Source: a virus. From it: a stretch of 64,000 bases of DNA. Location of the stretch: positions 1-64,000 of the IMG/VR virus record IMGVR_UViG_3300028829_005098, one strand, 5' to 3'. The position numbers were made by a program, and so were the translations under genes. How positions within the stretch are numbered: the first letter of the stretch is position 1; every line of letters starts with the position of its first letter. The notes beneath the pieces are model-generated. The model searched no databases. It was not told the origin of the DNA and was given only the letters and a program-made list of their open reading frames with translations. This document shows, in pieces, positions 1 through 64,000 of the stretch.

Positions 1-740
1 CTTTTTCTTGCTTCTTGCCAAATGCCATCAAATATTCCGTCAATAGAATCATCAAAAGTATTTAGATAACAACTACTCAACTGACTATGAGTTGTTCCAC
101 TATTAAACAAAGTTGGTGTGGAACTTACTACGTCAAACTGACTAAGTGTTTCATAAAACTTAATTGCATACTCTTGACGTTCTTCAGGTTTCTCGTTCAA
201 CGCAAGACCCATAGCAATACGCATCCACATTGCTTGTGGAGTTTCCATTCTACGACCTTCTATGTGCAGTAAATACCGATCATATATAGTTTGAATACCA
301 AGATACTTCCAATCTTTTTCTCGTTCAATATTCAATATACTACTAAGTTCACGTAAATCAAAACACTCAAGAAGTTGTTCGTCCAAAATTTCTTCACGGA
401 CTAATCTACGCATATTCGTAATAAAACTTTTCCGATACTGAAGTTCAAATGCATCACTATCCACTCCTTCACCGAATACTTCTTTGTAAATTGTATTAAG
501 AAGCATTCTTGCAGCCATATAAGCATAATTCGGTTCAAATTCAATTTTTGACCTAGCACTCATAATAAGAGATTTATCAATATCCATAGTTGTTACCTTA
601 TCAAACAACTTAATTTTTGCGTCAATTAGAACCTCACTAGCACTGACATTATCTAAATTCTTTGCAGCTCGTTCTGCACATTTGTTGATTTTATCAACAT
701 TAAAATTTTCTAGTCTACCGTTGCGTTTTTTTACTTTCAC
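1..740 (-). CDS. nrdA: Ribonucleoside-diphosphate reductase alpha subunit, N-terminal part (3' end outside window)
   Basis: Class I ribonucleotide reductase large subunit, which reduces ribonucleotides to deoxyribonucleotides for phage DNA synthesis. The reading frame is open from a GTG at 740 to the window edge (about 246 residues). The first 30 residues look like an ATP-cone allosteric domain (VKKRNGRLENFNVDKINKCA). Near the edge the segment TPTLFNSGTTHSQLSSCYL matches the start of the barrel domain and carries the first redox-active cysteine of the family. The GTG start is chosen because homology begins directly after it and an AAGG lies a few bases upstream; no ATG fits. It is the last gene of the left-hand replication block. 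The C-terminal catalytic cysteines cannot be seen here. Confidence 0.93.
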   Translation of the reverse strand, partial: MKVKKRNGRLENFNVDKINKCAERAAKNLDNVSASEVLIDAKIKLFDKVTTMDIDKSLIMSARSKIEFEPNYAYMAARMLLNTIYKEVFGEGVDSDAFELQYRKSFITNMRRLVREEILDEQLLECFDLRELSSILNIEREKDWKYLGIQTIYDRYLLHIEGRRMETPQAMWMRIAMGLALNEKPEERQEYAIKFYETLSQFDVVSSTPTLFNSGTTHSQLSSCYLNTFDDSIDGIFDGIWQEARK

Positions 741-787
741 TTGTAACCTTTGTTTTGAATTTTATAGAAACATTATAATTTAATTAT

Positions 788-795
788 ATAAATAT
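788..795 (-). promoter_or_regulatory. ATATTTAT promoter-like motif upstream of nrdA
   Basis: Coding-strand ATATTTAT lies 47 bases upstream of the nrdA GTG, in the 103-base AT-rich gap after the helicase gene. It is one of about fifteen copies that precede transcription units in this window. Confidence 0.45.
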
Positions 796-843
796 ATTTT
801 ACGAAATGCATCGTAAAAATACATACTATATATACGAAATTTT

Positions 844-2259
844 TTATCCAATATCTGCCACATCTTCGTTATTATATGAATTTTTATTGTTCATTTGATC
901 GTACTTTGATTTTAAAATATTCTTTGTCCCATTCTCAGAATCATTCATTTCAACCATTATTTCCGCACCTTTTGTACTTTTTTCATCATATATTTCAATA
1001 ACACCAGAAGATGTGTCTACTCTACTTGGAAAAGTCATGCCATCTGCACCGAACCTATTTTTAATGACATGAAATCTACCTGTATTACTGACTTTGTCGG
1101 TTGCCTTTCTCGACAAACTTATAACAAAATCTGCCGTCATTATTTTACGATAACTATCAGCGACTTTTTGTGCTTCAATAATATTATCATCTAATGACGA
1201 ACGACTTGCTTGAGATGCCGTCCATACAGGTACTTGAAGTTCTCCTGCCAATCCTCGGAGATCTTCATAAATACCACCTTGCTCTACATATGTATTTGCA
1301 TTATTACCAACTCTTCCTGGTGATAAGATGTCCGCATAATCTATAACCACCATGTCAACAGGATAACCCATTGTTTTTGCTAAATTTGCATGAGCAAGAA
1401 TTGTACTAACTCCTACTCCTTTTGTTGGGTACTCTTTAATAAGAAGTTGTCCTTTGATATTTGAAATAATATTTTTCACCTTTTCTTTTTCTTCCACAAT
1501 ATCTTGAAAAGGTACTCCTGTAAAGCAACTATCGTAACGAAGTCCAACATAACACTCATTAAGTTCAAGGGTATAGTGTAAAACATTTTTACCACTAAGC
1601 ATAGCAGATTTACCGAGTGATGCTAAACACCAACTCTTACCTCCACCAGCACTACTGATAATCACACCGAGTTCACCGGGTCCTAATCCACCGTTTGTTA
1701 AATCATCAATAACTTCCCATCCTGTGTTAATGGTGTCACGTGCAGTTTCAGACATTCTTAGTTCAACATCTTTAAGATAGTCATGTCCCATGTTTCTTTC
1801 GGTTCCTGCTTTTAAAGCATCATCTACAATTCTTTTAATAGAATCATATTGACCACCTTTAAGAAAATCAACACTTTGCATAATAGCATTTTTAAGTTTT
1901 TGATTTTTGCAGAAATTAAGAAATTCATTTTTAACAAACTCGGCATCGTTTGTGTCAGTTTGTGTGAATATAGTTCTTAGATTATCTACCACTTCTGCTC
2001 GCAATGAATCAATTGTAATATCACCACACTTTATTTTAAATACATCAAGTGTTGCAGTTCGTTTATACACATCATAATGTTTAAGAATTTCCGAGACAAT
2101 CCACTTGTTTGCCTCACTTTCCCAATACATAGTTTCTATTATATCGTGTGTTCTATCAAGAAATGATTTATCATCAATTAAAGCACGAATTGTTTTGCTT
2201 TGAAATGCAGTACCAAACTTTTGTAGGGTATCCACATCGTTATTATTAGTCTCCGTCAT
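844..2259 (-). CDS. Replicative DNA helicase, DnaB family (T4 gp41-like)
   Basis: Hexameric 5'-3' helicase that unwinds DNA at the phage replication fork and partners the primase. The 471 residues have the DnaB layout: a helical N-terminal domain, then a RecA-like motor from about residue 180. The Walker A sequence SSAGGGKSW lies at about residues 200-209 and the Walker B sequence MVVIDYADIL at about 300-309. SQASRSS near residue 365 sits where the arginine/glutamine sensor elements occur. T4 gp41 has a similar length (475). The ATG at 2259 follows a 57-base gap from the exonuclease gene. Close neighbours are the exonuclease, UvsX and gp32, so this is a replication-recombination operon. Confidence 0.92.
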   Translation of the reverse strand: MTETNNNDVDTLQKFGTAFQSKTIRALIDDKSFLDRTHDIIETMYWESEANKWIVSEILKHYDVYKRTATLDVFKIKCGDITIDSLRAEVVDNLRTIFTQTDTNDAEFVKNEFLNFCKNQKLKNAIMQSVDFLKGGQYDSIKRIVDDALKAGTERNMGHDYLKDVELRMSETARDTINTGWEVIDDLTNGGLGPGELGVIISSAGGGKSWCLASLGKSAMLSGKNVLHYTLELNECYVGLRYDSCFTGVPFQDIVEEKEKVKNIISNIKGQLLIKEYPTKGVGVSTILAHANLAKTMGYPVDMVVIDYADILSPGRVGNNANTYVEQGGIYEDLRGLAGELQVPVWTASQASRSSLDDNIIEAQKVADSYRKIMTADFVISLSRKATDKVSNTGRFHVIKNRFGADGMTFPSRVDTSSGVIEIYDEKSTKGAEIMVEMNDSENGTKNILKSKYDQMNNKNSYNNEDVADIG

Positions 2260-2316
2260 ATTATTTAATTAGATTATCAGAAGCATCGTCTGTAATCAAG
2301 GATTTTCTTAAAAAAA

Positions 2317-3396
2317 TTAAGATTGTGAAGAAGTTGCATAGTTATTCAGAACGGTCCATGTTTCCATGATCCAATTATGGTGGTTTGGAAAGGCGGCCCA
2401 TAATTGGTCTTCTGCAAACTTTTTGCTAAATTCAAACTTGTTTAAAACTGAAACAGATGAATCTACATGATCAAAAATCTTTGTTTGAATACTAGCAGGC
2501 ATTATGCTATCTGTTAATTGCATTAAGTCGTAGTTTCTTTTTAACAACTCTTGAGTTTCTTCTTTTAGAAAGTTTTTAAAAAAAGGCATTTCTTTTTTTC
2601 GTTGTTCACATATATTGATTAAGTTTTCAACATTTAGTTTTTCTTCGGTGGCAAACTCAGGAAATGCAGTTTTTAGTTTCTTTTCACCTACACCTTTTAT
2701 TCCTGCAATATTGTCTCCCCTGTCTCCGTCTATTGTTCTGTATAATAAAAAGTTATTTGGATGTATTCCGTATTCAAATAAAACTTTTTCCGCAGTATAA
2801 ACTGTTCGTTTCGTTGGACTATAAACAGTTACATCTTCATCTACAAGTTGAAGAAAGTCTTTATCGGTACTCATAATAGTACACTTTTTCCCAAGACCAC
2901 TAAAATGAGTTCTAGCAAGTAAGGCAATTACATCATCTGCTTCAACATTATCTATGCAGATTGTAGTTACAGGAAGCAAGTTTAAATATTCAATTAGTTT
3001 TACTATTTGATATTTCATTGAACTTGACTCTTCTGTTTGATCCATGTCCAAACTTAATGCACGATTTACACGAAAACGAACATTCTTTTTCATTTTATAG
3101 TCAGGAAATATTTTTCTTCTTCGTGTACTTCCACCTTTTCCATCAAAAACAATTACACAACGTGTTGGTTTACGTAAACGTATTGCGTGTCCTATGCTTT
3201 TTAGGAAACCTGTATATCCACCTATGTGATCTCCGTTTTCGTTTGTGGTTGGATACATACTCCAAACTCGCATGAAAGTATTCATGCCATCTATTAGAAG
3301 TGTATCTGAATTTAAATCTCTATCATGTTTAAGTTCTGTTTTCTGTTCCTCAGAAAACTCTTGAAATAAACTGAAGATTTTATTCTTATCACTCAT
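2317..3396 (-). CDS. 5'-3' exonuclease / RNase H of the FEN family (T4 Rnh-like)
   Basis: Structure-specific 5' nuclease expected to remove RNA primers and 5' flaps on the lagging strand. Acidic metal-binding motifs of the FEN/PIN fold are visible in order: LLIDGMNTF near residue 35, VIVFDGKGGSTRRRKIFPDY near 80-100, NVEADDVIALLA near 150, MSTDKDFLQLV near 175. A helix-hairpin-helix follows (GDRGDNIAGIKGVGEKKL, about 225-242). The 359 residues are somewhat longer than T4 RNase H (305). The start overlaps the end of uvsX by 8 bases, so the two genes are probably translationally coupled. Confidence 0.9.
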   Translation of the reverse strand: MSDKNKIFSLFQEFSEEQKTELKHDRDLNSDTLLIDGMNTFMRVWSMYPTTNENGDHIGGYTGFLKSIGHAIRLRKPTRCVIVFDGKGGSTRRRKIFPDYKMKKNVRFRVNRALSLDMDQTEESSSMKYQIVKLIEYLNLLPVTTICIDNVEADDVIALLARTHFSGLGKKCTIMSTDKDFLQLVDEDVTVYSPTKRTVYTAEKVLFEYGIHPNNFLLYRTIDGDRGDNIAGIKGVGEKKLKTAFPEFATEEKLNVENLINICEQRKKEMPFFKNFLKEETQELLKRNYDLMQLTDSIMPASIQTKIFDHVDSSVSVLNKFEFSKKFAEDQLWAAFPNHHNWIMETWTVLNNYATSSQS

Positions 3397-4549
3397 CAGA
3401 CACCGTTGCTAATTCTTGTTCAACAATTGTATCGTTATCTTCAAACTTAACATCTTCGTCAATGACACTATTTGCAGATTCATACTGCATAACAACTTTG
3501 TCGCATATGTGATTATATAATTCTTCTTTTAGTTCAGGATTTTCTGCTAACAAAGTTGGAAATTCTTTTGCCATAAACTTGTGTTCGTTTTCTTTAGAAT
3601 CAACATAGGTATAGTATGCACCACCTTGCTTAAATACTTTATGAGTTTTAAGTGTGGAAATCCAACTTCCCAAATCATCAATACCACGATTGAAATAAAT
3701 TTCAAAGGCTGCTTTTTTTTGAGGAGGACCCATACGATTCTTAACGATTGTTGCTTCGCATTTGTTTCCAATTACATCGGTTGTGGAACCCTGTTTAATT
3801 TGACCAAGATTCTTCAAACGAAGACGAACACTTGCGTGGAATGCTAATGCCTTACCACCACTTGTTGTCCACGGATCACCAAACATAACTCCCATCTTTT
3901 GACGAAGTTGGTTAGTGAATACTAAAGCAATTTTTTGACGTCCAATTGTTGAAGTCAACTTACGCATTGCTTTACTGATTAAAATTGCTTTGGTTGTTGC
4001 AAATCCGTCTTTACTATAATCTGCGGACATTTCTACTTTTGTGGATGCGGCTGCAACACTATCTGTAACAATAGTAACAAGTCTATCTTTGTTGCTTTTA
4101 CGAATTGTTGCAATGATATTATCTATGGTCGCAAAAATATCTTCTACTGTGTCTACATGAACATACAATAGTTTGCTTGTATCAACACCAATAGCAGTAA
4201 GATACTCAATACTAACACTTGTTTCCGTGTCAATATACACTGCAACACCTCCCTTCTTTTGAGTTTCTGCTAGAATGTGACCACACAACAAACTTTTACC
4301 ACTTTGTTCTAGTCCTGTTACTTCTGTGATTCTTCCAACAGGAATTCCACCATTCGGTCGATTTGAAATTGCTAAATCTAGTAAACTGCTACCCGTTGAA
4401 ATCCATTCTGAAATCAACGACGGATCGTCCCCCTCGTTTAAAAAGAAGGCAACCTTACCTTCATCTTTATATGCGGTATTTAAACTATTTGCTAATACCG
4501 ATGCCAAGTCCTCGGAACTTGTTTTGCTTGTTTCTTTTTTTCTTGCCAT
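3389..4549 (-). CDS. uvsX: RecA/UvsX-type recombinase
   Basis: ATP-dependent strand-exchange protein for recombination-dependent replication and repair. It has a RecA core with Walker A GLEQSGKS at about residues 77-84, an acidic catalytic stretch YIDTETSVS, Walker B VTIVTDSVAAAS, and a long L1/L2-like region with VFTNQLRQKMGVMFGDPW and TSGGKALAFHASVRL. The C-terminal 50 residues are acidic, as in UvsX and RecA. At 386 residues it matches T4 UvsX (391). It lies 53 bases after gp32, separated from it by a strong hairpin. No UvsY-type mediator is obvious in the window. Confidence 0.94.
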   Translation of the reverse strand: MARKKETSKTSSEDLASVLANSLNTAYKDEGKVAFFLNEGDDPSLISEWISTGSSLLDLAISNRPNGGIPVGRITEVTGLEQSGKSLLCGHILAETQKKGGVAVYIDTETSVSIEYLTAIGVDTSKLLYVHVDTVEDIFATIDNIIATIRKSNKDRLVTIVTDSVAAASTKVEMSADYSKDGFATTKAILISKAMRKLTSTIGRQKIALVFTNQLRQKMGVMFGDPWTTSGGKALAFHASVRLRLKNLGQIKQGSTTDVIGNKCEATIVKNRMGPPQKKAAFEIYFNRGIDDLGSWISTLKTHKVFKQGGAYYTYVDSKENEHKFMAKEFPTLLAENPELKEELYNHICDKVVMQYESANSVIDEDVKFEDNDTIVEQELATVSDE

Positions 4550-4565
4550 AAATTTAAAAGTTTAT

Positions 4566-4594
4566 GGGAGTGGTTGGGATTTCCAACCACTCCC
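4566..4594. terminator. Strong hairpin between gp32 and uvsX
   Basis: A perfect 12-bp stem (GGGAGTGGTTGG paired with CCAACCACTCCC) with a 5-base loop lies 8 bases past the gp32 stop codon. The run of T that makes a canonical intrinsic terminator follows it on the plus strand. On the transcribed minus strand the hairpin is preceded by an A run and followed only by a weak AT tract. It may therefore act as a partial terminator or as a stabilising 3' hairpin that sets gp32 expression above uvsX. Confidence 0.6.
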
Positions 4595-4602
4595 GTTTTT
4601 TG

Positions 4603-5433
4603 TTAAGACTTAAACAACTCTTCAAAAGCAGCCTCTACATCTTCAGTTGAAGTTGCATTTGGTTTGCTTTTTTCAGAAGTCGTGCTTTCTGCGGTTGGTG
4701 CTGAAGCAACGGTTTTTTCTGTCGATTCAACAACAACATCAGAATCTACTGACTCGGCAGGAGGAGCATCTTCTTCAGATTCCCCACTTACCCACTTTTC
4801 AAGTGCGTCTTTTAATTCATCGTAACCAAGTTCTTGATAAATATCTGTAATTTCAGGTTGATTGTTAGCAACATTCTCTACGATATTTTTATTATCTGAA
4901 ATAGGTGATGTATTTGGTTTCACACGGATGTTTGTCTTTGGAAAAGAACGACCTGCTTCTTCTGCTGAAAGAAATTCAATTGTGATATCTCTTCCATTAG
5001 TTGCATCGGTGATGTCTCCATAATCGGGATCAGCAATAACACTTAATAGTTCTTGATAAACTTCTTTACCAAATCCCCAAAAACGAACTCCTTCTGCTTC
5101 TTCATCACGAACGATGACAGGTACAAATGTACGCATCTTCGGCATAAGAGAACGACCCATGCGGTAATCATCTTTGTCACCACTACGAGTTAACTTTTCA
5201 GCAAACTCAACGATTGGGTCAGGACGACCAAACGACTTTGGTGATAAGTATGTTCTATTATTGATTCCATAATGAAAATACAACTCAATAAATGGATTAT
5301 CGGGTTGATGCTTGTATGGTACAATACGAACTTGTTGCTTACCAGGTTGAGGTTTCCATTGATAGTTTTTGCGATTATTTGTCTGAGACAAATTATTCAA
5401 CTTTGCTTTTATTTTATTTAGGTCAATTGCCAT
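4603..5433 (-). CDS. Single-stranded DNA-binding protein (T4 gp32-like)
   Basis: Cooperative ssDNA-binding protein that coats displaced strands and works with UvsX, helicase and primase. The N-terminus MAIDLNKIKAKLNNL resembles the LAST-type basic start of gp32 proteins. The OB-fold core holds VRIVPYKHQPDNPFIELYFH and the phage-typical SPKSFGRPDPIVEFAEKL. The last 60 residues are acidic and Ser/Thr-rich, ending EAAFEELFKS, which is the expected protein-interaction tail. There is no cysteine in the 276 residues, so the zinc knuckle of T4 gp32 is missing. AAGGA lies 8 bases before the ATG. The hairpin after the stop may raise message stability. Confidence 0.88.
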   Translation of the reverse strand: MAIDLNKIKAKLNNLSQTNNRKNYQWKPQPGKQQVRIVPYKHQPDNPFIELYFHYGINNRTYLSPKSFGRPDPIVEFAEKLTRSGDKDDYRMGRSLMPKMRTFVPVIVRDEEAEGVRFWGFGKEVYQELLSVIADPDYGDITDATNGRDITIEFLSAEEAGRSFPKTNIRVKPNTSPISDNKNIVENVANNQPEITDIYQELGYDELKDALEKWVSGESEEDAPPAESVDSDVVVESTEKTVASAPTAESTTSEKSKPNATSTEDVEAAFEELFKS

Positions 5434-5518
5434 TGTATATTCCTTAATTTGTATTTGTTATTATTATTCTTAATATAATACTATTCGTTTTGAGTTTCGT
5501 CAATCAGAATTATATTAA

Positions 5519-5749
5519 TCAAGAGAATTTTCCGCCATTTTCAACGAAATTGTAAAAGTCAGAAGCAACTTCTAATACTTCATGTGTAGTTGGTAATGGT
5601 GGCATATCAGGAGAAACTTTTTCAAAATTTGCATAACTTTGCAATTCTTCTTTTTCCATGTGCCATCTTTCCCATACCATTTCTTTTGCACTTTTTAGCA
5701 CTTCCAATCGAATACCGAGATTGGTTAATTTATCAGATTCATTTGTCAT
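5519..5749 (-). CDS. Conserved small phage protein, unknown function
   Basis: A 76-residue acidic protein with no motif I can tie to a reaction. It is helical in outline: LGIRLEVLKSAKEMVWERW near the start and PTTHEVLEVASDFYNFVEN near the end. Short proteins of this pattern (an LEVLK helix, then a Pro-rich hinge and a helix ending FV) occur next to gp32 and DNA metabolism genes in T4-like phages, from memory. It is the first gene of a unit that continues into gp32 85 bases later. No clear Shine-Dalgarno sequence precedes the ATG, which is preceded by a long AT leader with one ATATTTAT motif. Confidence 0.6.
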   Translation of the reverse strand: MTNESDKLTNLGIRLEVLKSAKEMVWERWHMEKEELQSYANFEKVSPDMPPLPTTHEVLEVASDFYNFVENGGKFS

Positions 5750-5797
5750 TTTTTCAATTATTATTATTCAATTACATTAACGAATTAATGCGTGTAT

Positions 5798-5805
5798 ATA
5801 AATAT
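5798..5805 (-). promoter_or_regulatory. ATATTTAT promoter-like motif before the gp32 operon
   Basis: Coding-strand ATATTTATATAC, 48 bases upstream of the 76-residue gene and just past the end of the methyltransferase gene. Same orientation as the other copies. Confidence 0.45.
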
Positions 5806-5820
5806 ATTTCAGACTATGTT

Positions 5821-6603
5821 TTATGTCAATTTCAAAGCATTTTTTTGAATATTTTTTTCAATTCTTTCGCATGAAATTTCAACTGCTTTTTTGTTAATAT
5901 CACATCCTATGTATCTACGATTTAAAGAATTAGCAACATCAAGTGTTGTTCCACTTCCGCAATAAAAATCTGCAACTAAATCTCCTTCATTGCTACTTGC
6001 TTTTATTATTCTTTCAAGTATCTTTGGATGTTTTTCTGAATAATAATCAGTTTGTTTTTTAACTTTTAGTCCAGATGGAATATCATCCCATACATTTGTT
6101 GGAATTGTTCCAAGTGCTAACTTTTCTGCGGTGATATTGGGACGATCTTGTTTTTTACTAATTACAGATTTGTATGGAACTCGGATATCTAAATCATTAA
6201 AAACAAAATCGTTTGATTTTGTATACACAATTATATAGTCATGTTTTTTTGCAAATTCTTTTTTTCCACGGCCACCTATATTAAATTTTACTACAATTTG
6301 GTTTCTGAAATTACTATAACCGAATATGTCATCCATAATATTTCGTATCCAGTGAACGATACGTAAATCCATTTGAAGGTATATTGTTCCTGCATCTTTT
6401 AATACACGATGCATTTCTGTTAAACGTGGAATATAGTGTTGTTCTATAACTTTTTTAGTTGGAACTAAATCTTCATAATCTTTGAATATCTTTCCAGTTC
6501 CATATAAAATGTCACAATAAATTAAATTTAATTCATTAGACTTTATATTATTTAATAATTTTATATTATCACAACAATAGATGTTGTTTTCTTTTATTAT
6601 CAC
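5821..6603 (-). CDS. DNA methyltransferase, beta-class N4/N6 type with altered catalytic motif
   Basis: An amino-methyltransferase that would modify adenine or cytosine in DNA. The motif order (catalytic motif IV first, SAM-binding motif I last) is that of beta-class enzymes. Motif I is DFYCGSGTTLDVA near residues 211-223, followed by RRYIGCDINKKAVEI, the usual SAM pocket. The catalytic motif, normally DPPY, reads D31-I-L-Y (YCDILYGTGK). The surrounding NLIYCD...GTG context fits type III-like enzymes (DPPYNTG). At 260 residues it lacks a recognisable target domain. The start is GTG, 2 bases after the SpoVR stop, so it is the last gene of the prkA operon. It could protect phage DNA or be a regulatory methylase. 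Confidence 0.8.
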   Translation of the reverse strand: MIIKENNIYCCDNIKLLNNIKSNELNLIYCDILYGTGKIFKDYEDLVPTKKVIEQHYIPRLTEMHRVLKDAGTIYLQMDLRIVHWIRNIMDDIFGYSNFRNQIVVKFNIGGRGKKEFAKKHDYIIVYTKSNDFVFNDLDIRVPYKSVISKKQDRPNITAEKLALGTIPTNVWDDIPSGLKVKKQTDYYSEKHPKILERIIKASSNEGDLVADFYCGSGTTLDVANSLNRRYIGCDINKKAVEISCERIEKNIQKNALKLT

Positions 6604-6605
6604 TA

Positions 6606-8171
6606 TTAAACTTTTCCACCTTCGTATCGTTTCATCTCACCATTATTGTAACGATAACGAACCTCAACCTCCACACTTTCTTTTGCTTCACCATATCCTT
6701 CTTCAATTACATCATAAGTAAGAATATTAATTGGTTTTTTTATTATTTCGTGTAGATATGCCATAGTACCTGTTGCATACTTTATATCAAGTGGACGACC
6801 TTCAAAATCATGTCTTAACAAAATTTCTGTATTTTTATATTTCATATTTTCAAGATAAATTACAGGACGACCCATATTAATATGTCTGTCTATTAATTTC
6901 TTTTTAATACGTTTATAGTCTTTGCTAACTACAACATATTTGTTGGTTGACTTATCAAGTGCATATTCAAAATACTCGTGCTTCTCACAAAAATCTCTTG
7001 TAAAAAATTCATTTAAAAATGTAACATCATTATAGTTCTCACGAACTTCATATAGTTTTTCACGACCTAGATTTAAGTTTTTATTCCAGTGAAGTTTTTC
7101 AAAACCATCATCACAATTTTCATACTCTTTTCCGAATTTACCTTTATTCCATCGGTCTTCAATATCACGCAACAAAGTATTTCCAAGTTTGTATGGATTG
7201 TTCATGTTATATTTACCACCCAAAACTCCTGCGTGGTGTTTTGCATAATCAAAAATACCATCGTCACCTGCAAAATTGCAAGTTGCCATTATATAAGAAT
7301 CCCAATAACTTGCCCAACCTTCGTTTAATACTTTTGTCATCCCCTGTGGTTGGTAGTAAATTGACTCATCACGAATCATACTTAAAATATTTTGTTGCCA
7401 AGGTTCTAAACGACAATGGTTGATAATGAATAACATAATATCTCGTTCAGGATGCAATGGAAACTTACTTTCGGCAAGTTTAGTTCTTTCTTCTCGTTCA
7501 CGACGTTGCTTTTCGATATAATGAGACGGATTTACATACTTCTGCATATATTCTTTTGTATCCATTCTTGATACGTGTTCACGTGGACGTCGGTCTTCAA
7601 AATTAAACTTTGTTGCTTTCTTTAAACTACTTTCACGATAGCACAATGATGGATCAATTAAATCGTCAATAGCAAGAGCCGCATTTAAAAAGTCTTTTAC
7701 CTTTTTGCGACCAAACCTATCCATGTACATACGAATTTTATCACTATGGTTTGCCATAACATTCATCATGTTACGATTCGTATGTTTGAACATAATATTA
7801 TTTTTAAAGAAGTCACTATGTGCAGTTGCGTGGGCAACAACTGTTAAATTATCAACAATAGGGTTGTTTCTTTGTAGATACATATAAGTTGGATCTGTGT
7901 TTACAACCATTTCGTAAATCTTACCCATACCTGAATGGTATTGATAGTGGAGTTGTTCAAATTGTTGTCCAAAATTAAAATGAGGATAACGAACTGGGAA
8001 TCCACCATAGGCTGCAATCTCAACTATTTCGTCCGCATCAAATTCTTCAATTACGAGTGGATATGGATCAAGTCCATTGTCATAACAGGCCTGTAAGCAT
8101 TCAGGTATTAACTTTGCTAACTCAGGACTTACTCCTTCGTTTAAACTATCGATTTCCCATGCAATTCCCAT
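6606..8171 (-). CDS. SpoVR family protein
   Basis: A full-length member (521 residues) of the SpoVR/YcgB family, whose molecular activity is not established; in Bacillus it affects spore cortex and in enterobacteria it is stress-induced. Recognition rests on the family core GGFPVRYPHFNFGQQFEQLH and SGMGKIYEMVVNTDP (about residues 55-95), the VVAHATAHSDFFKNN segment with conserved histidines, MLFIINHCRLEPWQQNIL near 245, and NEGWASYWDSYIM near 285, a zinc-protease-like helix also present in chromosomal homologues. It starts 4 bases after the DUF444 gene. The PrkA, DUF444, SpoVR order equals the chromosomal yeaG-yeaH-ycgB set, which supports the call strongly. Confidence 0.93.
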   Translation of the reverse strand: MGIAWEIDSLNEGVSPELAKLIPECLQACYDNGLDPYPLVIEEFDADEIVEIAAYGGFPVRYPHFNFGQQFEQLHYQYHSGMGKIYEMVVNTDPTYMYLQRNNPIVDNLTVVAHATAHSDFFKNNIMFKHTNRNMMNVMANHSDKIRMYMDRFGRKKVKDFLNAALAIDDLIDPSLCYRESSLKKATKFNFEDRRPREHVSRMDTKEYMQKYVNPSHYIEKQRREREERTKLAESKFPLHPERDIMLFIINHCRLEPWQQNILSMIRDESIYYQPQGMTKVLNEGWASYWDSYIMATCNFAGDDGIFDYAKHHAGVLGGKYNMNNPYKLGNTLLRDIEDRWNKGKFGKEYENCDDGFEKLHWNKNLNLGREKLYEVRENYNDVTFLNEFFTRDFCEKHEYFEYALDKSTNKYVVVSKDYKRIKKKLIDRHINMGRPVIYLENMKYKNTEILLRHDFEGRPLDIKYATGTMAYLHEIIKKPINILTYDVIEEGYGEAKESVEVEVRYRYNNGEMKRYEGGKV

Positions 8172-8175
8172 GATA

Positions 8176-9330
8176 TTAAAAAGGTACTTCTTCGTTGGAA
8201 GGTGTTAATAATTTTTTAAGAGTTTTGAATACATCACTTGCGTCTTGCATTGTAGCAGTTACAATTTTTTCAGAATCTAATGTTCCTGTTGATATTTCTT
8301 TTTCAATGTGAGGTAAAAATGTTGCCCAACTACGAACTGCTTTTACTTCGGTTATTCCAATTAAATTAGCATACTTTTGCATTGTTTTCAAATACTCTAC
8401 ACATAAATCATTATCAGAACCAAAATTTTCTCCGTCACTTAAATAAAATACGTAGATATTCCACTCGTTTAACGGAAATGCTTTTTCAATGATATCATTA
8501 ACCAAATGAAACGCACTACTAATTTGTGTTCCACCACCACTTTTATATTTGTAGAATTTTTCTTGGTCAACTTCCTGTGCATGGTGATCGTGAACGATAT
8601 ATTTTACTTGTGTTTCCTGATAGAATCGTTGTACCCAATTATCAATATACCAACACAACTCACGAATTAATGAACGTTTTTCATCGTCCATACTTGCTGA
8701 TATATCTGATACAAAAAATATGGCCGCATTGGTATCAGGTATTTCAACAGAACTCCAACTACGAAATTCTTTATCTTCTTTAATTGGATAAAAGTTAGAT
8801 AAATCGTCTTCGTTGTAATCACCTGATGAAATTAATCGTTTGAATGCGTTCTTTAATGTTTTTCGTTTATGAAGAAGTGAATTGTTTCCGACTTTGGCAA
8901 TACGATTCCATTTAATTTTTTCTTTAACCATTTCACCATTTTCTTTTGGAAGCAAGTTAGGCAGTTGGAGTTCTTCTCCTATCATATCAAAATAAGCATC
9001 CATGCTAATTCCAACATCCATTTCACGACCGTCTCCACTTCCTTCACCACCTTCACCAGGTTGGTTTCCACCTTGTCCTTGTTGTTGAGGTCCGTCACCC
9101 ACTTCGTCACCTTCACTTACTTCACCATTGCCGATACCACCACCGTCGGATGGTGATCCGTAACGGAAACTTGGGAGTTCAATTTGAGGAACACGAACTA
9201 CCACGAAGTCTTTTCCTCTTCGTGATATGCGTTGACCACTCTTGATGTGCTTTTTTAATTTATCGTCTACATTGTCATGTACAATGTCACGATATTCACG
9301 ATGGTCTTCTCTGATTCTACGAGATGGCAT
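8176..9330 (-). CDS. DUF444 family protein with VWA domain (YeaH-like)
   Basis: A 384-residue homologue of YeaH/YhbH, partner of the PrkA kinase. The N-terminus MPSRRIREDHREYRDIV and the RRGKDFVVVRVPQIELPSFR segment are typical of the family. A Gly/Gln/Glu-rich linker follows at residues 60-105. The C-terminal half is a von Willebrand factor A domain with a complete MIDAS start, SDISASMDD at about 207-215 (DxSxS), and YVFYLSDGENFGSDND near 300. Such domains bind a metal ion and mediate protein assembly. It sits 20 bases after prkA and 4 bases before spoVR. Confidence 0.92.
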   Translation of the reverse strand: MPSRRIREDHREYRDIVHDNVDDKLKKHIKSGQRISRRGKDFVVVRVPQIELPSFRYGSPSDGGGIGNGEVSEGDEVGDGPQQQGQGGNQPGEGGEGSGDGREMDVGISMDAYFDMIGEELQLPNLLPKENGEMVKEKIKWNRIAKVGNNSLLHKRKTLKNAFKRLISSGDYNEDDLSNFYPIKEDKEFRSWSSVEIPDTNAAIFFVSDISASMDDEKRSLIRELCWYIDNWVQRFYQETQVKYIVHDHHAQEVDQEKFYKYKSGGGTQISSAFHLVNDIIEKAFPLNEWNIYVFYLSDGENFGSDNDLCVEYLKTMQKYANLIGITEVKAVRSWATFLPHIEKEISTGTLDSEKIVTATMQDASDVFKTLKKLLTPSNEEVPF

Positions 9331-9350
9331 AATGATGATTTTGTTGACTA

Positions 9351-11453
9351 TTAATCTTCGTCTTCGTCTGCATCACCTCTTGCAAAAATACTACCTACAT
9401 ATGTAAGAACATCAGAAGCACTATCTGCATCGTATCCGAATGATGTAATAAGACGTTGCTTGAGTGCGTCAATCTTTTCAAGAAGTTCTTTGTCAACTAC
9501 GGTTGCAGTATCTTGTGCAAGAGCAGATAACTTAATGCTATCTTTAGTATCTTCAAACAATTTCTTTTCAAGTGCTTTGTAAAGTTGCTCGTTTGAGTCA
9601 TACTTAAATTCTTTGCCCTTAGCGGCAAGACCACCCATATAGTTCATAATTTCTCTACGGAAATCATCTTTCATACCATTAGAAATACCAATTTTTTCTT
9701 CGATGCTACGCATAAGTTGCTCGTTTGCAGTTTCTTCTTTTCCAGTTACAGGATTTGTAACTTTTTCATCTTGAATATAAGCAACGATATTATCAATGTA
9801 GTTTGTGCAAAGTGCTTTAATTGCTTCTTCACTACTGCTGAGTGCTTGTTGTACTTCACGTTTCACGATTCTGTCATATTCTTTTTCTACAAGTTCAAGA
9901 CGTTCAAACATAATCTTTTTGTTGTCTTCACTTTGAAATCCACTATAACTTTTAAGTCCTTCACGAATTTGTGCGAATAACATAAATGGATTTAAACTCT
10001 TTGCACCCATTCTTGGATTTACAATCGCATTAGAGAATTGATTCTGAATAAAACGAGCAGATACTCCACCGTATAATCCTTCTTTTGGAGATTCTTCTTG
10101 CATTTCCTTTACGTGTTCATCTGTGAAACCATGTACACTTTGTCCGTTGTAAAGTTTTGCTTTTTGAATGATGCTCATATCTTGCTTTGAACTTTCTTCT
10201 AAACGACTTACAACCGCAAACAACGCAGCTAAAAATGTTGTATGTGGTGCAATATGCTTATTTACAGTGCTTTTATTATAGAAGTGATCATAAATTTTCT
10301 TTTCTTCCGAAATCTTCAAAAGATACGGAATATCAATTTTAATAGTTCTATCACGAAGTGCTTCCATGAATTTATTGTTGGTTAACTTTTCAAACTCAGC
10401 ATTATTCGTATGACCAAGAATAACTTCATCAATAGGTACTTGGTTGAAACGACGTGGTTTAACACGATGTTCTTGGGTTGCACCAAGTAAATCATACAAG
10501 AATTCAGTTTGAAGTTTAAGAATTTCTTGAAACTCAATCAAACCACGATTAGATACCAAGAACTCTCCATCAAAATCAAATGCACGGGGATCACTTTCAC
10601 TTCCATATTCAGCAAGTTTTCTGTAATTAATGTCACCTGTAAGTTCTGTTGCATCTTGTGACTTTTCGTCTTTTGGTTGAAATGTTCCGATTCCGACACG
10701 ATTCTTCTCGGACAAAACAACACGTCTAACCACTACATGATCAAGAACTTTACGATAATCACCACCGTGCATTTCCATAAGTTGATTATAGTAAAACTCG
10801 TTTACAGGATTCAAAGAACCATCAAGTTTTAATTTATATTCATCTGCGGAAATTGTTTTATTTAAATTATTAATGATCTGAGAACGCACATCGTCAGGAA
10901 GAAGTTTGAGTGGTTCTTCGTTCATTGGACATGGAACTAATACATCATCACCATTTTTATCGGTTACTTTCCAACTAAATGAATATAAAGCACCTTCTTC
11001 AGTTTGAGTGTATTGTTCTAGTCCTTTCTTAAGAGCAGTAACAATAGTTGACTTACTACTTCCAACAGGACCATGTAAAAGAATAACACGACGTTCAGGA
11101 CCATAGTGACGACTTGCACTTTTAAGAATGTCCATAAATTCCATTAAATTCTCTTCAAGTCCATAAATAGATATGTCACCAAGGTTTTGGAAAAATTTAT
11201 ACTTAACATATTGTCTCTTGCAATACTTGAACTCGTCTGTTCCATGAGACATTACCATGTCGTATAATCTTTGGTAAGAATTTCTTGCTATCTTTGGATT
11301 GCTTTCCAATAGAGCAATGTAATCCCAGAAACTTCCTGACCAATTCAGTGACTTATATGTATCAATGGATTTGTTGTTTTCAGATTTGATTAAAGACTTT
11401 AGGTCACTTACAACCTTTTTTTCTTTTTTTTCGTGTCGTTTTTTATTTTCCAT
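9351..11453 (-). CDS. PrkA family serine kinase / AAA+ ATPase (YeaG-like)
   Basis: A 700-residue PrkA homologue. PrkA proteins combine an AAA+ domain with a C-terminal kinase-like region and have been described as serine kinases, and in Bacillus as an ATP-dependent protease. Walker A GPVGSSKST lies at about residues 126-134. CPMNEEPLKLLPDDVR is the family's characteristic post-Walker segment. RDRTIKIDIPYLLKISEEKK and GLYGGVSARFIQNQFSNAI mark the sensor and C-terminal parts. The frame is open further upstream, but the ATG at 11453 is preferred: it has AAGG 8 bases before it and begins the basic MENKKRHEKK segment. It heads the prkA-yeaH-spoVR-methylase unit. Confidence 0.92.
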   Translation of the reverse strand: MENKKRHEKKEKKVVSDLKSLIKSENNKSIDTYKSLNWSGSFWDYIALLESNPKIARNSYQRLYDMVMSHGTDEFKYCKRQYVKYKFFQNLGDISIYGLEENLMEFMDILKSASRHYGPERRVILLHGPVGSSKSTIVTALKKGLEQYTQTEEGALYSFSWKVTDKNGDDVLVPCPMNEEPLKLLPDDVRSQIINNLNKTISADEYKLKLDGSLNPVNEFYYNQLMEMHGGDYRKVLDHVVVRRVVLSEKNRVGIGTFQPKDEKSQDATELTGDINYRKLAEYGSESDPRAFDFDGEFLVSNRGLIEFQEILKLQTEFLYDLLGATQEHRVKPRRFNQVPIDEVILGHTNNAEFEKLTNNKFMEALRDRTIKIDIPYLLKISEEKKIYDHFYNKSTVNKHIAPHTTFLAALFAVVSRLEESSKQDMSIIQKAKLYNGQSVHGFTDEHVKEMQEESPKEGLYGGVSARFIQNQFSNAIVNPRMGAKSLNPFMLFAQIREGLKSYSGFQSEDNKKIMFERLELVEKEYDRIVKREVQQALSSSEEAIKALCTNYIDNIVAYIQDEKVTNPVTGKEETANEQLMRSIEEKIGISNGMKDDFRREIMNYMGGLAAKGKEFKYDSNEQLYKALEKKLFEDTKDSIKLSALAQDTATVVDKELLEKIDALKQRLITSFGYDADSASDVLTYVGSIFARGDADEDED

Positions 11454-11497
11454 AACCATTACCTTATATTTGTTTTGTTGATTCGTCAAATAATAAA

Positions 11498-11902
11498 TCA
11501 AATTTTTATTATTTTAAATAATTTTGTGGGTACTATCTTCAAAGCATCACTTGTTGTAGTGTCAGTTAAAAGAATTGAATTTGTATAATCATTCCAATTA
11601 ACCATGTAATTTTGATCAAGTATTCCGTTGTTTAGTGTTTTAATTAGTGCGTTCAATGAATTTATAGTATAGATTGTATTAGAATCTTTTTTTCTGTGAA
11701 CACTTATTGTGTTGGGAAAAAAAGAACTAGTATTTAATGTACTAGAATCTATGTTGTATGTCAATAGCAATTCGTTAACATTGTCTTTGTTTTGCAAAAC
11801 ATACACTTTGTTGAATAATATCTTATAAAAATTTTTGATATTCTCTATTGTATTAGAATATTCAGATATTTTTGAAAATGTACAAAGTAGTTGAGTTCTC
11901 AT
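11498..11902 (-). CDS. Conserved T4-type hypothetical protein
   Basis: A 134-residue protein without a known function. It begins MRTQLLCTFSKISEYSNTIE and contains KVYVLQNKDNVNELLLTYNI, a pattern I recall from small conserved proteins of marine T4-like phages. The longer frame up to 11950 would add an unlikely Tyr/Ile-rich leader (YIHIYYYLKV); the ATG at 11902 is preferred because AAAGG precedes it by 11 bases and the family-like sequence starts there. It lies between the polymerase-like gene and prkA. Confidence 0.65.
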   Translation of the reverse strand: MRTQLLCTFSKISEYSNTIENIKNFYKILFNKVYVLQNKDNVNELLLTYNIDSSTLNTSSFFPNTISVHRKKDSNTIYTINSLNALIKTLNNGILDQNYMVNWNDYTNSILLTDTTTSDALKIVPTKLFKIIKI

Positions 11903-11926
11903 AATCAGTATAACCTTTAGGTAATA

Positions 11927-11934
11927 ATAAATAT
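11927..11934 (-). promoter_or_regulatory. ATATTTAT promoter-like motif before the prkA operon
   Basis: Coding-strand ATATTTAT, 24 bases before the ATG at 11902 and about 470 bases upstream of prkA. If active it would drive the small gene and the PrkA-YeaH-SpoVR triad together. Confidence 0.4.
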
Positions 11935-11946
11935 GAATATATTTTC

Positions 11947-13248
11947 TCAAACCTTTAGTTCTTTTAGATTGCCATATGAATTACCAACATAAACTCGTAG
12001 TGGAAATTTATTATTGTCAGTAAGTTCTTTGATTATATCTTTAATTAAATAAAACTCATCTTTATGCATATCCAGCATAAAAGCATCATAATGATACAGA
12101 AACAATTTACTTCTGTGAGTTTCTAATCGTGAATTCAATTTTAATATCATATCACAATTTTGTTCCGTCTCTGCTGATTGAATTAAATAGTTAAATAACT
12201 TATATGGATTGAGTTGAGTAAAATACTCTTTACTTATTTTTCTACTATATTTCCAAGTAGTAACATAACCCTTGTTATTAAATTCACTCCACACAGAATC
12301 AACATAATCTGCCACACACTTCATGAATGGAATGTGTTTTTTAATATCTTCTGATATACCTCCATATATTAAATTAAATGTTACTTTTTTTGATAACTCA
12401 TATTCTTTTTCATTCAAATGCTCTTTATCGTGATAAAACTTTCCAAGATATTCGTGCAAAGAATATGAAGGTAATTCAAAATTTAAATAGTCACCGACTA
12501 ATCTTAAATGATAACTCTCATAATCAATCATTACAATACCACCCTCGTTTCCAAATCTACTTACAAATGAATCTCGTTCATTTTTCTTTTTATTAAGAGC
12601 CGCAAAGTTAATTTTAGCAAATCTATTACTTGGACGAGTTGTTGGTGTATAATAATTATATTGACTATACACATAATTGCTATCGTCTATTAATGATAAG
12701 TCACCTAGATTAAATGTATCTCGGTTTACATAAACTCCATTCGTTTCTATATCATAAAAACATTTACATAAATTATTTGATAATCTTGTATTATTATCAT
12801 CTTCAGTTCCGATATAAGAATTTAAAAGTTTCAAGGTATCGTCGAAACTTTTTTTTAGTATCATAATAGGTACAGATTTTATGTCGGAAAACCTTGGATA
12901 TTTATATGTTATTTGTTCAAGAGTAGTAACATAAACATCATACGATAAATCAATAAAATTATCTACATTTAAAAAATGATTTGCTTCTTTTTTATTTAAA
13001 ATATATTTTTTACATCTTGTATCAATTAACTTAGTTAAACATCTATTATCGAGTAATACTACATCAGGGTGACCAAATGATAATACATAATTTTCATTTG
13101 TTTCTCTGTGATGCACAAACAAAGCAATCAGTTCTGCTTTACTCGGATGTATTCGTTCATCATATATCAACTGAAAAAAACTATGTCCTGAATTAAGTTT
13201 ATTCAGCAACGAAACAAACTCATCATAAGTTTCTACAAAATTTAACAT
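11947..13248 (-). CDS. Divergent DNA polymerase family A-like protein
   Basis: A 433-residue protein that carries the three polymerase motifs of family A in correct order and spacing. Motif A reads MIDYESYHLRLVG (Asp at about 241; usual DYSQIELR). Motif B reads SKKVTFNLIYGG near 286-297 (Lys kept, FGxxYG as FNLIYG, the upstream Arg replaced). Motif C reads YHYDAF near 384-388 (usual VHDE, Asp kept). TPTTRPSNRFAKINFAAL before motif A matches the family's GRLS region. There is no recognisable 3'-5' exonuclease domain; the first 150 residues are unassigned. Both catalytic aspartates remain but several supporting residues differ, so it may be a specialised or weakly active polymerase, or a structural relative. 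Confidence 0.7.
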   Translation of the reverse strand: MLNFVETYDEFVSLLNKLNSGHSFFQLIYDERIHPSKAELIALFVHHRETNENYVLSFGHPDVVLLDNRCLTKLIDTRCKKYILNKKEANHFLNVDNFIDLSYDVYVTTLEQITYKYPRFSDIKSVPIMILKKSFDDTLKLLNSYIGTEDDNNTRLSNNLCKCFYDIETNGVYVNRDTFNLGDLSLIDDSNYVYSQYNYYTPTTRPSNRFAKINFAALNKKKNERDSFVSRFGNEGGIVMIDYESYHLRLVGDYLNFELPSYSLHEYLGKFYHDKEHLNEKEYELSKKVTFNLIYGGISEDIKKHIPFMKCVADYVDSVWSEFNNKGYVTTWKYSRKISKEYFTQLNPYKLFNYLIQSAETEQNCDMILKLNSRLETHRSKLFLYHYDAFMLDMHKDEFYLIKDIIKELTDNNKFPLRVYVGNSYGNLKELKV

Positions 13249-13290
13249 CTAGGTATATTACACCCAAAAATATAATAAGTCAAATAGTTT

Positions 13291-13722
13291 TTATAAGACT
13301 TCTGCTGAATAGAACTCCGTTAGACTTCTTATTTTGAAACCTATATCAGGAATTATTTTTCTAATTGACTTAAATACTCGTTCGTTATTTTCAATTACAC
13401 CGATTTTTATTTTAACTCCGTTCTCGTCATAGGTATCTCGTAGAGGTCCTGCTATTTTCCATTTAATTTCTTGAACCTCGTAAAAAGGATTTTTCAATAA
13501 ACGATTATATTGTTCTCTATCTATTTCAAATACCGTGGATTTTGGATCACTTGATTTAACTGCAAAATATCTATACATAAACTCCACCTCATAATCTTCA
13601 TCTTCGGGTTCTGGTTTTATATCAATCGGTGATTCTTTAATAGACGATGTTTTTAATCGTCCATTATCAGTAAGCAATCTTTGATAAAGTATTTTACTTT
13701 CTATGTTATCTTGAATTTCCAT
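13291..13722 (-). CDS. Hypothetical protein of the baseplate region
   Basis: 143 residues, acidic in the first third (PEPEDEDYEVEFMYRYFAVK), then basic. No motif is recognised. Its ATG overlaps the stop of the 975-residue hub-like gene by one base, so it is translated with that gene and is likely involved in baseplate assembly or structure. The segment FAVKSSDPKSTVFEIDREQY looks like beta structure. Confidence 0.6.
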   Translation of the reverse strand: MEIQDNIESKILYQRLLTDNGRLKTSSIKESPIDIKPEPEDEDYEVEFMYRYFAVKSSDPKSTVFEIDREQYNRLLKNPFYEVQEIKWKIAGPLRDTYDENGVKIKIGVIENNERVFKSIRKIIPDIGFKIRSLTEFYSAEVL

Positions 13723-16649
13723 TATGATGTTTTGGTACTTGGTATATATTCACCCGAAATATCTGTTAACCAATTATTATCCGATATTGTGTGTTTTACC
13801 GATTGTATTCTCCAATGTCCATTTATGAAATAATGTGTAGGAACTCCTGTACACGTAAATACATCTAGCAACCTTAGTCCTTCAATACCATCTAGTGTTA
13901 GTGAAATTTGACAACCATCAAGAGGCATATTATTTTTAACGCAATTTAATTTATTGTTATCAAACTTCATTGACTTAACCATTCGGTTTTTGTTAGGATC
14001 TACCATTTCAACATCACTTCCACCCCCATCAACAATAAATTTTTCTTCTGATTCTATATCTTCCTCTTCGTCTTCTTTTTTTCCATCGTTTCCACTAACT
14101 GCATCCTCCACAACCGGACGACTACACGCCTTTAATAATCTATCGTTACGACCACGTGCATAGAAAGTTGCTTGTGGATTGTTATCAAGGTCATCTTCAC
14201 TTTCATCTTGCCCTTCACCACGGGATGCTTGAAATAAAACCTGACCTGCAACTTCCTGTGGAACTGCAACGTCTAAACTAAGATTTTTAACGATACTATT
14301 TTTTGTATGTGATTTAAATCTAAATAATTGGTCTTCTTTTTGTATATCATATGCAGTTACTAATCCAGGATATCTTCTATCTATTAAATGAACACGATAA
14401 CTACAAGGTGCTCCTGTGTCTGCTTGTACTAAATCAAAATCCCAAATACCACCAGCTGCATCCGACACTTTTTTCATAATTTCTTTTATTATTTGTTTTA
14501 TATCAGAACCGTTTTCCACCGCATCTCTAATTACATTATAGTTTACAAATAAATCTTGTATTCTTCCACTATATCCCTGTGTGGGTTTATCGTTTATTTT
14601 CTTGAAATCTGGAAATGAATTTACGGCATCTTTAAATCCATTTTTTTCTGCTCTTTGTGATAAAATATCGTATAAGTCATCACGTGGAGAACTTTGCAAT
14701 GCTTGGTCTAATCCTGCCAACTTAGAACCTTTTCCTTTTTCGGCATTAATGATTTTTACAACAGACTCTGAATCCATGCTATTTGATAGCATGGATTTAA
14801 TTTCAGATAATGCTTTACTTGCTACACTACCACTTGCTTTACCGTTTCTTCTTGGTGACATTCTGTTCGGTATTAACAAAACTTTACCATCGGTGGATTT
14901 TATATTTGGGTGAGCAACACATCGTGAATTTGCTACACAAAACTTATATACTGGTATATTTGTTTCCTCTGAGGTCTTTGCGAAAAAGAAATTCACAATA
15001 TCAATAAAAAATCCAACTGTAATATAAACATCTTCGTGATCGGAGTGATAAGTTTCTTTTCCACTAATTGCTTGGTCAAACTGATAAAATCTGCCTCTTG
15101 CAAAAGATCCTGCGGAAATTTTTGTTGCATTTGCTCTGTTGTCGGTGAATAGATCGGTTATTTTATCCAAGAAGTCATTTGGATCATCTCCCTCTAATAT
15201 TTCATCTAACTTTGTGGATATAAATAATTTAAAATCTTTTTGTCTATCATCAGGTTTTGCAGGTGCGTCTTTTTTAACTTTTGTCGATTCGTTGTTTAAT
15301 CCTGTGGCCATTTGTGAAAATGTTGTAACTTTAATTTCACAATCGTATCCTCCGTCATCCCGAATACTATAACTATAATTTGAAACAGTCCCAGCCGCAA
15401 ACGAATAATTTCCTTTTCCTCTTTTAAGATGCTTTGATGCATAAACAGGATCCGTGAAAAGTCCTGCTAATCCTGTTCCACTTTCTGTACGATAATCGTT
15501 GGTTTCATCTATATCATCTCCACTTATAGGTCCTTTATCTTCATCTGCTTTTCTTAAATTGTTAATTGTTGCGGTGGAATTTTTTGCTTTTTTTCCTTTT
15601 ACTTCTCGCATAGGTTTTCCCATATCAGTTGGGTCTACGAGAACTCCTTCTCTTGGATACGTATTCCAACCCCACTCGACCAAACAAGTAGAACCAAGTT
15701 TAAAGAAATAATCATCGAGATAATCAAGTTGATTACGACTATGCACAAGAAATTTTATAGTTGTTTCACGAAAGTTTGCACCAGGTTGTTTGTCTTCTGA
15801 TGTAATTTCTGTGACACCAGGTGATGGTTTGTGTTTAAAATCTTCCTCTTTGATTGTGTGTCTTACTTCACCCGCACCCTTTTCACCACTATCCCACCCT
15901 TTACCAAGATAAGTTTCACCGTCTCCTTGTCCAGTTTTTGGATTGAATCCATATATCTCGTGAAAATCATTGAATCCTTGAAGTTCAAATCCATATATTT
16001 CTTTGTCAGTGTCAGGATGTTTTCCAATTGAATTGGATATAACACGCATCCATGCAGTTTTCGGACCACGATAAATAGTATCGTTATACGAAGCATCAAA
16101 TGTTGAACTATTTTGCATTACTTGATAAGCATCATCGGCAAATTCACCTGCTTGTGTATAATACATTCCAAAGTTTTGTTCTCTCCGTGTAAATTCATTT
16201 CTTACCCAAGCACGAATGTGAGTTGTACCAAATACACTCGACTCACCAACTGTACTTGCTTCATCCATAAATGTTCCCTTGGGTGGAGGTTCTGGTTCTT
16301 TAGAAAGCAAGTTTGCAGTAGCCGACTTTTTATTTTCAAATAGTTTTCTTGGTGTTCCTTTTGCACTTTCTTTTTTAGCAAACGGATTTTCTATTTTACC
16401 TGCTCCTCCGTCACCACCACCTAATAAACCATTAAGTGCTCCACCAAGACCACCACTTGAATCTCCACCCAGACCCAACTTGCTTCCAAGTTTATTTGCA
16501 ACAGCTCCAGCACCACCTCCTGATTTTCCTCCTAATAAATTATTAACTCCATTTTTGATAGAAGAACCGGCATCACCTTGTCCAGGATTATTCTTCTTCA
16601 GAGCATCCATTGCGGTGTCTTTTAATTGCCCTAATTTCTTGTCAAACAT
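13722..16649 (-). CDS. Large baseplate protein, possible hub (gp27-like C-terminus)
   Basis: 975 residues. Residues 1-100 are Gly/Ala/Ser-rich and low in complexity (NLLGGKSGGGAGAVANKLGS). A structural core follows, with TIKFLVHSRNQLDYLDDYFF and CLVEWGWNTYPREGVLVDP near residues 310-350, a signature seen in baseplate proteins of many large myophages. The C-terminus (TGVPTHYFINGHWRIQSVKH, then TISDNNWLTDISGEYIP) resembles the end of phage hub proteins of the gp27/gpD fold. No lysozyme-type catalytic domain is visible, so the cell-wall-cutting module of T4 gp5 is not here. It follows the gp53-like gene by 9 bases. Hub identity is by fold resemblance and position only. Confidence 0.5.
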   Translation of the reverse strand: MFDKKLGQLKDTAMDALKKNNPGQGDAGSSIKNGVNNLLGGKSGGGAGAVANKLGSKLGLGGDSSGGLGGALNGLLGGGDGGAGKIENPFAKKESAKGTPRKLFENKKSATANLLSKEPEPPPKGTFMDEASTVGESSVFGTTHIRAWVRNEFTRREQNFGMYYTQAGEFADDAYQVMQNSSTFDASYNDTIYRGPKTAWMRVISNSIGKHPDTDKEIYGFELQGFNDFHEIYGFNPKTGQGDGETYLGKGWDSGEKGAGEVRHTIKEEDFKHKPSPGVTEITSEDKQPGANFRETTIKFLVHSRNQLDYLDDYFFKLGSTCLVEWGWNTYPREGVLVDPTDMGKPMREVKGKKAKNSTATINNLRKADEDKGPISGDDIDETNDYRTESGTGLAGLFTDPVYASKHLKRGKGNYSFAAGTVSNYSYSIRDDGGYDCEIKVTTFSQMATGLNNESTKVKKDAPAKPDDRQKDFKLFISTKLDEILEGDDPNDFLDKITDLFTDNRANATKISAGSFARGRFYQFDQAISGKETYHSDHEDVYITVGFFIDIVNFFFAKTSEETNIPVYKFCVANSRCVAHPNIKSTDGKVLLIPNRMSPRRNGKASGSVASKALSEIKSMLSNSMDSESVVKIINAEKGKGSKLAGLDQALQSSPRDDLYDILSQRAEKNGFKDAVNSFPDFKKINDKPTQGYSGRIQDLFVNYNVIRDAVENGSDIKQIIKEIMKKVSDAAGGIWDFDLVQADTGAPCSYRVHLIDRRYPGLVTAYDIQKEDQLFRFKSHTKNSIVKNLSLDVAVPQEVAGQVLFQASRGEGQDESEDDLDNNPQATFYARGRNDRLLKACSRPVVEDAVSGNDGKKEDEEEDIESEEKFIVDGGGSDVEMVDPNKNRMVKSMKFDNNKLNCVKNNMPLDGCQISLTLDGIEGLRLLDVFTCTGVPTHYFINGHWRIQSVKHTISDNNWLTDISGEYIPSTKTS

Positions 16650-16658
16650 ATATCCACC

Positions 16659-16955
16659 TTATCCGTTTGAATTAACTTTAGAATGATCCGCAATTATTTC
16701 TTGAATATTGCGAGGTACTCTAAGTTGTGTTCCTGGTTCTACGTACATTGTTCCTCCGATTGAGTTGGCATTGGCAATTACCCACCAATAATTTGGATTA
16801 TCATAGAATTTATATGCAAGATGGTCAAGTCTTGTTCTTTCAACCATCATTATATAAACATCACTGCTTCTTTTTTTTATTCTACCCAATAAGGTCGTTT
16901 GGGTAATTTGCTTACCACCATCGTCTTCTTTTTTTGTTGTGAATGTGTATCTCAT
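16659..16955 (-). CDS. Baseplate wedge protein, gp53-like with LysM-type fold
   Basis: 98 residues. RLDHLAYKFYDNPNYWWVIA followed by NANSIGGTMYVEPGTQLRVP is the LysM-like motif of T4 gp53 family wedge proteins, which clamp neighbouring baseplate wedges. The family in T4 is about twice as long, so this is a minimal version holding the LysM-like part. The ATG overlaps the stop of the preceding baseplate gene by one base. Confidence 0.72.
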   Translation of the reverse strand: MRYTFTTKKEDDGGKQITQTTLLGRIKKRSSDVYIMMVERTRLDHLAYKFYDNPNYWWVIANANSIGGTMYVEPGTQLRVPRNIQEIIADHSKVNSNG

Positions 16956-19489
16956 TATACGGAACTTAATACTTGGTTAAACGCATTACTTTTATTATCA
17001 CCTGTTGAATTTACCTTTAAAGTACCAAAGTGATTTTGTTTCGTCTCAGGTGTTTGTTTTTCTAATGCAGTCATAGAAATTTGAAGTGTACACATCGTTG
17101 GATAACGAGCAACCTTAACATTTTCTTTATGAATTTCTCCATTTGCAAAATCGTATGTATTTTTGGCAGCTGCTCCGTTTGATCTATCGTTATTCAAAAG
17201 TTCCCATGTTGCTTCTGCTGGAATAGATGTACTTACACTTGTTATTAGCACAGGTTGGTTTCTGTATATGTCACCCAAATTGAATTTTACAAACGGAGGA
17301 ATTATAAATCCATTTTCAGAATATGATGCAGGTTTAGTTAATCCAACCATATAATTAATTCTTTGCCACATTGGTAATAATTCATCAACACTAAAAGCAA
17401 CTACATTAAAATCAACCGACATTGTACGAGTAAATCCCTTGTATACATAAACTTTATCTGCACGACCAAGGTACTGAGTATCTGTCCACTCTGCATCACT
17501 TTGATCAGACAATGAATCAATAAACGAACGAAACGGAATATATTTTTTGTTTACCAAATCGTGAAAATATAATGGAATAAAATCTTCTCGTGCCCAGTCT
17601 GGCATTGCTTCAAGTGTTGCATTCTCGGCATCTAGAATTCCTTGTTTATTATAATTGTCAATTCTTGTATTTTCATCTTTTCGTTCCGATACAATCATGT
17701 TTGCCATACCCGAATAGTCTGGTACTTTTTTACTTTTTAAATAATATGGATTGCTTACAAATCTTTGTTCGTATGTTGGGGTTGACGCACTTTCCCCAAC
17801 AGGTCGTTTTCCTTTTGGATTTAATCCTGCATCTGCAAGTTTACTTAATAAATCGTAGGTTTTTGTATCATTAAAATTCTCAGCATTTGATTTTACTCCA
17901 AGATTTTTAAGTGCAGTATTATAATCTGATTTAAAATCATCTGTTATTTGTTGAAATCTACCTGCCTCTCCACCTGCCTGTGCATTGCTTGTTTCTTTTG
18001 TATTTTTTGTATTAAGATTCCTAATTGAATGATGTGGAGTTGATTGTTTATCATCTTTTGGAAGTTGCTCGGTTGTTGTTAATATATCATCTGAGTGATA
18101 ACGATTTTTGTATCGTGTATCTATATCACTATTAGAATTGCTTCCTACCAATTCAGGAATTGTTTGAGCATTAATAGAATCTCCTAGATTTGTTCCTGAA
18201 CGATTCGCCCCTCCTCTTATATCACTTGTTGTATCTTTACGATTTTTAATTGGGTCGGCATTAATATCAACATCAAACTTAGCAGGAGCATGAACTATTA
18301 ATCTTCTATTTGAAAATGTTTTTTTGTAAGGTTGGTGTGGTGCAGATAATAACGGAGAAAGATCACTAGTTTGAAATTTAATAACACCACGACTTCCGTC
18401 TTTATTTGAAAATGATTCAAAACTCGCAGTAGTATCTTGTGATGTAGCAGCTTTCTTTTGATCTGGATCACCACCTACACCATCTTTTCCAAATGGTGAA
18501 GAAAATGTACCTGCTACATCTATATCCTCTGCTCGCAATCCACCCGATCTTAAAGAAGCATAATCTTTTGAATATGTATGAATTTTTGAGGACTTTTTAT
18601 CTATTCCATACGGAAGTGAACCACCCAACGGTCTTTCACCAGGTGCATCGTATGTAACACCAAATATATTAGGATTGTTAATGTATTTATTTAAATATAA
18701 ATCGGTTCCAGTATCAGTAGTGCTTGGAAGTTTTCGCCTTACAGGTGCCCGTGGAGTGTATTGCCAATCAGTTGGTGAATCGTATTTTGGAGTTTTATTT
18801 TGAGTATATGGTTCTGTTGATGTAGCTGCACCCCATTTTAGTTTTACTTCTTGTACATCAGCTGCATCGTTTGTTAAATCTCCCTCTGAATAAAGTATAT
18901 TGTTATTGGTGATAGACGCAACATTACCACTATCTAGATTCAAACCTTTATACAATTCACCATATCTATCAGTAGGCATTTTATCACGATAAAAACTAAA
19001 GTCTGCGGCCTCACCTACATTTCCTACACCATAGTCAGATTCTCCTAATTCTTGTTTAAATGTAGTAAAACCACCTATTTTTACTTTTCCCGTAGCATTT
19101 CCGTTTGTGTTTACTTGTGAAGAATTTCCGTCACTAAATCTGTTTACTTTAGTTTTATTTCCGTATCCAAAGAAGTTAACACCTTGTCCTGTACCAGGTA
19201 TTGTGTCGGACGCATTAACAGGTGGTATTTTGTTTGTAAGTTCATCTATACCAGGAGAACTGCCACTTATAGGAGCAGGCATTGATTTACGATAAAATGT
19301 TTTATTGTAAGATAATCTGGGTTCCATTCCTTTTCGTGAACGATCACTACCAGAACGAAACTCTACTTGTCCATCCTTTGCCTTGGTTCTTATAAATCCA
19401 TCCGAAGAACTAGAATTATTCCCACCCATTGTTGGAAACATATCCTTGAACATATCTCCCAGTCCACCAAATAAATTAGAGATTTTCAT
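16955..19489 (-). CDS. Baseplate-tail tube junction-like protein with FYR/GQGVNFFGYG module
   Basis: 844 residues from the ATG at 19489; a TTG six codons upstream is less likely. Residues 30-220 hold a Gly/Ser-rich module with FYRKSMPAPISGSSPG, GQGVNFFGYG, GGFTTFKQELG and FSFYRDKMPTDRYGE; the same elements recur in the 196-residue protein at 60814-61404. The middle is low-complexity and polar. The last 250 residues form an ordered domain (YFHDLVNKKYIPFRSFIDSL, KGFTRTMSVDFNVVAFS, LPMWQRINYMVGLTKPASY, FIIPPFVKFNLGDIYRNQP) like gp48/gp54-type tube-initiator proteins. Position directly after the tape measure gene matches T4 order 29-48-54. Tail role is confident; the exact T4 equivalent is not. 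Confidence 0.6.
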   Translation of the reverse strand: MKISNLFGGLGDMFKDMFPTMGGNNSSSSDGFIRTKAKDGQVEFRSGSDRSRKGMEPRLSYNKTFYRKSMPAPISGSSPGIDELTNKIPPVNASDTIPGTGQGVNFFGYGNKTKVNRFSDGNSSQVNTNGNATGKVKIGGFTTFKQELGESDYGVGNVGEAADFSFYRDKMPTDRYGELYKGLNLDSGNVASITNNNILYSEGDLTNDAADVQEVKLKWGAATSTEPYTQNKTPKYDSPTDWQYTPRAPVRRKLPSTTDTGTDLYLNKYINNPNIFGVTYDAPGERPLGGSLPYGIDKKSSKIHTYSKDYASLRSGGLRAEDIDVAGTFSSPFGKDGVGGDPDQKKAATSQDTTASFESFSNKDGSRGVIKFQTSDLSPLLSAPHQPYKKTFSNRRLIVHAPAKFDVDINADPIKNRKDTTSDIRGGANRSGTNLGDSINAQTIPELVGSNSNSDIDTRYKNRYHSDDILTTTEQLPKDDKQSTPHHSIRNLNTKNTKETSNAQAGGEAGRFQQITDDFKSDYNTALKNLGVKSNAENFNDTKTYDLLSKLADAGLNPKGKRPVGESASTPTYEQRFVSNPYYLKSKKVPDYSGMANMIVSERKDENTRIDNYNKQGILDAENATLEAMPDWAREDFIPLYFHDLVNKKYIPFRSFIDSLSDQSDAEWTDTQYLGRADKVYVYKGFTRTMSVDFNVVAFSVDELLPMWQRINYMVGLTKPASYSENGFIIPPFVKFNLGDIYRNQPVLITSVSTSIPAEATWELLNNDRSNGAAAKNTYDFANGEIHKENVKVARYPTMCTLQISMTALEKQTPETKQNHFGTLKVNSTGDNKSNAFNQVLSSV

Positions 19490-19495
19490 ATATTC

Positions 19496-19503
19496 ATAAA
19501 TAT
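19496..19503 (-). promoter_or_regulatory. ATATTTAT motif 6 bases before the baseplate gene start
   Basis: Coding-strand GTATATTTATGAATATATG: the motif ends 6 bases before the ATG at 19489 and there is no Shine-Dalgarno sequence. This is one of six copies at nearly the same short distance from a start codon. Confidence 0.45.
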
Positions 19504-19527
19504 ACAAATATATTTTTTTTATATATA

Positions 19528-22500
19528 TTATGGAGATGCTTTTGCAAGTTGTGTGCTTACTTTCTTTCCATCCATATTTACTGCAATTCCACCACTCTTC
19601 ATTAAATTAATTAACTCATCAAGTTTTGCTTCCACACCTTTGTCGTCTGAACTTGTTTTTTGCATTGGTGCAGGAGGTGGTACACTTGCTACTTGTTGTA
19701 CTACATCAGGCATAGAAAGTGAAGGTGTACCTGCTCCTCCACTTGCCATTTCTTCGGACGAAACTCCTGTTGGAATATTTGTATTTGTTGATTCAAGTTC
19801 TGATTTCTCTTGCATTTGGTTATTTACATTCATAGAACCACTTGTTTCAAATGGTAATTGTTTACCTAAACTAAGTTTTCCACTTAAAGATTCTGTGACT
19901 ATTCCGTCATTTACACTCTTTGAATAATCCTGTGGTATTTGATTTTCTCGGGTAGACAAGTTTAAATCGAATCTACTACTTGCCATGTTTCGTGCAAAAG
20001 AAGAAGAACTTTTTGCAGTATTCTTTATATATTCATTTTTAAGTCCACGTTTACTACTTGTATATGCGTTACTCGTTTCACTCCGTCTTCTAAGTAACTC
20101 TTGGTATTTTTGGTTTTTATCTTCACCTTTGTATCCAACCGTTACATCTTCCATTATTCCAAACTCACCTTCTCTTTGTTCGGTTATTTTGGAGGATTCA
20201 TTTTCTGTTCTGAAAGCAGATAATTCTTTATTGGCAACTTCGTGTGCCTTCTTATTATCCATGTATTGATTAAATTTATCTTCACCCCCAACCTGTGACA
20301 TAAATATTTTATCAAAATGTTTCTGTGCATCATAGATACTCGGTTTTGCTTCCACCCCAACTGAAGTATTTTGTGCTACTTCTACATTCGTATTTTTTTG
20401 TAGTTGTTCACTTGGTGGTTCTTCACCTGTTGTTTGATTTACTACTTCCGTGGTTGGTTTTGGTATTCCTCCACCAGCAGTCATTATTCCCATTAATATT
20501 GTACCGAATGTACCAAGTTCTTCAAGTGCTTCAGTAAATTTTAAAATTGACTGAGTCATTGCATCTAATCCCGATACCGCAACTGCATATATATCTGGAT
20601 TACCAAGAAGAGTTAAAAGTTGTGACATAGGTGCAACACCTTTATCAAGTGCAGTCATTCCCTCACCAATACCTTTAAAACTTGTTCCTACTGAAACAAA
20701 TCGTGTGATTGCATCATCGTCTATATCTTCAATCTCATCAAATAAATCTTCAAATCCATCACCCAGATCATCAAGTATATCTTCCGCATCATTTTTACTC
20801 AATTCACTTATTGCTCCTGCTACATTTCTAAGAGAATCGGCACCTGTATTTATTTTCTCTGCGTTATCACCCAATCTTATATAAACAGAGAATGGATCGT
20901 CCGAAGCAAACATACTTAAGAATGCACCGATTCCTTGTCCTGCTCCAAGTGCTACCATGGCCGCACCAACCGCAGTAAGACCTCCAGCAACTCCAAGTAA
21001 TTTTACTCCATCAAGTTCTGCAAGTTTAGATAACCCTCCAAACATAGAATCAATTATACCACTTATCGCAGAACCCATTGAGTTTATAACTCCACCAAAT
21101 GCTTCTAATGCAGGAGTTGCTATATTTAAAGCATACGCAAGTGGAATCAAAGCAGCTCCTAGTAATGCTAAAACTCCTGCTCCAATAGCAACAGGAACTG
21201 CTATTAAACTTAAACCAAATGCAGCTGCGGTTAATACACCAAGTGCTACTGCTCCATAAATTACATCACCCCACGATACATCACCAAACATTTGAAATGC
21301 AAATGCGGCCGGAAGTAACGATGCACCAAGTAGTGCAATTGCAACTGCACCTTTTATTAAAGACGATCCTGCTTTATCTATAAACTTAGACATTGCCCAT
21401 AATCCACCAATCATAACTGCGAGACCAGTTGCTCCCTTTGCAACACCTGCCCAATCAACTTTACTAAATTGTTGAAATGCTTTTCCTGCAATATACAAAG
21501 CACCTGATAATATAGCAAGAGCAGCCGCACCTTTTAATACTTGTTTCATATCAATCTTGTTAAACGATTTAACAAATTTATCAAAACCACTTGCACCTTT
21601 CTTTCCACCCTTTGTTGATTTGGAAACATCTTTTGACTTATCAGATGCACCAACTTTTGTAGTATTTGCTTGCTCAGCTGCTTTTATTTTATTTTCTTTG
21701 AATCTCATGTCGGGAGTTCCATCTTTTTTCAACCCACGAACCGATGCAGGACCAAACATATCTTTTACCTTAGATGCCATTCCCTTGATTCCCCCACCTT
21801 CACCACCACCTTTAAATGCTCCTACAAGTGAATCTTTCAATCCCTTTGCACCTTTCATTCCAGAACTAAAGAAACCACTTAATGCACCAAATAACGATGA
21901 TAATGTTGCTCTTGGATTTTTAAAAGCATTTAACAAAGATTTTCCTAAAGTTTTTGAACCTTCTAATCCTGATGTAAATAATGTTGTTACCGATGACTTT
22001 AAAGTATTTATTGCCTTACCCGGTTCCTTAAATGCTCCTAGCAATGCACCACCTAACGATTTAATACCACCCATAGAATTACTTATAAAACTTGAAAAAC
22101 TAGGTCCTAGTTTTTTCAGTCCGTCAATTCCTTTTAAAAATCCGTCTTTTAGAAAAGGTCCTATTTTCTTGGCATTATTTGTAAATGTCATAAATATACC
22201 TTCCGTTCCATCGGATACTATTTCAGATGCCGACTTCATTACATTACCAAATGTTCCTGTTATATTTTTGAATAGTAAACCAAAACCTTTATCAATGAGT
22301 CCTGTTATTGGTTTGAATAAACCTGTTAGATTTGCGATCATTTGTTTGCCCACGGATGTGAAACTGAGTAGAATTCCACCAATTGCAAATAGAGATGCAC
22401 CGAGTCCGTCAAATTGACTTTTTAGTCCATCAAGAGAACCTTCCCACAATCCTGTAATACTTCCTATTGCACTTAAAGTATTAAAAATAAAAATAAATGG

Positions 22501-25500
22501 TTGCAACAAGAACTCAACTATCTTTATTAGATATCCAAACCCACTTATTAAATGGTCTAGTATTGGTATTAAAATATTCATTGAAGTTTCAACCACGGGC
22601 AACAATACACTTCCAAGTTCATCCAATAATCTATTAAATTGATTTGCTAATTTATTTCTTATATTTGCATTATCCTCTGCTTTCAATCGTTCCATTCCTT
22701 GTTCTGCCAAAGATTTTGTTTCTCCTTCTAATGCCATACGTCTTGCCTCATCGTATTTTGCGGCCATTTTTTGTTGTTCAACTGTACCATTACGCATTGC
22801 TTCGATTTGCTTCATATGTTGTTGTTGCTTCATCAAAGTTTTAACATCTTTACCAAGTGCTTCAGAAACTGCTTTTCTTTCGTAACTATTCATTTTAGTT
22901 AAATCACCAATTCCTTCTAGAATTTTTGATTCTTCTGCCATATACTTGACCATATCACCTTCATACGAAGCTCGTCTCAGTGAATCTAAATTAATATGAC
23001 GACCAAGCATAGTTGCCATTTTCATTTCTTTTGTAATACTTGATTCAAAATCTAACATAGATTCCATAGATCCTGCTATTTCTTCTATGTTTGTTCCAAG
23101 TCTTCTTGCTTCTACAGCGGCAACTGCAAGTTCTTTTCCTGATCCTCGCACAAACGCATACACAGAATCGGACGCACCTGCAATGTCTTCCATTACTCTA
23201 CCCAATGGAACTCCAGCCGCAGCTGCTAGTTCTGATGTAACATAACTTAAATTAGTCGCAATTTCACTTGAACCACCACTTATCAATTTAAATGTTTCAT
23301 ATACCTGTGCACCAGTGAGAGATGCAATGCCCATTCCGTTTTCCAACAATGCTACAAGTTTTATATTTTTCTCGGTAACCATAGCTGTGCTACCAAGTAT
23401 TTCTGTTAATGCTTTTGCTGAATCAAATGCTTCTTCTAAACTAACTCCGTATCCTGATAATGATCTTTGTACCTTTACGGTTTCTCGTTCAAGGTTTTTG
23501 GTTACTTTTGCGGACAAACCAAGTTCTTTTCTAAAGTCATGCGTCAGTTCTTCCACTTTAAAGAACCTACTTACTGCAGCTGCAAGTAAACCACCGATTA
23601 TAACTAAAGGTAAAGCAACCGTAAGTAACGCAGGACCAAATGCTTTTGCAAGTCCTATTGCCCCTTCTAGCATATTTTTGGCATTTGTCATTGCTTGACT
23701 AAATTGACCCGTAAATGCGTCCATTAATTTATCTACTTCTAGTTTATCTGGATCAAATGGGTTTAAAGACCCATCGACTGACACACCCATTTGTTCTGTT
23801 AATTCATCCAAAGCTGTTGTGAAACCTGTTTTAAAACCTCTCCTAAGTTCATCAAAAGCAGGACCAGTTACCGTTTTTAAAGAGGTTGCCAGTAAACTTC
23901 CTACAAATGGAACACTATCTAAAATTCCTTCAATTTTTTGTTCAACTACATCAAAAGTACCAATTAATCCATCGTAAAATCCTGATAGTTTGAAGTTATC
24001 CATTGTAATTAATAACGCTTTTTGTTCTTGGAGTTCACGTAATGTTGCATGAGATAATTCTTCTTCTTCTCTTAACAGATTTAATAGAATTTCTTTTTTT
24101 GCATTTAATTTTTCTTGAATAGAAACAGCCGATTCACCGGATTCTGCTAACTCTTTTGAATACATAACTAATTCCGTATATATTCGTTCTTGACTCATTA
24201 ATTCAGAATTGTATTTTAATAAGTCCACTTGTTGAGATTCGATTGATGGTATTCCACCACCACCACCACCACCACCACCAGGTGATCCAGGTGGAACTCC
24301 ACTTCCCCCAAAACCTCCACTTCCCCCAGAACCTCCACCACCTCCAGGAGCACCACCGTCAGCAAGCATTACAGGTCCACCATGATGCAATCCAAGGTGA
24401 CCTTTGCTATTTAAATGCTCAAGAAAACCTCGCCAGTTTTTGGCAACATCTGCACGAATCACAAATTCCCCGTCTGTTAACATAGCAGGAATTACATCTT
24501 TGCCCATAGGACCACTTACAAATCCACCAGTAGACATTTTAAGATTATTTAATTTTTCGGAATTTGTAATTGATGTTTGTAATTGTGATGCCATGTTTTG
24601 TTTGGCATTCATATTATTAGTCATATTATTGATTTTTTCTACAAGAGTCGTTGCATTTTGTTCTTCACTTCCGGTATTTGTTATACTGTTAACAAAACTA
24701 TCGAAAGTTTCTGTACCAAATGAATCAGTTTTTATATTCGATAAAAACGACATAGAGTCCATTGTAGAAGAATTCACTGCCTGTGCTTCTAGAATTTGTT
24801 TATCAAGTTCCTTGATTTGCTCTTTTAAATCAATATCAGAAAGTCCACCTTTTTTGAAAAGGTCATCTATTTTTTGTTTAGAATCTATTGTATAATCTGC
24901 GATAGCATCCATTGATGCTTTTATATTATCTCTTGTTAAATCAAAAGTTTCTTTTATTTTTTCAAAAACTTCTGATAAGTTATCTTTAACATCTCCACTT
25001 ACTTCTGAAAATTGCCCTTTGACTTTATCGAAAATAGAAGTTAGATAACTATCATCACGTGGATTGTTATTTTGATGTTCACCCAATACATCTTTCACAA
25101 AAACCTTCCCATCTTTATGAAGTTGGTGTGAGTTTGAAATGTTTTTTTCAAGTTGTTCAAAGAGAGATTCGGAAGTCATAGATTTGTCTCCTGTTCTACT
25201 TTGATCGTATACTGCCCTCAGTTGAGCATCACTCATACCTTCTGATCTTGGATCGTTTCTTAACTTGTCAAATTCTTTGGGATTTATTTCTTGTTCTATC
25301 ATCCTCGTTGTGACGTCACTACCGATATTTGGTCTTGCTAGCTTAAAGTTACCTGTTTCTAAAAAAGCAAGGCCTTTACTTTCTTCGACCTGATGTTTCG
25401 TGGTTTTTTCGTTTGCTAAATTGTTTTCATTAAAAGTTTGAAGTGAGGCTGCGGTTTTTGCATGATCTAATGTTACCATCGCATTGAATCTGGTGTTAAA

Positions 25501-26265
25501 TTTTTCAATCTCTTCAGATGCAATTTGATTTGATTTTGTTATTTCCTCTTGTTTTTGTTTTATTAGGGAAGGATCGATTATTTTATCTTTATTAGTTGGG
25601 TCCATTTGTTTGAATTTAAAATCAGTTCCAACTTTTAATGCTTCTATTATTTTTGCTAATCTGTTGTCATATTCTTTTGAGTAACCCAATGCAAGATCTT
25701 CTACTTTATCAGTATTTATTGCCGTAATTTCTCCTGCTTCGTTTTTTTCACCTATATCATCTATATGGTCTTCTATATTTGCTTCTATTCCACGCATCGC
25801 ATTCGGATTAAAAATAGCATTTGCTCTAATTTTATTTTGCTCTATGTCATCCTCCTCAGTATGAGAAGAACTCCAGGGTGGGTTAAAACCACTCAAAGTT
25901 TCCTGTCTTCCCGTGTCATAATCACTGTTACCTTGTAGTGATATTCGTCCTGTGGTTGAATCAACTCTTGCATTACCTCTAAATTTTTCTTGATTTGCAA
26001 GTTCCCGTTGAATTCTTTCCAAAATTGGTTTGGTCAAATCGTTGGATGTATCTACGGTACTTGCTTTATTATTTAATGATTGAGCATAGTCAGGATTTAG
26101 TCGTGCTTGGTCATAACGTACTTTCATGACAGCGTCTTTATAAATACCCTGCATACCATTCTCACTTGCTTCTTCTATCAAAGAATCAATATCTTCACCT
26201 TCTCTTAACCGCTTTCCATACGCACCTAAAAAATCCCGTACCTTTAATTCTTGGTCAAAATCCAT
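19528..26265 (-). CDS. Tail tape measure protein
   Basis: At 2245 residues this is the largest gene here. Tape measure proteins fill the tube lumen, set tail length and help DNA entry. Residues 1-560 are mostly helical and charged. At about 575-615 is a segment common in tape measure proteins (GGFVSGPMGKDVIPAMLTDG, then EFVIRADVAKNW). A Gly-rich linker including nine consecutive Gly follows at about 635-675. Several long hydrophobic stretches occur (near 850-880, 1240-1290, 1580-1760), typical of the membrane-inserting parts. Residues 1396-1490 contain 36-residue repeats. T4 gp29 has 590 residues, so this tail may be much longer. It lies between tail chaperone-like genes and baseplate genes, as expected. 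Confidence 0.92.
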   Translation of the reverse strand: MDFDQELKVRDFLGAYGKRLREGEDIDSLIEEASENGMQGIYKDAVMKVRYDQARLNPDYAQSLNNKASTVDTSNDLTKPILERIQRELANQEKFRGNARVDSTTGRISLQGNSDYDTGRQETLSGFNPPWSSSHTEEDDIEQNKIRANAIFNPNAMRGIEANIEDHIDDIGEKNEAGEITAINTDKVEDLALGYSKEYDNRLAKIIEALKVGTDFKFKQMDPTNKDKIIDPSLIKQKQEEITKSNQIASEEIEKFNTRFNAMVTLDHAKTAASLQTFNENNLANEKTTKHQVEESKGLAFLETGNFKLARPNIGSDVTTRMIEQEINPKEFDKLRNDPRSEGMSDAQLRAVYDQSRTGDKSMTSESLFEQLEKNISNSHQLHKDGKVFVKDVLGEHQNNNPRDDSYLTSIFDKVKGQFSEVSGDVKDNLSEVFEKIKETFDLTRDNIKASMDAIADYTIDSKQKIDDLFKKGGLSDIDLKEQIKELDKQILEAQAVNSSTMDSMSFLSNIKTDSFGTETFDSFVNSITNTGSEEQNATTLVEKINNMTNNMNAKQNMASQLQTSITNSEKLNNLKMSTGGFVSGPMGKDVIPAMLTDGEFVIRADVAKNWRGFLEHLNSKGHLGLHHGGPVMLADGGAPGGGGGSGGSGGFGGSGVPPGSPGGGGGGGGGIPSIESQQVDLLKYNSELMSQERIYTELVMYSKELAESGESAVSIQEKLNAKKEILLNLLREEEELSHATLRELQEQKALLITMDNFKLSGFYDGLIGTFDVVEQKIEGILDSVPFVGSLLATSLKTVTGPAFDELRRGFKTGFTTALDELTEQMGVSVDGSLNPFDPDKLEVDKLMDAFTGQFSQAMTNAKNMLEGAIGLAKAFGPALLTVALPLVIIGGLLAAAVSRFFKVEELTHDFRKELGLSAKVTKNLERETVKVQRSLSGYGVSLEEAFDSAKALTEILGSTAMVTEKNIKLVALLENGMGIASLTGAQVYETFKLISGGSSEIATNLSYVTSELAAAAGVPLGRVMEDIAGASDSVYAFVRGSGKELAVAAVEARRLGTNIEEIAGSMESMLDFESSITKEMKMATMLGRHINLDSLRRASYEGDMVKYMAEESKILEGIGDLTKMNSYERKAVSEALGKDVKTLMKQQQHMKQIEAMRNGTVEQQKMAAKYDEARRMALEGETKSLAEQGMERLKAEDNANIRNKLANQFNRLLDELGSVLLPVVETSMNILIPILDHLISGFGYLIKIVEFLLQPFIFIFNTLSAIGSITGLWEGSLDGLKSQFDGLGASLFAIGGILLSFTSVGKQMIANLTGLFKPITGLIDKGFGLLFKNITGTFGNVMKSASEIVSDGTEGIFMTFTNNAKKIGPFLKDGFLKGIDGLKKLGPSFSSFISNSMGGIKSLGGALLGAFKEPGKAINTLKSSVTTLFTSGLEGSKTLGKSLLNAFKNPRATLSSLFGALSGFFSSGMKGAKGLKDSLVGAFKGGGEGGGIKGMASKVKDMFGPASVRGLKKDGTPDMRFKENKIKAAEQANTTKVGASDKSKDVSKSTKGGKKGASGFDKFVKSFNKIDMKQVLKGAAALAILSGALYIAGKAFQQFSKVDWAGVAKGATGLAVMIGGLWAMSKFIDKAGSSLIKGAVAIALLGASLLPAAFAFQMFGDVSWGDVIYGAVALGVLTAAAFGLSLIAVPVAIGAGVLALLGAALIPLAYALNIATPALEAFGGVINSMGSAISGIIDSMFGGLSKLAELDGVKLLGVAGGLTAVGAAMVALGAGQGIGAFLSMFASDDPFSVYIRLGDNAEKINTGADSLRNVAGAISELSKNDAEDILDDLGDGFEDLFDEIEDIDDDAITRFVSVGTSFKGIGEGMTALDKGVAPMSQLLTLLGNPDIYAVAVSGLDAMTQSILKFTEALEELGTFGTILMGIMTAGGGIPKPTTEVVNQTTGEEPPSEQLQKNTNVEVAQNTSVGVEAKPSIYDAQKHFDKIFMSQVGGEDKFNQYMDNKKAHEVANKELSAFRTENESSKITEQREGEFGIMEDVTVGYKGEDKNQKYQELLRRRSETSNAYTSSKRGLKNEYIKNTAKSSSSFARNMASSRFDLNLSTRENQIPQDYSKSVNDGIVTESLSGKLSLGKQLPFETSGSMNVNNQMQEKSELESTNTNIPTGVSSEEMASGGAGTPSLSMPDVVQQVASVPPPAPMQKTSSDDKGVEAKLDELINLMKSGGIAVNMDGKKVSTQLAKASP
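21800..22080 (-). repeat. 36-residue tandem repeats in the tape measure protein
   Basis: Three consecutive units share the pattern G-x-x-G-x-K-x-L-x-x-(A/S)-L-(L/V)-x-A-F-K. They begin SMGGIKSLGGALLGAFKEPG, GLEGSKTLGKSLLNAFKNPR and GMKGAKGLKDSLVGAFKGG. The first two units are each exactly 36 residues long, and the third is cut short by a Gly-rich break. Helical repeats with a fixed period suit a rod-like lumen protein. Confidence 0.75.
24254..24280 (-). repeat. GGT trinucleotide run (poly-Gly) in the tape measure gene
   Basis: A GGT microsatellite encodes nine consecutive glycines within a longer Gly/Ser/Pro linker. It is in frame, so copy-number change would alter linker length without breaking the gene. 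Confidence 0.8.
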
Positions 26266-26298
26266 TTTCAGAAACTACTTTTTAATAAACCAAATTAA

Positions 26299-26601
26299 TT
26301 ATCTTAATTTACGGATTTCATTAAGACGAGTAGCAATATATTTATCTACACTCATTCCTAACATTTTTGCTTTTCGTTCTATTTCTTCTGGAGTACCACC
26401 GTATGTTCTTTGCAAATGCTTTAGCATCTGCATACGACTTTTTGCTACATCAACTGCAATGTCTTTCATCATTTTTTTGAATCTTGGGTCATGTTTTATG
26501 ATCGTAGATACCGAGTTTGTAGCACGATCAAACAATTTATTTACTACCCAACCCAATACTTCTTTTAATACTTGTTTATCTTGATTTTTGTTGTTTTTCA
26601 T
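26299..26601 (-). CDS. Small basic protein upstream of the tape measure gene
   Basis: 100 residues, basic and helical, with no known motif. It contains GGTPEEIERKAKMLGMSVDK, which looks like a helix-turn-helix-sized segment but lacks enough features for a DNA-binding call. It has its own ATATTTAT copy and lies 33 bases before the tape measure gene. A role as tape measure chaperone is a guess from position. AAAGG lies 9 bases before the ATG. Confidence 0.55.
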   Translation of the reverse strand: MKNNKNQDKQVLKEVLGWVVNKLFDRATNSVSTIIKHDPRFKKMMKDIAVDVAKSRMQMLKHLQRTYGGTPEEIERKAKMLGMSVDKYIATRLNEIRKLR

Positions 26602-26616
26602 GTTGTTTGCCTTTAT

Positions 26617-26654
26617 AAAAAAAATTGCCGTATATATTGATAAATATACGACAA
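26617..26654 (-). terminator. AT-rich hairpin with T run, overlapping a promoter-like motif
   Basis: On the coding strand an 11-base arm TTGtCGTATAT pairs with ATATACGgCAA (one mismatch) and is followed by eight T. It lies between the gp51-like gene and the 100-residue gene. The left arm and loop include the ATATTTAT motif (26640-26647), so the same DNA may end one transcript and start the next. Confidence 0.5.
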
Positions 26655-26682
26655 TATAACTTTATTTGAAATTTATAGAAGT

Positions 26683-26952
26683 CTAACGATAACTTCGTTT
26701 ACCTGCACCTGTTGGTGGTCTTGCAGGTTTCTTACTACTAGATTTTGCTTCTTGTTGTGCCTTTTTTACATCTTCGTTTTCTTTGGTACGGACATCTACA
26801 AGTTTGCGTATATAGAATCTGCGAAGATATACTGGGAGATTATACACAACATCTTGCGTAAATGCTCCTTGACTGTAATAGCAGAGATTAAAAATCTCTT
26901 CGTGAAGTTGAATCTTATACTGAGGAGGAAGGGTAAAAAAAGTCGACCCCAA
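26683..26952 (-). CDS. Tail assembly chaperone second part, gp51-like; TTG start or frameshift product
   Basis: 89 residues, read from a TTG at 26952 that lies inside the end of the gp26-like gene (38-base overlap). The core, FTLPPQYKIQLHEEIFNLCY through NLPVYLRRFYIRKL, then a basic Lys/Ala tail, looks like the small gp51-type proteins next to gp26 in T4 relatives. There is no ATG start: a stop codon lies 9 bases upstream of the TTG in this frame, leaving about 47 bases in which both frames are open. That short stretch contains a run of seven T. Expression by +1 or -2 frameshifting from the gp26-like gene is therefore an alternative to TTG initiation (AAAGGA lies 12 bases before it). Confidence 0.65.
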   Translation of the reverse strand: MGSTFFTLPPQYKIQLHEEIFNLCYYSQGAFTQDVVYNLPVYLRRFYIRKLVDVRTKENEDVKKAQQEAKSSSKKPARPPTGAGKRSYR

Positions 26953-27847
26953 GTGGGATCGTCATCCTTTCAGTATATCCTGTGTCCTCGGATTCAAAAT
27001 TAAATGTCATGTCTAAATCAGGTGTATTTTCCTTGATGTGTTCACGAAATGCCAAACTATCACGTGCTAGAAGTTCTTTATCAACAAAACTTTTGATTTT
27101 GTTTTTATCTTCATCACCATTGATTGCTTTAATTACATACTTTAAACGAGTTGTAACTTCTGAAGTTTCATTTTTATTTTTTGAAAACTTCTTTAATGCT
27201 TTCATTTCAGCATCAATGTTTTGTTCGTCTTGGTGTGTAAGTAAACTCCAATGAACTGTTTTCTTACTAAATGGTAGTTCATATGAAAACAAATTTCTTC
27301 CTTTTTCGTGATTATCGAAATTGAATTCTTTAGGTTCAACCAATGCCAAATCAATTGCATCTTCTACATCTTCGTTGTTGCTTGGATCTTTAAACTTAAT
27401 CTTATAGTCTTTACCATAAGCAAGAATACGAGCAGCTACAAAAATAGCATTTTTATCTCCAACGAGAATCTCATCAAGTTTTACTCCAGGAGTAACAATA
27501 AGTGCTTCTAGCAATTTATCTAACACAACACCTTTTTTAATTAGATTCTGACTTGTGAGAATATCTTCTTCACGTGCAGTCATGTATTTAATATCAATCT
27601 GACCACTTGCCAATGGTGAAGATGGATCATAAAACCAACCTTGACTTGGTAAATCAACAACCTCACTTGGAAATTCAAACTTCCTTGGTTGGTCACTTTG
27701 TTGTGTAAACACAGGTTCAGATTTAGTCTGTGTTTTAGGTTGTGTAGTAGCACTTTGAGTTGCTTCTTGAGTTTTAGCAGTTTGTGCGTCACGTTGAAGT
27801 GCTTTTTTCACTTCCTCGGGCATTTCTATATTATCGTTTGAGTCCAT
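26915..27847 (-). CDS. T4 gp26-like baseplate/tail chaperone protein
   Basis: 310 residues. The first 75 are Gln/Thr-rich and probably disordered. The domain after that (FPSEVVDLPSQGWFYDPSSP, then IKYMTAREEDILTSQNLIKK, GVVLDKLLEALIV) matches the pattern of the T4 baseplate protein family of gp26. In T4, gp26 and gp51 help assemble the baseplate hub around the tape measure protein. The gene is three genes upstream of the tape measure and overlaps the gp51-like gene, an arrangement like the overlapping chaperone pairs of other tailed phages. AAAGG lies about 11 bases before the ATG. Confidence 0.65.
   Translation of the reverse strand: MDSNDNIEMPEEVKKALQRDAQTAKTQEATQSATTQPKTQTKSEPVFTQQSDQPRKFEFPSEVVDLPSQGWFYDPSSPLASGQIDIKYMTAREEDILTSQNLIKKGVVLDKLLEALIVTPGVKLDEILVGDKNAIFVAARILAYGKDYKIKFKDPSNNEDVEDAIDLALVEPKEFNFDNHEKGRNLFSYELPFSKKTVHWSLLTHQDEQNIDAEMKALKKFSKNKNETSEVTTRLKYVIKAINGDEDKNKIKSFVDKELLARDSLAFREHIKENTPDLDMTFNFESEDTGYTERMTIPLGVDFFYPSSSV
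26935..26941 (-). other. T7 run, candidate translational frameshift site
   Basis: The coding strand reads GAC TTT TTT TAC in the gp26-like frame, 25 bases before that frame's stop. The downstream gene is in the +1 frame (reached by +1 or -2 slippage), not the -1 frame. The run lies within the only 47-base stretch where both frames are open. Confidence 0.5.
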
Positions 27848-27921
27848 AATTTTATAACCTTTTAATTTTTACTATCAATATAGTAGTCTAATATATATAT
27901 ATACAAGAAAAAAATTTTTTA

Positions 27922-28260
27922 TTAACCTGCAAGAGAAAATTTTAGAATTTCTTTGTGGTCATTATAATCAAAGAATGCTTTATCCTTTTTTCCTTTCCAT
28001 GTCTTAAAAGCAGTTACTCCGAGTTTACCATCATTGAATACTACTTTCTTACCACCCTTGGTAATAAATACCATTCTACCAGAGTTAGTATCAATATCAT
28101 AGTTTCTTTTAAACTTACCAATTTTTACTTGGCCTAACAAAAACTTTACCAAAGAAGAATATGCACTACCAAGTCCTTCAATTACTTGTTCTTCGTTATA
28201 CTCGGATTCAATCTCGTTTAATATAGATAATATTTCAGACTTTAGTTTTTCGTTTTTCAT
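27922..28260 (-). CDS. Small hypothetical protein of the tail region
   Basis: 112 residues from the ATG at 28260; a TTG nine codons upstream is unlikely. The N-terminal helix MKNEKLKSEILSILNEIESE ends a few residues later in VIEGLG, resembling the N-terminal targeting-type helices of the head genes here. The rest (FKRNYDIDTNSGRMVFITKG, KKVVFNDGKLGVTAFKTWKG) looks like a small beta-rich domain. Function unknown. The ATG is preceded at 6 bases by the ATATTTAT motif and no Shine-Dalgarno sequence. Confidence 0.58.
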   Translation of the reverse strand: MKNEKLKSEILSILNEIESEYNEEQVIEGLGSAYSSLVKFLLGQVKIGKFKRNYDIDTNSGRMVFITKGGKKVVFNDGKLGVTAFKTWKGKKDKAFFDYNDHKEILKFSLAG

Positions 28261-28266
28261 ATAACA

Positions 28267-28274
28267 ATAAATAT
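28267..28274 (-). promoter_or_regulatory. ATATTTAT motif 6 bases before a start codon
   Basis: Coding-strand ATATATATTTATTGTTATATG. It lies between the tail tube terminator and the 112-residue gene, as expected for a new transcription start after a terminator. Confidence 0.5.
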
Positions 28275-28298
28275 ATATTCCACGCAAAAAATAAACAA

Positions 28299-28326
28299 AA
28301 AAAAACTTCCCGAGGGAAGTTTTTTA
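28299..28326 (-). terminator. Intrinsic terminator after the tail tube gene
   Basis: Coding-strand stem AACTTCCC paired with GGGAAGTT, with a tight two-base loop, followed by a long T-rich tract. It lies 28 bases past the tail tube stop. Confidence 0.85.
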
Positions 28327-28353
28327 AAATTAAACTGAGATTTTGAATACAAA

Positions 28354-28845
28354 TTAGAATTGCAAAATTGCGTAATCGTAGGAGATTGTCAATTCTACAG
28401 TCAACTTGTCACCAGTTTCCCAATCCAATGTTCCGAAGTTTGTATTGTTTACAAACGCACCTTTGATTGTCCACTCTTCAACGAGGTCACCAACAGGGCC
28501 GAGAACATTGATTACCAAGTCTTTCTTGTAGAAGTCTGCGTAACCATTACGACCTGTAACAGATTCGTGTGAGAGACGAACCCATTCCATAGCAGTTTGC
28601 GCCGCACTAGGAACAACCGGATCGTACATAGTAAGAGTGATATCTTGCCACTCTGCTTTACCAGCCCTCAACTTTCTCTTGATGTTGATGTGGTCCATTG
28701 TCTGAACATCTATAGTAAGATTTGGACGAGTTACTGATTTAATGAGGTATGCAGGTACTCCATCCATGTACATTATAAAACGATTTGAAGTTTTTGGTTC
28801 AAATGCCGTGAAAAACATTTCTTCGGTTGATATTACTTGTGCCAT
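28354..28845 (-). CDS. Tail tube protein (T4 gp19-like)
   Basis: Forms the inner tube of the contractile tail. The 163 residues equal T4 gp19 (163). Segments typical of the family: NRFIMYMDGVPAYLIKSVTR, then IDVQTMDHINIKRKLRAGKA, WQDITLTMYDPVVPSAAQTA and the closing TVELTISYDYAILQF. It has its own promoter-like motif, a GGAG 10 bases before the ATG and a strong terminator, so it can be made in large amount independently of its neighbours. Confidence 0.93.
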   Translation of the reverse strand: MAQVISTEEMFFTAFEPKTSNRFIMYMDGVPAYLIKSVTRPNLTIDVQTMDHINIKRKLRAGKAEWQDITLTMYDPVVPSAAQTAMEWVRLSHESVTGRNGYADFYKKDLVINVLGPVGDLVEEWTIKGAFVNNTNFGTLDWETGDKLTVELTISYDYAILQF

Positions 28846-28882
28846 TTTTTTTATTCTCCAGTTTAATAGTTTAACTTTTAGT

Positions 28883-28890
28883 ATAAATAT
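28883..28890 (-). promoter_or_regulatory. ATATTTAT promoter-like motif of the tail tube gene
   Basis: Coding-strand CAATATTTATAC, 37 bases upstream of the ATG, leaving room for a normal leader with GGAG. Confidence 0.5.
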
Positions 28891-28963
28891 TGAACAAAAA
28901 TCCGAAACTTCATTTTTTCATTCAACAAATATAAATAGTTGATAAATTAAAAAATATATTTAT

Positions 28964-29668
28964 TTATGTTTTATCTTTTCTTAGTTTTTGTCCGATCAAT
29001 TTTGCCGAACCATATAATATTGCTCCAATAAATTGAACGTGTTGAGGACCAGGCCATGGGAATGTTAGTCCTAATACACCTGTCGCAAACAAAGTTAATA
29101 ATGCCATTCCTTCAGGACCAGCAAATAAAGTTGATAATGTAAATCCACCTCCTAATGCCATTATCATATCTCCCATATCAAAGTCATAATCTGCATTTCC
29201 TGTGAATGTCATATTTAACCAAATATAAATTAATATACCTGCTACTGCTAATCCTGCTATTCTTTTTGTTTTAGGATGCTTTGCTAAAAACGCATCTAAA
29301 TCTTTTAATTTATCTTCAGTCCATCGTCCTACCTTTGTACTTGAAATATATTCACCAATTGCTTTGATTACTTCTTTATATGCTTTGAATCCTTTTTTAA
29401 CTAACTTAAACAAATAGTCTAAACTAAATTTTATTTTTGCGAAAAATTTAAAAACAAGTTTATTTAAAAATAGTTTTACCATATCTACCATTTTAACTTT
29501 TATTATATCTTTTAGTTTTACAATAAAAGACCAAACTTTTTTGAGTTTACCTGGAATAGCAAATTCTTTTAATACGATAGTATCTTCATTTAGTTTATTT
29601 TCATATACAAAGTTACAGAATTCTTCATATTGAATTTCATAAACAATATCTGCAAGTGAGTTTTCCAT
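28964..29668 (-). CDS. Membrane protein inserted between sheath and tube genes, unknown function
   Basis: 234 residues. The first 40 are acidic (MENSLADIVYEIQYEEFCNF). Residues 45-120 are rich in Lys and hydrophobics and look like amphipathic helices. A likely membrane segment is at about 140-158 (AGLAVAGILIYIWLNMTF), followed by a Gly-rich hydrophobic region (MIMALGGGFTLSTLFAGPEG, LLTLFATGVLGLTFPWPGP). Similar Gly/Phe-rich C-termini occur in unassigned phage proteins, from memory. The gene has its own motif 5 bases before the ATG, and the sheath terminator lies between it and the sheath gene. It may be a virion membrane-interacting protein; a holin role is not excluded. Confidence 0.6.
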   Translation of the reverse strand: MENSLADIVYEIQYEEFCNFVYENKLNEDTIVLKEFAIPGKLKKVWSFIVKLKDIIKVKMVDMVKLFLNKLVFKFFAKIKFSLDYLFKLVKKGFKAYKEVIKAIGEYISSTKVGRWTEDKLKDLDAFLAKHPKTKRIAGLAVAGILIYIWLNMTFTGNADYDFDMGDMIMALGGGFTLSTLFAGPEGMALLTLFATGVLGLTFPWPGPQHVQFIGAILYGSAKLIGQKLRKDKT

Positions 29669-29673
29669 TGTAA

Positions 29674-29681
29674 ATAAATAT
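29674..29681 (-). promoter_or_regulatory. ATATTTAT motif 5 bases before a start codon
   Basis: Coding-strand ATATATATTTATTTACAATG; no Shine-Dalgarno sequence. It lies just past the sheath terminator. Confidence 0.5.
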
Positions 29682-29696
29682 ATATCAAAGCAAAAA

Positions 29697-29724
29697 AAAG
29701 ACCCCCACCGAAGTGGAGGTCTTT
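29697..29724 (-). terminator. Intrinsic terminator after the tail sheath gene
   Basis: Coding-strand stem AAAGACCTCCAC with a TTCG tetraloop and GTGGGGGTCTTT (one G-T pair), then eight T. It lies 24 bases past the sheath stop codon. Confidence 0.88.
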
Positions 29725-29747
29725 AATTTTTAAGTTTTTCTTATTGC

Positions 29748-32408
29748 TTATGCTTCAAAACTTGCACCAGTTGGTGTAAGATTGAAATCAAGAATAACAA
29801 ACTCTACTGCACGTGCAGGTTGTAAGAAGATTTGACCATATAGAATATTTCTATCAATCAAGTCTGGAGTATTATTGGACTCATCCATGATAACACGGAA
29901 AGCATACAAACCATGACGTTGTTGAACATTTTCCAAGAATGGATTTACAATGTTCAAGAATTTGTTTCTTGTAGCAGCCACATTTTGTTCGAAAAGCAAG
30001 AATCTTGCGGAACTTGCAATGAACTTCTTGAGGTTGATAAGCAAACGACGTACGTTAACTCTGTCTAATGCACTTGCACGACGTTGTAGGGTCTTTTGAC
30101 CAAAAGCAACAATACCTTGTCCTGGGAACGCAGCGATTGGATTAACCTTACCTTCATAAAGTGTATCTCTCTCTGCGAAGTTAAGACGATCCATAACAGT
30201 AACCGCAGCCTCAATTCCACCACGATTTAAACCAGCAGGAGCAAACCACTCAGCAGCTGTTTTATCGTTAGCTGCATAAACAGACATCATAAGTGATGAT
30301 GGTGGATATGGTTGCAATACGTTGGTTGCAGGATCAATAATCTTAACCCAAGGGTAATATGTAGCCGCATAGTTACTATCAATAGTAGATACTTGTTGAA
30401 CTGCATCGTCTACACGACCTGGTTGGTTGTGAGCACTTACACAATCTAAGATGTAGAAACAATCTTCACGACTTTCGCAAAGGTCTACACCACGATTGAT
30501 TACAGTTCTATGCAAATCTAAACTCAAACCAGGAGTTACTATCAAGTTAATATCAAACTCGTCTTGGTTACTAAGAGCTGCGAATGCACGGATATATCCT
30601 TTAGTTCCACTTGAGAAACGTTTACTACAATCAAGACCTTGTACATTACTTTCGTTAATATCCTTTCCTAAATAGATTGGATGTGTTGGAGCTCTTCCGT
30701 CAAAACCACCTTGGAAACCAACAAGGAATCTTCTAAGTTTTGCAGTAGCAATTTCTTCTACTTGTGGTGGGTTGGTTGGAATTGCATCAACTGCATATTC
30801 TGTTGTATCACCGTCAACTTCCTCAGTAACCATACCACCTTCATCCATGTAGTACCCGGAACCAGCGTCATCAGCACCATATGGTAATGGTTGAAATAAC
30901 TCAAGAGTGTTTCTCGCAGAACGAGGTTGCTCAAGAATTCCGTCGGGACTTCCTTGGTTAAATACAGCACCATTGAAATATCTTCCTGGTTGCCTTTCGT
31001 ATTGAGATGCGTGTGAGTATTTAGGTGTTCCAGTTTCTACACCTGCGATTGGTGAGAAATAAGATCCATGTCCATATGGCATAGCATTTGCAGGTGCTGT
31101 GCTATCAAATGGCATTTCAATGCGAATCCAATTACTTGAATTTACATAGTCACCATAGTCAACTAATTTACCTTTGTTATTAATTGTTGTAAAACGGTCA
31201 CCAATTACACGTGGAATATAACGAGGACTTAATGGATCAAGTGTTAATCCATCATAGTTTTCAATTACATTCTGACCACGATCATTATCGTTAAACGCAC
31301 GAACAATTAAACTAAATGTTCCATAATCTGTATCTTGGATAGAACCTGGAGTTCTAACATTATATATACCGATTTTGATTTCTCTGTTTGCACGAGTTCC
31401 TTGGTTGATAGTCCAAACCTTAAAAAGATTGAATCTTCTACCACTGATTTTTTGTGACTGAATCCAAGGTGTTTCTGCAGGACGGCAACTAAATGATACT
31501 GCACCTGGTTTCCACGGATCATCAAGAACTTGCTCGGTTGTTGGATCTTCGTATTCAAATACAAGTGCTTCACTTGAAGTTTCCACTTCAACTTTATACT
31601 TTGCACCATTCATTACATTATTAAAAACATCCTCTTGAGTGTTTTCAAAATATGAATAAAGATATGCAGGTTCAACATTTTTCTTTGGAGTTCTTCCGAA
31701 AATGTTTTGAATACTATCAGGTGCTTTTGGATCGATACTGAATACATAATCAGAGTCATAGTTTGATTTTAAACTCTGGATACTCTCAATAACGTCACCA
31801 CTATTTTCATCTACTGAACGCACTGTTCTTCTAAGATAAAGTGTTGTTTCAAAATTACCAACGATGACTTCGTTACCTTCTTCATCGATAACTTCACCAT
31901 CATAATACATTAATGCGGATTCGTTGTCGATCATAGAACCTTCAAATCCGTCATAGGTCGCATCCCTTGCAGGTTGACCATTGTCTGCCCACAATGTATT
32001 TGCGAGAACACCGATAACTGCTTCGTCACCAACTTGAAGTTCTGATTCTCCAGATCCACTTAATGTGCCACTCAATGTGCCACTGAAATCTGCTACGTCT
32101 TGTACGACTGCTTTAACGATAAGAGCATTCTCTTGTTTATATCCACCAAGGTCTCCTACACGAACAATAGTTACAACACCTTGGTGCTTTAAATATTCAC
32201 GTGCGGTGAATGGTTGATAATATTTTCCTTCAGGAATACCGAATAAATCTTCTAGTTCTGCAACAGTTCTTATGATTGTTGGTGAGTACGCAGGACCACG
32301 ACTAAATGGTCCAATGACTGCACCTCCAATCTCAGAAATGCCCTGAGATAGAAATGTATTATCGATTTCCTTTGTGAATACTGCTGGACTTACAATTCGT
32401 TCTGCCAT
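29748..32408 (-). CDS. Tail sheath protein (T4 gp18-like)
   Basis: The contractile outer tail protein. The N-terminus (RIVSPAVFTKEIDNTFLSQG, then GGAVIGPFSRGPAYSPTII) and GKYYQPFTAREYLKHQGVVT are characteristic. The C-terminal third holds the conserved sheath domain (YYPWVKIIDPATN, AEWFAPAGLNRGGI, then FLFEQNVAATRNKFLNIVNP, and the closing GQIFLQPARAVEFVILDFNL). At 886 residues it is about 230 longer than T4 gp18 (659); the extra length lies in the middle (about residues 120-560), which would form additional surface domains. AAGGAG lies 9 bases before the ATG, and a promoter-like motif is 61 bases upstream. Confidence 0.95.
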   Translation of the reverse strand: MAERIVSPAVFTKEIDNTFLSQGISEIGGAVIGPFSRGPAYSPTIIRTVAELEDLFGIPEGKYYQPFTAREYLKHQGVVTIVRVGDLGGYKQENALIVKAVVQDVADFSGTLSGTLSGSGESELQVGDEAVIGVLANTLWADNGQPARDATYDGFEGSMIDNESALMYYDGEVIDEEGNEVIVGNFETTLYLRRTVRSVDENSGDVIESIQSLKSNYDSDYVFSIDPKAPDSIQNIFGRTPKKNVEPAYLYSYFENTQEDVFNNVMNGAKYKVEVETSSEALVFEYEDPTTEQVLDDPWKPGAVSFSCRPAETPWIQSQKISGRRFNLFKVWTINQGTRANREIKIGIYNVRTPGSIQDTDYGTFSLIVRAFNDNDRGQNVIENYDGLTLDPLSPRYIPRVIGDRFTTINNKGKLVDYGDYVNSSNWIRIEMPFDSTAPANAMPYGHGSYFSPIAGVETGTPKYSHASQYERQPGRYFNGAVFNQGSPDGILEQPRSARNTLELFQPLPYGADDAGSGYYMDEGGMVTEEVDGDTTEYAVDAIPTNPPQVEEIATAKLRRFLVGFQGGFDGRAPTHPIYLGKDINESNVQGLDCSKRFSSGTKGYIRAFAALSNQDEFDINLIVTPGLSLDLHRTVINRGVDLCESREDCFYILDCVSAHNQPGRVDDAVQQVSTIDSNYAATYYPWVKIIDPATNVLQPYPPSSLMMSVYAANDKTAAEWFAPAGLNRGGIEAAVTVMDRLNFAERDTLYEGKVNPIAAFPGQGIVAFGQKTLQRRASALDRVNVRRLLINLKKFIASSARFLLFEQNVAATRNKFLNIVNPFLENVQQRHGLYAFRVIMDESNNTPDLIDRNILYGQIFLQPARAVEFVILDFNLTPTGASFEA

Positions 32409-32469
32409 CTGTTATGTCTCCTTTTTGGGTTATGGGTTGAAATTATGGATTTTTTATTAAACTTTATTG

Positions 32470-32477
32470 ATAAATAT
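32470..32477 (-). promoter_or_regulatory. ATATTTAT promoter-like motif of the sheath gene
   Basis: Coding-strand ACATATTTATC, 61 bases before the sheath ATG, with a Shine-Dalgarno sequence in the leader. Confidence 0.45.
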
Positions 32478-32516
32478 GTTCTGAAAATTTGAAAAACATT
32501 ATATTTATCAAATAAA

Positions 32517-32798
32517 TTAACTTCTGATATAGAATCCAGACTCTAAGTCTATTTCCCCATCTCCGTATTTACGTACTATTCTTTCTTTGAAGTTCTTTTC
32601 TTTCTTTTCAACCTCTTCATATAACAGAGTATATTCTTGTTCAAAGTTTTCTATTTTTTTACGTTCTTGTTCAAGACGTTTTTTTTCTAAAGAAAGTTGT
32701 CCAAATTTTATTAAAACTTCTTGATACTCAGTATTAATCATTAGTATCTCAGATAGTTCATCTTTGGTTAATTTAGTTTCATTTTTTTTCATTACCAT
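32517..32798 (-). CDS. Small coiled-coil protein
   Basis: 93 residues, strongly charged. Residues 35-75 (LSLEKKRLEQERKKIENFEQ, then EEVEKKEKNFKERIVRKYG) form a predicted coiled coil, ending in an acidic segment DGEIDLESGFYIRS. No family is recognised; its place between the neck and sheath genes suggests a tail assembly role. Either of two ATGs (32798 or 32792) could start it. Confidence 0.6.
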   Translation of the reverse strand: MVMKKNETKLTKDELSEILMINTEYQEVLIKFGQLSLEKKRLEQERKKIENFEQEYTLLYEEVEKKEKNFKERIVRKYGDGEIDLESGFYIRS

Positions 32799-32841
32799 TA
32801 GAATATCTTATATGGTAAAAAAAATCAAGAAATATATTTTA

Positions 32842-34080
32842 TTAAATATATTTTATTGTTATTATTTCTACTGATGATTCGTGTGTTGATATTCTTATAT
32901 TTTTATCATTTAGTGAGAGTGTATGTGATTCATCTGTTTTCATATAAACCTCAGTTTCACTTTCATAATCAAATATAAAATAATCCTCTTCATCTACTGC
33001 ATCAACCACAACTTTATATTCATTATCTTCTATTACTAATGTATATGAATCTTCGTCATTCCAAATTCTGATTTCAAATTCGTCACCAACATCACCGACC
33101 AAATATAATTCAGTATTTTTTCTATTGAAAATTAAATTCTTTTTAAAACCTGCATTTCTTATAGATTGAGGTCGTGATGACATACTCGGTGTATCGGAAA
33201 TAACTTCTGTTCCAAATAAAACCTTTCGGTTGGTTAGTTTTCTTTTGGTAGTTTTTGCGTTATCAAACATTTCAGGGATCAAATAAGCATTAACCGTAAG
33301 TGAAAATGTTGTATTCACGACTCTATCATCGTCCGATGGAACTTCTACACTATTTGAAAATGTATCTACACCTACACGGAATTTTAATCTTTCAGGGTCT
33401 CCCCAATAATCATTACTTGCCCAATTAATTGCCTCAACAAGTGTATTCATTTGTTGTACATATTCCGTTGTCATTGTAAAATCGTAATTCAATACTACAT
33501 GATCCGGAAAAGTTACATTATGAACTTCCATAACAGGTTTGCTTTGAGTTAATGCAGAAAATTTATCATACATATTCTTTTTATCAAACTTTTTTACAAA
33601 CGGAACACTTAAATGACGATTAAATGTAACAAACGAATCGTCCTTAGAAACACTTGTTCTTGTAAAAATAATCATGGGTTTTTGCACCTGTCCTTTAGAA
33701 TCACGGTAAACTCCATCCGCTTGAATTGCCCCCCATCGTTCAGGAGATGCATGGCGAACTGGAACCTGCAATAACTCACCATTTGCAGAATCAACTTGTG
33801 GATTAATAACATTTACAAAATATTCATATAGAATATTGTCAATATCCATAAGTGTTATTGAATATTTTTCAAACGAAGTATCTTCGGCAGTATCCATTCT
33901 AAGTTTATCAGAACGATTATCCGAGTATTCTGATTTATTTGACTTCTTTAAGTTAGACATATATTTGTTGTTACTTAAAGTTGGTGGACTTGTATTTAGT
34001 TTTGCTTTAAATGTTTTCTCGTCGGATCCAGAAAGTTTTCTTAAAGTAATAAATGGATTATTTACATTATCGTAATTCAT
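32842..34080 (-). CDS. Neck/tail completion protein (T4 gp15-like by position)
   Basis: 412 residues. A conserved-looking core spans about residues 75-270: ITLMDIDNILYEYFVNVINP, VPVRHASPERWGAIQADGVY, KPMIIFTRTSVSKDDSF, TMTTEYVQQMNTLVEAINW. The last 120 residues are acidic beta-rich repeats (YTLVIEDNEYKVVVDAVDEE). The gene order gp13-like, gp14-like, this gene, sheath follows T4 order 13-14-15-(16,17)-18, so tail terminator/sheath stabiliser is the best guess. T4 gp15 has 272 residues, so identity by sequence is not certain. It overlaps the preceding gene by one base. Confidence 0.5.
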   Translation of the reverse strand: MNYDNVNNPFITLRKLSGSDEKTFKAKLNTSPPTLSNNKYMSNLKKSNKSEYSDNRSDKLRMDTAEDTSFEKYSITLMDIDNILYEYFVNVINPQVDSANGELLQVPVRHASPERWGAIQADGVYRDSKGQVQKPMIIFTRTSVSKDDSFVTFNRHLSVPFVKKFDKKNMYDKFSALTQSKPVMEVHNVTFPDHVVLNYDFTMTTEYVQQMNTLVEAINWASNDYWGDPERLKFRVGVDTFSNSVEVPSDDDRVVNTTFSLTVNAYLIPEMFDNAKTTKRKLTNRKVLFGTEVISDTPSMSSRPQSIRNAGFKKNLIFNRKNTELYLVGDVGDEFEIRIWNDEDSYTLVIEDNEYKVVVDAVDEEDYFIFDYESETEVYMKTDESHTLSLNDKNIRISTHESSVEIITIKYI

Positions 34081-34541
34081 TATATGTTTCTCTCGGTAAG
34101 ATTTATACGACTTTGTCTAGTTAAGTGTGCATTGCATACTAAACTATAATTCTTTTCTGGTTGACCACCTAAAAATTGATTTTCTATTACATTAGAAATT
34201 TCAAAATAAGCATTTTCCCACTCTACAATATCACCAACTTGTGGATAAATGTTTTTAAGTTCACATAATTTTTGATGGAATTTAAATATAGTTCCTTTTT
34301 TAACATCAGGACCAAATCCCTCGTATATTGTTGATTCAGGATCAGTTTCTACCAAACATCCTGTTTCTACACCAGGAAAATATATTTTATCAATTGCTTC
34401 TCCGTATACATTTGCTTGAGTTTCTTGAGCATTTATTTTAAATATTACAACAACTTGTTCTATTATATCACCTAACAATTCACCGTTCAGACTATTCATA
34501 AACCGAACATCACGTCTTGAAAAATACCTACCTCTTGACAT
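34080..34541 (-). CDS. Neck protein (T4 gp14-like)
   Basis: 153 residues. The closing part (YPQVGDIVEWENAYFEISNV, then ENQFLGGQPEKNYSLVCNAH and LTRQSRINLTER) matches the pattern of gp14-type neck proteins in T4 relatives. It lies 4 bases after the gp13-like gene and overlaps the next gene by one base. T4 gp14 is longer (256), so this is a compact form. Expected to join the head portal to the tail. Confidence 0.6.
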   Translation of the reverse strand: MSRGRYFSRRDVRFMNSLNGELLGDIIEQVVVIFKINAQETQANVYGEAIDKIYFPGVETGCLVETDPESTIYEGFGPDVKKGTIFKFHQKLCELKNIYPQVGDIVEWENAYFEISNVIENQFLGGQPEKNYSLVCNAHLTRQSRINLTERNI

Positions 34542-34545
34542 CTCA

Positions 34546-35886
34546 TTATCCTATATATAAAAAGTTTGGGACCTTTCTTAAATTTTCTTGTAGATTATCT
34601 GATACTTGATTTAGTTGCTCACTCGTTGTACTGCGACTTGTTACTTCTAAATCCTCCCGTAACTCAGTTATCAATTGTTCTTTTTCTTGTTGTGCTTCTG
34701 CTCTTAATGCATCTCCGTCTAGAGATGTTTCACCACCTGGAATTGGAATGCTTTGATATTTTGCACGAATTGCTCCCAATAATTCTTTGCACAAAGATAA
34801 ATAGTATTTCATTATCCATCGTTTTCCTACATCGTTTATTCCAGAAAAAGTATGAAATTGATAAGGAACATTACTAAAGTCGGTAATTGTACTATCTTCT
34901 GTTGTATTTGATGAAGTAGATGTAGTTGTAGAAGATCCTGAATCTACACCTGTTTGTGTGTTATCAATTACAACGTGTTGGGTCGTTTCTTCAGTAACAC
35001 TTGTTTGTGTCTTTGGCATTGTATTAAACTCGTCTGCATCAACATAGTTTTGAACTGCAGCTATATCTCTTTCTCGTTTATAAACATAATCAAACCACAA
35101 TGTAAAATCTTTTTCAGGTACAGGAAATAACGTAAGTTTATTATTTACTATTTCAAATCCGTATGCACTTCTACGTATTTGTTCGTTAAACTCGATTGCC
35201 TGTAAACGCATTAAGTCTTCGTTTAGAGGACGAAGCAGAAATTGTGTTCCAACAGGAGACATTCCAGCCCAATTAAACTCACTTAACAGATTACTATGAC
35301 TCATACCAGAATTAGACATAGGATCATAGATTTTATTCAATGCAGGTGGTGGGTTATGAAATATTCTTTTTACCTCAATTTTTTCAGGTCTTTTTTCACC
35401 TGTTTTTGCATCTATATAATACTTGTCAAATAATCCTTGTAGGTCATAGGTTTGTACACCTTTTTTAACATTTAGTTTTTGCTTTCTCCAATCTACATTA
35501 CCACCAACACCCACTTCCGCACCATATGCTTCTGATAATTTTAAATAAAACGGAAGTGGTTGTGTGTTCATAACCGTAGTAGTTAAATTTACACTAGACG
35601 AAGTACCCTTTAAACTATATAAGTTTTGCTTAATAGAGAATTGATTGATTTGTCCTGAATATTCTGTTACTGCTTCTTCGTAACAAGCATAAAATTGCAT
35701 ATCAATCATTTCAACATCAACCACAGGGTACCCAAGTCTTCTAGCTGCCCAGTCGGCAGCCCTTGGTGCAAATGCTACAAAGTCCACATCATCATCAAAG
35801 AATCCAAATGGTGTTTTACCTACGGGTGATGTTACAACACCTTCCCATCTTATTCGTTCTAGTTCAGGGTTTTCGTTATTCTCCAT
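34546..35886 (-). CDS. Neck / head completion protein (T4 gp13-like)
   Basis: 446 residues. PRAADWAARRLGYPVVDVEM followed by IDMQFYACYEEAVTEYSGQI is a signature of gp13-type connector proteins in marine T4-like phages. It closes the packaged head and offers the docking site for the tail. The middle has a Ser/Thr-rich disordered stretch (TGVDSGSSTTTSTSSNTTED), and GKRWIMKYYLSLCKELLGAI is a conserved helix pair near residue 355. It is the first gene after the capsid terminator, with the ATATTTAT motif only 4 bases from its ATG and no Shine-Dalgarno sequence. Confidence 0.62.
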   Translation of the reverse strand: MENNENPELERIRWEGVVTSPVGKTPFGFFDDDVDFVAFAPRAADWAARRLGYPVVDVEMIDMQFYACYEEAVTEYSGQINQFSIKQNLYSLKGTSSSVNLTTTVMNTQPLPFYLKLSEAYGAEVGVGGNVDWRKQKLNVKKGVQTYDLQGLFDKYYIDAKTGEKRPEKIEVKRIFHNPPPALNKIYDPMSNSGMSHSNLLSEFNWAGMSPVGTQFLLRPLNEDLMRLQAIEFNEQIRRSAYGFEIVNNKLTLFPVPEKDFTLWFDYVYKRERDIAAVQNYVDADEFNTMPKTQTSVTEETTQHVVIDNTQTGVDSGSSTTTSTSSNTTEDSTITDFSNVPYQFHTFSGINDVGKRWIMKYYLSLCKELLGAIRAKYQSIPIPGGETSLDGDALRAEAQQEKEQLITELREDLEVTSRSTTSEQLNQVSDNLQENLRKVPNFLYIG

Positions 35887-35890
35887 GTGT

Positions 35891-35898
35891 ATAAATAT
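35891..35898 (-). promoter_or_regulatory. ATATTTAT motif 4 bases before the gp13-like start
   Basis: Coding-strand AATATTTATACACATG. It lies between the capsid terminator and the gp13-like ATG, so it is the only candidate promoter for the neck genes. Confidence 0.55.
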
Positions 35899-35928
35899 TA
35901 TGCTATATTCATAATCGTTATAAAATAA

Positions 35929-35954
35929 AAGAGGGGTTCAAAAGAACCCCTCTT
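35929..35954 (-). terminator. Intrinsic terminator after the major capsid gene
   Basis: A perfect 11-bp stem AAGAGGGGTTC / GAACCCCTCTT with a four-base loop, followed on the coding strand by TTTTATTTTAT. It lies 26 bases past the capsid stop codon. Confidence 0.9.
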
Positions 35955-35979
35955 AAATTTTGTGTTATCCTTAACAGAA

Positions 35980-37485
35980 TTACAGAGAATCTGTACCTGT
36001 AACGGAGAGTTTTCCGTAGAATTCTGGACGAACCATCTTCTTAGCATAACGAGTCATTACTCCACGACGTGGTGTGAAGTTAACTGGATCGTATACCAAA
36101 GGAGTTTGGATCAACGGAATGTACGGAGCATAAACTGCACCTGTTTCAAGGAAGTTTGTTCCACGGAATCCAACAAGAACGTCACCACTTGTCATGTATG
36201 GGTTCTTGTAGACTTGGAAACGATTGTTCAATGCACCAACCTTGGTAACACCCATTGCGAACTGAGACTGATTTCCGTCTGTGTCAGCTGCATATCCTGG
36301 GATACTTTCAAGAACGGTAGCAACTTGTGGAGAACAAACCAAGAAGTTTGCACCACCACGAAGAGTCAATTGATGAATTGTGTTACTCACCTTTTGAATC
36401 TTTGTACCGAGTTTCTGAAAGAATGTTCCCTGGGTTTCACCACCAGTAAGAGCACCGTTTGCCTCAAATGTTCCACCGTCTGTGTGTGCGTTCACGATAA
36501 GCATATCAAGAATTTCCAAATCAATTTCCATTGAAACGTACTCAGAAAGAAGAGAAGTCAATTCTGCTTCTGCGTCAATACTATGATATGCGTTAAGGTC
36601 TTGTGCCAACTCAGGTGTCCAAACTGCTTTCAACTTACGTGTCTTTGCAACGATTGGTTCACTTTTGAGTTCCAAGTTTACTTCAGGAATACCGATGTCT
36701 TTTTGAAGACCTGTATCAGCTGCGTCAGTAGAGTTACCGAGATTATCTTCAAAGTCACCACGTGTGATGTCGGTTGTTTGTGCATGATAGTCAATATTTG
36801 TATTTCCTGTTGCGTCTGCAGCGACAGAAAGATTCACGGTTACATCACCACTTGCTTCGACATTAATTCCTGTGATGCTACCAACTGAAGATTTCCATGC
36901 TCTCCAACCATCAACATCAGCATTCAATGCTTTACCTAGAGTTGTGGTAGCAGTTGTTGTTGCTTCCCCTTCTCCTGCACTTTCAACTGTCATTGCTACA
37001 GTTGCTTGTTTGTCATTGATTGAGTAACCATGACGTCCTGCTCCGTAAAGACCACCTGTTGCTTGGTCGGTTGAACCGAGTTTTGCGTCTGATGTTCCAC
37101 CGAAAAGACTCTCACTTGATCCTTGAAGTGACTGATTTGTTCCATACTTAAAGTCTAAGTAGAAAATCAATCCGGATGGAAGATTCATTGGTTGAACGGA
37201 AACGAATTCCTTTGATGCGATTTCTGCGAATACACGACGAACGAGAGGAAGTGCTACTCCACTCCATTCTTCTGATCCAGAAGATGTTCCTGTGCGTGAT
37301 GCTTCATCGATCAACTGCTTTGCTTGGTTTTCTAAAAGAATGGACATACCACTCTTTTCTGTGTCTGTTGTAATACCTTCAAGAAGTCCTGTTTTTTCCC
37401 ATTTTGTTACCAAACCACGGGTTTCTGCCATAAGACGTGCTTGAGGATTACTACTTTCTTTTAATAATTTACTGATTTCACTCAT
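35980..37485 (-). CDS. Major capsid protein (T4 gp23-like)
   Basis: The main head shell protein. Recognised by EEWSGVALPLVRRVFAEIAS and FVSVQPMNLPSGLIFYLDFK (about residues 70-115), TPELAQDLNAYHSIDAEAEL with the following MEIDLEILDML, and the C-terminal LVCSPQVATVLESIPGYA and YKNPYMTSGDVLVGFRG. At 501 residues it matches T4 gp23 (521). The N-terminal 65 residues should be removed by the gp21 protease as in T4; LLEGITT near residue 35 contains an L-x-E type site. It has AGAGGAAA before the ATG and a strong terminator after the stop. Confidence 0.97.
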   Translation of the reverse strand: MSEISKLLKESSNPQARLMAETRGLVTKWEKTGLLEGITTDTEKSGMSILLENQAKQLIDEASRTGTSSGSEEWSGVALPLVRRVFAEIASKEFVSVQPMNLPSGLIFYLDFKYGTNQSLQGSSESLFGGTSDAKLGSTDQATGGLYGAGRHGYSINDKQATVAMTVESAGEGEATTTATTTLGKALNADVDGWRAWKSSVGSITGINVEASGDVTVNLSVAADATGNTNIDYHAQTTDITRGDFEDNLGNSTDAADTGLQKDIGIPEVNLELKSEPIVAKTRKLKAVWTPELAQDLNAYHSIDAEAELTSLLSEYVSMEIDLEILDMLIVNAHTDGGTFEANGALTGGETQGTFFQKLGTKIQKVSNTIHQLTLRGGANFLVCSPQVATVLESIPGYAADTDGNQSQFAMGVTKVGALNNRFQVYKNPYMTSGDVLVGFRGTNFLETGAVYAPYIPLIQTPLVYDPVNFTPRRGVMTRYAKKMVRPEFYGKLSVTGTDSL

Positions 37486-37515
37486 TTTGAGATTTCCTCT
37501 TTTTAGATTGTTTTA

Positions 37516-38829
37516 TTATGATTTAATACCTGCAAGTTTCTTGAATCTGTTAGCCATTTCATCGCCTTCAGATAAAATTCTCTTGGAGGGTTTTGTTGAT
37601 TTTATTGCCTTGGATGCAATTCCTTCGGTCAAAGGATTCTTTTCAGTTTTTTCCTTTTTAACTGTGTGTGTGTTTTTAACAGACTCAGTACGAGAACCGA
37701 ATGATTCACCCAATGTTGCATATACTAATTTTGCTTCACGAACATTCTTTGTGAGATCAAAACTTTCTACAACTTTTATTTTTTGTTCTTCATTTAATCC
37801 AAATTTCTTAAACAACTTATTTGTATAAAGCAATTTTGCATTAAGAAGATTTACTTCATTTAACTTACCTCGCAAAAATTTATAAACCTTGCGGTATTCA
37901 TCATTTTCTTTTTGAAGCTTTTCGTTTTCAGTTTTAAGTTCAGAAATTTCTGAATCACCTTCTGCTTCTTCAATTTTGGTTTCTTCTTCAAGTTCCTTGA
38001 GGATTTCTTCAAGATTGATTTCTTCATCGTCTGATTCATCGGATTCTTCTTCTGCATCTTCTTCTTCGGATTCTTCTTCAGATTCTTCAGATTCTTCTAC
38101 AATTTCTAAATCTATTTCTTCATCAATTTCAGCAACTTTTTCGCAGTTGTCATCTTCGTTTCCAACTTCAGCACTCTGTTTCTTGGTTTCTGGTGGTAAT
38201 TCTTCATCGTCACTATCTGCGATATTTACGTGTTCGTCTCCACCTTTGCCAAGTTCACTTGAACTTGATTGTTCTTCGATTTCTTCTGCTTCTTCTTCTT
38301 CTGACTCATCGTCTTCGGAACATGATGATTCTTCAATTGTCTCTTCCTCTTCTTCAGACTCTTCGTCTGCATCTGCGGATTCTTCAATTGCTTCTTCTTC
38401 TTCTTCGTCTTCTACATCAAGTTCTTGTTCAAGTTCTTTGATGATAGATTCCAAATCAAATGAATCTTCTTCAATATCTTCCTCTTCTTCTTCGTCAGAA
38501 AGATCAAGTTCTGGTTCTTCAGATGCTACTTCTTCTTCATCGGCAACTTCTACTTCATCAGATACTTCAACTTCATCTTCTGCTGGAATTTCTTCCTCTG
38601 CTTCACCTTCGTCGTCTTCGGAGTATGAACCCTCTTCAACTTCATCAGAAACTTCTACTTCTTCTGATTCTTCGTCTTCAAGATCAAGTTCTTCTTCTTT
38701 CAACTTCTTGGTAAGCATACTCTGTAAACGTGGTGCGAAAGCTTCTTCAAGAGCAAGTCTTGCATTTGCAAGAGCTGTCTCACGAACTGCCTTAGCGTCC
38801 ACCATAGCTTCTTTAAGTAATTTACTCAT
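37516..38829 (-). CDS. Prohead scaffold core protein (T4 gp22-like), very acidic
   Basis: 437 residues. The N-terminus (LLKEAMVDAKAVRETALANA, then RLALEEAFAPRLQSML) and the C-terminal half (DEYRKVYKFLRGKLNEVNLL, LYTNKLFKKFGLNEEQK and the end NRFKKLAGI) match gp22-type scaffold proteins, which fill the prohead and are cleaved by gp21. Between them, residues 45-290 are almost only Glu, Asp and Ser, an insertion that makes it far longer than T4 gp22 (269). Position directly before the capsid gene is as in T4. Repeat-like codon use (GAA, GAT, TCT) gives long spurious frames on the other strand. Confidence 0.85.
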   Translation of the reverse strand: MSKLLKEAMVDAKAVRETALANARLALEEAFAPRLQSMLTKKLKEEELDLEDEESEEVEVSDEVEEGSYSEDDEGEAEEEIPAEDEVEVSDEVEVADEEEVASEEPELDLSDEEEEEDIEEDSFDLESIIKELEQELDVEDEEEEEAIEESADADEESEEEEETIEESSCSEDDESEEEEAEEIEEQSSSSELGKGGDEHVNIADSDDEELPPETKKQSAEVGNEDDNCEKVAEIDEEIDLEIVEESEESEEESEEEDAEEESDESDDEEINLEEILKELEEETKIEEAEGDSEISELKTENEKLQKENDEYRKVYKFLRGKLNEVNLLNAKLLYTNKLFKKFGLNEEQKIKVVESFDLTKNVREAKLVYATLGESFGSRTESVKNTHTVKKEKTEKNPLTEGIASKAIKSTKPSKRILSEGDEMANRFKKLAGIKS

Positions 38830-38932
38830 GGTTAATTATCCTTAATATTGTGTGTTGGTAAAGTCATTTTATGGGACTTCAAATAATTAAAACCTTTATA
38901 TTGTGTTTTTAATGGGTAAAAACATTTTAAAA

Positions 38933-38940
38933 ATAAATAT
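38933..38940 (-). promoter_or_regulatory. ATATTTAT promoter-like motif of the scaffold-capsid unit
   Basis: Coding-strand GTATATATTTATTT, 103 bases before the gp22 ATG, in a 210-base AT-rich gap. The rest of that gap shows only A/T runs and an AAGGA before the start codon. Confidence 0.5.
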
Positions 38941-39039
38941 ATACTTATATTCGAAAATATCTAAAAATATATAAAAATATTAAAAAAAGGGAAGATTACT
39001 TCTTTTTTTTTTGTTAATTAAGTGTTTTTGTGTGAAAAT

Positions 39040-39642
39040 TTAAAGAATTTTCTTATTTCCAAGCATTCTATTGAGTTTCTCTGCCAAAGTAATCTTTGTC
39101 CAATTCTCACGAACCTTGTAAGTTTTTCCGTCAACTTCAAATTCAGTATCACCATCTTCACGTGCTTTTTTAACAGCCGCACCAAATGCGTTACCTTCTT
39201 CTACATCGTCTTCGTCTTCGTCTTCACCAGTAAATTCTTCAGTATCTTCTACATCTTCATTTACTTCTTTCTTTTCTTTTAATTTATATTTCTTTCCACC
39301 TACTTCAAATTCCTTTTCTCCGTTCTCACGGGCTGCTTTTACAGCTGCACCAAAAGCATTTCCTTCGTCTATTTTTTCGTCTTCGTCGGAATCATCTGAT
39401 TTTCCTTGTTTTTTAAGAATTGCTTTCTTAAGTGGTTCAGGAAGTTTTTCTTGTGCCTTTGTAAGACCTTCTTCAACATCTTCCTTATCGTCGGAGTCTT
39501 CGGAATTACCTTGCTTTTTAAGAATTGCCTTCTTAAGTGGTTCAGGAAGTTTTTCTTGTGCCTTTGTAAGACCTTCTAAAAGACCCATTTCGTTTGCTAC
39601 TTCTTCTACTAATTCTTTAAGTTCTTTTCTTGTAATTTTCAT
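39040..39642 (-). CDS. Acidic repeat protein of the prohead region
   Basis: 200 residues built from two duplicated modules. Module A (GLTKAQEKLPEPLKKAILKK) occurs twice at about residues 22-45 and 57-80. Module B (GNAFGAAVKKAREDGDTEFE, then VDGKTYKVRE) occurs twice at about 93-125 and 147-178. Acidic linkers (EDSDDKEDVEE) join them. The N-terminus MKITRKELKELVEEVANEMG followed by LLEG resembles a T4-type capsid targeting sequence with an L-x-E cleavage site. It lies between the protease and scaffold genes where T4 internal and core proteins map. Likely an internal head protein; function not known. Confidence 0.6.
   Translation of the reverse strand: MKITRKELKELVEEVANEMGLLEGLTKAQEKLPEPLKKAILKKQGNSEDSDDKEDVEEGLTKAQEKLPEPLKKAILKKQGKSDDSDEDEKIDEGNAFGAAVKAARENGEKEFEVGGKKYKLKEKKEVNEDVEDTEEFTGEDEDEDDVEEGNAFGAAVKKAREDGDTEFEVDGKTYKVRENWTKITLAEKLNRMLGNKKIL
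39426..39577 (-). repeat. 47-base direct repeat inside the acidic repeat gene
   Basis: The same 47 bases occur at 39426-39472 and 39531-39577, encoding the AQEKLPEPLKKA part of module A. Identity at the DNA level indicates a recent duplication or ongoing homogenisation. Confidence 0.85.
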
Positions 39643-39655
39643 AATCGGTGTTTCC

Positions 39656-40366
39656 TCATAAGAACATATTGTGTCCTGTTGAAATTCTTTTCATATTTTC
39701 AAATGCAGTTCCTGATGTAAAGGATTTCTTACCGCAGTTTGTTTGTGGTTTTATAGTTGTTTCTTCTTTTACTACATTATCAAAAAATCTTTTTGATAAT
39801 AATCGTGTTGTGTAATTTAAATCTATGTCGTTCTCAGAAAGAATACTTGCTTGTTTTACAAGATATTCAAATAATCCACTGAAAGATGTTTTATCATATA
39901 ACTTGTTTTCAACAATATTGTTAATATGCTCAAAAACCAATTCACTAAAATTCTCTTTAAAGTCCTGATCTTCATAGATATAATCTATCAATTTCTCGGA
40001 ATTATGTGCATCTACTTCTGTTAAAATATGACTTCCATCTCCACATATTCTAGAAAGTTGTTCACGGGTAGACATATTTGCTTCCATTAACTCACCATAA
40101 AAATCAGGATCTGCATGAAATTCATATGAAGTCATTTCATTTGTATAATGACCACCAAAATAAGAATCACTTTCATGTTTATATTCTAATTTGTTTTCAA
40201 TCGCAAATGTATTCGCATTTTCAATTGTACCTTCACAAACTACATCACGTGCAATACCACTAAAACTAATTGTCTTTTTTACTAACTTACCTGTAATTCT
40301 AGGTGATTCGTTTAATCTTTCAAGTAAAACTTTACGTACAAACTTTTTTAATTCATTTTTATTCAT
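39656..40366 (-). CDS. Head-region protein with targeting-like N-terminus, unknown function
   Basis: 236 residues from the ATG at 40366, which has CGGAG 9 bases upstream; an earlier in-frame start exists but lacks this signal. The N-terminus MNKNELKKFVRKVLLERLNE is a basic amphipathic helix ending in an L-x-E site, like neighbouring head proteins. The remainder (NKLEYKHESDSYFGGHYTNE, ADPDFYGELMEANM, VFEHINNIVENKLY) matches nothing I know. Its ATG overlaps the end of the previous gene by 8 bases. Confidence 0.6.
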   Translation of the reverse strand: MNKNELKKFVRKVLLERLNESPRITGKLVKKTISFSGIARDVVCEGTIENANTFAIENKLEYKHESDSYFGGHYTNEMTSYEFHADPDFYGELMEANMSTREQLSRICGDGSHILTEVDAHNSEKLIDYIYEDQDFKENFSELVFEHINNIVENKLYDKTSFSGLFEYLVKQASILSENDIDLNYTTRLLSKRFFDNVVKEETTIKPQTNCGKKSFTSGTAFENMKRISTGHNMFL

Positions 40367-40817
40367 GTGGTTCTTCTCCGTGAATTTCAAAATATCTATT
40401 TAATATGTTTCCCATATCTTCGTATAAACTCTGCATTCTTTGTGTATAAACTTGTCGTTCTTTTGCAGTTCTATAAAAATCTTTTGCAAGTGTTTTTATT
40501 TCTTTTAAATTTCTTTTTACACTTATTCCATCGAACCAATCTTCCGTTTCGTTTAAAATACAGGTAGACGCATTTTCTACTATATTACATATATCCTCGG
40601 CAACATCCATGTCTTTTGCCTCAAGTGCTATGTATCTTTGATATTTTCCAAATTTAGAAATCTTCTCAGATGCTAATTTTTTTTGTTCATGTGAAAGACC
40701 CTCATCGGAAAATCTTTCTGTTTTTGGATCATATTCATTGAGTTGTTGCTTTTCTTGTTCTTCTTTAAGAACTTCAAGAATTGTACTTTTTATTAACGAT
40801 ACGGTTTCTTTGTTCAT
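40359..40817 (-). CDS. Head-region helical protein, unknown function
   Basis: 152 residues, charged and helical. It starts MNKETVSLIKSTILEVLKEE and has QQLNEYD shortly after, again a targeting-like helix followed by an L-x-E site. The later part (RNLKEIKTLAKDFYRTAKER, QVYTQRMQSLYEDMGNILNR) suggests a helical bundle. It follows the protease gene by 2 bases, so they are co-translated. Probably an internal or core head protein. Confidence 0.58.
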   Translation of the reverse strand: MNKETVSLIKSTILEVLKEEQEKQQLNEYDPKTERFSDEGLSHEQKKLASEKISKFGKYQRYIALEAKDMDVAEDICNIVENASTCILNETEDWFDGISVKRNLKEIKTLAKDFYRTAKERQVYTQRMQSLYEDMGNILNRYFEIHGEEPHE

Positions 40818-40819
40818 TA

Positions 40820-41449
40820 TTATTCTCCAAATTCTCCAAGAATATCGTGAATGATTGATTCCACCTTACAATATTTTGTACAAACACGTCCATCTGTTAC
40901 TACTTTACTTTCATTTATATTAACCGACTCACTAAGGTTAACAGGTTCCAAGAAAGCACCACGTGTAGATGGATTGCTTACAAAATCAAATGCTACTAAT
41001 TCAAAATCATCATTTACAATTGTTTTACCTTCAGACTCACGAGTTGTTCCCATACCACGTGAACTTATACCAAGTGTAATACCTGATTTAAACAATTCTT
41101 TTAGAATATTTCCAGACGGAGTGCTAAGAACTTCCACTTCACCGACTAGGTTATTGTCTTCCCACCACATCTTAGTTACATTGTGACTTACATTTTGTAG
41201 ATTAACAACACTACTCTCTGGGTGATCTAATTCCCCAAGTGCACGTCTATCATCGATAAGTTCCTTGTATTTTGATGATTCTCTTTCAAGAAGACTGCGT
41301 GAATATACACGACCATTCTGATTCTGTTCAGATGCTTTTTGTAAAATCCCCCGCACCAATAGTCTACCAGAGTTTTTTTCTATACTTTCACTTATTTGTT
41401 CACGTGTGAACTCAAAGGGCATTGTGGATACTATTATATTCTTTGCCAT
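40820..41449 (-). CDS. Prohead maturation protease (T4 gp21-like)
   Basis: Serine protease that cleaves scaffold, capsid and internal proteins during head maturation. GRLLVRGILQKASEQNQNGR is the family's start; the catalytic histidine is in LGELDHPESS (about residue 73) and the catalytic serine in TLGISSRGMGT (about 127), with DFELVAFDFVSNPSTRGAFL after it. The 209 residues match T4 gp21 (212). The ATG is preceded at 4 bases by a variant of the promoter-like motif (TTATTTAT) with no Shine-Dalgarno sequence. Confidence 0.95.
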   Translation of the reverse strand: MAKNIIVSTMPFEFTREQISESIEKNSGRLLVRGILQKASEQNQNGRVYSRSLLERESSKYKELIDDRRALGELDHPESSVVNLQNVSHNVTKMWWEDNNLVGEVEVLSTPSGNILKELFKSGITLGISSRGMGTTRESEGKTIVNDDFELVAFDFVSNPSTRGAFLEPVNLSESVNINESKVVTDGRVCTKYCKVESIIHDILGEFGE

Positions 41450-41453
41450 ATCA

Positions 41454-41461
41454 ATAAATAA
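41454..41461 (-). promoter_or_regulatory. Variant TTATTTAT motif 4 bases before the protease start
   Basis: Coding-strand ATACTTATTTATTGATATG. One base differs from the common motif, but the short spacing to the start codon matches the other five close copies. Confidence 0.35.
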
Positions 41462-41523
41462 GTATATACATATCCATATTTATTTACTTTTTTTAACAAA
41501 GAATTTTATATACTATTTTATAG

Positions 41524-42393
41524 TTAAGAATTTCTTATTCTAAAAAAGGTATTAACGACTTCATATAAATCGTTAGTATTTCCTAGTAATTCACCTTTAT
41601 TATTTTTTACTAAATAAAAATTATCACTATATAAAATCTCATTTAAACGCACGTCGTTTTTGGTAATTTCAAATTTATATGTATTATTTTCAGTCAATGT
41701 ATAAGTAAAGTTACACTCGTTTTCTTGTAATAAAATTCTAAAATGATTTAAAGTATCCTCACTCAAACTTTCACTTGGAACTTTTTCTGGTAAATCATCA
41801 TGTTTTGTTTTTGCCATTTTCTTTGCGTCATCGTCACCGATATCATTAGCAAGTTTTTTAATCTTAGAATATAAATCAGCATCTATATCAGATTTTTTTA
41901 ATTCACCTGAATTATATGCGTGAACCATTCCAAATAATCTTTGTTGTGATTTAGAGACGGACTTTTCTGAGATACTTTCATTTGCTTCATCTTTCTCTTC
42001 GTCTTCATCTTCCTCTTCTTCGTCTGAGTCGGGATCGTCTGTTGGTGGTTCTTCAGTTTTTGATGCTCCATCTCTAGGACCACCCTCTCCTTTCTCACCT
42101 GCGGGGGTGGGTTTTACTTTGTCAATTTCTGAATCGTGTGTATCATGAATTTCATTTTCATCATCAATACCAAGTTCCATCATGGCAACACCTAGTTTTA
42201 CTTTCTTTAGTAATTTTACTACATCTCTCCAATAATCACCGGATAGTTTTTTTCCTTCCTCTGTTTTATGAACAGACGAAATTGACTGACTGAGTTTTTT
42301 AAGCAGGTGTTTGTATTCTTCTATATATGGATCAGCAGACTCTTTAATTTCAGAGTCTGTCGTATCGCAGGTGCCACATCCACATTCGCACAT
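41524..42393 (-). CDS. DUF3008-like head-region protein with cysteine-rich N-terminus
   Basis: 289 residues. It opens MCECGCGTCDTTDSE, with four cysteines in the first nine residues, a possible metal site. The middle has an acidic linker (DDPDSDEEEEDEDEEKDEAN) followed by SKSQQRLFGMVHAYNSGELK and, later, DAKKMAKTKHDDLPEKV, which fits the DUF3008 pattern seen in phage and bacterial proteins. The C-terminal 80 residues (FTYTLTENNTYKFEITKNDV) look beta-rich. It lies just upstream of the protease gene and is presumably an internal head or core protein. Confidence 0.6.
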   Translation of the reverse strand: MCECGCGTCDTTDSEIKESADPYIEEYKHLLKKLSQSISSVHKTEEGKKLSGDYWRDVVKLLKKVKLGVAMMELGIDDENEIHDTHDSEIDKVKPTPAGEKGEGGPRDGASKTEEPPTDDPDSDEEEEDEDEEKDEANESISEKSVSKSQQRLFGMVHAYNSGELKKSDIDADLYSKIKKLANDIGDDDAKKMAKTKHDDLPEKVPSESLSEDTLNHFRILLQENECNFTYTLTENNTYKFEITKNDVRLNEILYSDNFYLVKNNKGELLGNTNDLYEVVNTFFRIRNS

Positions 42394-42395
42394 AA

Positions 42396-42782
42396 TTAGT
42401 TGCTCAGTTTATTACCCAAATCTGCTACACTTTTTACAATAGATACAAGATGGTCACTTATATTTTGCTTTGTTATATGTACATCGTTGTTTGTATTTTT
42501 TGCACAAGCACTTGTATTAAAATTAAAATTATAGGAATACTCGTGTGTCTTTTCATTTTTTTGAACTTTTACTGACACTTCAATATCATCAACTTTAGTT
42601 GATAACGAAATAGAATTACCCGTTGCAGTCCAATTATCACCAAACTTTTTTTGTAAAGCATTTCCCTTTCCGGCAGAAACTATTTTTTTCTGTTTGCTTT
42701 TTCTTGCTCTTGCAGCCTCCATTGCTTCTGAGATTTTAATTGAATTTCCAGATACTACATCTAATTTTACACAATCTTTCAT
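42396..42782 (-). CDS. Small head-region protein, unknown function
   Basis: 128 residues. The first 50 are basic (EAMEAARARKSKQKKIVSAG, NALQKKFGDNW); the rest (SISLSTKVDDIEVSVKVQKN, HEYSYNFNFNTSACAKNTN) looks like alternating beta strands. No known family. It is tightly packed between its neighbours (2 and 7 bases). Confidence 0.58.
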   Translation of the reverse strand: MKDCVKLDVVSGNSIKISEAMEAARARKSKQKKIVSAGKGNALQKKFGDNWTATGNSISLSTKVDDIEVSVKVQKNEKTHEYSYNFNFNTSACAKNTNNDVHITKQNISDHLVSIVKSVADLGNKLSN

Positions 42783-42789
42783 AATTTTT

Positions 42790-43269
42790 TTACCTTAGTT
42801 CTTTTATTTTTCTTGAGATGTTTTTTAATTTTTCATCAATCTTTAGCAAATGCTTACTTGTTGTTTTCCACATTTTACTAGTATGTACTTTTGATTCACC
42901 TTTATACCTAGACGATACATTCAAAAGTTTATCTATTTCAGATACTAATTTTCTAATTTCTCGCACTGCAACACCAACCTTTTGCTCGGGTAGTAAATCA
43001 GGATGATCACGAAATATATGATATAAACTTTTTCCTTCGTTTAATTTTATAGTATTTGATTTTTCATTTTCAGTTGTTTTATAGTCAAATACTTCTGCTC
43101 TTTTTTTCTCTCTATCTTTATGAGATTTGTTCTTTTTACTAAAAGCATGAGGTGTTGAATAACCTTGAACGTTTGCAGTTACATTTATCTCTGAAATTTC
43201 GTCTTCATCAAGACACTCTTCGAATATAGACTTTATTAAATCTTTTAACTCACTTTTCTTTATTTGCAT
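42790..43269 (-). CDS. Head-region protein with targeting-like N-terminus
   Basis: 159 residues. MQIKKSELKDLIKSIFEECL followed by DEDEISE is the clearest copy of the shared N-terminal helix of this region with an L-x-E/I-x-E site after it. A disordered polar middle (SKKNKSHKDREKKRAEVFDY) leads to a helical C-terminus (EIRKLVSEIDKLLNVSSRYK, KHLLKIDEKLKNISRKIKEL). It overlaps the previous gene by 20 bases. Probably an internal head protein. Confidence 0.6.
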   Translation of the reverse strand: MQIKKSELKDLIKSIFEECLDEDEISEINVTANVQGYSTPHAFSKKNKSHKDREKKRAEVFDYKTTENEKSNTIKLNEGKSLYHIFRDHPDLLPEQKVGVAVREIRKLVSEIDKLLNVSSRYKGESKVHTSKMWKTTSKHLLKIDEKLKNISRKIKELR

Positions 43270-44119
43270 GACTCTTTAACTCCTTCAACAATTCATAACT
43301 CATTAGCAAGGTTGTTACTTGTGAATCTCTTACAACTTTTCCTTCAGTTGTTTTATCAAGTTGTGTTATTACTTCTTTCAACTTAATTTTTACCACATCG
43401 TCACTTACTATTTCTATGAACTTTTCGATTTCTTCTTTTATCAAAGGAACTTGTTTATTAACATATTCACGCAAACTATTTGTATTTGAAATATTATTTA
43501 TATAATTCTTTAAAAGTGTTTGTTGAGCATCGTCTAAATTACTATACTTTTTATTAAAAGAGTCTACCAACAAACGATATGTAATTAATCTTAAATCTTC
43601 GTTTTGCTTTTCATACTCATTTACCGCAACCACTTCATTTTTATCATTAGAGTGAGAAACTAAATTTTGAATTATTGTATTTTTTGACTCGTATATTTCT
43701 TTTGGATCGCAATATACCAAAGGATTGCGACTTTCAAATAACTTAAAAATACTAGCATAAGTTTTATAGTTTTTAATTTTTGCACGAAACAAATCGTTAA
43801 TTGAATAAGTTTCTTTTATATCTTTTACTAAATCATACCGTGCCTCGGCAAGTTTCTTAGCAGATAATTTTTGATGGTTTGTTTTTACAACATCAAGTAA
43901 TGACTCTGCTTTAGTTGAATCTGTTACTGATTCTTCAATCAACAACTGATATAATCTTTGTTCTTTGCCAAGACAAGTGTTTTCACAAAAATGCTTTTTT
44001 AGAAGTTTGTTTGCAGGTGTATCTTGTTTACCATCAAGTACATCAGCAGTAATCTGCCTAACCAGCAACTCGAATAATATTCCAGTATTTTTGTATTTTG
44101 TGTGTTTTAGTTTTTTCAC
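43250..44119 (-). CDS. Conserved phage head-region protein, unknown function
   Basis: 289 residues, mostly helical, starting from a GTG at 44119. The opening KYKNTGILFELLVRQITADV followed by LDGKQDTPANKLLKKHFCEN is a pattern I recall from unassigned proteins next to the portal gene in marine T4-like phages. AGG lies 8 bases before the GTG. It is the first gene after the portal, where T4 has gp67/gp68 core proteins, so a prohead core role is possible. Confidence 0.6.
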   Translation of the reverse strand: MKKLKHTKYKNTGILFELLVRQITADVLDGKQDTPANKLLKKHFCENTCLGKEQRLYQLLIEESVTDSTKAESLLDVVKTNHQKLSAKKLAEARYDLVKDIKETYSINDLFRAKIKNYKTYASIFKLFESRNPLVYCDPKEIYESKNTIIQNLVSHSNDKNEVVAVNEYEKQNEDLRLITYRLLVDSFNKKYSNLDDAQQTLLKNYINNISNTNSLREYVNKQVPLIKEEIEKFIEIVSDDVVKIKLKEVITQLDKTTEGKVVRDSQVTTLLMSYELLKELKSHANKEK

Positions 44120-44149
44120 ATCGATGCCTAAATTATCATATATATGAGT

Positions 44150-44163
44150 ATAAATATAAATAT
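44150..44163 (-). promoter_or_regulatory. Two overlapping ATATTTAT motifs after the portal gene
   Basis: Coding-strand ATATTTATATTTAT, 30 bases before the GTG of the 289-residue gene. It could start a transcript for the run of small head genes. Confidence 0.45.
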
Positions 44164-44186
44164 AAAAGAGATTTTAATAAAATATT

Positions 44187-46025
44187 TTAATTTTGTTTGT
44201 TATTGGTTGTAGATTCCGTTATATGTTTCTCATCAGAATCTTTGTTTTCTTCACACAATAACTTTGACATTTCATTATCAGTTTTGCGTTTTTTTCCAAG
44301 AAAATCATCTAGTTTCTTTAAATCAGATTCTAATTTTAATGGAGAATCACCCCAATCACGACCATCAACTCTTCTTTCGTCTGCACCTAGTCTATCACGA
44401 CCCATTGGTTTTTCATCAGGATGATCGTACTTTTTATTCGCATTTTTTCGTTTCTTTTCTTCTTTTTTTCTATCTTTGATTCTTTGTTGATGCTCTTCAT
44501 CTGTTTCGTTTTCAAACTTACCAAATCCCCAACTTTCATCATCACCTAGTTCTTCACCATCTTCCTGTGAGGGATTTGCGGGATCATTTCCTTCGTTTTG
44601 AATACTTTCTAATCTAAAGAACTCTTTGGCATCATCTACAAAGTTATTTCGTATTTCATTAACTTCATCTTCAGGTAATCCAAATATTTTATCATAAACC
44701 CATTCTTTAGAGAACATTTTAGCATCTATCATATCACGTGCAGTATTTAATTTTTCGGAAAGAATTCTAACTCGTTCTTCTTCAAATATAGTAGATGGAT
44801 TTGTTAATTGTAAACTAAAATCAACCAACTTAGCATCAGTATAACCTTGTGAATATAAATGAACAACTGCGATCTTGGTTAATTCACTTATCATTATTCT
44901 TTGTAATCTTTCAATAGTTCTAGCAAATCTAATATCTTCGGCTGCGAGTGTTGCTTTACCTGTTATACTTTCATCATATCCAAGAAATGCTTTAGGAACT
45001 TTAAGTGCGGCCATCATTTTGTTTTTAACATACTCAATATCCTCAGTTCCATCGTAAGTCATTGCACCAAGATTTTCAATACGAGTACCACTATCTCCAC
45101 CACGAACAGGCATGAAGAAATCTTCAGTCATGTTTTGTAGATTGAATTTAAGATTATAGTCCCCTGTTTTTTCATCTACAAACGGAACTTTTTTCATTTT
45201 AGTCATAACTTTTTGCATAAAGTTATCAACCTCATTCGGTGGAATATTACCAATATCAATATAAAACATTCTTTTTTCAGGTGCTCGCATGATTCTGTGA
45301 ATAAGCATAGCATCTTCCATCAGTTGAAGTTGTTTCCATGTTCTGCGGGCAGGTTCTATCATACTTTTCCCATATGGAAGATAATTGGTATCACCAAGCA
45401 TTCTAAAGTGAGCAATTTCATAGTTTTCGTATTGTGCTTTAGTAGAACCTTCTTGTTTGAATACAACTAGATTAGGATTTGCAGGATCCATATCTTCTAT
45501 ACGAATCATTTCGTATGTCGAAACGGGTTTTACATTTAATACACCGTACTCTGGTTCAATTTCTAAATGTAAATAGAAATCTCCATATTTACACATATTG
45601 CGAGTCCATCCCCACAAATTAAACTCTACATTTAATATATCGTAAAATAAATTCTCTAGTATTTTTTTTACATTTGAATCTTTACTTTTAATTTGTAGTA
45701 TTTCTCCAAATTCACTTCGTGTAGTAGATTCATCGGCATAAATATCTAATGCACTTGATATAATTGGATCAGTATCCATTATTTCATAGTCACTAAATAA
45801 TTCAAGTCGTGCAGTTTGAAATCCTAAATTATTAAATCCACTTGCATAATCACTAAATAGTGTATGCATTCTGTCGTATTTATCTCTTGTTTTCTTAGAG
45901 TATTGTAAACGATCTGTATCTACTACTTTAGACTTTTTTCCACCAATATTTCTAACAACTACACCTGTTGAAAATAGTTTCTTTAAACCACTAAATAGTT
46001 TTTGTGTTCTGTTTTGTTCTGCCAT
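44187..46025 (-). CDS. Portal protein (T4 gp20-like)
   Basis: Forms the dodecameric DNA gate at one head vertex. ELFSDYEIMDTDPIISSALD with IYADESTTRSEFGEILQI (about residues 75-115), KPVSTYEMIRIEDMDP, YGKSMIEPARRTWKQLQLME and LIHRIMRAPEKRMFYIDIGN are characteristic. GYDESITGKATLAAEDIRFA, then RTIERLQRIMISELTKI, mark the stem/clip part. The last 130 residues are charged and variable. At 612 residues it is somewhat longer than T4 gp20 (524). AAAAGG precedes the ATG by about 8 bases. Confidence 0.96.
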   Translation of the reverse strand: MAEQNRTQKLFSGLKKLFSTGVVVRNIGGKKSKVVDTDRLQYSKKTRDKYDRMHTLFSDYASGFNNLGFQTARLELFSDYEIMDTDPIISSALDIYADESTTRSEFGEILQIKSKDSNVKKILENLFYDILNVEFNLWGWTRNMCKYGDFYLHLEIEPEYGVLNVKPVSTYEMIRIEDMDPANPNLVVFKQEGSTKAQYENYEIAHFRMLGDTNYLPYGKSMIEPARRTWKQLQLMEDAMLIHRIMRAPEKRMFYIDIGNIPPNEVDNFMQKVMTKMKKVPFVDEKTGDYNLKFNLQNMTEDFFMPVRGGDSGTRIENLGAMTYDGTEDIEYVKNKMMAALKVPKAFLGYDESITGKATLAAEDIRFARTIERLQRIMISELTKIAVVHLYSQGYTDAKLVDFSLQLTNPSTIFEEERVRILSEKLNTARDMIDAKMFSKEWVYDKIFGLPEDEVNEIRNNFVDDAKEFFRLESIQNEGNDPANPSQEDGEELGDDESWGFGKFENETDEEHQQRIKDRKKEEKKRKNANKKYDHPDEKPMGRDRLGADERRVDGRDWGDSPLKLESDLKKLDDFLGKKRKTDNEMSKLLCEENKDSDEKHITESTTNNKQN

Positions 46026-46083
46026 TGTTTAACCTTTTTAATATGCCAATTTACATTAAATAATATTTAGTAATATATGTCAA

Positions 46084-46689
46084 TTAAAAATCCGCATCAC
46101 TGGCAGCATTAATTAAATCACCCCCATCAAAGCTTTGAAGGGGTCCTAATGGATTTCTTTGCTTTTCTAATTTATCTATATTTTTTTCACCTGAATATAA
46201 AACATACTCCACCACATCATCTACAATCATAATTAAGCACGAAAACTTCCATCCTGTGATGTGTGTATCTTTTCTGAAATTTAATGCATCTAATAGATAA
46301 CTTCCCTCTCGTTGTTTTACAATTCTTTCAAGATTAACTTCATATGCTTTTAACTTTTCACGTGCAGCCAAACTTGTTATAACTCCCTCAGGTAAATCAA
46401 TATTATTAAATAATGTGTATCGTGAGGGACTATCTAATTTAAACTTTGACATAATATCAAGATAAGTTAATTTTTTTACATTTGCCATATTTTCTAAATC
46501 TATCCCCATATCCAATAAATCTTTATTTGTAGTTTTTCCTAGTTCAATTTTACCTATATCGTTTTCTATTGTATCAAAACTCATATATTTTGATTCAGTA
46601 TAAGTCACAGAACTTGGAAGTAATCTTTTATTATTACATCCACATAAAAGTAAAGCACACAAACAAATTGTTATATTTAATATTTTCAT
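46084..46689 (-). CDS. Lipoprotein of possible bacterial origin between terminase and portal
   Basis: 201 residues. The N-terminus MKILNITICLCALLLCGCNN is a signal peptide with lipobox L-C-G-C (lipidated Cys at 18). The body contains GKIELGKTTNKDLLDMGIDL, then ANVKKLTYLDIMSKF, AAREKLKAYEVNLERIVKQR, SYLLDALNFRKDTHITGWKF and MIVDDVVEYVLYSGEKNID. From memory this order (a BamE-like opening, LTYLDIM, ARE..KAY, LNFR..TGW) resembles lipoproteins of gammaproteobacterial chromosomes; this needs a search. It has a good GGAG and sits within the packaging operon, an unusual place. It may act at the host envelope, for example in exclusion of other phages. Confidence 0.7.
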   Translation of the reverse strand: MKILNITICLCALLLCGCNNKRLLPSSVTYTESKYMSFDTIENDIGKIELGKTTNKDLLDMGIDLENMANVKKLTYLDIMSKFKLDSPSRYTLFNNIDLPEGVITSLAAREKLKAYEVNLERIVKQREGSYLLDALNFRKDTHITGWKFSCLIMIVDDVVEYVLYSGEKNIDKLEKQRNPLGPLQSFDGGDLINAASDADF

Positions 46690-46699
46690 TTTTAATCTC

Positions 46700-48295
46700 C
46701 TATTGTAATAACCAATCTAAACTCTCAGTTCCTCCGTGTGGATTTCTCATTTCATATGGATTACTTGCTAAACCAGAGTTGTGATAGTTTTTTCCTACGT
46801 TCATGTTTGTTGTACTTCCCATATAATCAAATAAACTTTTTTGAGTTTGGACATTTTCATTTCTAAATCTAAGTGCAGTATCACGAACCCACAGAGATAT
46901 ACACAAACTCATTACCAAATCATCATTATATCCTTGCATTGCTTCTGCTCGTTGTCCGTTCCATATAAAAGTAAATAATTCATCCGTTGTTCGTTCTGAT
47001 AAAATGTTAACTTCCTTTTCACGAATATATTGTTCCATTTTACTAATAATAAGTGGACGTGTTTTAATAGATGTTGTGAAACCAGGAACTTGTTTCTTTT
47101 CCATACGATTTAGTTTATTGGTATGTTGTGAAAATTCATCTATATACTGATAATCACGTTGTGTATAATATAAATTGTTGTATCCTTTATCTATAATTTG
47201 TTGCAATACTGCCCAACCTATATTGGCATTTTCCACAACTAATAATGCTCCGTTGAATTCACTTGCCACCGCAACCAAAAGGTTTCCAAAGTCTTTAGTT
47301 TCAATTTCACCTTTAAATTCAGCAACTTGCTTTACATTTTCTACATCAAATACATGAAATGCACTTTTGTCACGTCCATCTCCACGTGCAACATCGGCTG
47401 CTACTACATAATCTTTGTTATGATTGGGATATTCCCATATCCAATATTCTTTATTTGCACCTCGTTTTTCAACAGGTTCTTGTACCATATTTTCTTTATA
47501 CCATTCTAACAAACTTGCATCTACAACAGAACGACCACTGCTAATAAAGTCACAATCACATTCTTGCGCCGCATCTTTTTCACCAAGAACTTTTGTTTGT
47601 AAATCTCTCCACTTTTGATCTCTATCAGGATGCAATGACCAATGCAAATTGATTGGATTAAAGTCATTTGATCCGTCCATAGTACCAACCCAAGTTTTGT
47701 GGAAAAAATTACCGATACCATTTGGAGTAGATAATAGAATAGAACGACCACCCGTTGTAATTGTAGATTGCGATGCAGTCCATATGTCTTCCATGTTTGT
47801 AATAAACGCACACTCGTCCACGATAAGTAAACTCAATGATGACGAACGAGAAGCATCTACACTACTTGAAGCCGCACGAATATTACTTCCGTTTTTAAAA
47901 CGCATACTAAGTTTGTTTTTTTCTGTACACTCATTTCTCAACCAACTTGGTAAATGTTCGGACATATGGGTTACTTTAGTAACAATATTTTTTGCAGTTT
48001 CTTGGTTAATAGCAATACACAAAATAGATTTATCTGTAAAAAAGGTCATTAACCACAATGCATAACCAGATACAAGTGTAGATATACCCATTTGTCTTGC
48101 TTTTAATACAATATTAAATTGTTCGTCACGAAAACTTTCAAGGGTTTTTGATTGAAAATCGTATAATGCAAATGGAATAGTACCCAGTGTAGGGTGTTGA
48201 ATTTTGCAGTATTTTTTCATAAAGTATGAAGGTGACTTCAAACACTCAGCATACTCTTCTTTGATTATTTCTCTTAATGGTTTATTAGTTGCCAT
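46700..48295 (-). CDS. Terminase large subunit (T4 gp17-like)
   Basis: ATP-driven DNA packaging motor and headful nuclease. ATPase motifs: KARQMGISTLVSG (Walker A, about residues 62-70), SLLIVDECAF (Walker B, about 155-163), and coupling motif SILLSTPNGIGNFF. The RNase H-fold nuclease has AADVARGDGRDKSAFHVFD (about 298), LLVVENANIGWAV and, near the end, GYNDDLVMSLCISLW. At 531 residues it is shorter than T4 gp17 (610). No Shine-Dalgarno sequence is seen; the promoter-like motif ends 5 bases before the ATG. Confidence 0.96.
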   Translation of the reverse strand: MATNKPLREIIKEEYAECLKSPSYFMKKYCKIQHPTLGTIPFALYDFQSKTLESFRDEQFNIVLKARQMGISTLVSGYALWLMTFFTDKSILCIAINQETAKNIVTKVTHMSEHLPSWLRNECTEKNKLSMRFKNGSNIRAASSSVDASRSSSLSLLIVDECAFITNMEDIWTASQSTITTGGRSILLSTPNGIGNFFHKTWVGTMDGSNDFNPINLHWSLHPDRDQKWRDLQTKVLGEKDAAQECDCDFISSGRSVVDASLLEWYKENMVQEPVEKRGANKEYWIWEYPNHNKDYVVAADVARGDGRDKSAFHVFDVENVKQVAEFKGEIETKDFGNLLVAVASEFNGALLVVENANIGWAVLQQIIDKGYNNLYYTQRDYQYIDEFSQHTNKLNRMEKKQVPGFTTSIKTRPLIISKMEQYIREKEVNILSERTTDELFTFIWNGQRAEAMQGYNDDLVMSLCISLWVRDTALRFRNENVQTQKSLFDYMGSTTNMNVGKNYHNSGLASNPYEMRNPHGGTESLDWLLQ

Positions 48296-48300
48296 CGAGA

Positions 48301-48308
48301 ATAAATAT
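48301..48308 (-). promoter_or_regulatory. ATATTTAT motif 5 bases before the terminase start
   Basis: Coding-strand ATATATATTTATTCTCGATG. Spacing and sequence nearly equal those at 29674 and 35891. Confidence 0.55.
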
Positions 48309-48354
48309 ATATGTATTTAATTTTCTATAATATAAAAAAGTTTAGAGGTATCGT

Positions 48355-48981
48355 CTAAAATTTTATATTTTCATACTCTAGTAGATCAGTTTCTACTTCA
48401 CGTAATCTTTTTTCAAGTTCTTCTAAATCATTCTCTAGGTCATTTATGACTTTAGATTTATCAGGAAGAGTCCATTGTTCTAATGTACCATTTTCATTTA
48501 AGAACTCAGGATCATCGTTTATATACTTTTTAGATTCGACAAGTTTTGTACGTGTTTCAAATAAAAAACTTCGTTCGTTTTCAAGCATAGTCTTTTTTTC
48601 ATATGCTTCGTATTTACCTTCATCTTTTAATTTTTGTTCATATTCATAAACACAATCAAAACACATACCTTTTTTTGCAAGCATTTTTTTATCAAGATAT
48701 TTGCTTGGGTCACAGGTACAAACCTCTTTAGGACAATTTGGTGCTTCTCGTAGACTTTTACGAACTTTATCAAAAAGAGTTTCAGTTCTTACTTTTGTAT
48801 TATCTCCGATTTGCTTCCACTCTTTACCATCGGAGTCTGTCCAAATTTCACCGATTTCTTTTTTTTCGTATTTATTGTTTTCTCCTTCGTATCCATGTAC
48901 TTTAGGAATTTCTTCACCTTTAAATAATTTACGAGAACGTTTAATAACGTACTTCAGATCGTCTTTATCCATTTTTGCCAT
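48355..48981 (-). CDS. Cysteine-containing helical protein upstream of terminase
   Basis: 208 residues. It starts MAKMDKDDLKYVIKRSRKLF. The middle has a probable zinc-binding cluster: CPKEVCTCDPSKYLDKKMLA, then KKGMCFDCVYEYEQ (C-x4-C-x-C and C-x2-C). The last 45 residues (NDLENDLEELEKRLREVETD) are a coiled coil. It lies directly upstream of the large terminase gene where T4 has gp16, but T4 gp16 has no such cysteines, so small terminase is only a positional guess. Confidence 0.55.
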   Translation of the reverse strand: MAKMDKDDLKYVIKRSRKLFKGEEIPKVHGYEGENNKYEKKEIGEIWTDSDGKEWKQIGDNTKVRTETLFDKVRKSLREAPNCPKEVCTCDPSKYLDKKMLAKKGMCFDCVYEYEQKLKDEGKYEAYEKKTMLENERSFLFETRTKLVESKKYINDDPEFLNENGTLEQWTLPDKSKVINDLENDLEELEKRLREVETDLLEYENIKF

Positions 48982-49004
48982 GAGTTTATTAAAACACTAT
49001 TATA

Positions 49005-49412
49005 CTATTTTGTCAAAAGGAAATTAAACTTTTTTATGGATTCTTTTAAAAAACAATTTATCAAAAAGTTATGATATTGTTTTCTGTATTTTTCTTTTTG
49101 TTTTTCTGTAATATCTCTTTTTAAAAATGATAGTTCGTTTGAGCATATTTCTTCATCGTAAATATCATATTCTAATATTGAAAATATTTGTTTCAACGAC
49201 AGATGAGTTTCGTAGTAGTTATATGAATTTCGTATTATTAACTGAATATACTTTGAACGTTCTCGTATTTCTTCTATAAATTCTCTGTCAAGATAGGGAA
49301 TTTTTTGTGGAAGAGTTGCACGATGTGATGTATTAAATAATACAATAACTTCATTTAATACGTCATAAACTTCTTGTGCAGTTAAATAAAGATTTCCATT
49401 TAATTTAATCAT
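49005..49412 (-). CDS. Small hypothetical protein
   Basis: 135 residues, helical and basic overall, starting MIKLNGNLYLTAQEVYDVLN. No motif is recognised. It overlaps the end of the 414-residue basic gene by 8 bases, so it is translationally coupled and part of the virion-associated block leading to the terminase. Confidence 0.55.
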   Translation of the reverse strand: MIKLNGNLYLTAQEVYDVLNEVIVLFNTSHRATLPQKIPYLDREFIEEIRERSKYIQLIIRNSYNYYETHLSLKQIFSILEYDIYDEEICSNELSFLKRDITEKQKEKYRKQYHNFLINCFLKESIKKFNFLLTK

Positions 49413-50649
49413 TATTGTTTTTAAACTTTTTTCTATCGTAGACTTTTTTACTTTTCATAGGTCTACTACTAGGAAGTGTAGGTTTGCGAATCTTTTTATA
49501 TGCATCCATTTTTGATATAAGTTTATTTCTTTTAGATTCCGACAATTTTTTAATTTTGTGAACAAGCATTTTTATATACTCCTTTTTGCTTCCTCTTCCT
49601 TTGAAGTATGAACTTTTATCACTTAACATTTTTGCAATATCAAGCATTCCTTGTAAGTCTTTTAAATTATCTTCTTTTTCTTTATCTTCCATTTTTAAAT
49701 CCTCGTCAATAGGTCCGTCTATTTTGGTAAATTCTACATAATAATTTCCATCACTATCTTGTATTATTTTACCACCAACTTCTTTTGAATGCTTTTTAGC
49801 ATCTTCTTTATTTTTAAATTTCAAAGGTTCTATATTACCATTTTTATTTGTACCAGATAAATTTGCTTCACCACCACCTACATTATGTTTACTTATATTA
49901 AACTCTTCGGTAAAAAATCTATTTTTATTTAGTGGTGATAAAGCCGCACTCGTTCCAATAGTAACTAAACGATTATATCTTATAAGTTGATCTATAATAG
50001 AAACAATGTTATTCATAAAAGGTTTTTTTTCAAGTTCAGGTATTTCTTTTTCTATATTACGAATTGTTTGTTGTAAATGACCTTTACCGAATTTTTCGTC
50101 TTTTATCATTTTTAGTATACCCGGATACTTTCGCTTTATTAGTTCGTATGTTTTCTTGACATTAAATTTTGTTTCACGTGAGTTAAACTTATCATGTACC
50201 ACTTTTGCAAGAGTTGTAGTTATCCCCACCACACCACCAACTGCAGCCACAATAGACGCAATCGTTAATGGATCAACCGATTCATTTATATTTACTTCTT
50301 TATCCGAACTGTTTCTTATTTTTGCTACCCTTGCTTTTTCCTTCTTCTTAACTGCGGGTAGCATTCGTTTTGCTAATTTAGCAACTAAACCTTTTTTATT
50401 TGCAAGTTTCTTATCGATCAATTCTTTCTGACCTACACTTAAATCTTTATAGGACTTTCCACCTGCCATCTTTTTTACTATTAGTGTTTTGGCAGCCTTC
50501 TCAGCAGATGCTTTTAACTTTGCAGGACTTTTCATTCTTTTGGCAAATAACTTTTTCTTGGCTGCTCGTTTTTTTGCAGTTCTTCTTGCGGCCTGAGAAA
50601 GTTTGCGTCTTGCGATTCTTGATAATTTTCTTTCTGCTTGGTCTTCCAT
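49405..50649 (-). CDS. Very basic, DNA-binding-like virion-associated protein
   Basis: 414 residues. Residues 1-115 are dominated by Lys, Arg and Ala (KLSRIARRKLSQAARRTAKK, RAAKKKLFAKRMKSPAKLKA), resembling histone-like tails, with KTLIVKKMAGGKSYKDLSVG, a segment I recall from basic proteins of other T4-like phages. INESVDP near residue 120 contains an I-x-E site and precedes a hydrophobic helix (IASIVAAVGGVVGITTTLAK). The rest is charged; the end is again basic. It may bind packaged DNA or be injected with it, with the basic N-terminus removed by the protease. It starts 1 base after the ligase fusion gene. Confidence 0.6.
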   Translation of the reverse strand: MEDQAERKLSRIARRKLSQAARRTAKKRAAKKKLFAKRMKSPAKLKASAEKAAKTLIVKKMAGGKSYKDLSVGQKELIDKKLANKKGLVAKLAKRMLPAVKKKEKARVAKIRNSSDKEVNINESVDPLTIASIVAAVGGVVGITTTLAKVVHDKFNSRETKFNVKKTYELIKRKYPGILKMIKDEKFGKGHLQQTIRNIEKEIPELEKKPFMNNIVSIIDQLIRYNRLVTIGTSAALSPLNKNRFFTEEFNISKHNVGGGEANLSGTNKNGNIEPLKFKNKEDAKKHSKEVGGKIIQDSDGNYYVEFTKIDGPIDEDLKMEDKEKEDNLKDLQGMLDIAKMLSDKSSYFKGRGSKKEYIKMLVHKIKKLSESKRNKLISKMDAYKKIRKPTLPSSRPMKSKKVYDRKKFKNNND

Positions 50650-50650
50650 A

Positions 50651-53158
50651 TCAGAATCTCATTATACCCATGATTTGGTTAATGGGAGCAAATGTTCCTG
50701 TAAGTTTATATGTTCCACCTTTGTATTGAAATACAACACCTTCTGTTGGTGCGATTGACTTGCTTCCTCCGATAGCATTTAAACGAGCAAGATTTTTATT
50801 TAGTTTCTCCATGTCTTTTTTAAACTTATCAGGAGATTCCACCGAACTTAGTTTCTTGCCTTCAAGTGTTTTAACATGAGCATCAAGTGCTTTTGCTATA
50901 TCATCACTTCCACCAGCCGCAACGAATCCTTTTACGTTCTGAAGAACTTCCGCACCTAATTTCAAAAAGATAAATTGAAATGGCCACATATTTTCTTCAA
51001 ATTGTTTTACTAAATCTTCTTTATCAAATTTATTAACCCATGCTTTTAATTTAGGTTGTTTTTCTAAATCCATACGAATTGTGGTAATTTTATTTGATTT
51101 GTCATTATATGCCCAACGACCTATCAATGCTTCAAATACTTTTGGTGGAAACGTTTCTTTTGATTTATTTTGTTGTTTATTTAATAAATCTCTCCACCAA
51201 GCATCGTGATACTTCATCACTTTATCGTTGTCTTTTAATTTAAATTTCTTTTTTAGTTTATCAAGCATTGCAGAATATTTTGAAAACGAATCACCAAAAC
51301 TTTTACTTTTAGGAAGTTCCACCACAATCGGTGCATTTAATGAATATCTTTTTTGAACATCTGCATTTACTTGCTTTAACATACCTTTAAGCATTCTAGC
51401 AGAGTCTTTTAATTCTGCGGTAATATCGTTTCCATCGGAATCTTCACTTACTGCTTTTCCTGCGGAATTGTATGCCTGTGTTCCGTGAAATACCAACATA
51501 TCTACATTCTGAGGAATAACATTTTGAGTTGCGGGTGTCATTACCTCTATATTCATAAAACGTTCACCTTCTTTGAATACCTTACTTCGTTGTTTTTCAC
51601 TCAACTTGGATATAGCAGATTCTAAATCAGTAACTGCACTCACGAACGCATCACGAATGTTTTCGGGACGATCAGCAAATATACTTTCAAATTCTTTTAC
51701 ATTAGGAGCGGCTGCACCTGCGTTTTTTAAATGCCCTTGATTTCTTGCAGCCACTAATTGTCCATCTTTCCAAGAAAACATTAAATTTTGACCATCTAGT
51801 TTTTCAGTTACTTCTTTTTCAACATTTAATTCACCAGACAACGACCTGCGAATCATTTCTTTTAAATCAGCAAATGTTAAATCCCGATCATCGAAAGGAT
51901 GACTCATATGACCAGCCGCACCTCCTTCTGTTAATAATACTTCGTTGATAGCATGACCTTCTACACCTTTATCTATTTCTTCATCATCTTCTGCTTTGTC
52001 GGTATCTATGGTATTTGTTCCTGATCTTAGATCTTCATCTCCTTGTTCATCTTTCTTACGAATTGATTTTTCAGAACCAAGAAAATCTACAAGTTTATAT
52101 CCTGCAGTTTCTGCAACACCATTTATGAAATTGACCCACTGAGTGTGTGCTGATTGTGATTTCTCAAAATCTATTTGATTCATTGGAGTATTTGCATCTA
52201 TATCTCCTGCAGGATAAAAACTTACCGCAGGAACTGGTCCTGCATATTTTCCCCATTCACGATAATCTGCATTACGACCTAATCCATGTTTTCCTACTAC
52301 ATAGTCAAGTAAATCATAACCTAATTGTTGTGCTCGTTTACTTGTATTTCCTTCGTATGATTGTCCAGGGTAAAACATACTTGGTCCATCGTCAACCATT
52401 GTTTTTCCAAGAGCAGAAATTGAACTTATTTCATTAAGAAGTGTCGGTATACTATTCACGAACTTCTTAAATTTTGGATATTCTTTTAAAAATCCTTCAA
52501 ATATTTCTTCATTTTCAAATAAAGTTGCAAACTTTTTTGTTAGATAGTCATAGATCTTTTCATCATACCAACCAAATAATTCTTTGAATGCTTGTTTTCT
52601 TTGTTCATCGGAATACTTTGGACTTCCAAGCAAGTCACGAATTCTTGTTCCACTTACTTCCCCACCGAGAACTTTAATGCTTACATGAGGAGCAACGATA
52701 AAGTATCCATGTTCTGCATATGGTTTTAATTTACCTTTATTTTTAACATATGACTGATAATAAGCAGGTGAACCATCTGCTTTCGTGGTTTTTAATCTAC
52801 CTGCATCTTTTTCTCCAAATATATAAATAACCGCAGTTGTGTTTGGATCATATTTTTTAAGTATCTCTTCACATACATATGGGTTTTTTACTTGAACTAC
52901 ATTTTTTACTTTGTGCTTTGTCCATATCATTTTCTTTTCTTTAAAGTTCAATGGACTTTTAGAAGAGTCGGTTTTATTGCTAGTTGCTACATATGCTTTA
53001 TCAAATTTTCCGTCCAACCATTTATAGGTTTTATAGTGATGCACACCCGCGGGTTGAAATCTACCTGGATAAATTCCAATTATTTTTCGTATTTTACCTT
53101 CGTTTAGTAGATTGTCTACAAGAAACTCAGATAATTTATCTGTGAAATCATCATTCAT
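50651..53158 (-). CDS. Nucleotidyltransferase / ATP-dependent ligase-like fusion protein
   Basis: 835 residues with two catalytic-type domains. N-terminal: an HxGH-superfamily nucleotidyltransferase like NMN adenylyltransferase (IIGIYPGRFQPAGVHHYKTY at about 25-45; VIYIFGEKDAGRL; GGEVSGTRIRDLL at about 165-176, the ISSTxxR-like motif). The HxGH motif reads GVHH. C-terminal: nucleotidyl-lysine ligase motifs, with motif I EKLDGQN (Lys at 453), motif III FMNIEVMT near 535, and a terminal motif IV/V pair EGVVFQYKGG and YKLTG near 805-820. The middle (about 245-360) is unassigned. The start MNDDFTDKLSEFLVDNLLNE resembles a capsid targeting helix with an L-x-E site, so the enzyme may be packaged. 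Substrates are not known. Confidence 0.75.
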   Translation of the reverse strand: MNDDFTDKLSEFLVDNLLNEGKIRKIIGIYPGRFQPAGVHHYKTYKWLDGKFDKAYVATSNKTDSSKSPLNFKEKKMIWTKHKVKNVVQVKNPYVCEEILKKYDPNTTAVIYIFGEKDAGRLKTTKADGSPAYYQSYVKNKGKLKPYAEHGYFIVAPHVSIKVLGGEVSGTRIRDLLGSPKYSDEQRKQAFKELFGWYDEKIYDYLTKKFATLFENEEIFEGFLKEYPKFKKFVNSIPTLLNEISSISALGKTMVDDGPSMFYPGQSYEGNTSKRAQQLGYDLLDYVVGKHGLGRNADYREWGKYAGPVPAVSFYPAGDIDANTPMNQIDFEKSQSAHTQWVNFINGVAETAGYKLVDFLGSEKSIRKKDEQGDEDLRSGTNTIDTDKAEDDEEIDKGVEGHAINEVLLTEGGAAGHMSHPFDDRDLTFADLKEMIRRSLSGELNVEKEVTEKLDGQNLMFSWKDGQLVAARNQGHLKNAGAAAPNVKEFESIFADRPENIRDAFVSAVTDLESAISKLSEKQRSKVFKEGERFMNIEVMTPATQNVIPQNVDMLVFHGTQAYNSAGKAVSEDSDGNDITAELKDSARMLKGMLKQVNADVQKRYSLNAPIVVELPKSKSFGDSFSKYSAMLDKLKKKFKLKDNDKVMKYHDAWWRDLLNKQQNKSKETFPPKVFEALIGRWAYNDKSNKITTIRMDLEKQPKLKAWVNKFDKEDLVKQFEENMWPFQFIFLKLGAEVLQNVKGFVAAGGSDDIAKALDAHVKTLEGKKLSSVESPDKFKKDMEKLNKNLARLNAIGGSKSIAPTEGVVFQYKGGTYKLTGTFAPINQIMGIMRF

Positions 53159-53673
53159 TTAGATTTCAAAACTTCAGATAAAATTGTTCTTATTTGTACT
53201 CGTAGCTTTTCTTCGTAAACTTTTCTTTCTACAAACTTATTGAATTCACCCTTTGACATATCAGATACATAATCTGCCATATCCTCAAATCCTTTTCGTT
53301 CTAACCAAGAAATAACTTTATCTTTTGCTTTTAATACACTTGAATGTAATCCTGACATAAAACTTATTGCTTTTTTATATTCTGGACTCGTTAACTTTAT
53401 TTCATTTACTTCTTTCATTTTTGTTTCCTCATATAGTGACATATAAAAATCTTCGTCAGAACTTGCGGATTGAAAATCACGATATGCTTGTTCTGCTTCT
53501 TTTCCCACGAGTATTACTTTGCCCCTTGGGAAGTATAATATTTCATCTCCTTTTTTAAATTTCACTCCTCCTTTTCTTAGTCTTCTTTGTACAGGTAATC
53601 TTTGTTCACCAGAAACTCCGTCATATTTTGACTTCATCCAAACTGGATCATCTTTATATCTTGCTTCGTTCAT
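53155..53673 (-). CDS. Small hypothetical protein with helical C-terminus
   Basis: 172 residues from the ATG at 53673 (MNEARYKDDPVWMKSKYDGV); a TTG seven codons earlier is less likely. QRRLRKGGVKFKKGDEILYF, then PRGKVILVGKEAEQAYRDFQ, looks like a small beta barrel. The C-terminus (YEEKLRVQIRTILSEVLKSK) resembles the amphipathic helices found at the N-termini of head-region proteins here. It overlaps the ligase fusion gene by 4 bases. Confidence 0.55.
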   Translation of the reverse strand: MNEARYKDDPVWMKSKYDGVSGEQRLPVQRRLRKGGVKFKKGDEILYFPRGKVILVGKEAEQAYRDFQSASSDEDFYMSLYEETKMKEVNEIKLTSPEYKKAISFMSGLHSSVLKAKDKVISWLERKGFEDMADYVSDMSKGEFNKFVERKVYEEKLRVQIRTILSEVLKSK

Positions 53674-53674
53674 A

Positions 53675-54028
53675 TCAGTCTTCAAAGTATTCAATTACTT
53701 TTCCTGTTTTAATATTATTTTTGCAGGCTTTTCGTTTATCACGATGTAGATGTGGTGCTTTATCAAGATACTCTGTGGTACAATGAAATATATAACCATC
53801 CACCACAGGACCTTCTGTTGTTTCTCCTTCACTATATACTCCGATAAATTTAAAGTCATCTTTTTCTTTTTTAACAAATTTGCTTGCAAGAGACTTTGCC
53901 CAATTTTCATTTCCTGCTTTTTTTGAAGAATAACTATATCTAGAATGATTTGGTGCTAGTTCAAGTCTCCAAGTTTCTCCAAGTTTTTCTTCTTGAATTA
54001 ATTCATCTAATATTTTTTCAAAATTCAT
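53675..54028 (-). CDS. Small hypothetical protein
   Basis: 117 residues. It starts MNFEKILDELIQEEKLGETW, a short acidic helix ending in L-x-E, followed by LELAPNHSRYSYSSKKAGNE and KFIGVYSEGETTEGPVVDGY. No family is recognised. It overlaps the kinase gene by 4 bases and ends a base before the next ATG. Confidence 0.55.
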   Translation of the reverse strand: MNFEKILDELIQEEKLGETWRLELAPNHSRYSYSSKKAGNENWAKSLASKFVKKEKDDFKFIGVYSEGETTEGPVVDGYIFHCTTEYLDKAPHLHRDKRKACKNNIKTGKVIEYFED

Positions 54029-55068
54029 TTTTCACCCTTAAACTTTAATGAACGAATTTGGTGAAAGTATTTTACGATCTGATTCCTTGATAAATTCAGA
54101 CTTTCTACCAATCTCGATAATACCGCAAGATTTCTTCGTTCGTTTAATTTAAATTTTCTAATTACATAAATAGACCTACTCAAATGTCTTTCTAAATCCA
54201 TAGGAAGAACGACATCTTCCATAGAAACTATATCTAATTCCTCATTCACACGATTTCGTTTATCACCACTCTTAGTCATTTTATCATGTGCCATCATCAT
54301 TTGTATCCACTTTTTACCAATTGGATTTCGTATGGGTTTTGCAACAAATCGTGCAGTTGCTTTTAAAACGTGTGGAACTAAATCTAGTCTTCCTGGTTTC
54401 TTTTTACTACGAGTATCTTCAGAGTTATCTACAATAACAAAGTTTTTTCCAAATGAACCTTGAAACTTACCAAGATTTTTTTGTACATCGGTCCAAATAT
54501 CTTTTACTATTTTTCTTGGAAGTTTTCTTTTACGCATTGCGTTTCTTTGTTGTGCAACTTCAAGTGTTGTGTTAACAAACACCATATAACAATCGTATCC
54601 AAGTTTTTCTAGTTCTTTCTTTTGCTTAGATATTTTGTTATAGTTATCACCAGTTCCATCAACAATAACACCAAGACGATTATTTTTAAACATTTCAAAT
54701 TGTCTTAACATAATTTTCTTTGCACGGGAACGAATACTATTTGGATCACCACTTGTCACTTTGCTAAATGTTTCATCGTCCATTTTGGATAAATTTAAAT
54801 CGTATCCTGCTTTCTTTAGAAGTATTTCAAACGCAGGATCACTATTAACTATCTTTAACCCACTTGGAGACAAATTAGTTGCTTCGGGTGGAAAATCAAA
54901 TATTGTATCAACGGTAGCAGATTTACCAGATCCAGGACCTCCCGCTAAAAATACTGCTTTTAGAATACCAGGATCATACACACCCTCTACAAGTGTAAAA
55001 TATCCTTTACGCAATCCTGCTTTAATCAGGGTTTCTTTGACTTCTTGGTTTTTTTCGGAATCTTCCAT
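54025..55068 (-). CDS. P-loop kinase, zeta-toxin / polynucleotide kinase-like
   Basis: 347 residues. Walker A AVFLAGGPGSGKSATVDTIF at about 35-54; KIVNSDPAFEILLKKAG follows as in zeta-type kinases; GVIVDGTGDNYNKISKQKKE near 135 is the Walker B/lid region; MVFVNTTLEVAQQRNAMRKR near 162 carries the arginine lid. These features place it among small-molecule or polynucleotide kinases of the zeta-toxin/PNK group; the substrate cannot be told. The N-terminus ends TLVEGVYDPG, with an L-x-E site. It begins the unit with the nucleotidyltransferase/ligase fusion and may work with it in end repair or nucleotide metabolism. Confidence 0.75.
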   Translation of the reverse strand: MEDSEKNQEVKETLIKAGLRKGYFTLVEGVYDPGILKAVFLAGGPGSGKSATVDTIFDFPPEATNLSPSGLKIVNSDPAFEILLKKAGYDLNLSKMDDETFSKVTSGDPNSIRSRAKKIMLRQFEMFKNNRLGVIVDGTGDNYNKISKQKKELEKLGYDCYMVFVNTTLEVAQQRNAMRKRKLPRKIVKDIWTDVQKNLGKFQGSFGKNFVIVDNSEDTRSKKKPGRLDLVPHVLKATARFVAKPIRNPIGKKWIQMMMAHDKMTKSGDKRNRVNEELDIVSMEDVVLPMDLERHLSRSIYVIRKFKLNERRNLAVLSRLVESLNLSRNQIVKYFHQIRSLKFKGEK

Positions 55069-55088
55069 AAATACAATTCAGGTACATA

Positions 55089-55096
55089 ATAAATAT
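55089..55096 (-). promoter_or_regulatory. ATATTTAT promoter-like motif before the kinase-ligase-terminase unit
   Basis: Coding-strand GATATATATTTATTATG, 20 bases before the kinase ATG, just past the end of the gp46-like gene. Confidence 0.45.
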
Positions 55097-55111
55097 ATAT
55101 CTAAATATGTT

Positions 55112-57712
55112 TTATACTCCGTATTTTATCTTACTAAAAGAACCTTCTTTTTGAATTTCTATAATCTCGTCCACCATATCTCTCATTACATCCAAATGAC
55201 TGATGACCATTATGAACTCAAACTGCCCCTTTAAATAGGTAAACAGATTAAATACACTACTTATGTTGTCTCCATCCAAAGAACCCCACCCTTCGTCAAT
55301 AACAAGGAAATTAGAACGTGGCAAACTACTTACATTAATAAGTGCTACTCGCATTGCGATACTGCTAATGAAACGTTCCATGCCACTACACATTTCAAGT
55401 GGCCAATGACGATCTTCATATGTAATCTTTGAGTAAATATGCTTTCCGTCCATCTCAAGTTGCATACCAAAGTCAACAATTTGAGAAAGAATATTATTAA
55501 CTTCACTTTCAATGCTTGGAATTGTTTTGGAAATAAGTTCATATGAAATACCATCTCGTTTTACTGCATCAAGATATAGTTCGTATCCTCGTTTCTTTCT
55601 TTCATACCCCTTTGCCTCTTCAATAGATTCTAAAACATCTTTATGTTCTTTTTCTACAATTTTAACTTCACCAAACAAACCTTGTAATTTCATTGTTTCG
55701 TTTGATACTATTTCGTCTACTTTTTTTAATTTTTCTTTTACTAAATCTGCATCTACTTGTAGTTTTTTATTGAATAGAATAATATCTTTACACTCATAAT
55801 ATTCTTCAATGCTTTTATCGTTTAATAGTATATCTTTTTCAAGTGACTCAAGTATACTTGAAAGTGCAAGAATTTTAGAATCTACGTCACTTATTTCATA
55901 CGACATTTGATTTAGTTTGGTTCTATCTTCAATTAGTTTTTTATGTTGTTCTTCTATATCACCAAATTTATCTAATGTTTTAGTAAGTTCAGTTTTAGTC
56001 TTAACTAGTTCATCGGCATCTGCTTTATCTTTATCAAGTTCTTTTTTAGTAATAGCCGCACTATCAATCAAATTCTTGGAATTCTTTACACAAAACTCAC
56101 ACTTAGGATCATATTCATGACTATCATAGTGTTTAAGTTTATCTAATTTAGCATTAACAGATGTTCTTAAAACTGCTAAGTCTTTATCTACTGACATTAG
56201 TTCTTCTTTTATTTTTAATGACTCGATAAAATTATCTTCTATATGTTTTCTTTTGCCCAACGACTTGGTTAGTTCAGACTTTTCGTTTGCTAATTGTTTT
56301 TTTCTGTCGGATTCTTTTTTTCTATTATCGTTTGCTATTTCAAGTCTATCTCTTAAATTTCTTTTATTATACTCAAGTTTATCTATATCTACATTTTCTT
56401 CATCAAACGAACAATTTTTAAATTGAGAATTAATTTCAGCAAGACTATTATTTAATATTTTTTGTTCAGCAAGTGCTATATCAGTTTTTTCGTTTTGTTC
56501 GTTATATCTTAAATTAACATCGTTAAGTTTTTCTTGTACATTCAATAAAAGTTCATCGAAGTTTTCACGATTAAATCTTTTAAGTAAAGCATTTATTTCT
56601 TTTATATCTTCAGATGCAGTTGAATGCAAATTATCAAATACATCAATACCCATAAATTGTGCAAGTAAATCTTTACGTTCACTTTGACTTTTATCTATAA
56701 AGATTGCATTGTTGTTTTGCAAACTTAATGCAGTTAAAACAAAATCTTCATACGAACCCACATGATCACGAATATTTGCATTTGTACCTGTTCGTTGTTC
56801 TCCGTTCAAAGATACTTTTTGTCCAGTAGAATCGTTTTTCCAAAAATCTACTACCACAGTAACATCTCCATTCTTTTTAGTAGAAGCATTTCTTTCAATA
56901 AAGTAATCTACACCAGAAATCTCAAAGTTTAACTTACAATAAAAACTATCAGTCTGTGTATTTAGTACATGGGCAGCCTTGAATGCTCTGTCACACTTAT
57001 CATATAAACAAAAACTTAATGCACTCATTACACTACTTTTACCACTTGCATTTGAGGCAAATAAACCCATAACACTTTTCATATTTGAAAAGTCTACAAT
57101 GTTTGAGTCTCCGTAACTAAACATATTGCCGAATTCAAACTTTTTAGGTTTCCATATGCAATTTCTAAGAATTTCCTTTACAACAAGTTTATCATTTATT
57201 TCTTTGTTGATATCGAGTGCAGTTTTGATTTGTTCATCATCTACTACGAAATTTCTTCTAAGATAATCTTCTATTAAATCATTTTGAACATGAACCTTTG
57301 TAATATCACCAAAGTCAAATTTATTATCACGATCAAACTTTTTTGCTTCAGAAATAGCATCACACCTTGTTACATTTAAATCAGATATACTAGTTTTCTT
57401 ACGAATCTCCGCAAGAATTTCTTTAGTTTCAGTTGCAGTTGTGTTATATACTTTTACACGAAGTCTTGCCTTTTTTGGCAATTGACTTAAATCACTTACA
57501 CATTTACCATCACGAACCTCTACCGTATAATAACCATAATCGTTATGCACTTCGTGGTGTGTGTGTTTTCTATTTTTAATATCCCAAAAAACATAACCAT
57601 GACCCTTTGGTTTTTCTCCATGATTTTGTTGAATCATGCTACCCGAGTATACCACAACAGGTTTCTCACCGTTGTGTCTTTTTATTTTTACATATGTTTT
57701 TGGTTCATCCAT
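55112..57712 (-). CDS. gp46-like (Rad50/SbcC) ATPase with the gp47 C-terminal domain fused to its N-terminus
   Basis: 866 residues. Residues 1-150 are not Rad50 but the C-terminal capping domain of Mre11/gp47: PVVVYSGSMIQQNHGEKPKG, GYVFWDIKNRKHTHHEV, LPKKARLRVKVYNTT. The ATPase starts near 195 (WKPKKFEFGNMFSYGDSNIV) with Walker A FASNASGKSSVMS at about 219-228, a Q-loop (SLQNNNAIFIDKSQSERKDL), a coiled coil with zinc hook CEFC near 537, signature CSGMERFISSIAMRV and Walker B FLVIDEGWGSLDG near 802. It needs the phosphoesterase encoded two genes upstream. The ATG overlaps the end of the glycosyltransferase-like gene and has no clear Shine-Dalgarno sequence, so translation is probably coupled. 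Confidence 0.9.
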   Translation of the reverse strand: MDEPKTYVKIKRHNGEKPVVVYSGSMIQQNHGEKPKGHGYVFWDIKNRKHTHHEVHNDYGYYTVEVRDGKCVSDLSQLPKKARLRVKVYNTTATETKEILAEIRKKTSISDLNVTRCDAISEAKKFDRDNKFDFGDITKVHVQNDLIEDYLRRNFVVDDEQIKTALDINKEINDKLVVKEILRNCIWKPKKFEFGNMFSYGDSNIVDFSNMKSVMGLFASNASGKSSVMSALSFCLYDKCDRAFKAAHVLNTQTDSFYCKLNFEISGVDYFIERNASTKKNGDVTVVVDFWKNDSTGQKVSLNGEQRTGTNANIRDHVGSYEDFVLTALSLQNNNAIFIDKSQSERKDLLAQFMGIDVFDNLHSTASEDIKEINALLKRFNRENFDELLLNVQEKLNDVNLRYNEQNEKTDIALAEQKILNNSLAEINSQFKNCSFDEENVDIDKLEYNKRNLRDRLEIANDNRKKESDRKKQLANEKSELTKSLGKRKHIEDNFIESLKIKEELMSVDKDLAVLRTSVNAKLDKLKHYDSHEYDPKCEFCVKNSKNLIDSAAITKKELDKDKADADELVKTKTELTKTLDKFGDIEEQHKKLIEDRTKLNQMSYEISDVDSKILALSSILESLEKDILLNDKSIEEYYECKDIILFNKKLQVDADLVKEKLKKVDEIVSNETMKLQGLFGEVKIVEKEHKDVLESIEEAKGYERKKRGYELYLDAVKRDGISYELISKTIPSIESEVNNILSQIVDFGMQLEMDGKHIYSKITYEDRHWPLEMCSGMERFISSIAMRVALINVSSLPRSNFLVIDEGWGSLDGDNISSVFNLFTYLKGQFEFIMVISHLDVMRDMVDEIIEIQKEGSFSKIKYGV

Positions 57713-58634
57713 TGGTTATAATATTTAAAATTTCTTCTCCTAATTCTGAATCAGTTAAGTAAGGACTTAAGTGATGGTGACCTTGGAGTGGGAAATAGCA
57801 ACATGGTCCTAAAAAAGGAGAACGATTCTCAGTTACATCGACGTTCTTACGATGTTGTTGCCAATGAATACCTTTTGGTCCGAACATTTGGTGTATGTAA
57901 TCAGTAGATATAATAGTTGGTACTCTAAGTGCAGATGATATATTTGTAATACATCCCTCTGCACCAATTACATAATTGCAATTTTTAATCAACGATGCAG
58001 TGAATGTAAATTTGCTTGTGGAATTTATTGTAGGAAATCGTTTAGATATTTTATCTTCAAGACCAAGTGCAAATAAAATTATCTTAGGGTGCGTTTCCAA
58101 ACAATTAATTATTTCAAATGTATCTCTTTTTCCAGAACCATATCCATTTCCTGTTTCACCACCCTCCGCACGATTATATTCTTCTTCTGTAAAAAGAAAA
58201 CTTTTATTGTGCCAATCCATTTGGTATCCAACTTTGATAACATCAGTTTGCCAATGATTTATAGCAACAAGCTCTTCCATACTTTTACTTACACCATAAT
58301 CAAGTGCAGAAGAAGTAAAAATTTCAAAGGTATCGTCGAAAGCTTTTATATCACACATTCGTTGAAACTGAGATACTGCCGATTCGTATGGATTTAAGGT
58401 AGCACCATCTTCTATTAAATTGTATACATGAGAATAATCGTTTCTTGAATCTTTGAAATGTACTCTATTGATATAAGGATTATTATTTAGCAATTCTATT
58501 GGTTGTAGATAATCAATATCATAATCAACTTCACAATCTATATGTTCTTCTTTTAATTTTTTTGCTACACTACTTGCAAACAGAATATCACCAATATGAA
58601 TGTTTCTACACTTAATTAAAAATCTTTTAATCAT
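57705..58634 (-). CDS. Glycosyltransferase-like protein (GT9/heptosyltransferase type) inserted in the gp47 locus
   Basis: 309 residues from the ATG at 58634, which has GGGAGG 6 bases upstream. The N-terminus IKRFLIKCRNIHIGDILFAS followed by SVAKKLKEEHIDCEVDYDID is the start of a GT-B fold glycosyltransferase like LPS heptosyltransferases. FTASLIKNCNYVIGAEGCIT, then NISSALRVPTIIS, is the donor-binding half. The end has GPCCYFPLQGHHHLSPYL. It overlaps the gp47 phosphoesterase part by 8 bases and the gp46 fusion by 8 bases. It separates two pieces of what is normally one gp47 protein and is thus a likely insertion. Acceptor and donor are unknown. Confidence 0.72.
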   Translation of the reverse strand: MIKRFLIKCRNIHIGDILFASSVAKKLKEEHIDCEVDYDIDYLQPIELLNNNPYINRVHFKDSRNDYSHVYNLIEDGATLNPYESAVSQFQRMCDIKAFDDTFEIFTSSALDYGVSKSMEELVAINHWQTDVIKVGYQMDWHNKSFLFTEEEYNRAEGGETGNGYGSGKRDTFEIINCLETHPKIILFALGLEDKISKRFPTINSTSKFTFTASLIKNCNYVIGAEGCITNISSALRVPTIISTDYIHQMFGPKGIHWQQHRKNVDVTENRSPFLGPCCYFPLQGHHHLSPYLTDSELGEEILNIITNG

Positions 58635-59331
58635 TACAAACCTCCCATCCATCGAGTTTATATTTCTCTAGTGTGTTTTCCGACACAAATCTATGCTCAG
58701 TTTTGTATTCCTGTAATACTTGGTATTTGTGAATATCTCCGAGCATTACAATATCATATCCATTGAATTGTGGTAATTCAACATCACCACCCATAACAAC
58801 ATACCCAACATCAGTCATACTTCGTTTTACTGCTCCGTGGTAAACTGCTATTTTAGTTGTTATACTCTCATCTGTAATATCAGAACCCACTATATAATTT
58901 TGTGGATCATCAAATATTCCAAATACACTAATTGCTATATCACCGATTTTATATACACCTGTATCTCTTAAATAATACAGATTAGGTTGGTCCATCATTC
59001 CAACTATGGGTGATAGAACATCCAACCTATCTGGATTATTTAGATTGCAATCATGATTGCCTGCTATAACTACAGTGGGGTGTAGTTTAGCACATTCTGA
59101 TAAAAAAGTTGCTATTTGTTTTATGAGTTCTGGACTCATTTCTGTTTTAGCATGAGCAATATCTCCACCAATAAAAATTAAGCAGTTATCGTAATTGTCT
59201 TCTTTAACTTGATTGTAAAAGTTTTCAAATACACCTGTATACTCGGAATGCCTTTTGATATTTCTAATATGAATATCTGCTAAATGGTAAACTTTATCAA
59301 TATTTTTTATCTGTGAATCTAACTCAAGCAT
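58627..59331 (-). CDS. gp47-like (Mre11/SbcD) phosphoesterase domain, split from its C-terminal part
   Basis: 234 residues. All metal-binding motifs of the Mre11 nuclease are present: HLADIHIRN (Asp19, His21), FIGGDIAHAK (about 56), VIAGNHDCNL (about 95), AVYHGAV (about 170) and MLGDIHKYQVLQEY (about 207). T4 gp47 has 339 residues and continues after this point into a capping domain; here the protein ends in KTEHRFVSENTLEKYKLDG and WEVCND, and the missing capping domain is at the N-terminus of the gp46-like protein. The nuclease site itself looks intact. It overlaps the primase gene by 13 bases. Confidence 0.9.
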   Translation of the reverse strand: MLELDSQIKNIDKVYHLADIHIRNIKRHSEYTGVFENFYNQVKEDNYDNCLIFIGGDIAHAKTEMSPELIKQIATFLSECAKLHPTVVIAGNHDCNLNNPDRLDVLSPIVGMMDQPNLYYLRDTGVYKIGDIAISVFGIFDDPQNYIVGSDITDESITTKIAVYHGAVKRSMTDVGYVVMGGDVELPQFNGYDIVMLGDIHKYQVLQEYKTEHRFVSENTLEKYKLDGWEVCND

Positions 59332-60248
59332 AACCTCTGTTTCATTAATTCAGAAAAGTCTAGTTGTCCGCAACTTTTTATTTTCTTTGTAATTTGTTCA
59401 AACCCCAAATCGGCTGCATCTTGTTCTTCCACTTTAACTAACTTAACCGAAATCCCCTTGTTTAACAATTGCTCGGATATTTTAAGTGCATTTTTATATG
59501 CATCTTTATCAAGAACTATTGTTACATTATTAACATGATGCTCAACCAATTTCATTTTAAGTTTATCAGGAATGTTTTTACCTAACATCGGTATAGCATT
59601 TCTACGAATTGCGATTGCATCAAAAACTCCTTCGCACAATATAATTGGTTCAGAAAAATCAACTTGATTTTCAAACACAACCACATCTTTACTAACTTTT
59701 GGATTTTTATATCTTAAATAAGCATTTCCTATAAAATCACGAGCAATAAAGTAATTTAATTGATTATCCGAATCGTAAGACGGAACAATGATTCTATTTT
59801 CATATTCCCCTTCCTCACAATATCCTATATTATATCGTTCTATATCATAAGAAAATATATTTCTTTTTTTTAGATAATTTATAGCAATATTATGATTACG
59901 AGATTTGGTGGAAGAATGTAATAAAGATTTAAACTCAAACGGAAGATGAATTTTGTTTTCTACTTCTTTTTCAAGTTTTATATTCTTTGGTAATTTTACT
60001 ATTGTAGATAATTCTTGAAAATAATCAGGAGACACTTGCATTTTCTTGAATAAACTAAATATGCTTCTTCCTTTAGAATTGGTGTCAATCCAACTCTGCC
60101 ATCTTTGAGTTGTTAAGTTAACTGCAAGTTTTGGTTTTCTGTGGTTGGAGAACGGGCACATAAACATAGCTTCGTCTTTGGAAACTATTTTACCAGTTCC
60201 CAAAACTTTTTGAAGTAAATTCAAAAGTTTTTGTTCAAATATGCCCAC
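59319..60248 (-). CDS. DNA primase (T4 gp61-like) with degenerate zinc site
   Basis: 309 residues. It should make RNA primers with the gp41-like helicase. The N-terminal zinc-ribbon segment is CPFSNHRKPKLAVNL (Cys31, His36) followed by WQSWIDTNSKGRS; primases usually have CPxC and a later C-x2-C, so three of the expected metal ligands are Ser or Asp here. The Toprim domain has IILCEGVFDAIAIRR (about 199, catalytic Glu) and VTIVLDKDAYK (about 243, DxD). YNIGYCEEGEYENRIIVPSY precedes it as in DnaG-type proteins. T4 gp61 has 342 residues. It starts 4 bases after the resolvase gene. Confidence 0.86.
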   Translation of the reverse strand: MGIFEQKLLNLLQKVLGTGKIVSKDEAMFMCPFSNHRKPKLAVNLTTQRWQSWIDTNSKGRSIFSLFKKMQVSPDYFQELSTIVKLPKNIKLEKEVENKIHLPFEFKSLLHSSTKSRNHNIAINYLKKRNIFSYDIERYNIGYCEEGEYENRIIVPSYDSDNQLNYFIARDFIGNAYLRYKNPKVSKDVVVFENQVDFSEPIILCEGVFDAIAIRRNAIPMLGKNIPDKLKMKLVEHHVNNVTIVLDKDAYKNALKISEQLLNKGISVKLVKVEEQDAADLGFEQITKKIKSCGQLDFSELMKQRLCLS

Positions 60249-60252
60249 TATA

Positions 60253-60777
60253 CTATTCAGAATACCAATGATACAATGATGCTACTACCGCATCAAGCAT
60301 ATCATAATTTTTTTTATCATAATTTTTCTTAGTATTATAGTGAGTAAATTCAGATAAATCAAGCATATTATCTAAGTTGTTCTTAACAAATGTTTTGCTA
60401 TCTACACCAGATTCTCTTGATTTTCCAAAAACTGCTTTTCGCATTGTAGACACATTAATATGCTCTACTTCTATATTATACATCTCTTCTACTACATAAC
60501 TTATTATAGCATTACACTTTGCTAACTTTACAATAGTTTGTTGACTAGTTCTTCCTCCACCAAAACCACTTAACGAGTCTTCTACAATTATAAAGCAAGG
60601 TTGCAGTCGAGTATTTTTTAACTCATCTGCAACCTTGTGTGCTTTTTTCTTTATGGAGTTTTCTTTATTAACAGAAACAAATCCTGCGTGGATTATGTTT
60701 TCTTGGGAAGATGAAAAACAATAGCCTATTGTAGTTGAACTTATATCAAGTCCGAGAGATATTGGGTTATTTGACAT
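60253..60777 (-). CDS. RuvC-like Holliday junction resolvase
   Basis: 174 residues, the length of E. coli RuvC (173). The four acidic residues of the RuvC active site are in place: Asp11 (SLGLDISSTTIGY), Glu66 (FIIVEDSLSGFGGGR), and Asp159/Asp162 (YDMLDAVVASLYHW); RuvC has Asp7, Glu66, Asp138, Asp141, with the same 3-residue spacing of the last pair. VNVSTMRKAVFGKS-type residues (INVSTMRKAVFGK) match the region before the last motif. It would resolve branched DNA before packaging, replacing T4 endonuclease VII. The start codon lies in a hairpin. Confidence 0.85.
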   Translation of the reverse strand: MSNNPISLGLDISSTTIGYCFSSSQENIIHAGFVSVNKENSIKKKAHKVADELKNTRLQPCFIIVEDSLSGFGGGRTSQQTIVKLAKCNAIISYVVEEMYNIEVEHINVSTMRKAVFGKSRESGVDSKTFVKNNLDNMLDLSEFTHYNTKKNYDKKNYDMLDAVVASLYHWYSE

Positions 60778-60794
60778 ACCAAATGATATGTCAA
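60771..60794 (-). promoter_or_regulatory. Inverted repeat over the resolvase start codon
   Basis: TTGACATA and TATGTCAA flank an 8-base loop. The ATG of the resolvase gene lies in one arm. No Shine-Dalgarno sequence is seen upstream. The element could hide the start codon in the message or be a protein-binding operator. Confidence 0.5.
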
Positions 60795-60813
60795 AAATTT
60801 TTAAAGGTCAATG

Positions 60814-61404
60814 TTATTCAACACCTGAACGTGAGTTTCCGAGAACACTTGATCCGGATGACATTGCACCTGAACCTTGAGTTGCTACAAGTGACGTCAT
60901 CCATTCTTGGTATCTTTCGGTATCAAAACTTGTTCCACCACCTGAACGATAAAAACTACCTTTAGCAGCTGCTTCAGGACTACCTCCTCCGTAATCACTA
61001 TAAGTTGACATACCACGACTTATTTTGGTTGTGAATCCTGATATTGTTGATGATCCACCAAAACTATCGTTCATAGCTGCATCTACATCAGAGTTACCTC
61101 TATAAATGCCCTGTTCAGATGATTTAATTGCCTGTCCATAACCAAAGAAGTTAACACCTTGACCACGACCTGTTGCATTTGCAAATGAATTAAGTTGTGG
61201 TGCAGCCCCCGCTATTGGTGATGGCATAGATTCTCTGTAAAATGTTCCTTTGAGTTTTCCAGGTACTCCGTTTCCTCCGAAACGACCTTCAATACCACCA
61301 CGACGTCTTGAAAATCCACTTTGAAAGTCAACAAGACCTTTCCCACTGTCTAAACTATTTGCTTTAGTTGCTCCAGTTCCCATTCTTTTATCTTCGCCTG
61401 CCAT
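60814..61404 (-). CDS. Small virion protein, paralogue of the baseplate protein N-terminus
   Basis: 196 residues, rich in Gly and Ser. It shares a series of elements in the same order with residues 30-220 of the baseplate protein at 16955-19489: FYRESMPSPIAGAAP, GQGVNFFGYG, SGFTTK, then YGGGSPEAAAKGSFYR and TERYQEWM. It lacks the ordered C-terminal domain of the larger protein. AAGGAG lies 10 bases before the ATG and a promoter-like motif 43 bases upstream, so it looks like a late gene although it precedes replication genes. A decoration or connector role in the baseplate is inferred from the paralogy. Confidence 0.65.
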   Translation of the reverse strand: MAGEDKRMGTGATKANSLDSGKGLVDFQSGFSRRRGGIEGRFGGNGVPGKLKGTFYRESMPSPIAGAAPQLNSFANATGRGQGVNFFGYGQAIKSSEQGIYRGNSDVDAAMNDSFGGSSTISGFTTKISRGMSTYSDYGGGSPEAAAKGSFYRSGGGTSFDTERYQEWMTSLVATQGSGAMSSGSSVLGNSRSGVE

Positions 61405-61447
61405 AATATTTGTCTCCTTTTTTATTTTTTAGTTAAATAAGTTTAAT

Positions 61448-61455
61448 ATAAATAT
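61448..61455 (-). promoter_or_regulatory. ATATTTAT promoter-like motif before the small virion protein
   Basis: Coding-strand GGTATATTTATATT, 43 bases upstream of the ATG at 61404 with a Shine-Dalgarno sequence between. Confidence 0.45.
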
Positions 61456-61467
61456 ACCACTATAATC

Positions 61468-64000
61468 TCAAACGTCATATTTTATCAAAAAATTTATTGG
61501 GTAATTTGGAATAATTTTCACAGGTTTAGCAAGTTTAGCAGTCATAACTAAATCAGGACCATCATATAAACCTACGGTTGTAGCATATGGTGCTAAATAA
61601 CTACCCTTTTTATCCTGCTTGTTTTTCTCTTCATAATCCAAGAAATTGTTTAATATTTTACGACCATTGTATTTTCCTGTTTTTTGATCTAAATATTCTA
61701 TAATTTGATAAGCATTGGGTCTTTTTATATTTCTATAAAACGGACTTACTAATCCATCGGTGAGTGCTTTTCCTGTTCTTCCGACAAAATATCTTGCAAG
61801 AAGTTTTGCGTCCGATGCACCAACCACACCGTCACCGTCAATATCAAGACCATTCATACCTAAAAGTCTTAATGCATCTAGTCTATCTAGTATTTTTAAA
61901 TCTTCTTCTTTTGAATTATTATTATTTACAGTAAGGTTATTTAAAATATTCATAATAATAACATCATCTGCTTCACTAATAATAACATCATCATTTGGCC
62001 ATTTGGCATCTTGCTCAAGCACTAAACTATTATCCACTTCAGCTGATGTGTCTTCTGTTTCACTTACTCGTTTAAATGAACCTAGAATATAACGATATAT
62101 ATAAGATAAATCAACTATATCAAATTTTCCGTCATCTGTTACATCAAAGTCAATATCTTCAATTTCTACCGAACTTGGATTTGTACTAACATTAAACTCA
62201 TGTGGATTGACTTTACATACCACTTCATTTTCATATATAGAATTTATTCCATCAAATGAAATTTCATATCCACGCCTACCACCGAGTGAAAGCATATTGC
62301 TAAAATACTCAGTAAGTTCAGTAATAACTGCGATACCATTTTTATAAAATACATTTCCAACATAAACTCTATCTCCGTCACGAATAGTTTTTACGTCATA
62401 TGATATAACCGATCCTTCAACTTGTAATTCGTTATGTTCTAAATTTCCCCAAATAATATCACCACGTTGAGAAAATACATGAGAACAATTATCAAACGAC
62501 ACAATGTTATCATCACCGAAACTTGATATTTGATCTATTGGCCAATCACCAAGAACGGGATTTCCAACATAAATTCGTGTTGAACTTAAAGAAACACTTT
62601 CTCCATATTGAGTTTTGACATTGTTTTTTTCTTTAACACTAACAATTTCTTTTATTGTATAAAGATTATCAGCATCGTCTATTCTATAATATTTTGCACA
62701 ACCTTGTATACTATTTCGTTTAATATTATATATAAATTCTATTTCCTCGGTTGGATCAAACAAATGTCCAATCGTTTTTACAAAGAAACAAATCTTACTA
62801 TTTTCAAATTTGGTTTTATCACGATATACACCACGTGTAAGTGTTCCGTTTCCGTCTGTATCTATATAGTTTTTTTCGGAATAAATAAATGATGCTCGTA
62901 TTTCAAAGTCAGAGATAGTTTCTAAGTCAATATCTGTAATTGATTTTGTATCAATGCATATCATCATGTCTACTTGATTCAAACCTAGATATTCATATTC
63001 AAAAGATGTAAATAAACTTTGGACAACTGTATAAAATTCTTCCGAATTATTTTCTACTCCAAGTTTATAATCAGGAATTTTAAATTCTTTGCCTTCGTTT
63101 AATATCTGTATTCTACTTTGGTCTGTACATGGTGATCCAATTAATAAATCATTTCCTATTAACGATACATCACAACCGAATTTATTATTGTATCTCCGTT
63201 CAACATCATCGTCTTCGTATATCTTTCTTATATAATTTAATGTATTATCTTCAATCTTATACATCCACACAGATCCTGCTGAGAAAGAAATTCCCTGCGT
63301 TAACTCTACATCCGTGTCTACATATTTCCTATCATTTGAATCTCCGATGAATATATACTTTCCATTAGTTTCAAGTGATGTACCAAAGTTACTATATTTA
63401 TTTTCAAAATATTTATATGGATATTTTACCATATCTTTTCTAGATTCTACATTTACTATCTTTGGATTTATTGAAAAACTAATTACAGATGGTGTTCCCA
63501 CTAAAAATGATCCCAAATATCTGCCTATATATATATTATGGTCTCCTGCGTCAATATCATCAAATTTAATTGTAAATTTGTTTGAACTATCTATAACATT
63601 TCCATTGTGTAAAATTCTACTATTATACTTATCCGTTCCTTCACCGAATAGTTTATCTATTCTATATATAAATCCTTTACCGGTGGATTCTGCAACCTGC
63701 TTTGTTTCCACTTCAATAGTTATTGAATCATCATTAACTTCATACTTTATTTTATTAAAATAGTCTTGAGATAAAATTAACTTACTTGAATCGTAGTTGT
63801 AAATTTCATTCTTATAAAATGACTGAATATGTTTCCAAATATCGCAACTTCCTGTTTCAGATGGTCTTTTTCTAAATAAATATGCTTTTTTGTCATCGGT
63901 GTCAGGTGTAGTAGATAATAAAACATCACCAAACAGTTTTACCTTTTGTCCGAGTTTCTGTGACCCACTTGCTCTTACAATTGAAACAAGTTCCCATGTA
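61468..64000 (-). CDS. Large virion-type protein with FG-GAP beta-propeller and dockerin repeats (5' end outside window)
   Basis: The frame is open to the window edge, giving at least 843 residues; the start is not in view (GTG at 63711 is internal). The N-terminal 500 visible residues hold FG-GAP/integrin-type blades: KLFGDVLLSTTPDTDD at the edge, FGTSLETNGKYIFIGDSND, FGCDVSLIGNDLLIGSPC, and GESVSLSSTRIYVGNPVLGD. The C-terminal part has two calcium-binding dockerin repeats: DVTDDGKFDIVDLSYIYRYI (about 62075-62147) and DIDGDGVVGASDAKLLARYF (about 61781-61845), with a degenerate one between. Such proteins are surface adhesins or fibre-associated structural proteins in large phages. A tail fibre or decoration role is inferred. 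Confidence 0.72.
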   Translation of the reverse strand, partial: TWELVSIVRASGSQKLGQKVKLFGDVLLSTTPDTDDKKAYLFRKRPSETGSCDIWKHIQSFYKNEIYNYDSSKLILSQDYFNKIKYEVNDDSITIEVETKQVAESTGKGFIYRIDKLFGEGTDKYNSRILHNGNVIDSSNKFTIKFDDIDAGDHNIYIGRYLGSFLVGTPSVISFSINPKIVNVESRKDMVKYPYKYFENKYSNFGTSLETNGKYIFIGDSNDRKYVDTDVELTQGISFSAGSVWMYKIEDNTLNYIRKIYEDDDVERRYNNKFGCDVSLIGNDLLIGSPCTDQSRIQILNEGKEFKIPDYKLGVENNSEEFYTVVQSLFTSFEYEYLGLNQVDMMICIDTKSITDIDLETISDFEIRASFIYSEKNYIDTDGNGTLTRGVYRDKTKFENSKICFFVKTIGHLFDPTEEIEFIYNIKRNSIQGCAKYYRIDDADNLYTIKEIVSVKEKNNVKTQYGESVSLSSTRIYVGNPVLGDWPIDQISSFGDDNIVSFDNCSHVFSQRGDIIWGNLEHNELQVEGSVISYDVKTIRDGDRVYVGNVFYKNGIAVITELTEYFSNMLSLGGRRGYEISFDGINSIYENEVVCKVNPHEFNVSTNPSSVEIEDIDFDVTDDGKFDIVDLSYIYRYILGSFKRVSETEDTSAEVDNSLVLEQDAKWPNDDVIISEADDVIIMNILNNLTVNNNNSKEEDLKILDRLDALRLLGMNGLDIDGDGVVGASDAKLLARYFVGRTGKALTDGLVSPFYRNIKRPNAYQIIEYLDQKTGKYNGRKILNNFLDYEEKNKQDKKGSYLAPYATTVGLYDGPDLVMTAKLAKPVKIIPNYPINFLIKYDV

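Follow-up and report, generated by a model that had tools for sequence, protein, structure and literature searches.

Intact PrkA-DUF444-SpoVR triads of several sequence types in phages

In phages carrying any member of the PrkA-YeaH(DUF444)-SpoVR set, an otherwise bacterial and archaeal gene group, an intact triad is the rule. The example analyzed here lies in a window of 64,000 nucleotides, positions 1 to 64,000 of the viral record IMGVR_UViG_3300028829_005098. This record is 115,415 bp long and contains a T4-type major head protein, portal, TerL, and sheath, which identify a T4-type myovirus and place the triad in a real phage genome, as an earlier note on the sequence had held.

The triad is encoded head-to-tail on the minus strand as PrkA (AAA+), DUF444/YeaH (VWA), and SpoVR, followed by a DNA methyltransferase (Table 1). 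Open reading frames and Pfam matches confirmed three adjacent full-length homologs in yeaG-yeaH-ycgB order, and their coordinates reproduced the gaps described earlier: 20 bases between PrkA and DUF444, 4 between DUF444 and SpoVR, and 2 before the methyltransferase. Between the four genes, the minus strand showed no terminator-like site, and promoter-like sites in a promoter scan were at chance level (46 versus 49.8 +/- 6.5 expected). The PrkA reading frame spans 9351 to 11501 with a TTG start; alternative ATG starts lie at 11459 and 11453, each with an AAGGTA-like sequence upstream.

Table 1. Features of the triad locus and its flanks in the window
Feature	Position	Strand	Basis
Small gene after PolA-like gene, left-hand slot landmark; also in triad-free phages	11498..11950	-	
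PrkA/YeaG family AAA+ protein, 700 aa from ATG 11453	9351..11453	-	Pfam; Walker A intact
DUF444/YeaH family VWA protein, complete MIDAS, 384 aa	8176..9330	-	Pfam, VWA fold
SpoVR family protein, 521 aa, without intein	6606..8171	-	Pfam
N4/N6 DNA methyltransferase, codirectional, 2 bases after SpoVR	5821..6603	-	Pfam; motif I DFYCGSGT
76-aa ORF, final gene of inserted cassette	5519..5749	-	ORF list, locus comparison
gp32-like single-strand binding protein, right-hand slot landmark; then UvsX, exonuclease, DnaB	4603..5433	-	

Family alignments bore out the intact PrkA Walker A and the complete MIDAS in the VWA protein. PrkA matched the Pfam AAA_PrkA (3.5e-85) and PrkA C-terminal (4.4e-70) families over residues 57-701 of 716, and its Walker A motif, GPVGSSKS, includes a lysine (K134) identical in 38/38 aligned PrkA sequences. 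Only the PrkA-type AAA family passed the Pfam cutoff, and a MoxR-type identity was rejected. K426 of Escherichia coli YeaG, which others mutated as an STK-domain residue, corresponds to N471 in the window PrkA and is lysine in just 2 of the 38 sequences; K426 therefore does not define the family, and what was found for E. coli YeaG may not apply here. The YeaH-like protein (DUF444, 3.8e-66) has a VWA fold with the MIDAS domains of Rea1/MDN1 among its structural matches. Single and profile searches against PDB sequences returned nothing of note. Its MIDAS reads D209-x-S211-x-S213...T268...D299; across 39 sequences, D209, S211, T268, and D299 never vary and S213 hardly does. SpoVR matched its family at 4.5e-107 (residues 17-432), and the methyltransferase matched N6_N4_Mtase at 7.8e-42, with DILY replacing DPPY in motif IV.

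How general the triad is among phages was assessed from three viral scans, covering the best 80 of 161, 121, and 191 relatives, respectively, with loci overlapping between scans; distinct loci were defined by a shared 400-base stretch after removal of two loci (L189 and L194) that are probably host DNA. Among these best relatives, 122 of 141 distinct loci held the complete triad in the same order and on the same strand, so intact triads are not the rarity that the earlier note had supposed. In 17 of the others a contig end truncates the locus, and the last 2 lacked one member despite sufficient room. Order and strand were identical in all loci holding three members (209 of 235 scanned), and in the best rows of the SpoVR scan all three members were present in 72 of 77 new loci. 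At least three sequence types can be distinguished among phage triads (myxobacterial-like, enterobacterial-like, and Thermus-phage), and each keeps all three members, which lends indirect support to the suggestion that they work as one machine. Some triads keep all members despite intervening genes, and in LR756502 one member lies about 240 kb from the others, yet all three are kept.

In the open-license literature, we found no description of all three as a set in a phage. Thermus phages phiYS40, TMA, MN1, phiLo, and Lalka likewise carry the three families, annotated separately as serine kinase or AAA ATPase, as SpoVR, and as conserved, hypothetical, or vWA protein; the Lalka8 SpoVR is annotated as hypothetical and has a 24% match to the phiYS40 protein. 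These phages differ from the window in their order, DUF444-SpoVR-PrkA, and in a PrkA about 30 to 33% identical to that of the window, and the Lalka8 triad, unlike that of the window, lies beside packaging genes. The available portion of a report on Ralstonia jumbo phage RsoM2USA places SpoVR (ORF28) and PrkA (ORF30) on one strand, 1.36 kb apart, which would leave room for a DUF444 gene (ORF29), and describes best hits that are gammaproteobacterial-like, which sets it apart from the window (PMC8504454). RsoM2USA was not among the matches in the phage collection searched.

By sequence comparison, the triad is phage-owned, as the window groups with other phages in three trees, apart from the sampled bacteria. 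In quick trees without bootstrap, in which bacteria were represented by E. coli and 29 of 80 fetched loci (the best matches listed to the window PrkA), phage PrkA formed clades A+B (support, 100) and C (99) separate from those bacteria, and A+B+C formed a phage clade for SpoVR (93) and DUF444 (98). The SpoVR and DUF444 trees omit the Thermus rows, whose branches are long and whose placement is unsure. A phylogeny with host homologs had been put forward earlier as a way to reveal very recent host DNA, and these trees exclude a recent host origin. The window shares all three families with the bacterial and archaeal prkA-yeaH(DUF444)-spoVR set (yeaGH plus ycgB in E. coli), including intact ATPase and MIDAS residues, and its gene order matches most of the 80 bacterial loci among the best matches listed. 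It differs in belonging to a phage-only clade, with the best bacterial PrkA among the matches listed 52 to 56% identical, and in its location in a phage replication operon, with a methyltransferase after the triad and no stress promoter seen. Mean pN/pS values, calculated from 12 chosen group-A loci of 32, were 0.10 for SpoVR, 0.12 for PrkA, and 0.17 for DUF444, compared with 0.12 to 0.16 for SSB, UvsX, Exo, and DnaB and 0.49 for PolA, ranking SpoVR and PrkA among the slowest evolving of ten genes compared.

Within this phage family, the triad forms a cassette that occupies a replication-operon slot whose contents vary. The same phage genes surround it in 32 group-A loci, and it was present in 11/11 close relatives having both flanks and in 0/28 sister-lineage loci; the corresponding slot of immuto is empty. 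In Microcystis phage Mel-JY01 the slot holds a SAM-lyase-like gene, and in three sister-phage loci it holds a VWA protein with an HEGSH motif. Replacement of CobS/MoxR by the triad was rejected, as a MoxR-like AAA occurs in both lineages (weaker in group A and absent from the window record). MoxR/CobS-type AAA+ proteins with VWA partners follow a similar working scheme of AAA+ motor plus MIDAS protein, but PrkA is a separate AAA family. The earlier inclusion of the methylase in the set did not hold up, and it was rejected as a fourth member, because a conserved methyltransferase follows SpoVR only in the window phage family; the triads of groups B and C showed none alongside.

We tentatively favor, with slightly less than even confidence, a reading in which a copy of the bacterial set is maintained by large phages and exchanged among them as a unit and encodes a machine that would impose quiescence on the host during takeover. 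PrkA would be an ATP-driven ring motor, and DUF444 its MIDAS adaptor, holding substrates in the way known for the VWA/MIDAS proteins that partner other AAA+ motors. SpoVR may be the working or substrate-facing member, with a conserved pocket formed by its IYEMVIN, HxxxH, and NEGWA motifs. In related phages, inteins sit at two conserved SpoVR motifs, positions that indicate a functional site. The phage-made machine would put the host into a quiescent, resource-sparing state like that of YeaG/YeaH in starved E. coli, a role in host takeover and not in sporulation. In the accessible parts of the published work, yeaG and yeaH deletions share one common phenotype and a Walker-A K116A variant does not complement (PMC4664914), YeaG/YeaH is termed a metabolic brake (PMC10954441), and the PrkA, DUF444, and SpoVR families co-occur in many microbial genomes (PMC3102087). 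By analogy with this metabolic-brake literature, the earlier idea of holding a starved host is plausible. SpoVR and DUF444 were present in only 4 of 14 control genomes (E. coli, Bacillus subtilis, Thermus, and Haloferax) and not in Bacteroides; should the phage infect Bacteroidota, the brake it brings would be foreign to them.

It is possible, though we consider it unlikely, that the triad instead remodels (or proteolyses) the phage's own replication complexes or virion parts, with no action on host physiology. In the window family the triad is embedded in the replication operon, which would fit such a role, as would a ClpP-type protease after SpoVR, then DnaE, in 20 of 44 group-C loci, the Lalka8 triad between portal/minor head and TerL, and PAAR tail-spike genes upstream in some gamma-type loci. 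However, neighbors are different in every lineage (replication genes, ClpP/DnaE, NeuB, tail genes, or portal/TerL), and sister phages with the same replication genes manage without the triad. Pure Bacillus anthracis PrkA, according to the available part of one study, left test substrates uncleaved (PMC13001217). Only 8 of the 16 records with a triad contained ClpP, the window record not among them; lying beside the triad in group C and elsewhere in others, ClpP was rejected as a fixed fourth partner. The same variation among neighbors means that genomic context does not indicate host shut-off.

Counter-defense or superinfection exclusion, with the triad and methyltransferase acting as a cassette against a host or rival-phage response, seems quite improbable. 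Consistent with this idea, the slot is variable and is filled here by a methyltransferase and in Mel-JY01 by a SAM-lyase-like gene, both families being anti-restriction types. Against it, no PADLOC model in the 2023 library matched PrkA or DUF444, and the SpoVR match was at chance level (0.0077), leading us to reject a known anti-phage defense system. In addition, the methyltransferase does not accompany the triad outside the window family, and the triad's strong conservation and purifying selection are unlike those of fast-evolving anti-defense genes.

A further reading, which we regard as a long shot, is an AAA+/VWA/zincin-like machine of large phages in which SpoVR would be a metal-binding, RNA-contacting pseudo-peptidase, loaded by PrkA-DUF444, that places a reversible hold on host translation or metabolism. 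Fold comparison of SpoVR gave best Z scores of 10.9, 9.2, and 8.8 with many zincins in the rows, values that helical models can reach; Foldseek gave no significant match, and single and profile searches against PDB sequences yielded no sequence match of note. A catalytic HExxH peptidase (gluzincin) was rejected because the catalytic Glu is absent, with Ala or Val after the first His in all 184 motif-matching sequences (of 202), and because the enterobacterial type (35/184) also differs in His spacing, HxxxxH. In some gamma-type phages SpoVR is followed by a full-length EF-G gene, an arrangement that would fit ribosome-level action.

We think it very improbable that these are sporulation auxiliary genes driving hosts into spores, a reading suggested by the family names and applied to spoVR of oxygen-minimum-zone viruses in the available part of one report (PMC8940887). 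The sequence types are myxobacterial/planctomycete-like and enterobacterial-like, and SpoVR was accompanied by PrkA and DUF444 in nearly all of the loci among the best rows of its scan. Moreover, E. coli and Haloferax, which do not form spores, possess the families. Finally, misassembly or misbinning that brought host DNA into the contig can be effectively dismissed, for although collections do contain host-like loci (L189, 98% to E. coli; L194, 77%; and Enterobacter 'phage' LAU1), it is ruled out for the window by the shared synteny of group A and the phage-only PrkA clade of the quick tree, with the nearest bacterial PrkA among the matches listed 56% identical.

Conservation of PrkA, YeaH, and SpoVR is broad across bacteria and haloarchaea. 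Three separate sequence types in phages, each keeping all members, offer natural evidence for one machine, and phages offer a clean setting (delete, express, time) in which to find its substrate. In virome annotation, a viral spoVR listed by itself is in most cases one member of a triad and not a gene for sporulation. Concrete mechanistic leads come from the findings on ClpP, EF-G, and inteins, and a reversible hold on host translation or metabolism, if true, would be the first mechanism for the bacterial PrkA-YeaH-SpoVR set.

The four window genes PrkA, DUF444 (YeaH), SpoVR and an N4/N6 DNA methyltransferase adjoin one another with gaps of 20, 4 and 2 bases, as the earlier note had described, and Pfam scores place all four family assignments beyond doubt. 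Its reading of the active sites also held, in that Walker A of PrkA is intact (GPVGSSKS, its lysine present in 38/38 aligned sequences) and the MIDAS of DUF444 is complete (D209-S211-S213, T268 and D299). The DUF444 model resembles VWA folds, including the MIDAS domains of Rea1 and MDN1, and one PrkA homologue has solved structures (9xip, 9xiq, and 9xir). A kinase reading of PrkA is weak here: at the position of YeaG K426 the window has Asn, and only 2 of the 38 sequences have Lys. The window covers bases 1-64000 of a 115,415-bp virus record, whose genes for head, portal, terminase, and sheath are T4-type. All 28 family members compared have DILY or DVLY in place of DPPY at motif IV of the methyltransferase, and a strong terminator-like hairpin (15 pairs) stands between the minus-strand UvsX and SSB genes.

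Features of the window and of comparison loci (L-numbers, fetched loci)
Feature	Location	Strand	Evidence
PrkA	window 9351-11453	-	Pfam
DUF444/YeaH	window 8176-9330	-	Pfam
SpoVR	window 6606-8171	-	Pfam
N4/N6 DNA methyltransferase	window 5821-6603	-	Pfam
Small gene	window 11498-11950		
PolA-like plus small gene	window 11498-13248		
Terminator-like hairpin	window 4564-4596	+	
Intein-bearing phage SpoVR (others exist)	L044:11233-14055		
Intein-bearing phage SpoVR	L047:11280-14201		
Intein-bearing phage SpoVR	L067:12158-16282		
ClpP-type serine protease	L042:6447-7148		
EF-G	L201:10988-13057		Pfam on one of nine
722-aa slot protein	L410:1276-3444		
SAM-lyase-like gene	L170:9566-10852		

The intact triad had been thought rare in phages, which was not borne out. 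IMG/VR was scanned with the window PrkA, an enterobacterial-type phage PrkA, and SpoVR (best 80 of 161, 121, and 191 relatives used, respectively), and two host-DNA-like loci were removed before counting. The triad was complete in 209 of 235 loci from the three scans, with identical order and strand in 209/209. Among 141 distinct loci, 122 were complete, a contig end truncated 17, and 2 were one member short despite sufficient room (L185 without SpoVR, L296 without PrkA). SpoVR was present in 16/16 triad-bearing records tested, and 9 of these 16 had a T4-type major head protein match on the same contig (weak in record G020), compared with 0 of 14 cellular control genomes. In the phage collection, the three families occur in Thermus phages and in four huge uncultured phages, three of which (635-642 kb) encode a PrkA 62-65% identical to E. 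coli YeaG; in LR756502, SpoVR lies ~240 kb from the other two members. By sequence, phage triads comprise at least three types: myxobacterial/planctomycete-like, enterobacterial-like, and Thermus-phage type. Three entries filed as phage or virus, MN688132.1 (Enterobacter phage LAU1), L189, and L194, have a yeaG 98% or 77% identical to that of E. coli and are probably host DNA.

A phylogeny with bacterial homologues, proposed in the earlier note, set the phage PrkA clades apart from the bacteria sampled. In this tree (89 rows, quick method), the window's family (group A) makes up, together with another phage group (B), one side of a branch whose support is 100; a third (C, including a 595-kb phage) makes up one side of another (99), and the 29 sampled bacteria that of a further one (100). 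All three phage groups also fall together in the SpoVR (93) and DUF444 (98) trees. Group A nests among group B, and their genomes have no other neighbor gene in common, which speaks for exchange of the triad between phages. Mean pN/pS between the window and 12 chosen family members (11 loci for DnaB) was 0.10, 0.12, and 0.17 for SpoVR, PrkA, and DUF444, respectively. In comparison, DnaB gave 0.16, exonuclease 0.14, UvsX 0.13, and SSB 0.12; the methyltransferase (0.23), small gene (0.37), and PolA (0.49) were higher. The triad thus evolves much as core replication genes do. It is phage-owned, under selection, and conserved: a genuine phage module that has passed from one phage lineage to another.

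The triad sits as a cassette. The two nearest isolates by terminase are Microcystis phage Mel-JY01 and Flavobacterium phage immuto (52%), which has the order PolA, small gene, one further gene, SSB, recombinase, exonuclease, DnaB, its small gene being a homologue (53% identity) of the window's. The window keeps this order, with small gene and SSB separated by the triad, then the methyltransferase and a 76-aa ORF. Among viral contigs fetched with the window UvsX (78 loci, 39 with both flanks), the triad occupied this slot in 11/11 both-flank loci with UvsX at ≥80% identity (slot of ~6.1 kb) and in 0/28 with UvsX at 60-65% (slot size from 93 bases to 4.3 kb), a distribution compatible with either gain in one lineage or loss in the other. 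Other cargo of the slot includes amidase-like endolysins. In the sister phages L410, L384, and L415, the slot holds a protein of 722 aa that carries an HEGSH motif and ends in a VWA segment of MIDAS type, and that of Mel-JY01 holds a SAM-lyase-like gene. Within the family, the PolA-like and small genes have median identities of 48% and 60%, while the adjacent triad and replication genes diverge far more slowly (80-92%); this stretch is a possible recombination border.

Neighbors of the triad differ from group to group. They are replication genes in group A; in group C, a zinc-ribbon gene precedes PrkA, and in 20/44 loci a ClpP-type serine protease follows SpoVR, then DnaE. ClpP was present in just 8 of 16 triad records and was not found in the window record. 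NeuB adjoins the triad in two group B loci. Gamma types have PAAR tail genes in some loci and full-length EF-G after SpoVR in 9/84, and in Thermus phage Lalka8 portal and TerL flank the triad on either side. One EF-G record, the source of L195, additionally encodes a major head protein of T4 type. No neighbor gene was common to groups A, B, and C, the gamma types, and Lalka8, which fits a self-contained machine.

Inteins favor functional sites of important proteins. Group C SpoVR genes contain them (Intein_splicing and LAGLIDADG_3 domains) at IYEMVIN^T and NEGWA^S, both sites being occupied in L067 and L069. The two motifs therefore probably make up the working part of SpoVR. Bacterial SpoVR of L104, L107, L141, and L146 has intein-like inserts at the NEGWA site that are homologous to the phage ones (L044 versus L104, 41%). 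The window SpoVR has no intein, and L250 may have a third site.

One lead for SpoVR is a likeness to zinc metallopeptidases. Foldseek found no significant match to structures for its AlphaFold model (mean pLDDT, 81), yet the top VIA-align rows were mostly such enzymes: 3o0y, a putative lipoprotein (Z of 10.9), LTA4H (9.2), and M32 carboxypeptidase (8.8), then ACE2, ACE, DPP III, and BepA. Its NEGWASY also resembles the NEGFASY of M1 peptidases, where the third zinc ligand sits. However, helical models can reach such Z values, a profile search gave no sequence match, the catalytic Glu is missing in 184/184 sequences with a motif match (of 202), and the enterobacterial type has one extra residue between the two His.

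The earlier interpretation is supported in part: co-retention gives good support for the three proteins working as a single machine, while rarity does not stand. According to published work, yeaG and yeaH deletions share a phenotype that Walker-A and other YeaG mutants fail to complement (PMC4664914), YeaG and YeaH are termed a "metabolic brake" (PMC10954441), RNA can be crosslinked in vivo to the SpoVR of B. subtilis (PMC12456014), and purified B. anthracis PrkA left test substrates uncleaved (PMC13001217). These observations favor a model in which PrkA would be an ATP-driven ring, DUF444 its adaptor, and SpoVR the working member, a machine that the phage may make to put host physiology on hold. 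No description of the set of three in phages was found in the open-licence literature searched. A haloarchaeal genome study reports that the three families co-occur, both in haloarchaea and in many genomes besides (PMC3102087), and in RsoM2USA a distance of 1.36 kb separates SpoVR and PrkA (PMC8504454). In viruses of oxygen-minimum zones, spoVR was more abundant than any other "sporulation" gene and was read as spore formation (PMC8940887), whereas in the loci here SpoVR comes with PrkA and DUF444. The phage triad, a form of a known bacterial set, is more widespread than the earlier note supposed.

Follow-up and report, generated by a model that had tools for sequence, protein, structure and literature searches.

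Programmed +1 frameshifting occurs in the gene of release factor 2 (prfB), where an internal Shine-Dalgarno (SD) sequence assists an autoregulatory shift at CUU_UGA. Of the tail assembly chaperones, the gpG/gpGT pair of phage lambda is reportedly made by a -1 frameshift (Xu et al. 2004). Further chaperone frameshifts of the -1 type are given in PMC5009743, which also mentions a likely +1 shift in the chaperone genes of the myovirus HSTV-2, and a poly-T -1 site is reported for Pakpunavirus Adele (PMC12846349). According to Vladimirov, Gautam and Davidson (2022), in the form in which they are cited in PMC10885494 and PMC12846349, T4-like phages have a short and a long chaperone gene (gp26 and gp51) and no frameshift. 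Hairpins upstream of a +1 site have been described as engineered elements: in yeast, +1 shifting is stimulated by a hairpin lying directly 5′ of the E site (PMC3639245), and with E. coli 70S ribosomes in vitro a hairpin located 5′ of CUU_UGA has about 60% of the stimulatory effect of an SD on +1 shifting and attenuates -1 shifting (PMC6321510). A natural upstream hairpin acting as a +1 stimulator was not found in the open-access literature searched. Finally, the ribosomes of Bacteroidia are reported to hide their anti-SD and yet to keep prfB shifting, which in the view of the authors needs an explanation (PMC8710568).

The locus described here lies in a 64,000-nucleotide stretch (the window) of the virus record IMGVR_UViG_3300028829_005098, which has 115,415 bases in total. 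It shares with lambda and the other -1 chaperone systems a narrow ORF overlap between the tail tube and tape measure genes, a T-rich site, and a long and a short form; it differs in the proposed shift, which is +1 and not -1, and in the site, which is YUU_U and not X_XXY_YYZ. The likeness to RF2 consists in the P-site slip from YUU to UUU and in an A-site codon starting with U (CUU_UGA compared with UUU_UGG, UUU_UAC or CUU_UGG), whereas in the phages this A-site codon is a sense codon and not a stop, the outcome would be two products and not autoregulation, and a hairpin stands where RF2 has its SD, which is not consistently present at RF2 spacing. HSTV-2 is likewise contractile-tailed, with a +1 shift proposed for the equivalent gene pair, but its host is archaeal. 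With T4 gp26/gp51 the window shares the N-domain family and the occurrence of a short form and a longer form with a C-terminal extension, although T4 has two separate, divergent genes and the window one locus with a predicted +1 frameshift. The engineered upstream hairpins resemble the phage element in being stable stems that adjoin the E site and precede a +1 slip site; they are designed constructs, whereas the phage element is natural and conserved. Judging from comparative sequence analysis, it is likely that the locus encodes a tail assembly chaperone pair (TAC-N/TAC-NC) produced by +1 frameshifting, with a hairpin as the probable stimulator, in a T4-related contractile-tailed phage.

Layout of the overlapping genes

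Two overlapping ORFs are situated between the genes of the tail tube protein and the tape measure protein (Table 1), as is expected of a frameshift-encoded chaperone pair. The +1 ORF is open at positions 26961-26686 of the minus strand, and the two frames are open jointly at 26961-26918, i.e., over 44 nt, or 47 nt if the 0-frame stop codon is included. These values agree with the earlier note on this DNA, in which a joint opening of about 47 bases containing TTTTTTT (read as GAC TTT TTT TAC) was described, and the ORF coordinates likewise bear out its statement that the second frame is +1 relative to the first. Its observation that the second frame has no ATG, only a TTG (26952-26950) within the end of the gp26-like gene, was also correct; a GTG is present inside the conserved domain of the +1 ORF. 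The predicted product of the shift reads ...V-D-F-F|T-L-P-P-Q-Y-K.... Within the long ORFs of the window, in-frame TTT_TTT_T was found in two cases, that is, at the slip site and in one plus-strand ORF.

Table 1. Features of the predicted chaperone locus (window coordinates)
Feature	Position	Strand	Evidence and remarks
Tail tube protein (gp19-like), upstream gene	28354..28845	-	PF06841 4.5e-7; PHROG 4542 1.1e-25
TAC-N, gp26-like (T4_baseplate), 310 aa, frame 0	26915..27847	-	ATG start; PF12322 1.1e-5; PHROG 150 baseplate hub 4.2e-7
TGA in the +1 frame, 5′ of the overlap	26962..26964	-	Bounds the positions possible for shift or initiation
Hairpin adjoining the site, CGATCCC-ACTT-GGGGTCG	26944..26961	-	7 bp, loop of 4 nt, spacer of 2 nt to the T run
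TTG, sole possible start codon of the +1 ORF before the conserved domain	26950..26952	-	At the loop end of the hairpin
Proposed slip site, T7: TTT (E site) TTT (P site) T|AC	26935..26941	-	Frame-0 reading GAC TTT TTT TAC
C-domain of TAC-NC, +1 frame, from the first +1 codon past the proposed shift (ACC) to the stop	26683..26934	-	No ATG; dN/dS 0.089; conserved helical domain; frame kept in relatives
TAA of frame 0, terminating the short product	26915..26917	-	
Stop of the +1 frame	26683-26685	-	
Tape measure protein, 2245 aa, downstream gene	19528..26265	-	PHROG 4372 tail length tape measure 5e-10

Conservation of the overlap in related phages

Five scans of viral contigs, one scan of genome contigs and a set of isolate records yielded 342 sequences, including the window. 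One sequence without a gp26 match and seven in which gp26 runs off the contig were left out, and the remaining 334 loci comprised 235 distinct junctions. The C-domain was in the +1 frame in 212 of these, in the other frame in 16, and was not detected in seven; the second ORF is therefore in the +1 frame in 212 of the 228 distinct junctions having both ORFs. At 85% nucleotide identity the loci formed 164 clusters, 10 of which are not +1. Two loci, L040 (in which the end of gp26 is missing) and L070, were counted in the frame tallies and dropped before clustering, and loci L062-L066 and L072, lacking a match to the C-domain profile, were described by eye only.

The +1 relation reaches isolate phages of Flavobacterium, Microcystis, Rhodothermus, Bacillus, Listeria, and Streptococcus, with Flavobacterium phage immuto, Microcystis phage Mel-JY01, SP-15, LIS04, Streptococcus GXN1, and Rhodothermus RM378 as named members (the junctions of GXN1 and RM378 were read by eye). 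This breadth of conservation had escaped the earlier note, whose central proposal, a tail assembly chaperone frameshift just upstream of the tape measure gene, is backed by the conserved overlap, frame, and site. The protein encoded in the +1 frame is under purifying selection, as indicated by a median dN/dS of 0.089 in 83 pairs from 19 sequences of the window clade. With this selection, the scarcity of in-frame TTT_TTT_T in the window, and the presence of overlap and site in hundreds of related phages, the arrangement goes beyond what chance would produce.

The proposed slip site

Among the 212 distinct +1 junctions, the site was TTT TTT TGG in 142, TTT TTT TAC in 48, TTT CTT TGG in eight, TTC TTT TGG in five, and TTT TTT TTC in three, while TTC TTT TAC, TTT CTT TAC, TTT CTA TTC, TTT TTA TGG, TTT TTT CAC, and TTT TTT AGT were found in single cases; immuto is one of the phages with TTT CTT TGG. 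An RF2-like YTT|T, i.e., a YUU_U at which the P-site tRNA could re-pair, is thus present in 208 of the 212. In all 144 +1 clusters having Phe at the P-site position its codon is TTT, as opposed to none of the 10 non-+1 clusters; over all Phe codons of those +1 cluster genes, slip site included, TTT accounts for 1488 of 1820. Furthermore, when the window clade is left aside, synonymous codon conservation in the remaining 133 +1 clusters stays at background and then rises abruptly to 0.93-1.00 exactly at TTT TTT TGG CCT (mean 0.52). In 110 of 210 distinct junctions no more than five codons of open +1 frame precede the slip, and the 0-frame stop follows 4 to 6 codons past the slip codon in 205 of 210; the slip would therefore be confined to a short stretch that contains the motif.

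The hairpin upstream of the slip site

The hairpin adjoining the slip site, which went unnoticed in the earlier note, belongs to a more general excess of structure. In the 30 nt located 5′ of the site, the mean minimum free energy is -7.05 kcal/mol, compared with about -1.2 to -3 kcal/mol farther upstream in the gene. Against synonymous recodings the mean z was -1.79, with 78 of 152 +1 clusters at or below 5%, whereas at six control offsets the mean z was about 0 and 6-10 clusters reached this level; the 10 non-+1 clusters gave a mean z of -0.16 and 0/10 at or below 5%. A stem of at least 6 bp ending within 4 nt of the site was found in 58 of 152 clusters (null mean 15.7, maximum 24 in 60 draws) and in 0/10 non-+1 clusters. 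By this strict rule, a stable hairpin within a few nucleotides 5′ of the E-site codon is present in those 58 clusters, and the window has one as well; no uninterrupted stem of at least 4 bp occurs in the 30 nt in 33 of 152 clusters. The absence of a synonymous-null excess in the -1 relatives is consistent with the attenuation of -1 shifting reported for upstream hairpins (PMC6321510).

The excess was retained under further comparisons, in part at reduced size. When the sequences were grouped into 41 clusters at 60% amino acid identity, 19 of the 41 were in excess (Fisher 1e-15, if the clusters are independent), and GC-matched recoding of the same 41 halved the effect (mean z -0.85; 7/41 at p<=0.05; 3e-6). 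Dinucleotide shuffles gave z -1.36 and 37% of clusters, compared with 4-14% elsewhere, and by this measure two of the 10 non-+1 loci were also at p<=0.05. Within 21 near relatives the stem showed 15 double-change cells; shuffled versions gave 7.1, and slid versions never more than 9. A fixed-register test gave a modest excess (33 compared with a null mean of 20.1 and maximum of 29). In a mutual-information scan of ungapped columns the stem diagonal did not emerge, as the register of the hairpin differs between clades. Downstream of the site, where a stimulatory structure was also looked for, the mean z was just -0.54.

A consistent SD-like stimulator was looked for as well: the mean anti-SD energy over 150 loci was -0.7 to +0.7 at offsets of -11 to -8 relative to the P-site codon, i.e., near zero at RF2 spacing, and positive nearer to it, although single loci vary. 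The hairpin of the window carries GGGG in its 3′ arm, at a distance of 8 nt from the P-site codon, which is longer than the spacing in RF2, and an SD-like effect of these bases is possible there. In Listeria phage LIS04, GGAGAG adjoins the TTT TTT A site (anti-SD -6.4 kcal/mol); this one case may suggest that relatives in Bacillota, or in other SD-using hosts, use an SD instead of the hairpin.

Alternative explanations

A C-domain protein might also arise by independent or coupled initiation at TTG 26952 or another codon, for which the window does offer the TTG, an AAAGGA upstream, and an overlap of stop and ORF as in translational coupling. In the relatives, however, the position of this TTG varies freely (TTA, CTC, CTT, TTG), and no ATG, GTG or TTG is available to the +1 ORF in 113 of 210 distinct +1 junctions, nor, in 48 of the 210, any of CTG, ATT, ATC, and ATA, which largely excludes initiation. 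The brevity of the +1 opening before the shift in more than half of the junctions speaks against it too, and an ATG-started copy of the +1 ORF alone replacing the overlap, which the earlier note had put forward as evidence that would count against a frameshift, was seen in none of the relatives examined; in the one small clade with a separate gene, that gene is a complete second N+C copy and the slippery codons are lost. Separate initiation is hence hardly probable, and the downstream ORF, lacking its own start and putatively reached through a conserved slippery site, has the form expected of the second member of a chaperone pair. Scarcely more can be said for transcriptional slippage on the T7 run, by which a minor mRNA would be one base shorter or two longer: the homopolymer is there, and its length of seven is kept in 193 of 212 distinct +1 junctions, but runs of just three or four T (TTTCTTTGG, TTCTTTTGG) serve an equivalent overlap, the upstream hairpin is less well accounted for, and efficient slippage is expected to need longer runs (8-9). 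A -2 ribosomal frameshift at the T run would leave the downstream frame unchanged and add one Phe. Phage Mu is reported to use -2 (PMC5009743), and a T7 run, that of the window included, permits P-site tRNA-Phe to re-pair two bases back. Such re-pairing is, however, not cleanly possible throughout, as 16 of the 212 +1 junctions carry TTC TTT T, TTT CTT T or TTT CTA T, without the T7 run and with good re-pairing at +1 only; these variants (TTC TTT TGG/TAC, TTT CTT TGG/TAC, TTT CTA TTC) are found in several separate parts of the tree. They favour +1 over both the Mu-type shift and transcriptional slippage. Of the "-2 or +1" event suggested in the earlier note, a shift of this general type is thus supported, its direction being most likely +1 on the sequence comparison and -2 being improbable.

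It is also conceivable, though on balance unlikely, that the +1 shift is real and the hairpin is not its stimulator, the pairing arising incidentally from a high GC content at the 3′ end or from amino acid constraint (I-P-x-G-V), or the GGGG-type arm acting as a Shine-Dalgarno sequence. The GC content is indeed 0.50 in the last 30 nt compared with 0.27-0.39 elsewhere, the register test traces a large part of the pairing to the encoded amino acids, and in some loci GGGG is located 8 nt 5′ of the P-site codon. Against a by-product stand the survival of the excess under synonymous, GC-matched and dinucleotide nulls, the covariation, and the lack of a synonymous-null excess in all 10 non-+1 relatives, and against the SD reading the mean anti-SD energy of about zero at RF2 spacing. 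Stimulation of the +1 shift by a hairpin refolding behind the ribosome, in place of the SD:anti-SD duplex of RF2, accordingly appears to us the better-than-even reading of these comparisons; such a natural element would be kept in a large T4-related group, many members of which probably infect Bacteroidota with a hidden anti-SD, and nested lineages switching to -1 or to gene duplication would lose both slip codon and hairpin.

Lineages with other probable decoding modes

The contrasts with non-+1 phages come from two clades. In the first (L147, L254, L256, L258, L261, L263, and L265), the C-domain lies in the -1 frame, and all seven clusters (7/7) have A_AAT_TTC as the heptamer. In the second (L046 (4923-6673), L332, and L334), the gp26-like gene is followed by a second gene with N plus C in one frame, which in L046 has as its start codon a GTG that overlaps the stop of the first gene; the slip codons of these three are TTC TTC or TTT TTC, and the two-gene arrangement of T4 thus recurs within the group. 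The P-site Phe codon is TTC in 10/10 non-+1 clusters, i.e., TTT|T was lost in both lineages. In a tree of 102 rows, both groups were placed inside the +1 phages (support 83-93 for the -1 clade and 86-93 for the fused clade, unstarred). In the distant members L062-L066, L070, and L157 (Atu_ph07), the C-domain is, by eye, in the -1 frame at T_TTT_TTC. Both these distant members and the nested L147 clade appear, from their sequences, to use -1 frameshifting; the switch to -1 was not noticed in the earlier note. At a single homologous position, the family would exhibit natural changes from one of three modes (+1, -1 or gene duplication) to another.

Protein families and predicted structure

The window protein matches the T4 gp26 family PF12322 with 25.7 bits, above the curated cut-off of 24.5, and this family was matched by 29 of 35 relatives at E<=0.01. 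Both T4 gp26 and T4 gp51 match PF12322 and PHROG 150, which are families of the window protein too. T4 gp51 extends about 48 residues past its Pfam match; it is an N+C protein and not merely the C-domain, a point missed by the earlier note. In comparing the C-domain with the C-terminal part of T4 gp51, hhalign gave a probability of 0.1 and E 0.44, and PHROG 634 was unmatched, so that the resemblance is by eye only. The label "gp51-like" given to the second frame was right in part only: a match of the C-domain profile to T4 gp51 was not obtained, and in T4 the two genes, 26 and 51, are divergent, being encoded on opposite strands without overlap. The family matches and gene order of T4 accord with the view, cited above, of a short and a long chaperone gene.

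The AlphaFold2 model of the window TAC-N has a pLDDT of 85.9, and its viral structural neighbours are predicted T4-like proteins named baseplate hub or baseplate hub assembly. A sequence search against solved structures gave no significant match, and the top two solved structures found with the model show weak fold similarity, i.e., YqbN (3klu; Z 5.7, Foldseek E 4.4) and the HK97 chaperone (2ob9; Z 4.8, Foldseek E 2.0). The C-domain model consists of three helices.

Proposed mechanism and hosts

According to the mechanism that we propose, most ribosomes would finish the gp26-like ORF at its stop and yield TAC-N. In some ribosomes, the peptidyl-tRNA-Phe that is paired in the P site with the second UUU of UUU_UUU_UAC would slip by +1 (UUU to UUU), and translation would be completed in the +1 frame, yielding the fusion TAC-NC, which is TAC-N with a small helical C-domain added. 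The hairpin, the 3′ arm of which ends 2 nt before the T run, would refold behind the ribosome and probably pull or block it, favouring the forward slip, a job that corresponds to that of the internal Shine-Dalgarno in RF2 (prfB). By analogy with lambda gpG/gpGT, the pair may coat the tape measure protein and bring in the tail tube protein.

Hints on the hosts are as follows. Seven of 13 genome-contig matches carry Bacteroidota titles, with the proviso that these may include stray phage contigs in bins, and immuto infects Flavobacterium; the gene starts of the window itself show weak SD use (36% of 47). The phage group includes phages of Bacteroidota, and many of its members probably infect them. 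Since the anti-SD is hidden in Bacteroidota, a hairpin replacing the SD would be a reasonable putative adaptation.

If this reading is correct, T4, cited in the sources mentioned above as the exception among long-tailed phages in having no chaperone frameshift, has relatives which do seem to use one, of the +1 type. Upstream +1-stimulating hairpins, known in the literature examined as engineered elements only, would now be represented by hundreds of natural candidate sequences, and this natural set would allow testing how structure behind the ribosome sets the direction of a shift, in hosts with muted SD pairing.

Annotation of the C-domain in public genomes

In the locus L040 (positions 5700-6004), the C-terminal part of gp26 and the slip region are absent and the C-domain follows directly, out of frame, which points to a deletion or an assembly error. 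The analysis also allows the correction of several public genomes in which the ORF of the C-domain has been cut short, separated or omitted: in the records of SP-15 (L071), immuto (L068), LIS04 (L073), RM378 (L156), and Mel-JY01 (L067), the +1 C-domain is truncated, unannotated or given as a separate hypothetical gene.

Follow-up and report, generated by a model that had tools for sequence, protein, structure and literature searches.

The closest worked-out precedent for the locus described here comes from phage Aeh1, whose nrdA gene is split by mobE while the enzyme remains active (PMC2988022); that this enzyme consists of two chains is also mentioned in PMC3267527 with a citation of Crona et al. 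2011, a paper whose title, as given there, refers to assembly via interaction domains from the mobile element. Two further phage genes are split with endonuclease genes, that of T4 topoisomerase with mobA and gene 43 of Aeromonas phage 25 with seg43 (PMC2988022). Fused Mre11/Rad50 proteins are known as well, from Mimivirus (R555) and as an abundant class in aquatic viral metagenomes, and many marine homologues of the R555-type fusion have already been traced to phages (PMC3175470).

The locus that we analyzed shares the domain order nuclease-cap-Rad50 with R555 and its aquatic viral relatives, but where the R555 type is one chain, the chain here is cut inside the nuclease domain. As in Aeh1, relatives have uninterrupted orthologues, and in our reading an endonuclease gene likewise would have divided the gene of a phage enzyme so that two chains are made, with neither intron nor intein; unlike in Aeh1, the gene that was hit encodes a fused Mre11-Rad50, many lineages show the event at one and the same site, and the clade studied here has a glycosyltransferase in place of the endonuclease. 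Where the Aeh1 nrdA type is reported to have element-derived assembly extensions, there are here a tail and a head of opposite charge, the tail carrying a motif found in homing endonucleases but also in the prophage family phrog_1175. The topoisomerase/mobA and gene 43/seg43 cases also concern replication enzymes that are split and have a free-standing endonuclease gene where the break lies; they differ in that other genes are affected and that the slot holds no unrelated cargo. Work by Dassa from 2009, cited in PMC10448857, is said to describe phage-like genes interrupted in a similar way by endonuclease ORFs, but with split inteins that rejoin the protein, of which there are none here. In the literature collection searched, we found no report of a Mre11-Rad50 gene split by a homing endonuclease.

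The window is a 64,000-nucleotide stretch (positions 1 to 64,000 of IMG/VR virus record IMGVR_UViG_3300028829_005098) of a phage that is a T4-like myovirus by its major head protein, tail sheath, portal, and terminase. The first-pass annotation had read three of its genes as a gp47 (Mre11) interrupted by a glycosyltransferase-like gene that overlaps both neighbors by 8 bases, with the remainder of gp47 fused to gp46 (Rad50), and had named a sequencing or assembly error at the junctions among the findings that would refute this. The reading frames, ends, and overlaps of these genes proved exact (Table 1), and the order of nuclease half, glycosyltransferase, and cap-Rad50 chain recurs in 32 further IMG/VR loci that keep both overlaps (8 to 14 bp), which excludes such an artefact. 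In a second set of 23 loci, retrieved through the glycosyltransferase (≥48% identity), both halves flank it in each case. Within the clade, pN/pS is lowest in the nuclease core (0.16) and in the Rad50 chain behind its head (0.17) and higher in the nuclease tail (0.29), the glycosyltransferase (0.35), and the head of the Rad50 chain (0.36); these figures are rough because synonymous sites are near saturation, but such low values reflect purifying selection and indicate that all segments are maintained as proteins. Two other genes in the window caught our attention: a Zeta-toxin or polynucleotide-kinase-like P-loop protein (54025-55068, minus strand; Pfam Zeta_toxin 1e-11, phrog_12810 1e-37) adjoins the Rad50 chain downstream, and a 747-amino-acid protein (61468-63711, minus strand) contains LDIDGDGVVGASDAKLLARYFVG and DVTDDGKFDIVDLSYIYRYILG, which resemble dockerin-type calcium-binding repeats and are uncommon for a phage.

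Table 1. Features of the split Mre11-Rad50 locus (positions in the window)
Feature	Coordinates	Strand	Remarks
Mre11/SbcD nuclease core half, 234 aa	58627..59331	-	All metal motifs through GDIHK
C-terminal tail of nuclease half, KTEHRFVSENTLEKYKLDGWEVCND	58630..58704	-	Resembles tails of other split forms; predicted helix 218-226
Stop/start overlap of nuclease half and glycosyltransferase, 8 bp, ATGATTAA	58627..58634	-	8-11 bp across the clade
GT9-like glycosyltransferase (predicted), 309 aa, ATG at 58634	57705..58634	-	Probably a later occupant of the split site
Stop/start overlap of glycosyltransferase and Rad50 chain, 8 bp, ATGGATGA	57705..57712	-	8-14 bp across the clade
Mre11 nuclease-domain end, cap region, and Rad50 ATPase, 866 aa	55112..57712	-	From profile matches and alignment
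Basic N-terminal head of Rad50 chain, MDEPKTYVKIKRHNGEK	57662..57712	-	Missing in uninterrupted relatives

The upstream protein matches Pfam Metallophos over residues 13 to 203 (6e-8) and an SbcD-like PHROG (1e-13), its AlphaFold model (pLDDT 85) is structurally closest to SbcD and Mre11, and its metal motifs are invariant in our alignment, so the earlier description of a phosphoesterase half with all metal motifs holds. The 866-residue chain opens with the remainder of Mre11, followed by Rad50/SbcC, and matches an SbcC-like PHROG (1e-41) as well as SMC_N and SbcC profiles; the Walker motifs are kept, and the CxxC hook residues C531 and C534 are invariant in the alignment. The domains for the nuclease and ATPase activities are thus on separate chains in the window and on one chain in intact relatives. 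That the rest of gp47 sits at the N terminus of the gp46-like protein stands as first proposed, but the cut does not fall exactly at the cap domain. In a profile alignment to Thermotoga maritima Mre11, VDYAALGHIHSFREIQ--KQPLTIYPGSLIRIDFGEE pairs with the phage consensus ydlvlLGDihkrqvlqdeekptvvyaGsliqqnhGee, which places the cut after the last metal motif (GHIH) and before the IYPGSLI (YPGS) element. In Mre11 structures the YPGS element is still part of the nuclease domain, so that the downstream chain supplies the end of that domain together with the cap and not the cap alone. The notion of a complex held together by a swapped domain does not fit this geometry: a continuous chain is cut within the nuclease domain, and the tail and head are additions to it. 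A Lys-Thr pair at both broken ends, which had been pointed out as a shared junction, varies within the clade (QEYQT and QEYHT; heads MEDKE and METKE) and is therefore a coincidence; as a target-site duplication we reject it on the same ground.

Relatives with an uninterrupted phosphoesterase-ATPase fusion, a search for which had been suggested, are plentiful. Nuclease, cap, and Rad50 form a single ORF of about 1,050 to 1,070 codons in more than 100 viral loci (45, 77, and 67 loci in three overlapping sets), a named example being Microcystis phage Mel-JY01. Aligned across the junction, these ORFs have 26 to 34 residues from GDIH to the end of QQNHGE, and both the tail and the head extension are missing from them. 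The existence of these one-ORF fusions supports the single-chain gp47-gp46 ancestor that had been postulated, with the split as the derived state.

The same split occurs without the glycosyltransferase in at least seven other lineages, and what lies in the break differs among them. In jumbo phage LR756508 (locus L081), the halves are separated by a gene for a 305-residue zinc-ribbon, endonuclease-like protein that matches the HNH-endonuclease family phrog_1271 (3e-15) and a TnsA-like nuclease domain (6e-6) and resembles a NUMOD3-annotated endonuclease of Bacillus phage Moonbeam (1e-8). Locus L288 holds a zinc-ribbon gene of 295 codons, with an 8-bp overlap with the Rad50 chain; its product has no Pfam nuclease match and no match among named phages, and its C terminus matches (3e-9) a relic in L299. 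That relic, a 68-residue C-terminal piece (FAIPSKKILIEVDGIYWHG...), lies in the 234 bp between the L299 halves and itself gives matches of 7e-4 to 3e-3 to F-LimIII and AR9 Hef-like, both annotated as homing endonucleases. In L295, the start of a phrog_1271-type zinc-ribbon gene (1e-7) occupies the break up to the contig end. Homing-endonuclease-like genes or a relic thus lie at the identical break in L081, L288, L295 (start only), and L299 (relic). The 69-bp spacer of L188, which we read as a 25-codon remnant (KLIRFWASEVIDGGFLEKLKEVLYE), recalls the C terminus of L299 and L288 and is too short to score. In L195 and L221, the split halves have no sequence separating them, and L230 has about 600 bp there, including an opposite-strand ORF. 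The window's own clade has the glycosyltransferase at the break instead of a free-standing homing endonuclease gene, and we found no endonuclease remnant left in that clade. The first-pass annotation had taken the glycosyltransferase gene to be what split gp47; since the arrangement exists without it in L195, L221, L188, L299, L081, L288, L295, and L230, this role is unsupported.

The nuclease half alone, used as a query against viral contigs, gave zero matches. A strict tail pattern recovered only two already known contigs; a relaxed pattern recovered more splits together with homing endonucleases. A few features of the surveyed contigs deserve separate mention. In L188, a methyltransferase-looking gene (3822-4484) lies between the primase and the nuclease half, suggesting that the neighboring junction takes up genes too. 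The L230 gap (5179-5850) holds, besides the opposite-strand ORF (MTNIVNLTPHTVRIVDDQKN...), hairpin-like sequences. Two phages with intact fusions carry elsewhere a gene resembling the L299 relic at 39% identity (L048, 13011-13157; L067, 13058-13204).

The splits are strongly polyphyletic. In a tree built from 75 concatenated sequences, 6 changes of the split label are required, at least 5 of them forced by well-supported branches, and 8 are forced once L299 and L288 are added, although some split sequences sit on long branches, which leaves the exact number of events uncertain. Constraining all splits to one clade costs 516 log-likelihood units, and a single origin is rejected (AU test, p 3e-56). 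Two placements illustrate the pattern: split L299 and intact L157 are near relatives (71% and 75% DNA identity over the two halves), and split L195 nests inside the L033/L048/L052 group. One recurring position with similar extensions is what would be expected of a site-specific homing element and not of independent random breaks.

All split nuclease halves end in acidic tails that are similar to one another (L188 has QEYSVEEIEVDENEVEQYLKDGWEIV, the window QEYKTEHRFVSENTLEKYKLDGWEVCND), and wherever the downstream half is visible, it begins with a basic head (for example, MKKVRLKRTKP, MVKLKRKNP, and MEDKETYIKVKRHNKNKP). Among those examined, net charge is negative in 12 of 12 tails (-2 to -10) and positive in 11 of 11 heads (+2 to +6). 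Leave-one-out models of the tails from splits without the glycosyltransferase score 12 to 36 bits, equaled by 0 of 1,000 shuffles. With a model of the glycosyltransferase-clade tails, four of five other tails were beaten by 0 to 2 of 1,000 shuffles and that of L081 by 29 of 1,000, and when the reading frames of all loci were pooled, the best match outside the training loci was the window's tail, though at an E value of only 0.27. The tails have no known domain in Pfam. Their motif, V...E(V/L)..YL..GW, also appears in GIY-YIG and HNH homing endonucleases and is repeated in tandem in L279, suggesting that the tail is likely derived from an endonuclease; the same motif is found in small prophage proteins (phrog_1175), which leaves that origin unproven. 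We judge from these sequence features that tail and head are probably a docking pair that re-associates the two chains. Apart from the split loci, the many phrog_1175 proteins with V...EL..YL..GW (L263-L315) suggest a widespread mini-module that they share with homing endonucleases, and a 280-residue protein in L279 (194-1036, reverse complement) consists mostly of tandem copies of a homing-endonuclease module (ISKDGAFK.VKKEELETYLSQGW); in the part that was read, it shows no nuclease domain.

The middle protein is a predicted GT9-like glycosyltransferase. It matches no Pfam family above cut-off, and its one sequence match to GT9 is a weak one to 3TOV (E 0.25), but Foldseek places its AlphaFold model (pTM 0.81) in the GT-B, heptosyltransferase-like fold and matches it to the GT9 enzymes 3TOV (5.7e-9), WaaC, and WaaF (to 1e-6), which bears out the label it had been given. 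The gene is single-copy in the 115-kb record. Distant relatives (31 to 38% identity) occur in other viral contigs with no Mre11-Rad50 nearby, and in the six such contigs inspected, the neighbors look like genes for glycosyltransferases, sugar epimerases, and related functions; our searches found no relatives in bacteria or in named phages. The gene probably belongs to a family of viral glycan gene clusters and is a later occupant of the slot.

Several other explanations have to be weighed. That the fusion was split by insertion of the glycosyltransferase gene itself, the splits of other lineages being unrelated, is what the window's clade might suggest, as all of its loci with both flanks have this gene in the break, endonuclease traces are absent, and its tail resembles those of other splits to a moderate degree. 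We nevertheless consider it unlikely, because the same position, a similar tail, and a basic head recur where the break holds an endonuclease-like gene, a relic, or nothing, and no means of site-specific insertion is known for any glycosyltransferase. An old split state with one-chain forms arising by repeated, precise re-fusion would account for tail and head features common to splits that are scattered in the tree, yet it would require that tail, head, and the gene between them were cut out exactly, time after time; cellular Mre11 is continuous across the cut position in the T. maritima alignment, single ORFs are the large majority, and the placement of L195 within the L033/L048/L052 group points against split forms as basal, so that we regard this history as highly improbable.

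One might also suppose that one half is dead and that the split reflects degeneration in a phage no longer needing it; retention of the metal motifs, Walker motifs, and hook cysteines, and pN/pS of 0.16 to 0.17 in both halves, make this more improbable still. Least probable is a rejoining of the halves, as RNA through an intron or as protein through a split intein, even if other fractured phage genes reportedly offer a precedent. An intron is rejected by the lack of any Rfam match in the six split loci scanned (L230, L188, L195, L221, L081, and L005), and the tail (about 25 residues) and head (9 to 18 residues) are too short for intein halves, the former ending in a stop codon and the latter beginning at a start codon.

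The explanation that we prefer, and consider probable as a whole, is that a homing endonuclease split a fused gene into two docking chains, was lost, and left its slot to the glycosyltransferase. The ancestor would have been a single-chain Mre11-Rad50 fusion, into which a homing endonuclease gene inserted just past the last metal-binding motif of the nuclease domain (GDIHK.Q.LQEY), supplying its own end of the reading frame (the acidic tail) and a new start with the basic head. With overlapping stop and start codons, both pieces could still be expressed from one message; the first-pass annotation had proposed such translational coupling, and the overlaps conserved across the clade are consistent with it. 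The nuclease core with its tail and the chain of head, cap, and Rad50 would then most likely re-associate into a working Mre11-Rad50 enzyme. Homing endonuclease genes would have invaded this position repeatedly across many phages and later decayed, and in a marine T4-like clade, that of the window, a GT9-like glycosyltransferase would have taken the vacated slot. What we observe directly are relatives that keep the ancestor-type chain intact, a split that recurs at a single site, other lineages in which that site holds endonuclease-like genes or a relic, and purifying selection on every piece; from these we infer insertion by homing and, for the window's clade, an endonuclease that preceded the glycosyltransferase and was then lost. 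The identical site and the moderate tail similarity suggest the link between this clade and the endonuclease-associated splits. A broader idea, that homing endonuclease genes bring the acidic tail and basic head with them as a mobile docking pair and that the slot, once vacated, becomes a cargo landing site in a core replication operon, we offer tentatively, giving it somewhat less than an even chance of being right.

One site in one enzyme is thus found in a series of states: intact, with an endonuclease present, with one decaying, empty, and re-occupied by cargo, so that the fate of endonuclease-broken genes can be observed directly. It also provides many natural two-chain versions of Mre11-Rad50, cut beside the active site. 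If the tail and head do dock, they would constitute a natural split-protein tag that has arisen or spread repeatedly, and if the broader idea is true, re-docking chains would be a third way, beside introns and inteins, of invading an essential coding sequence with little harm.
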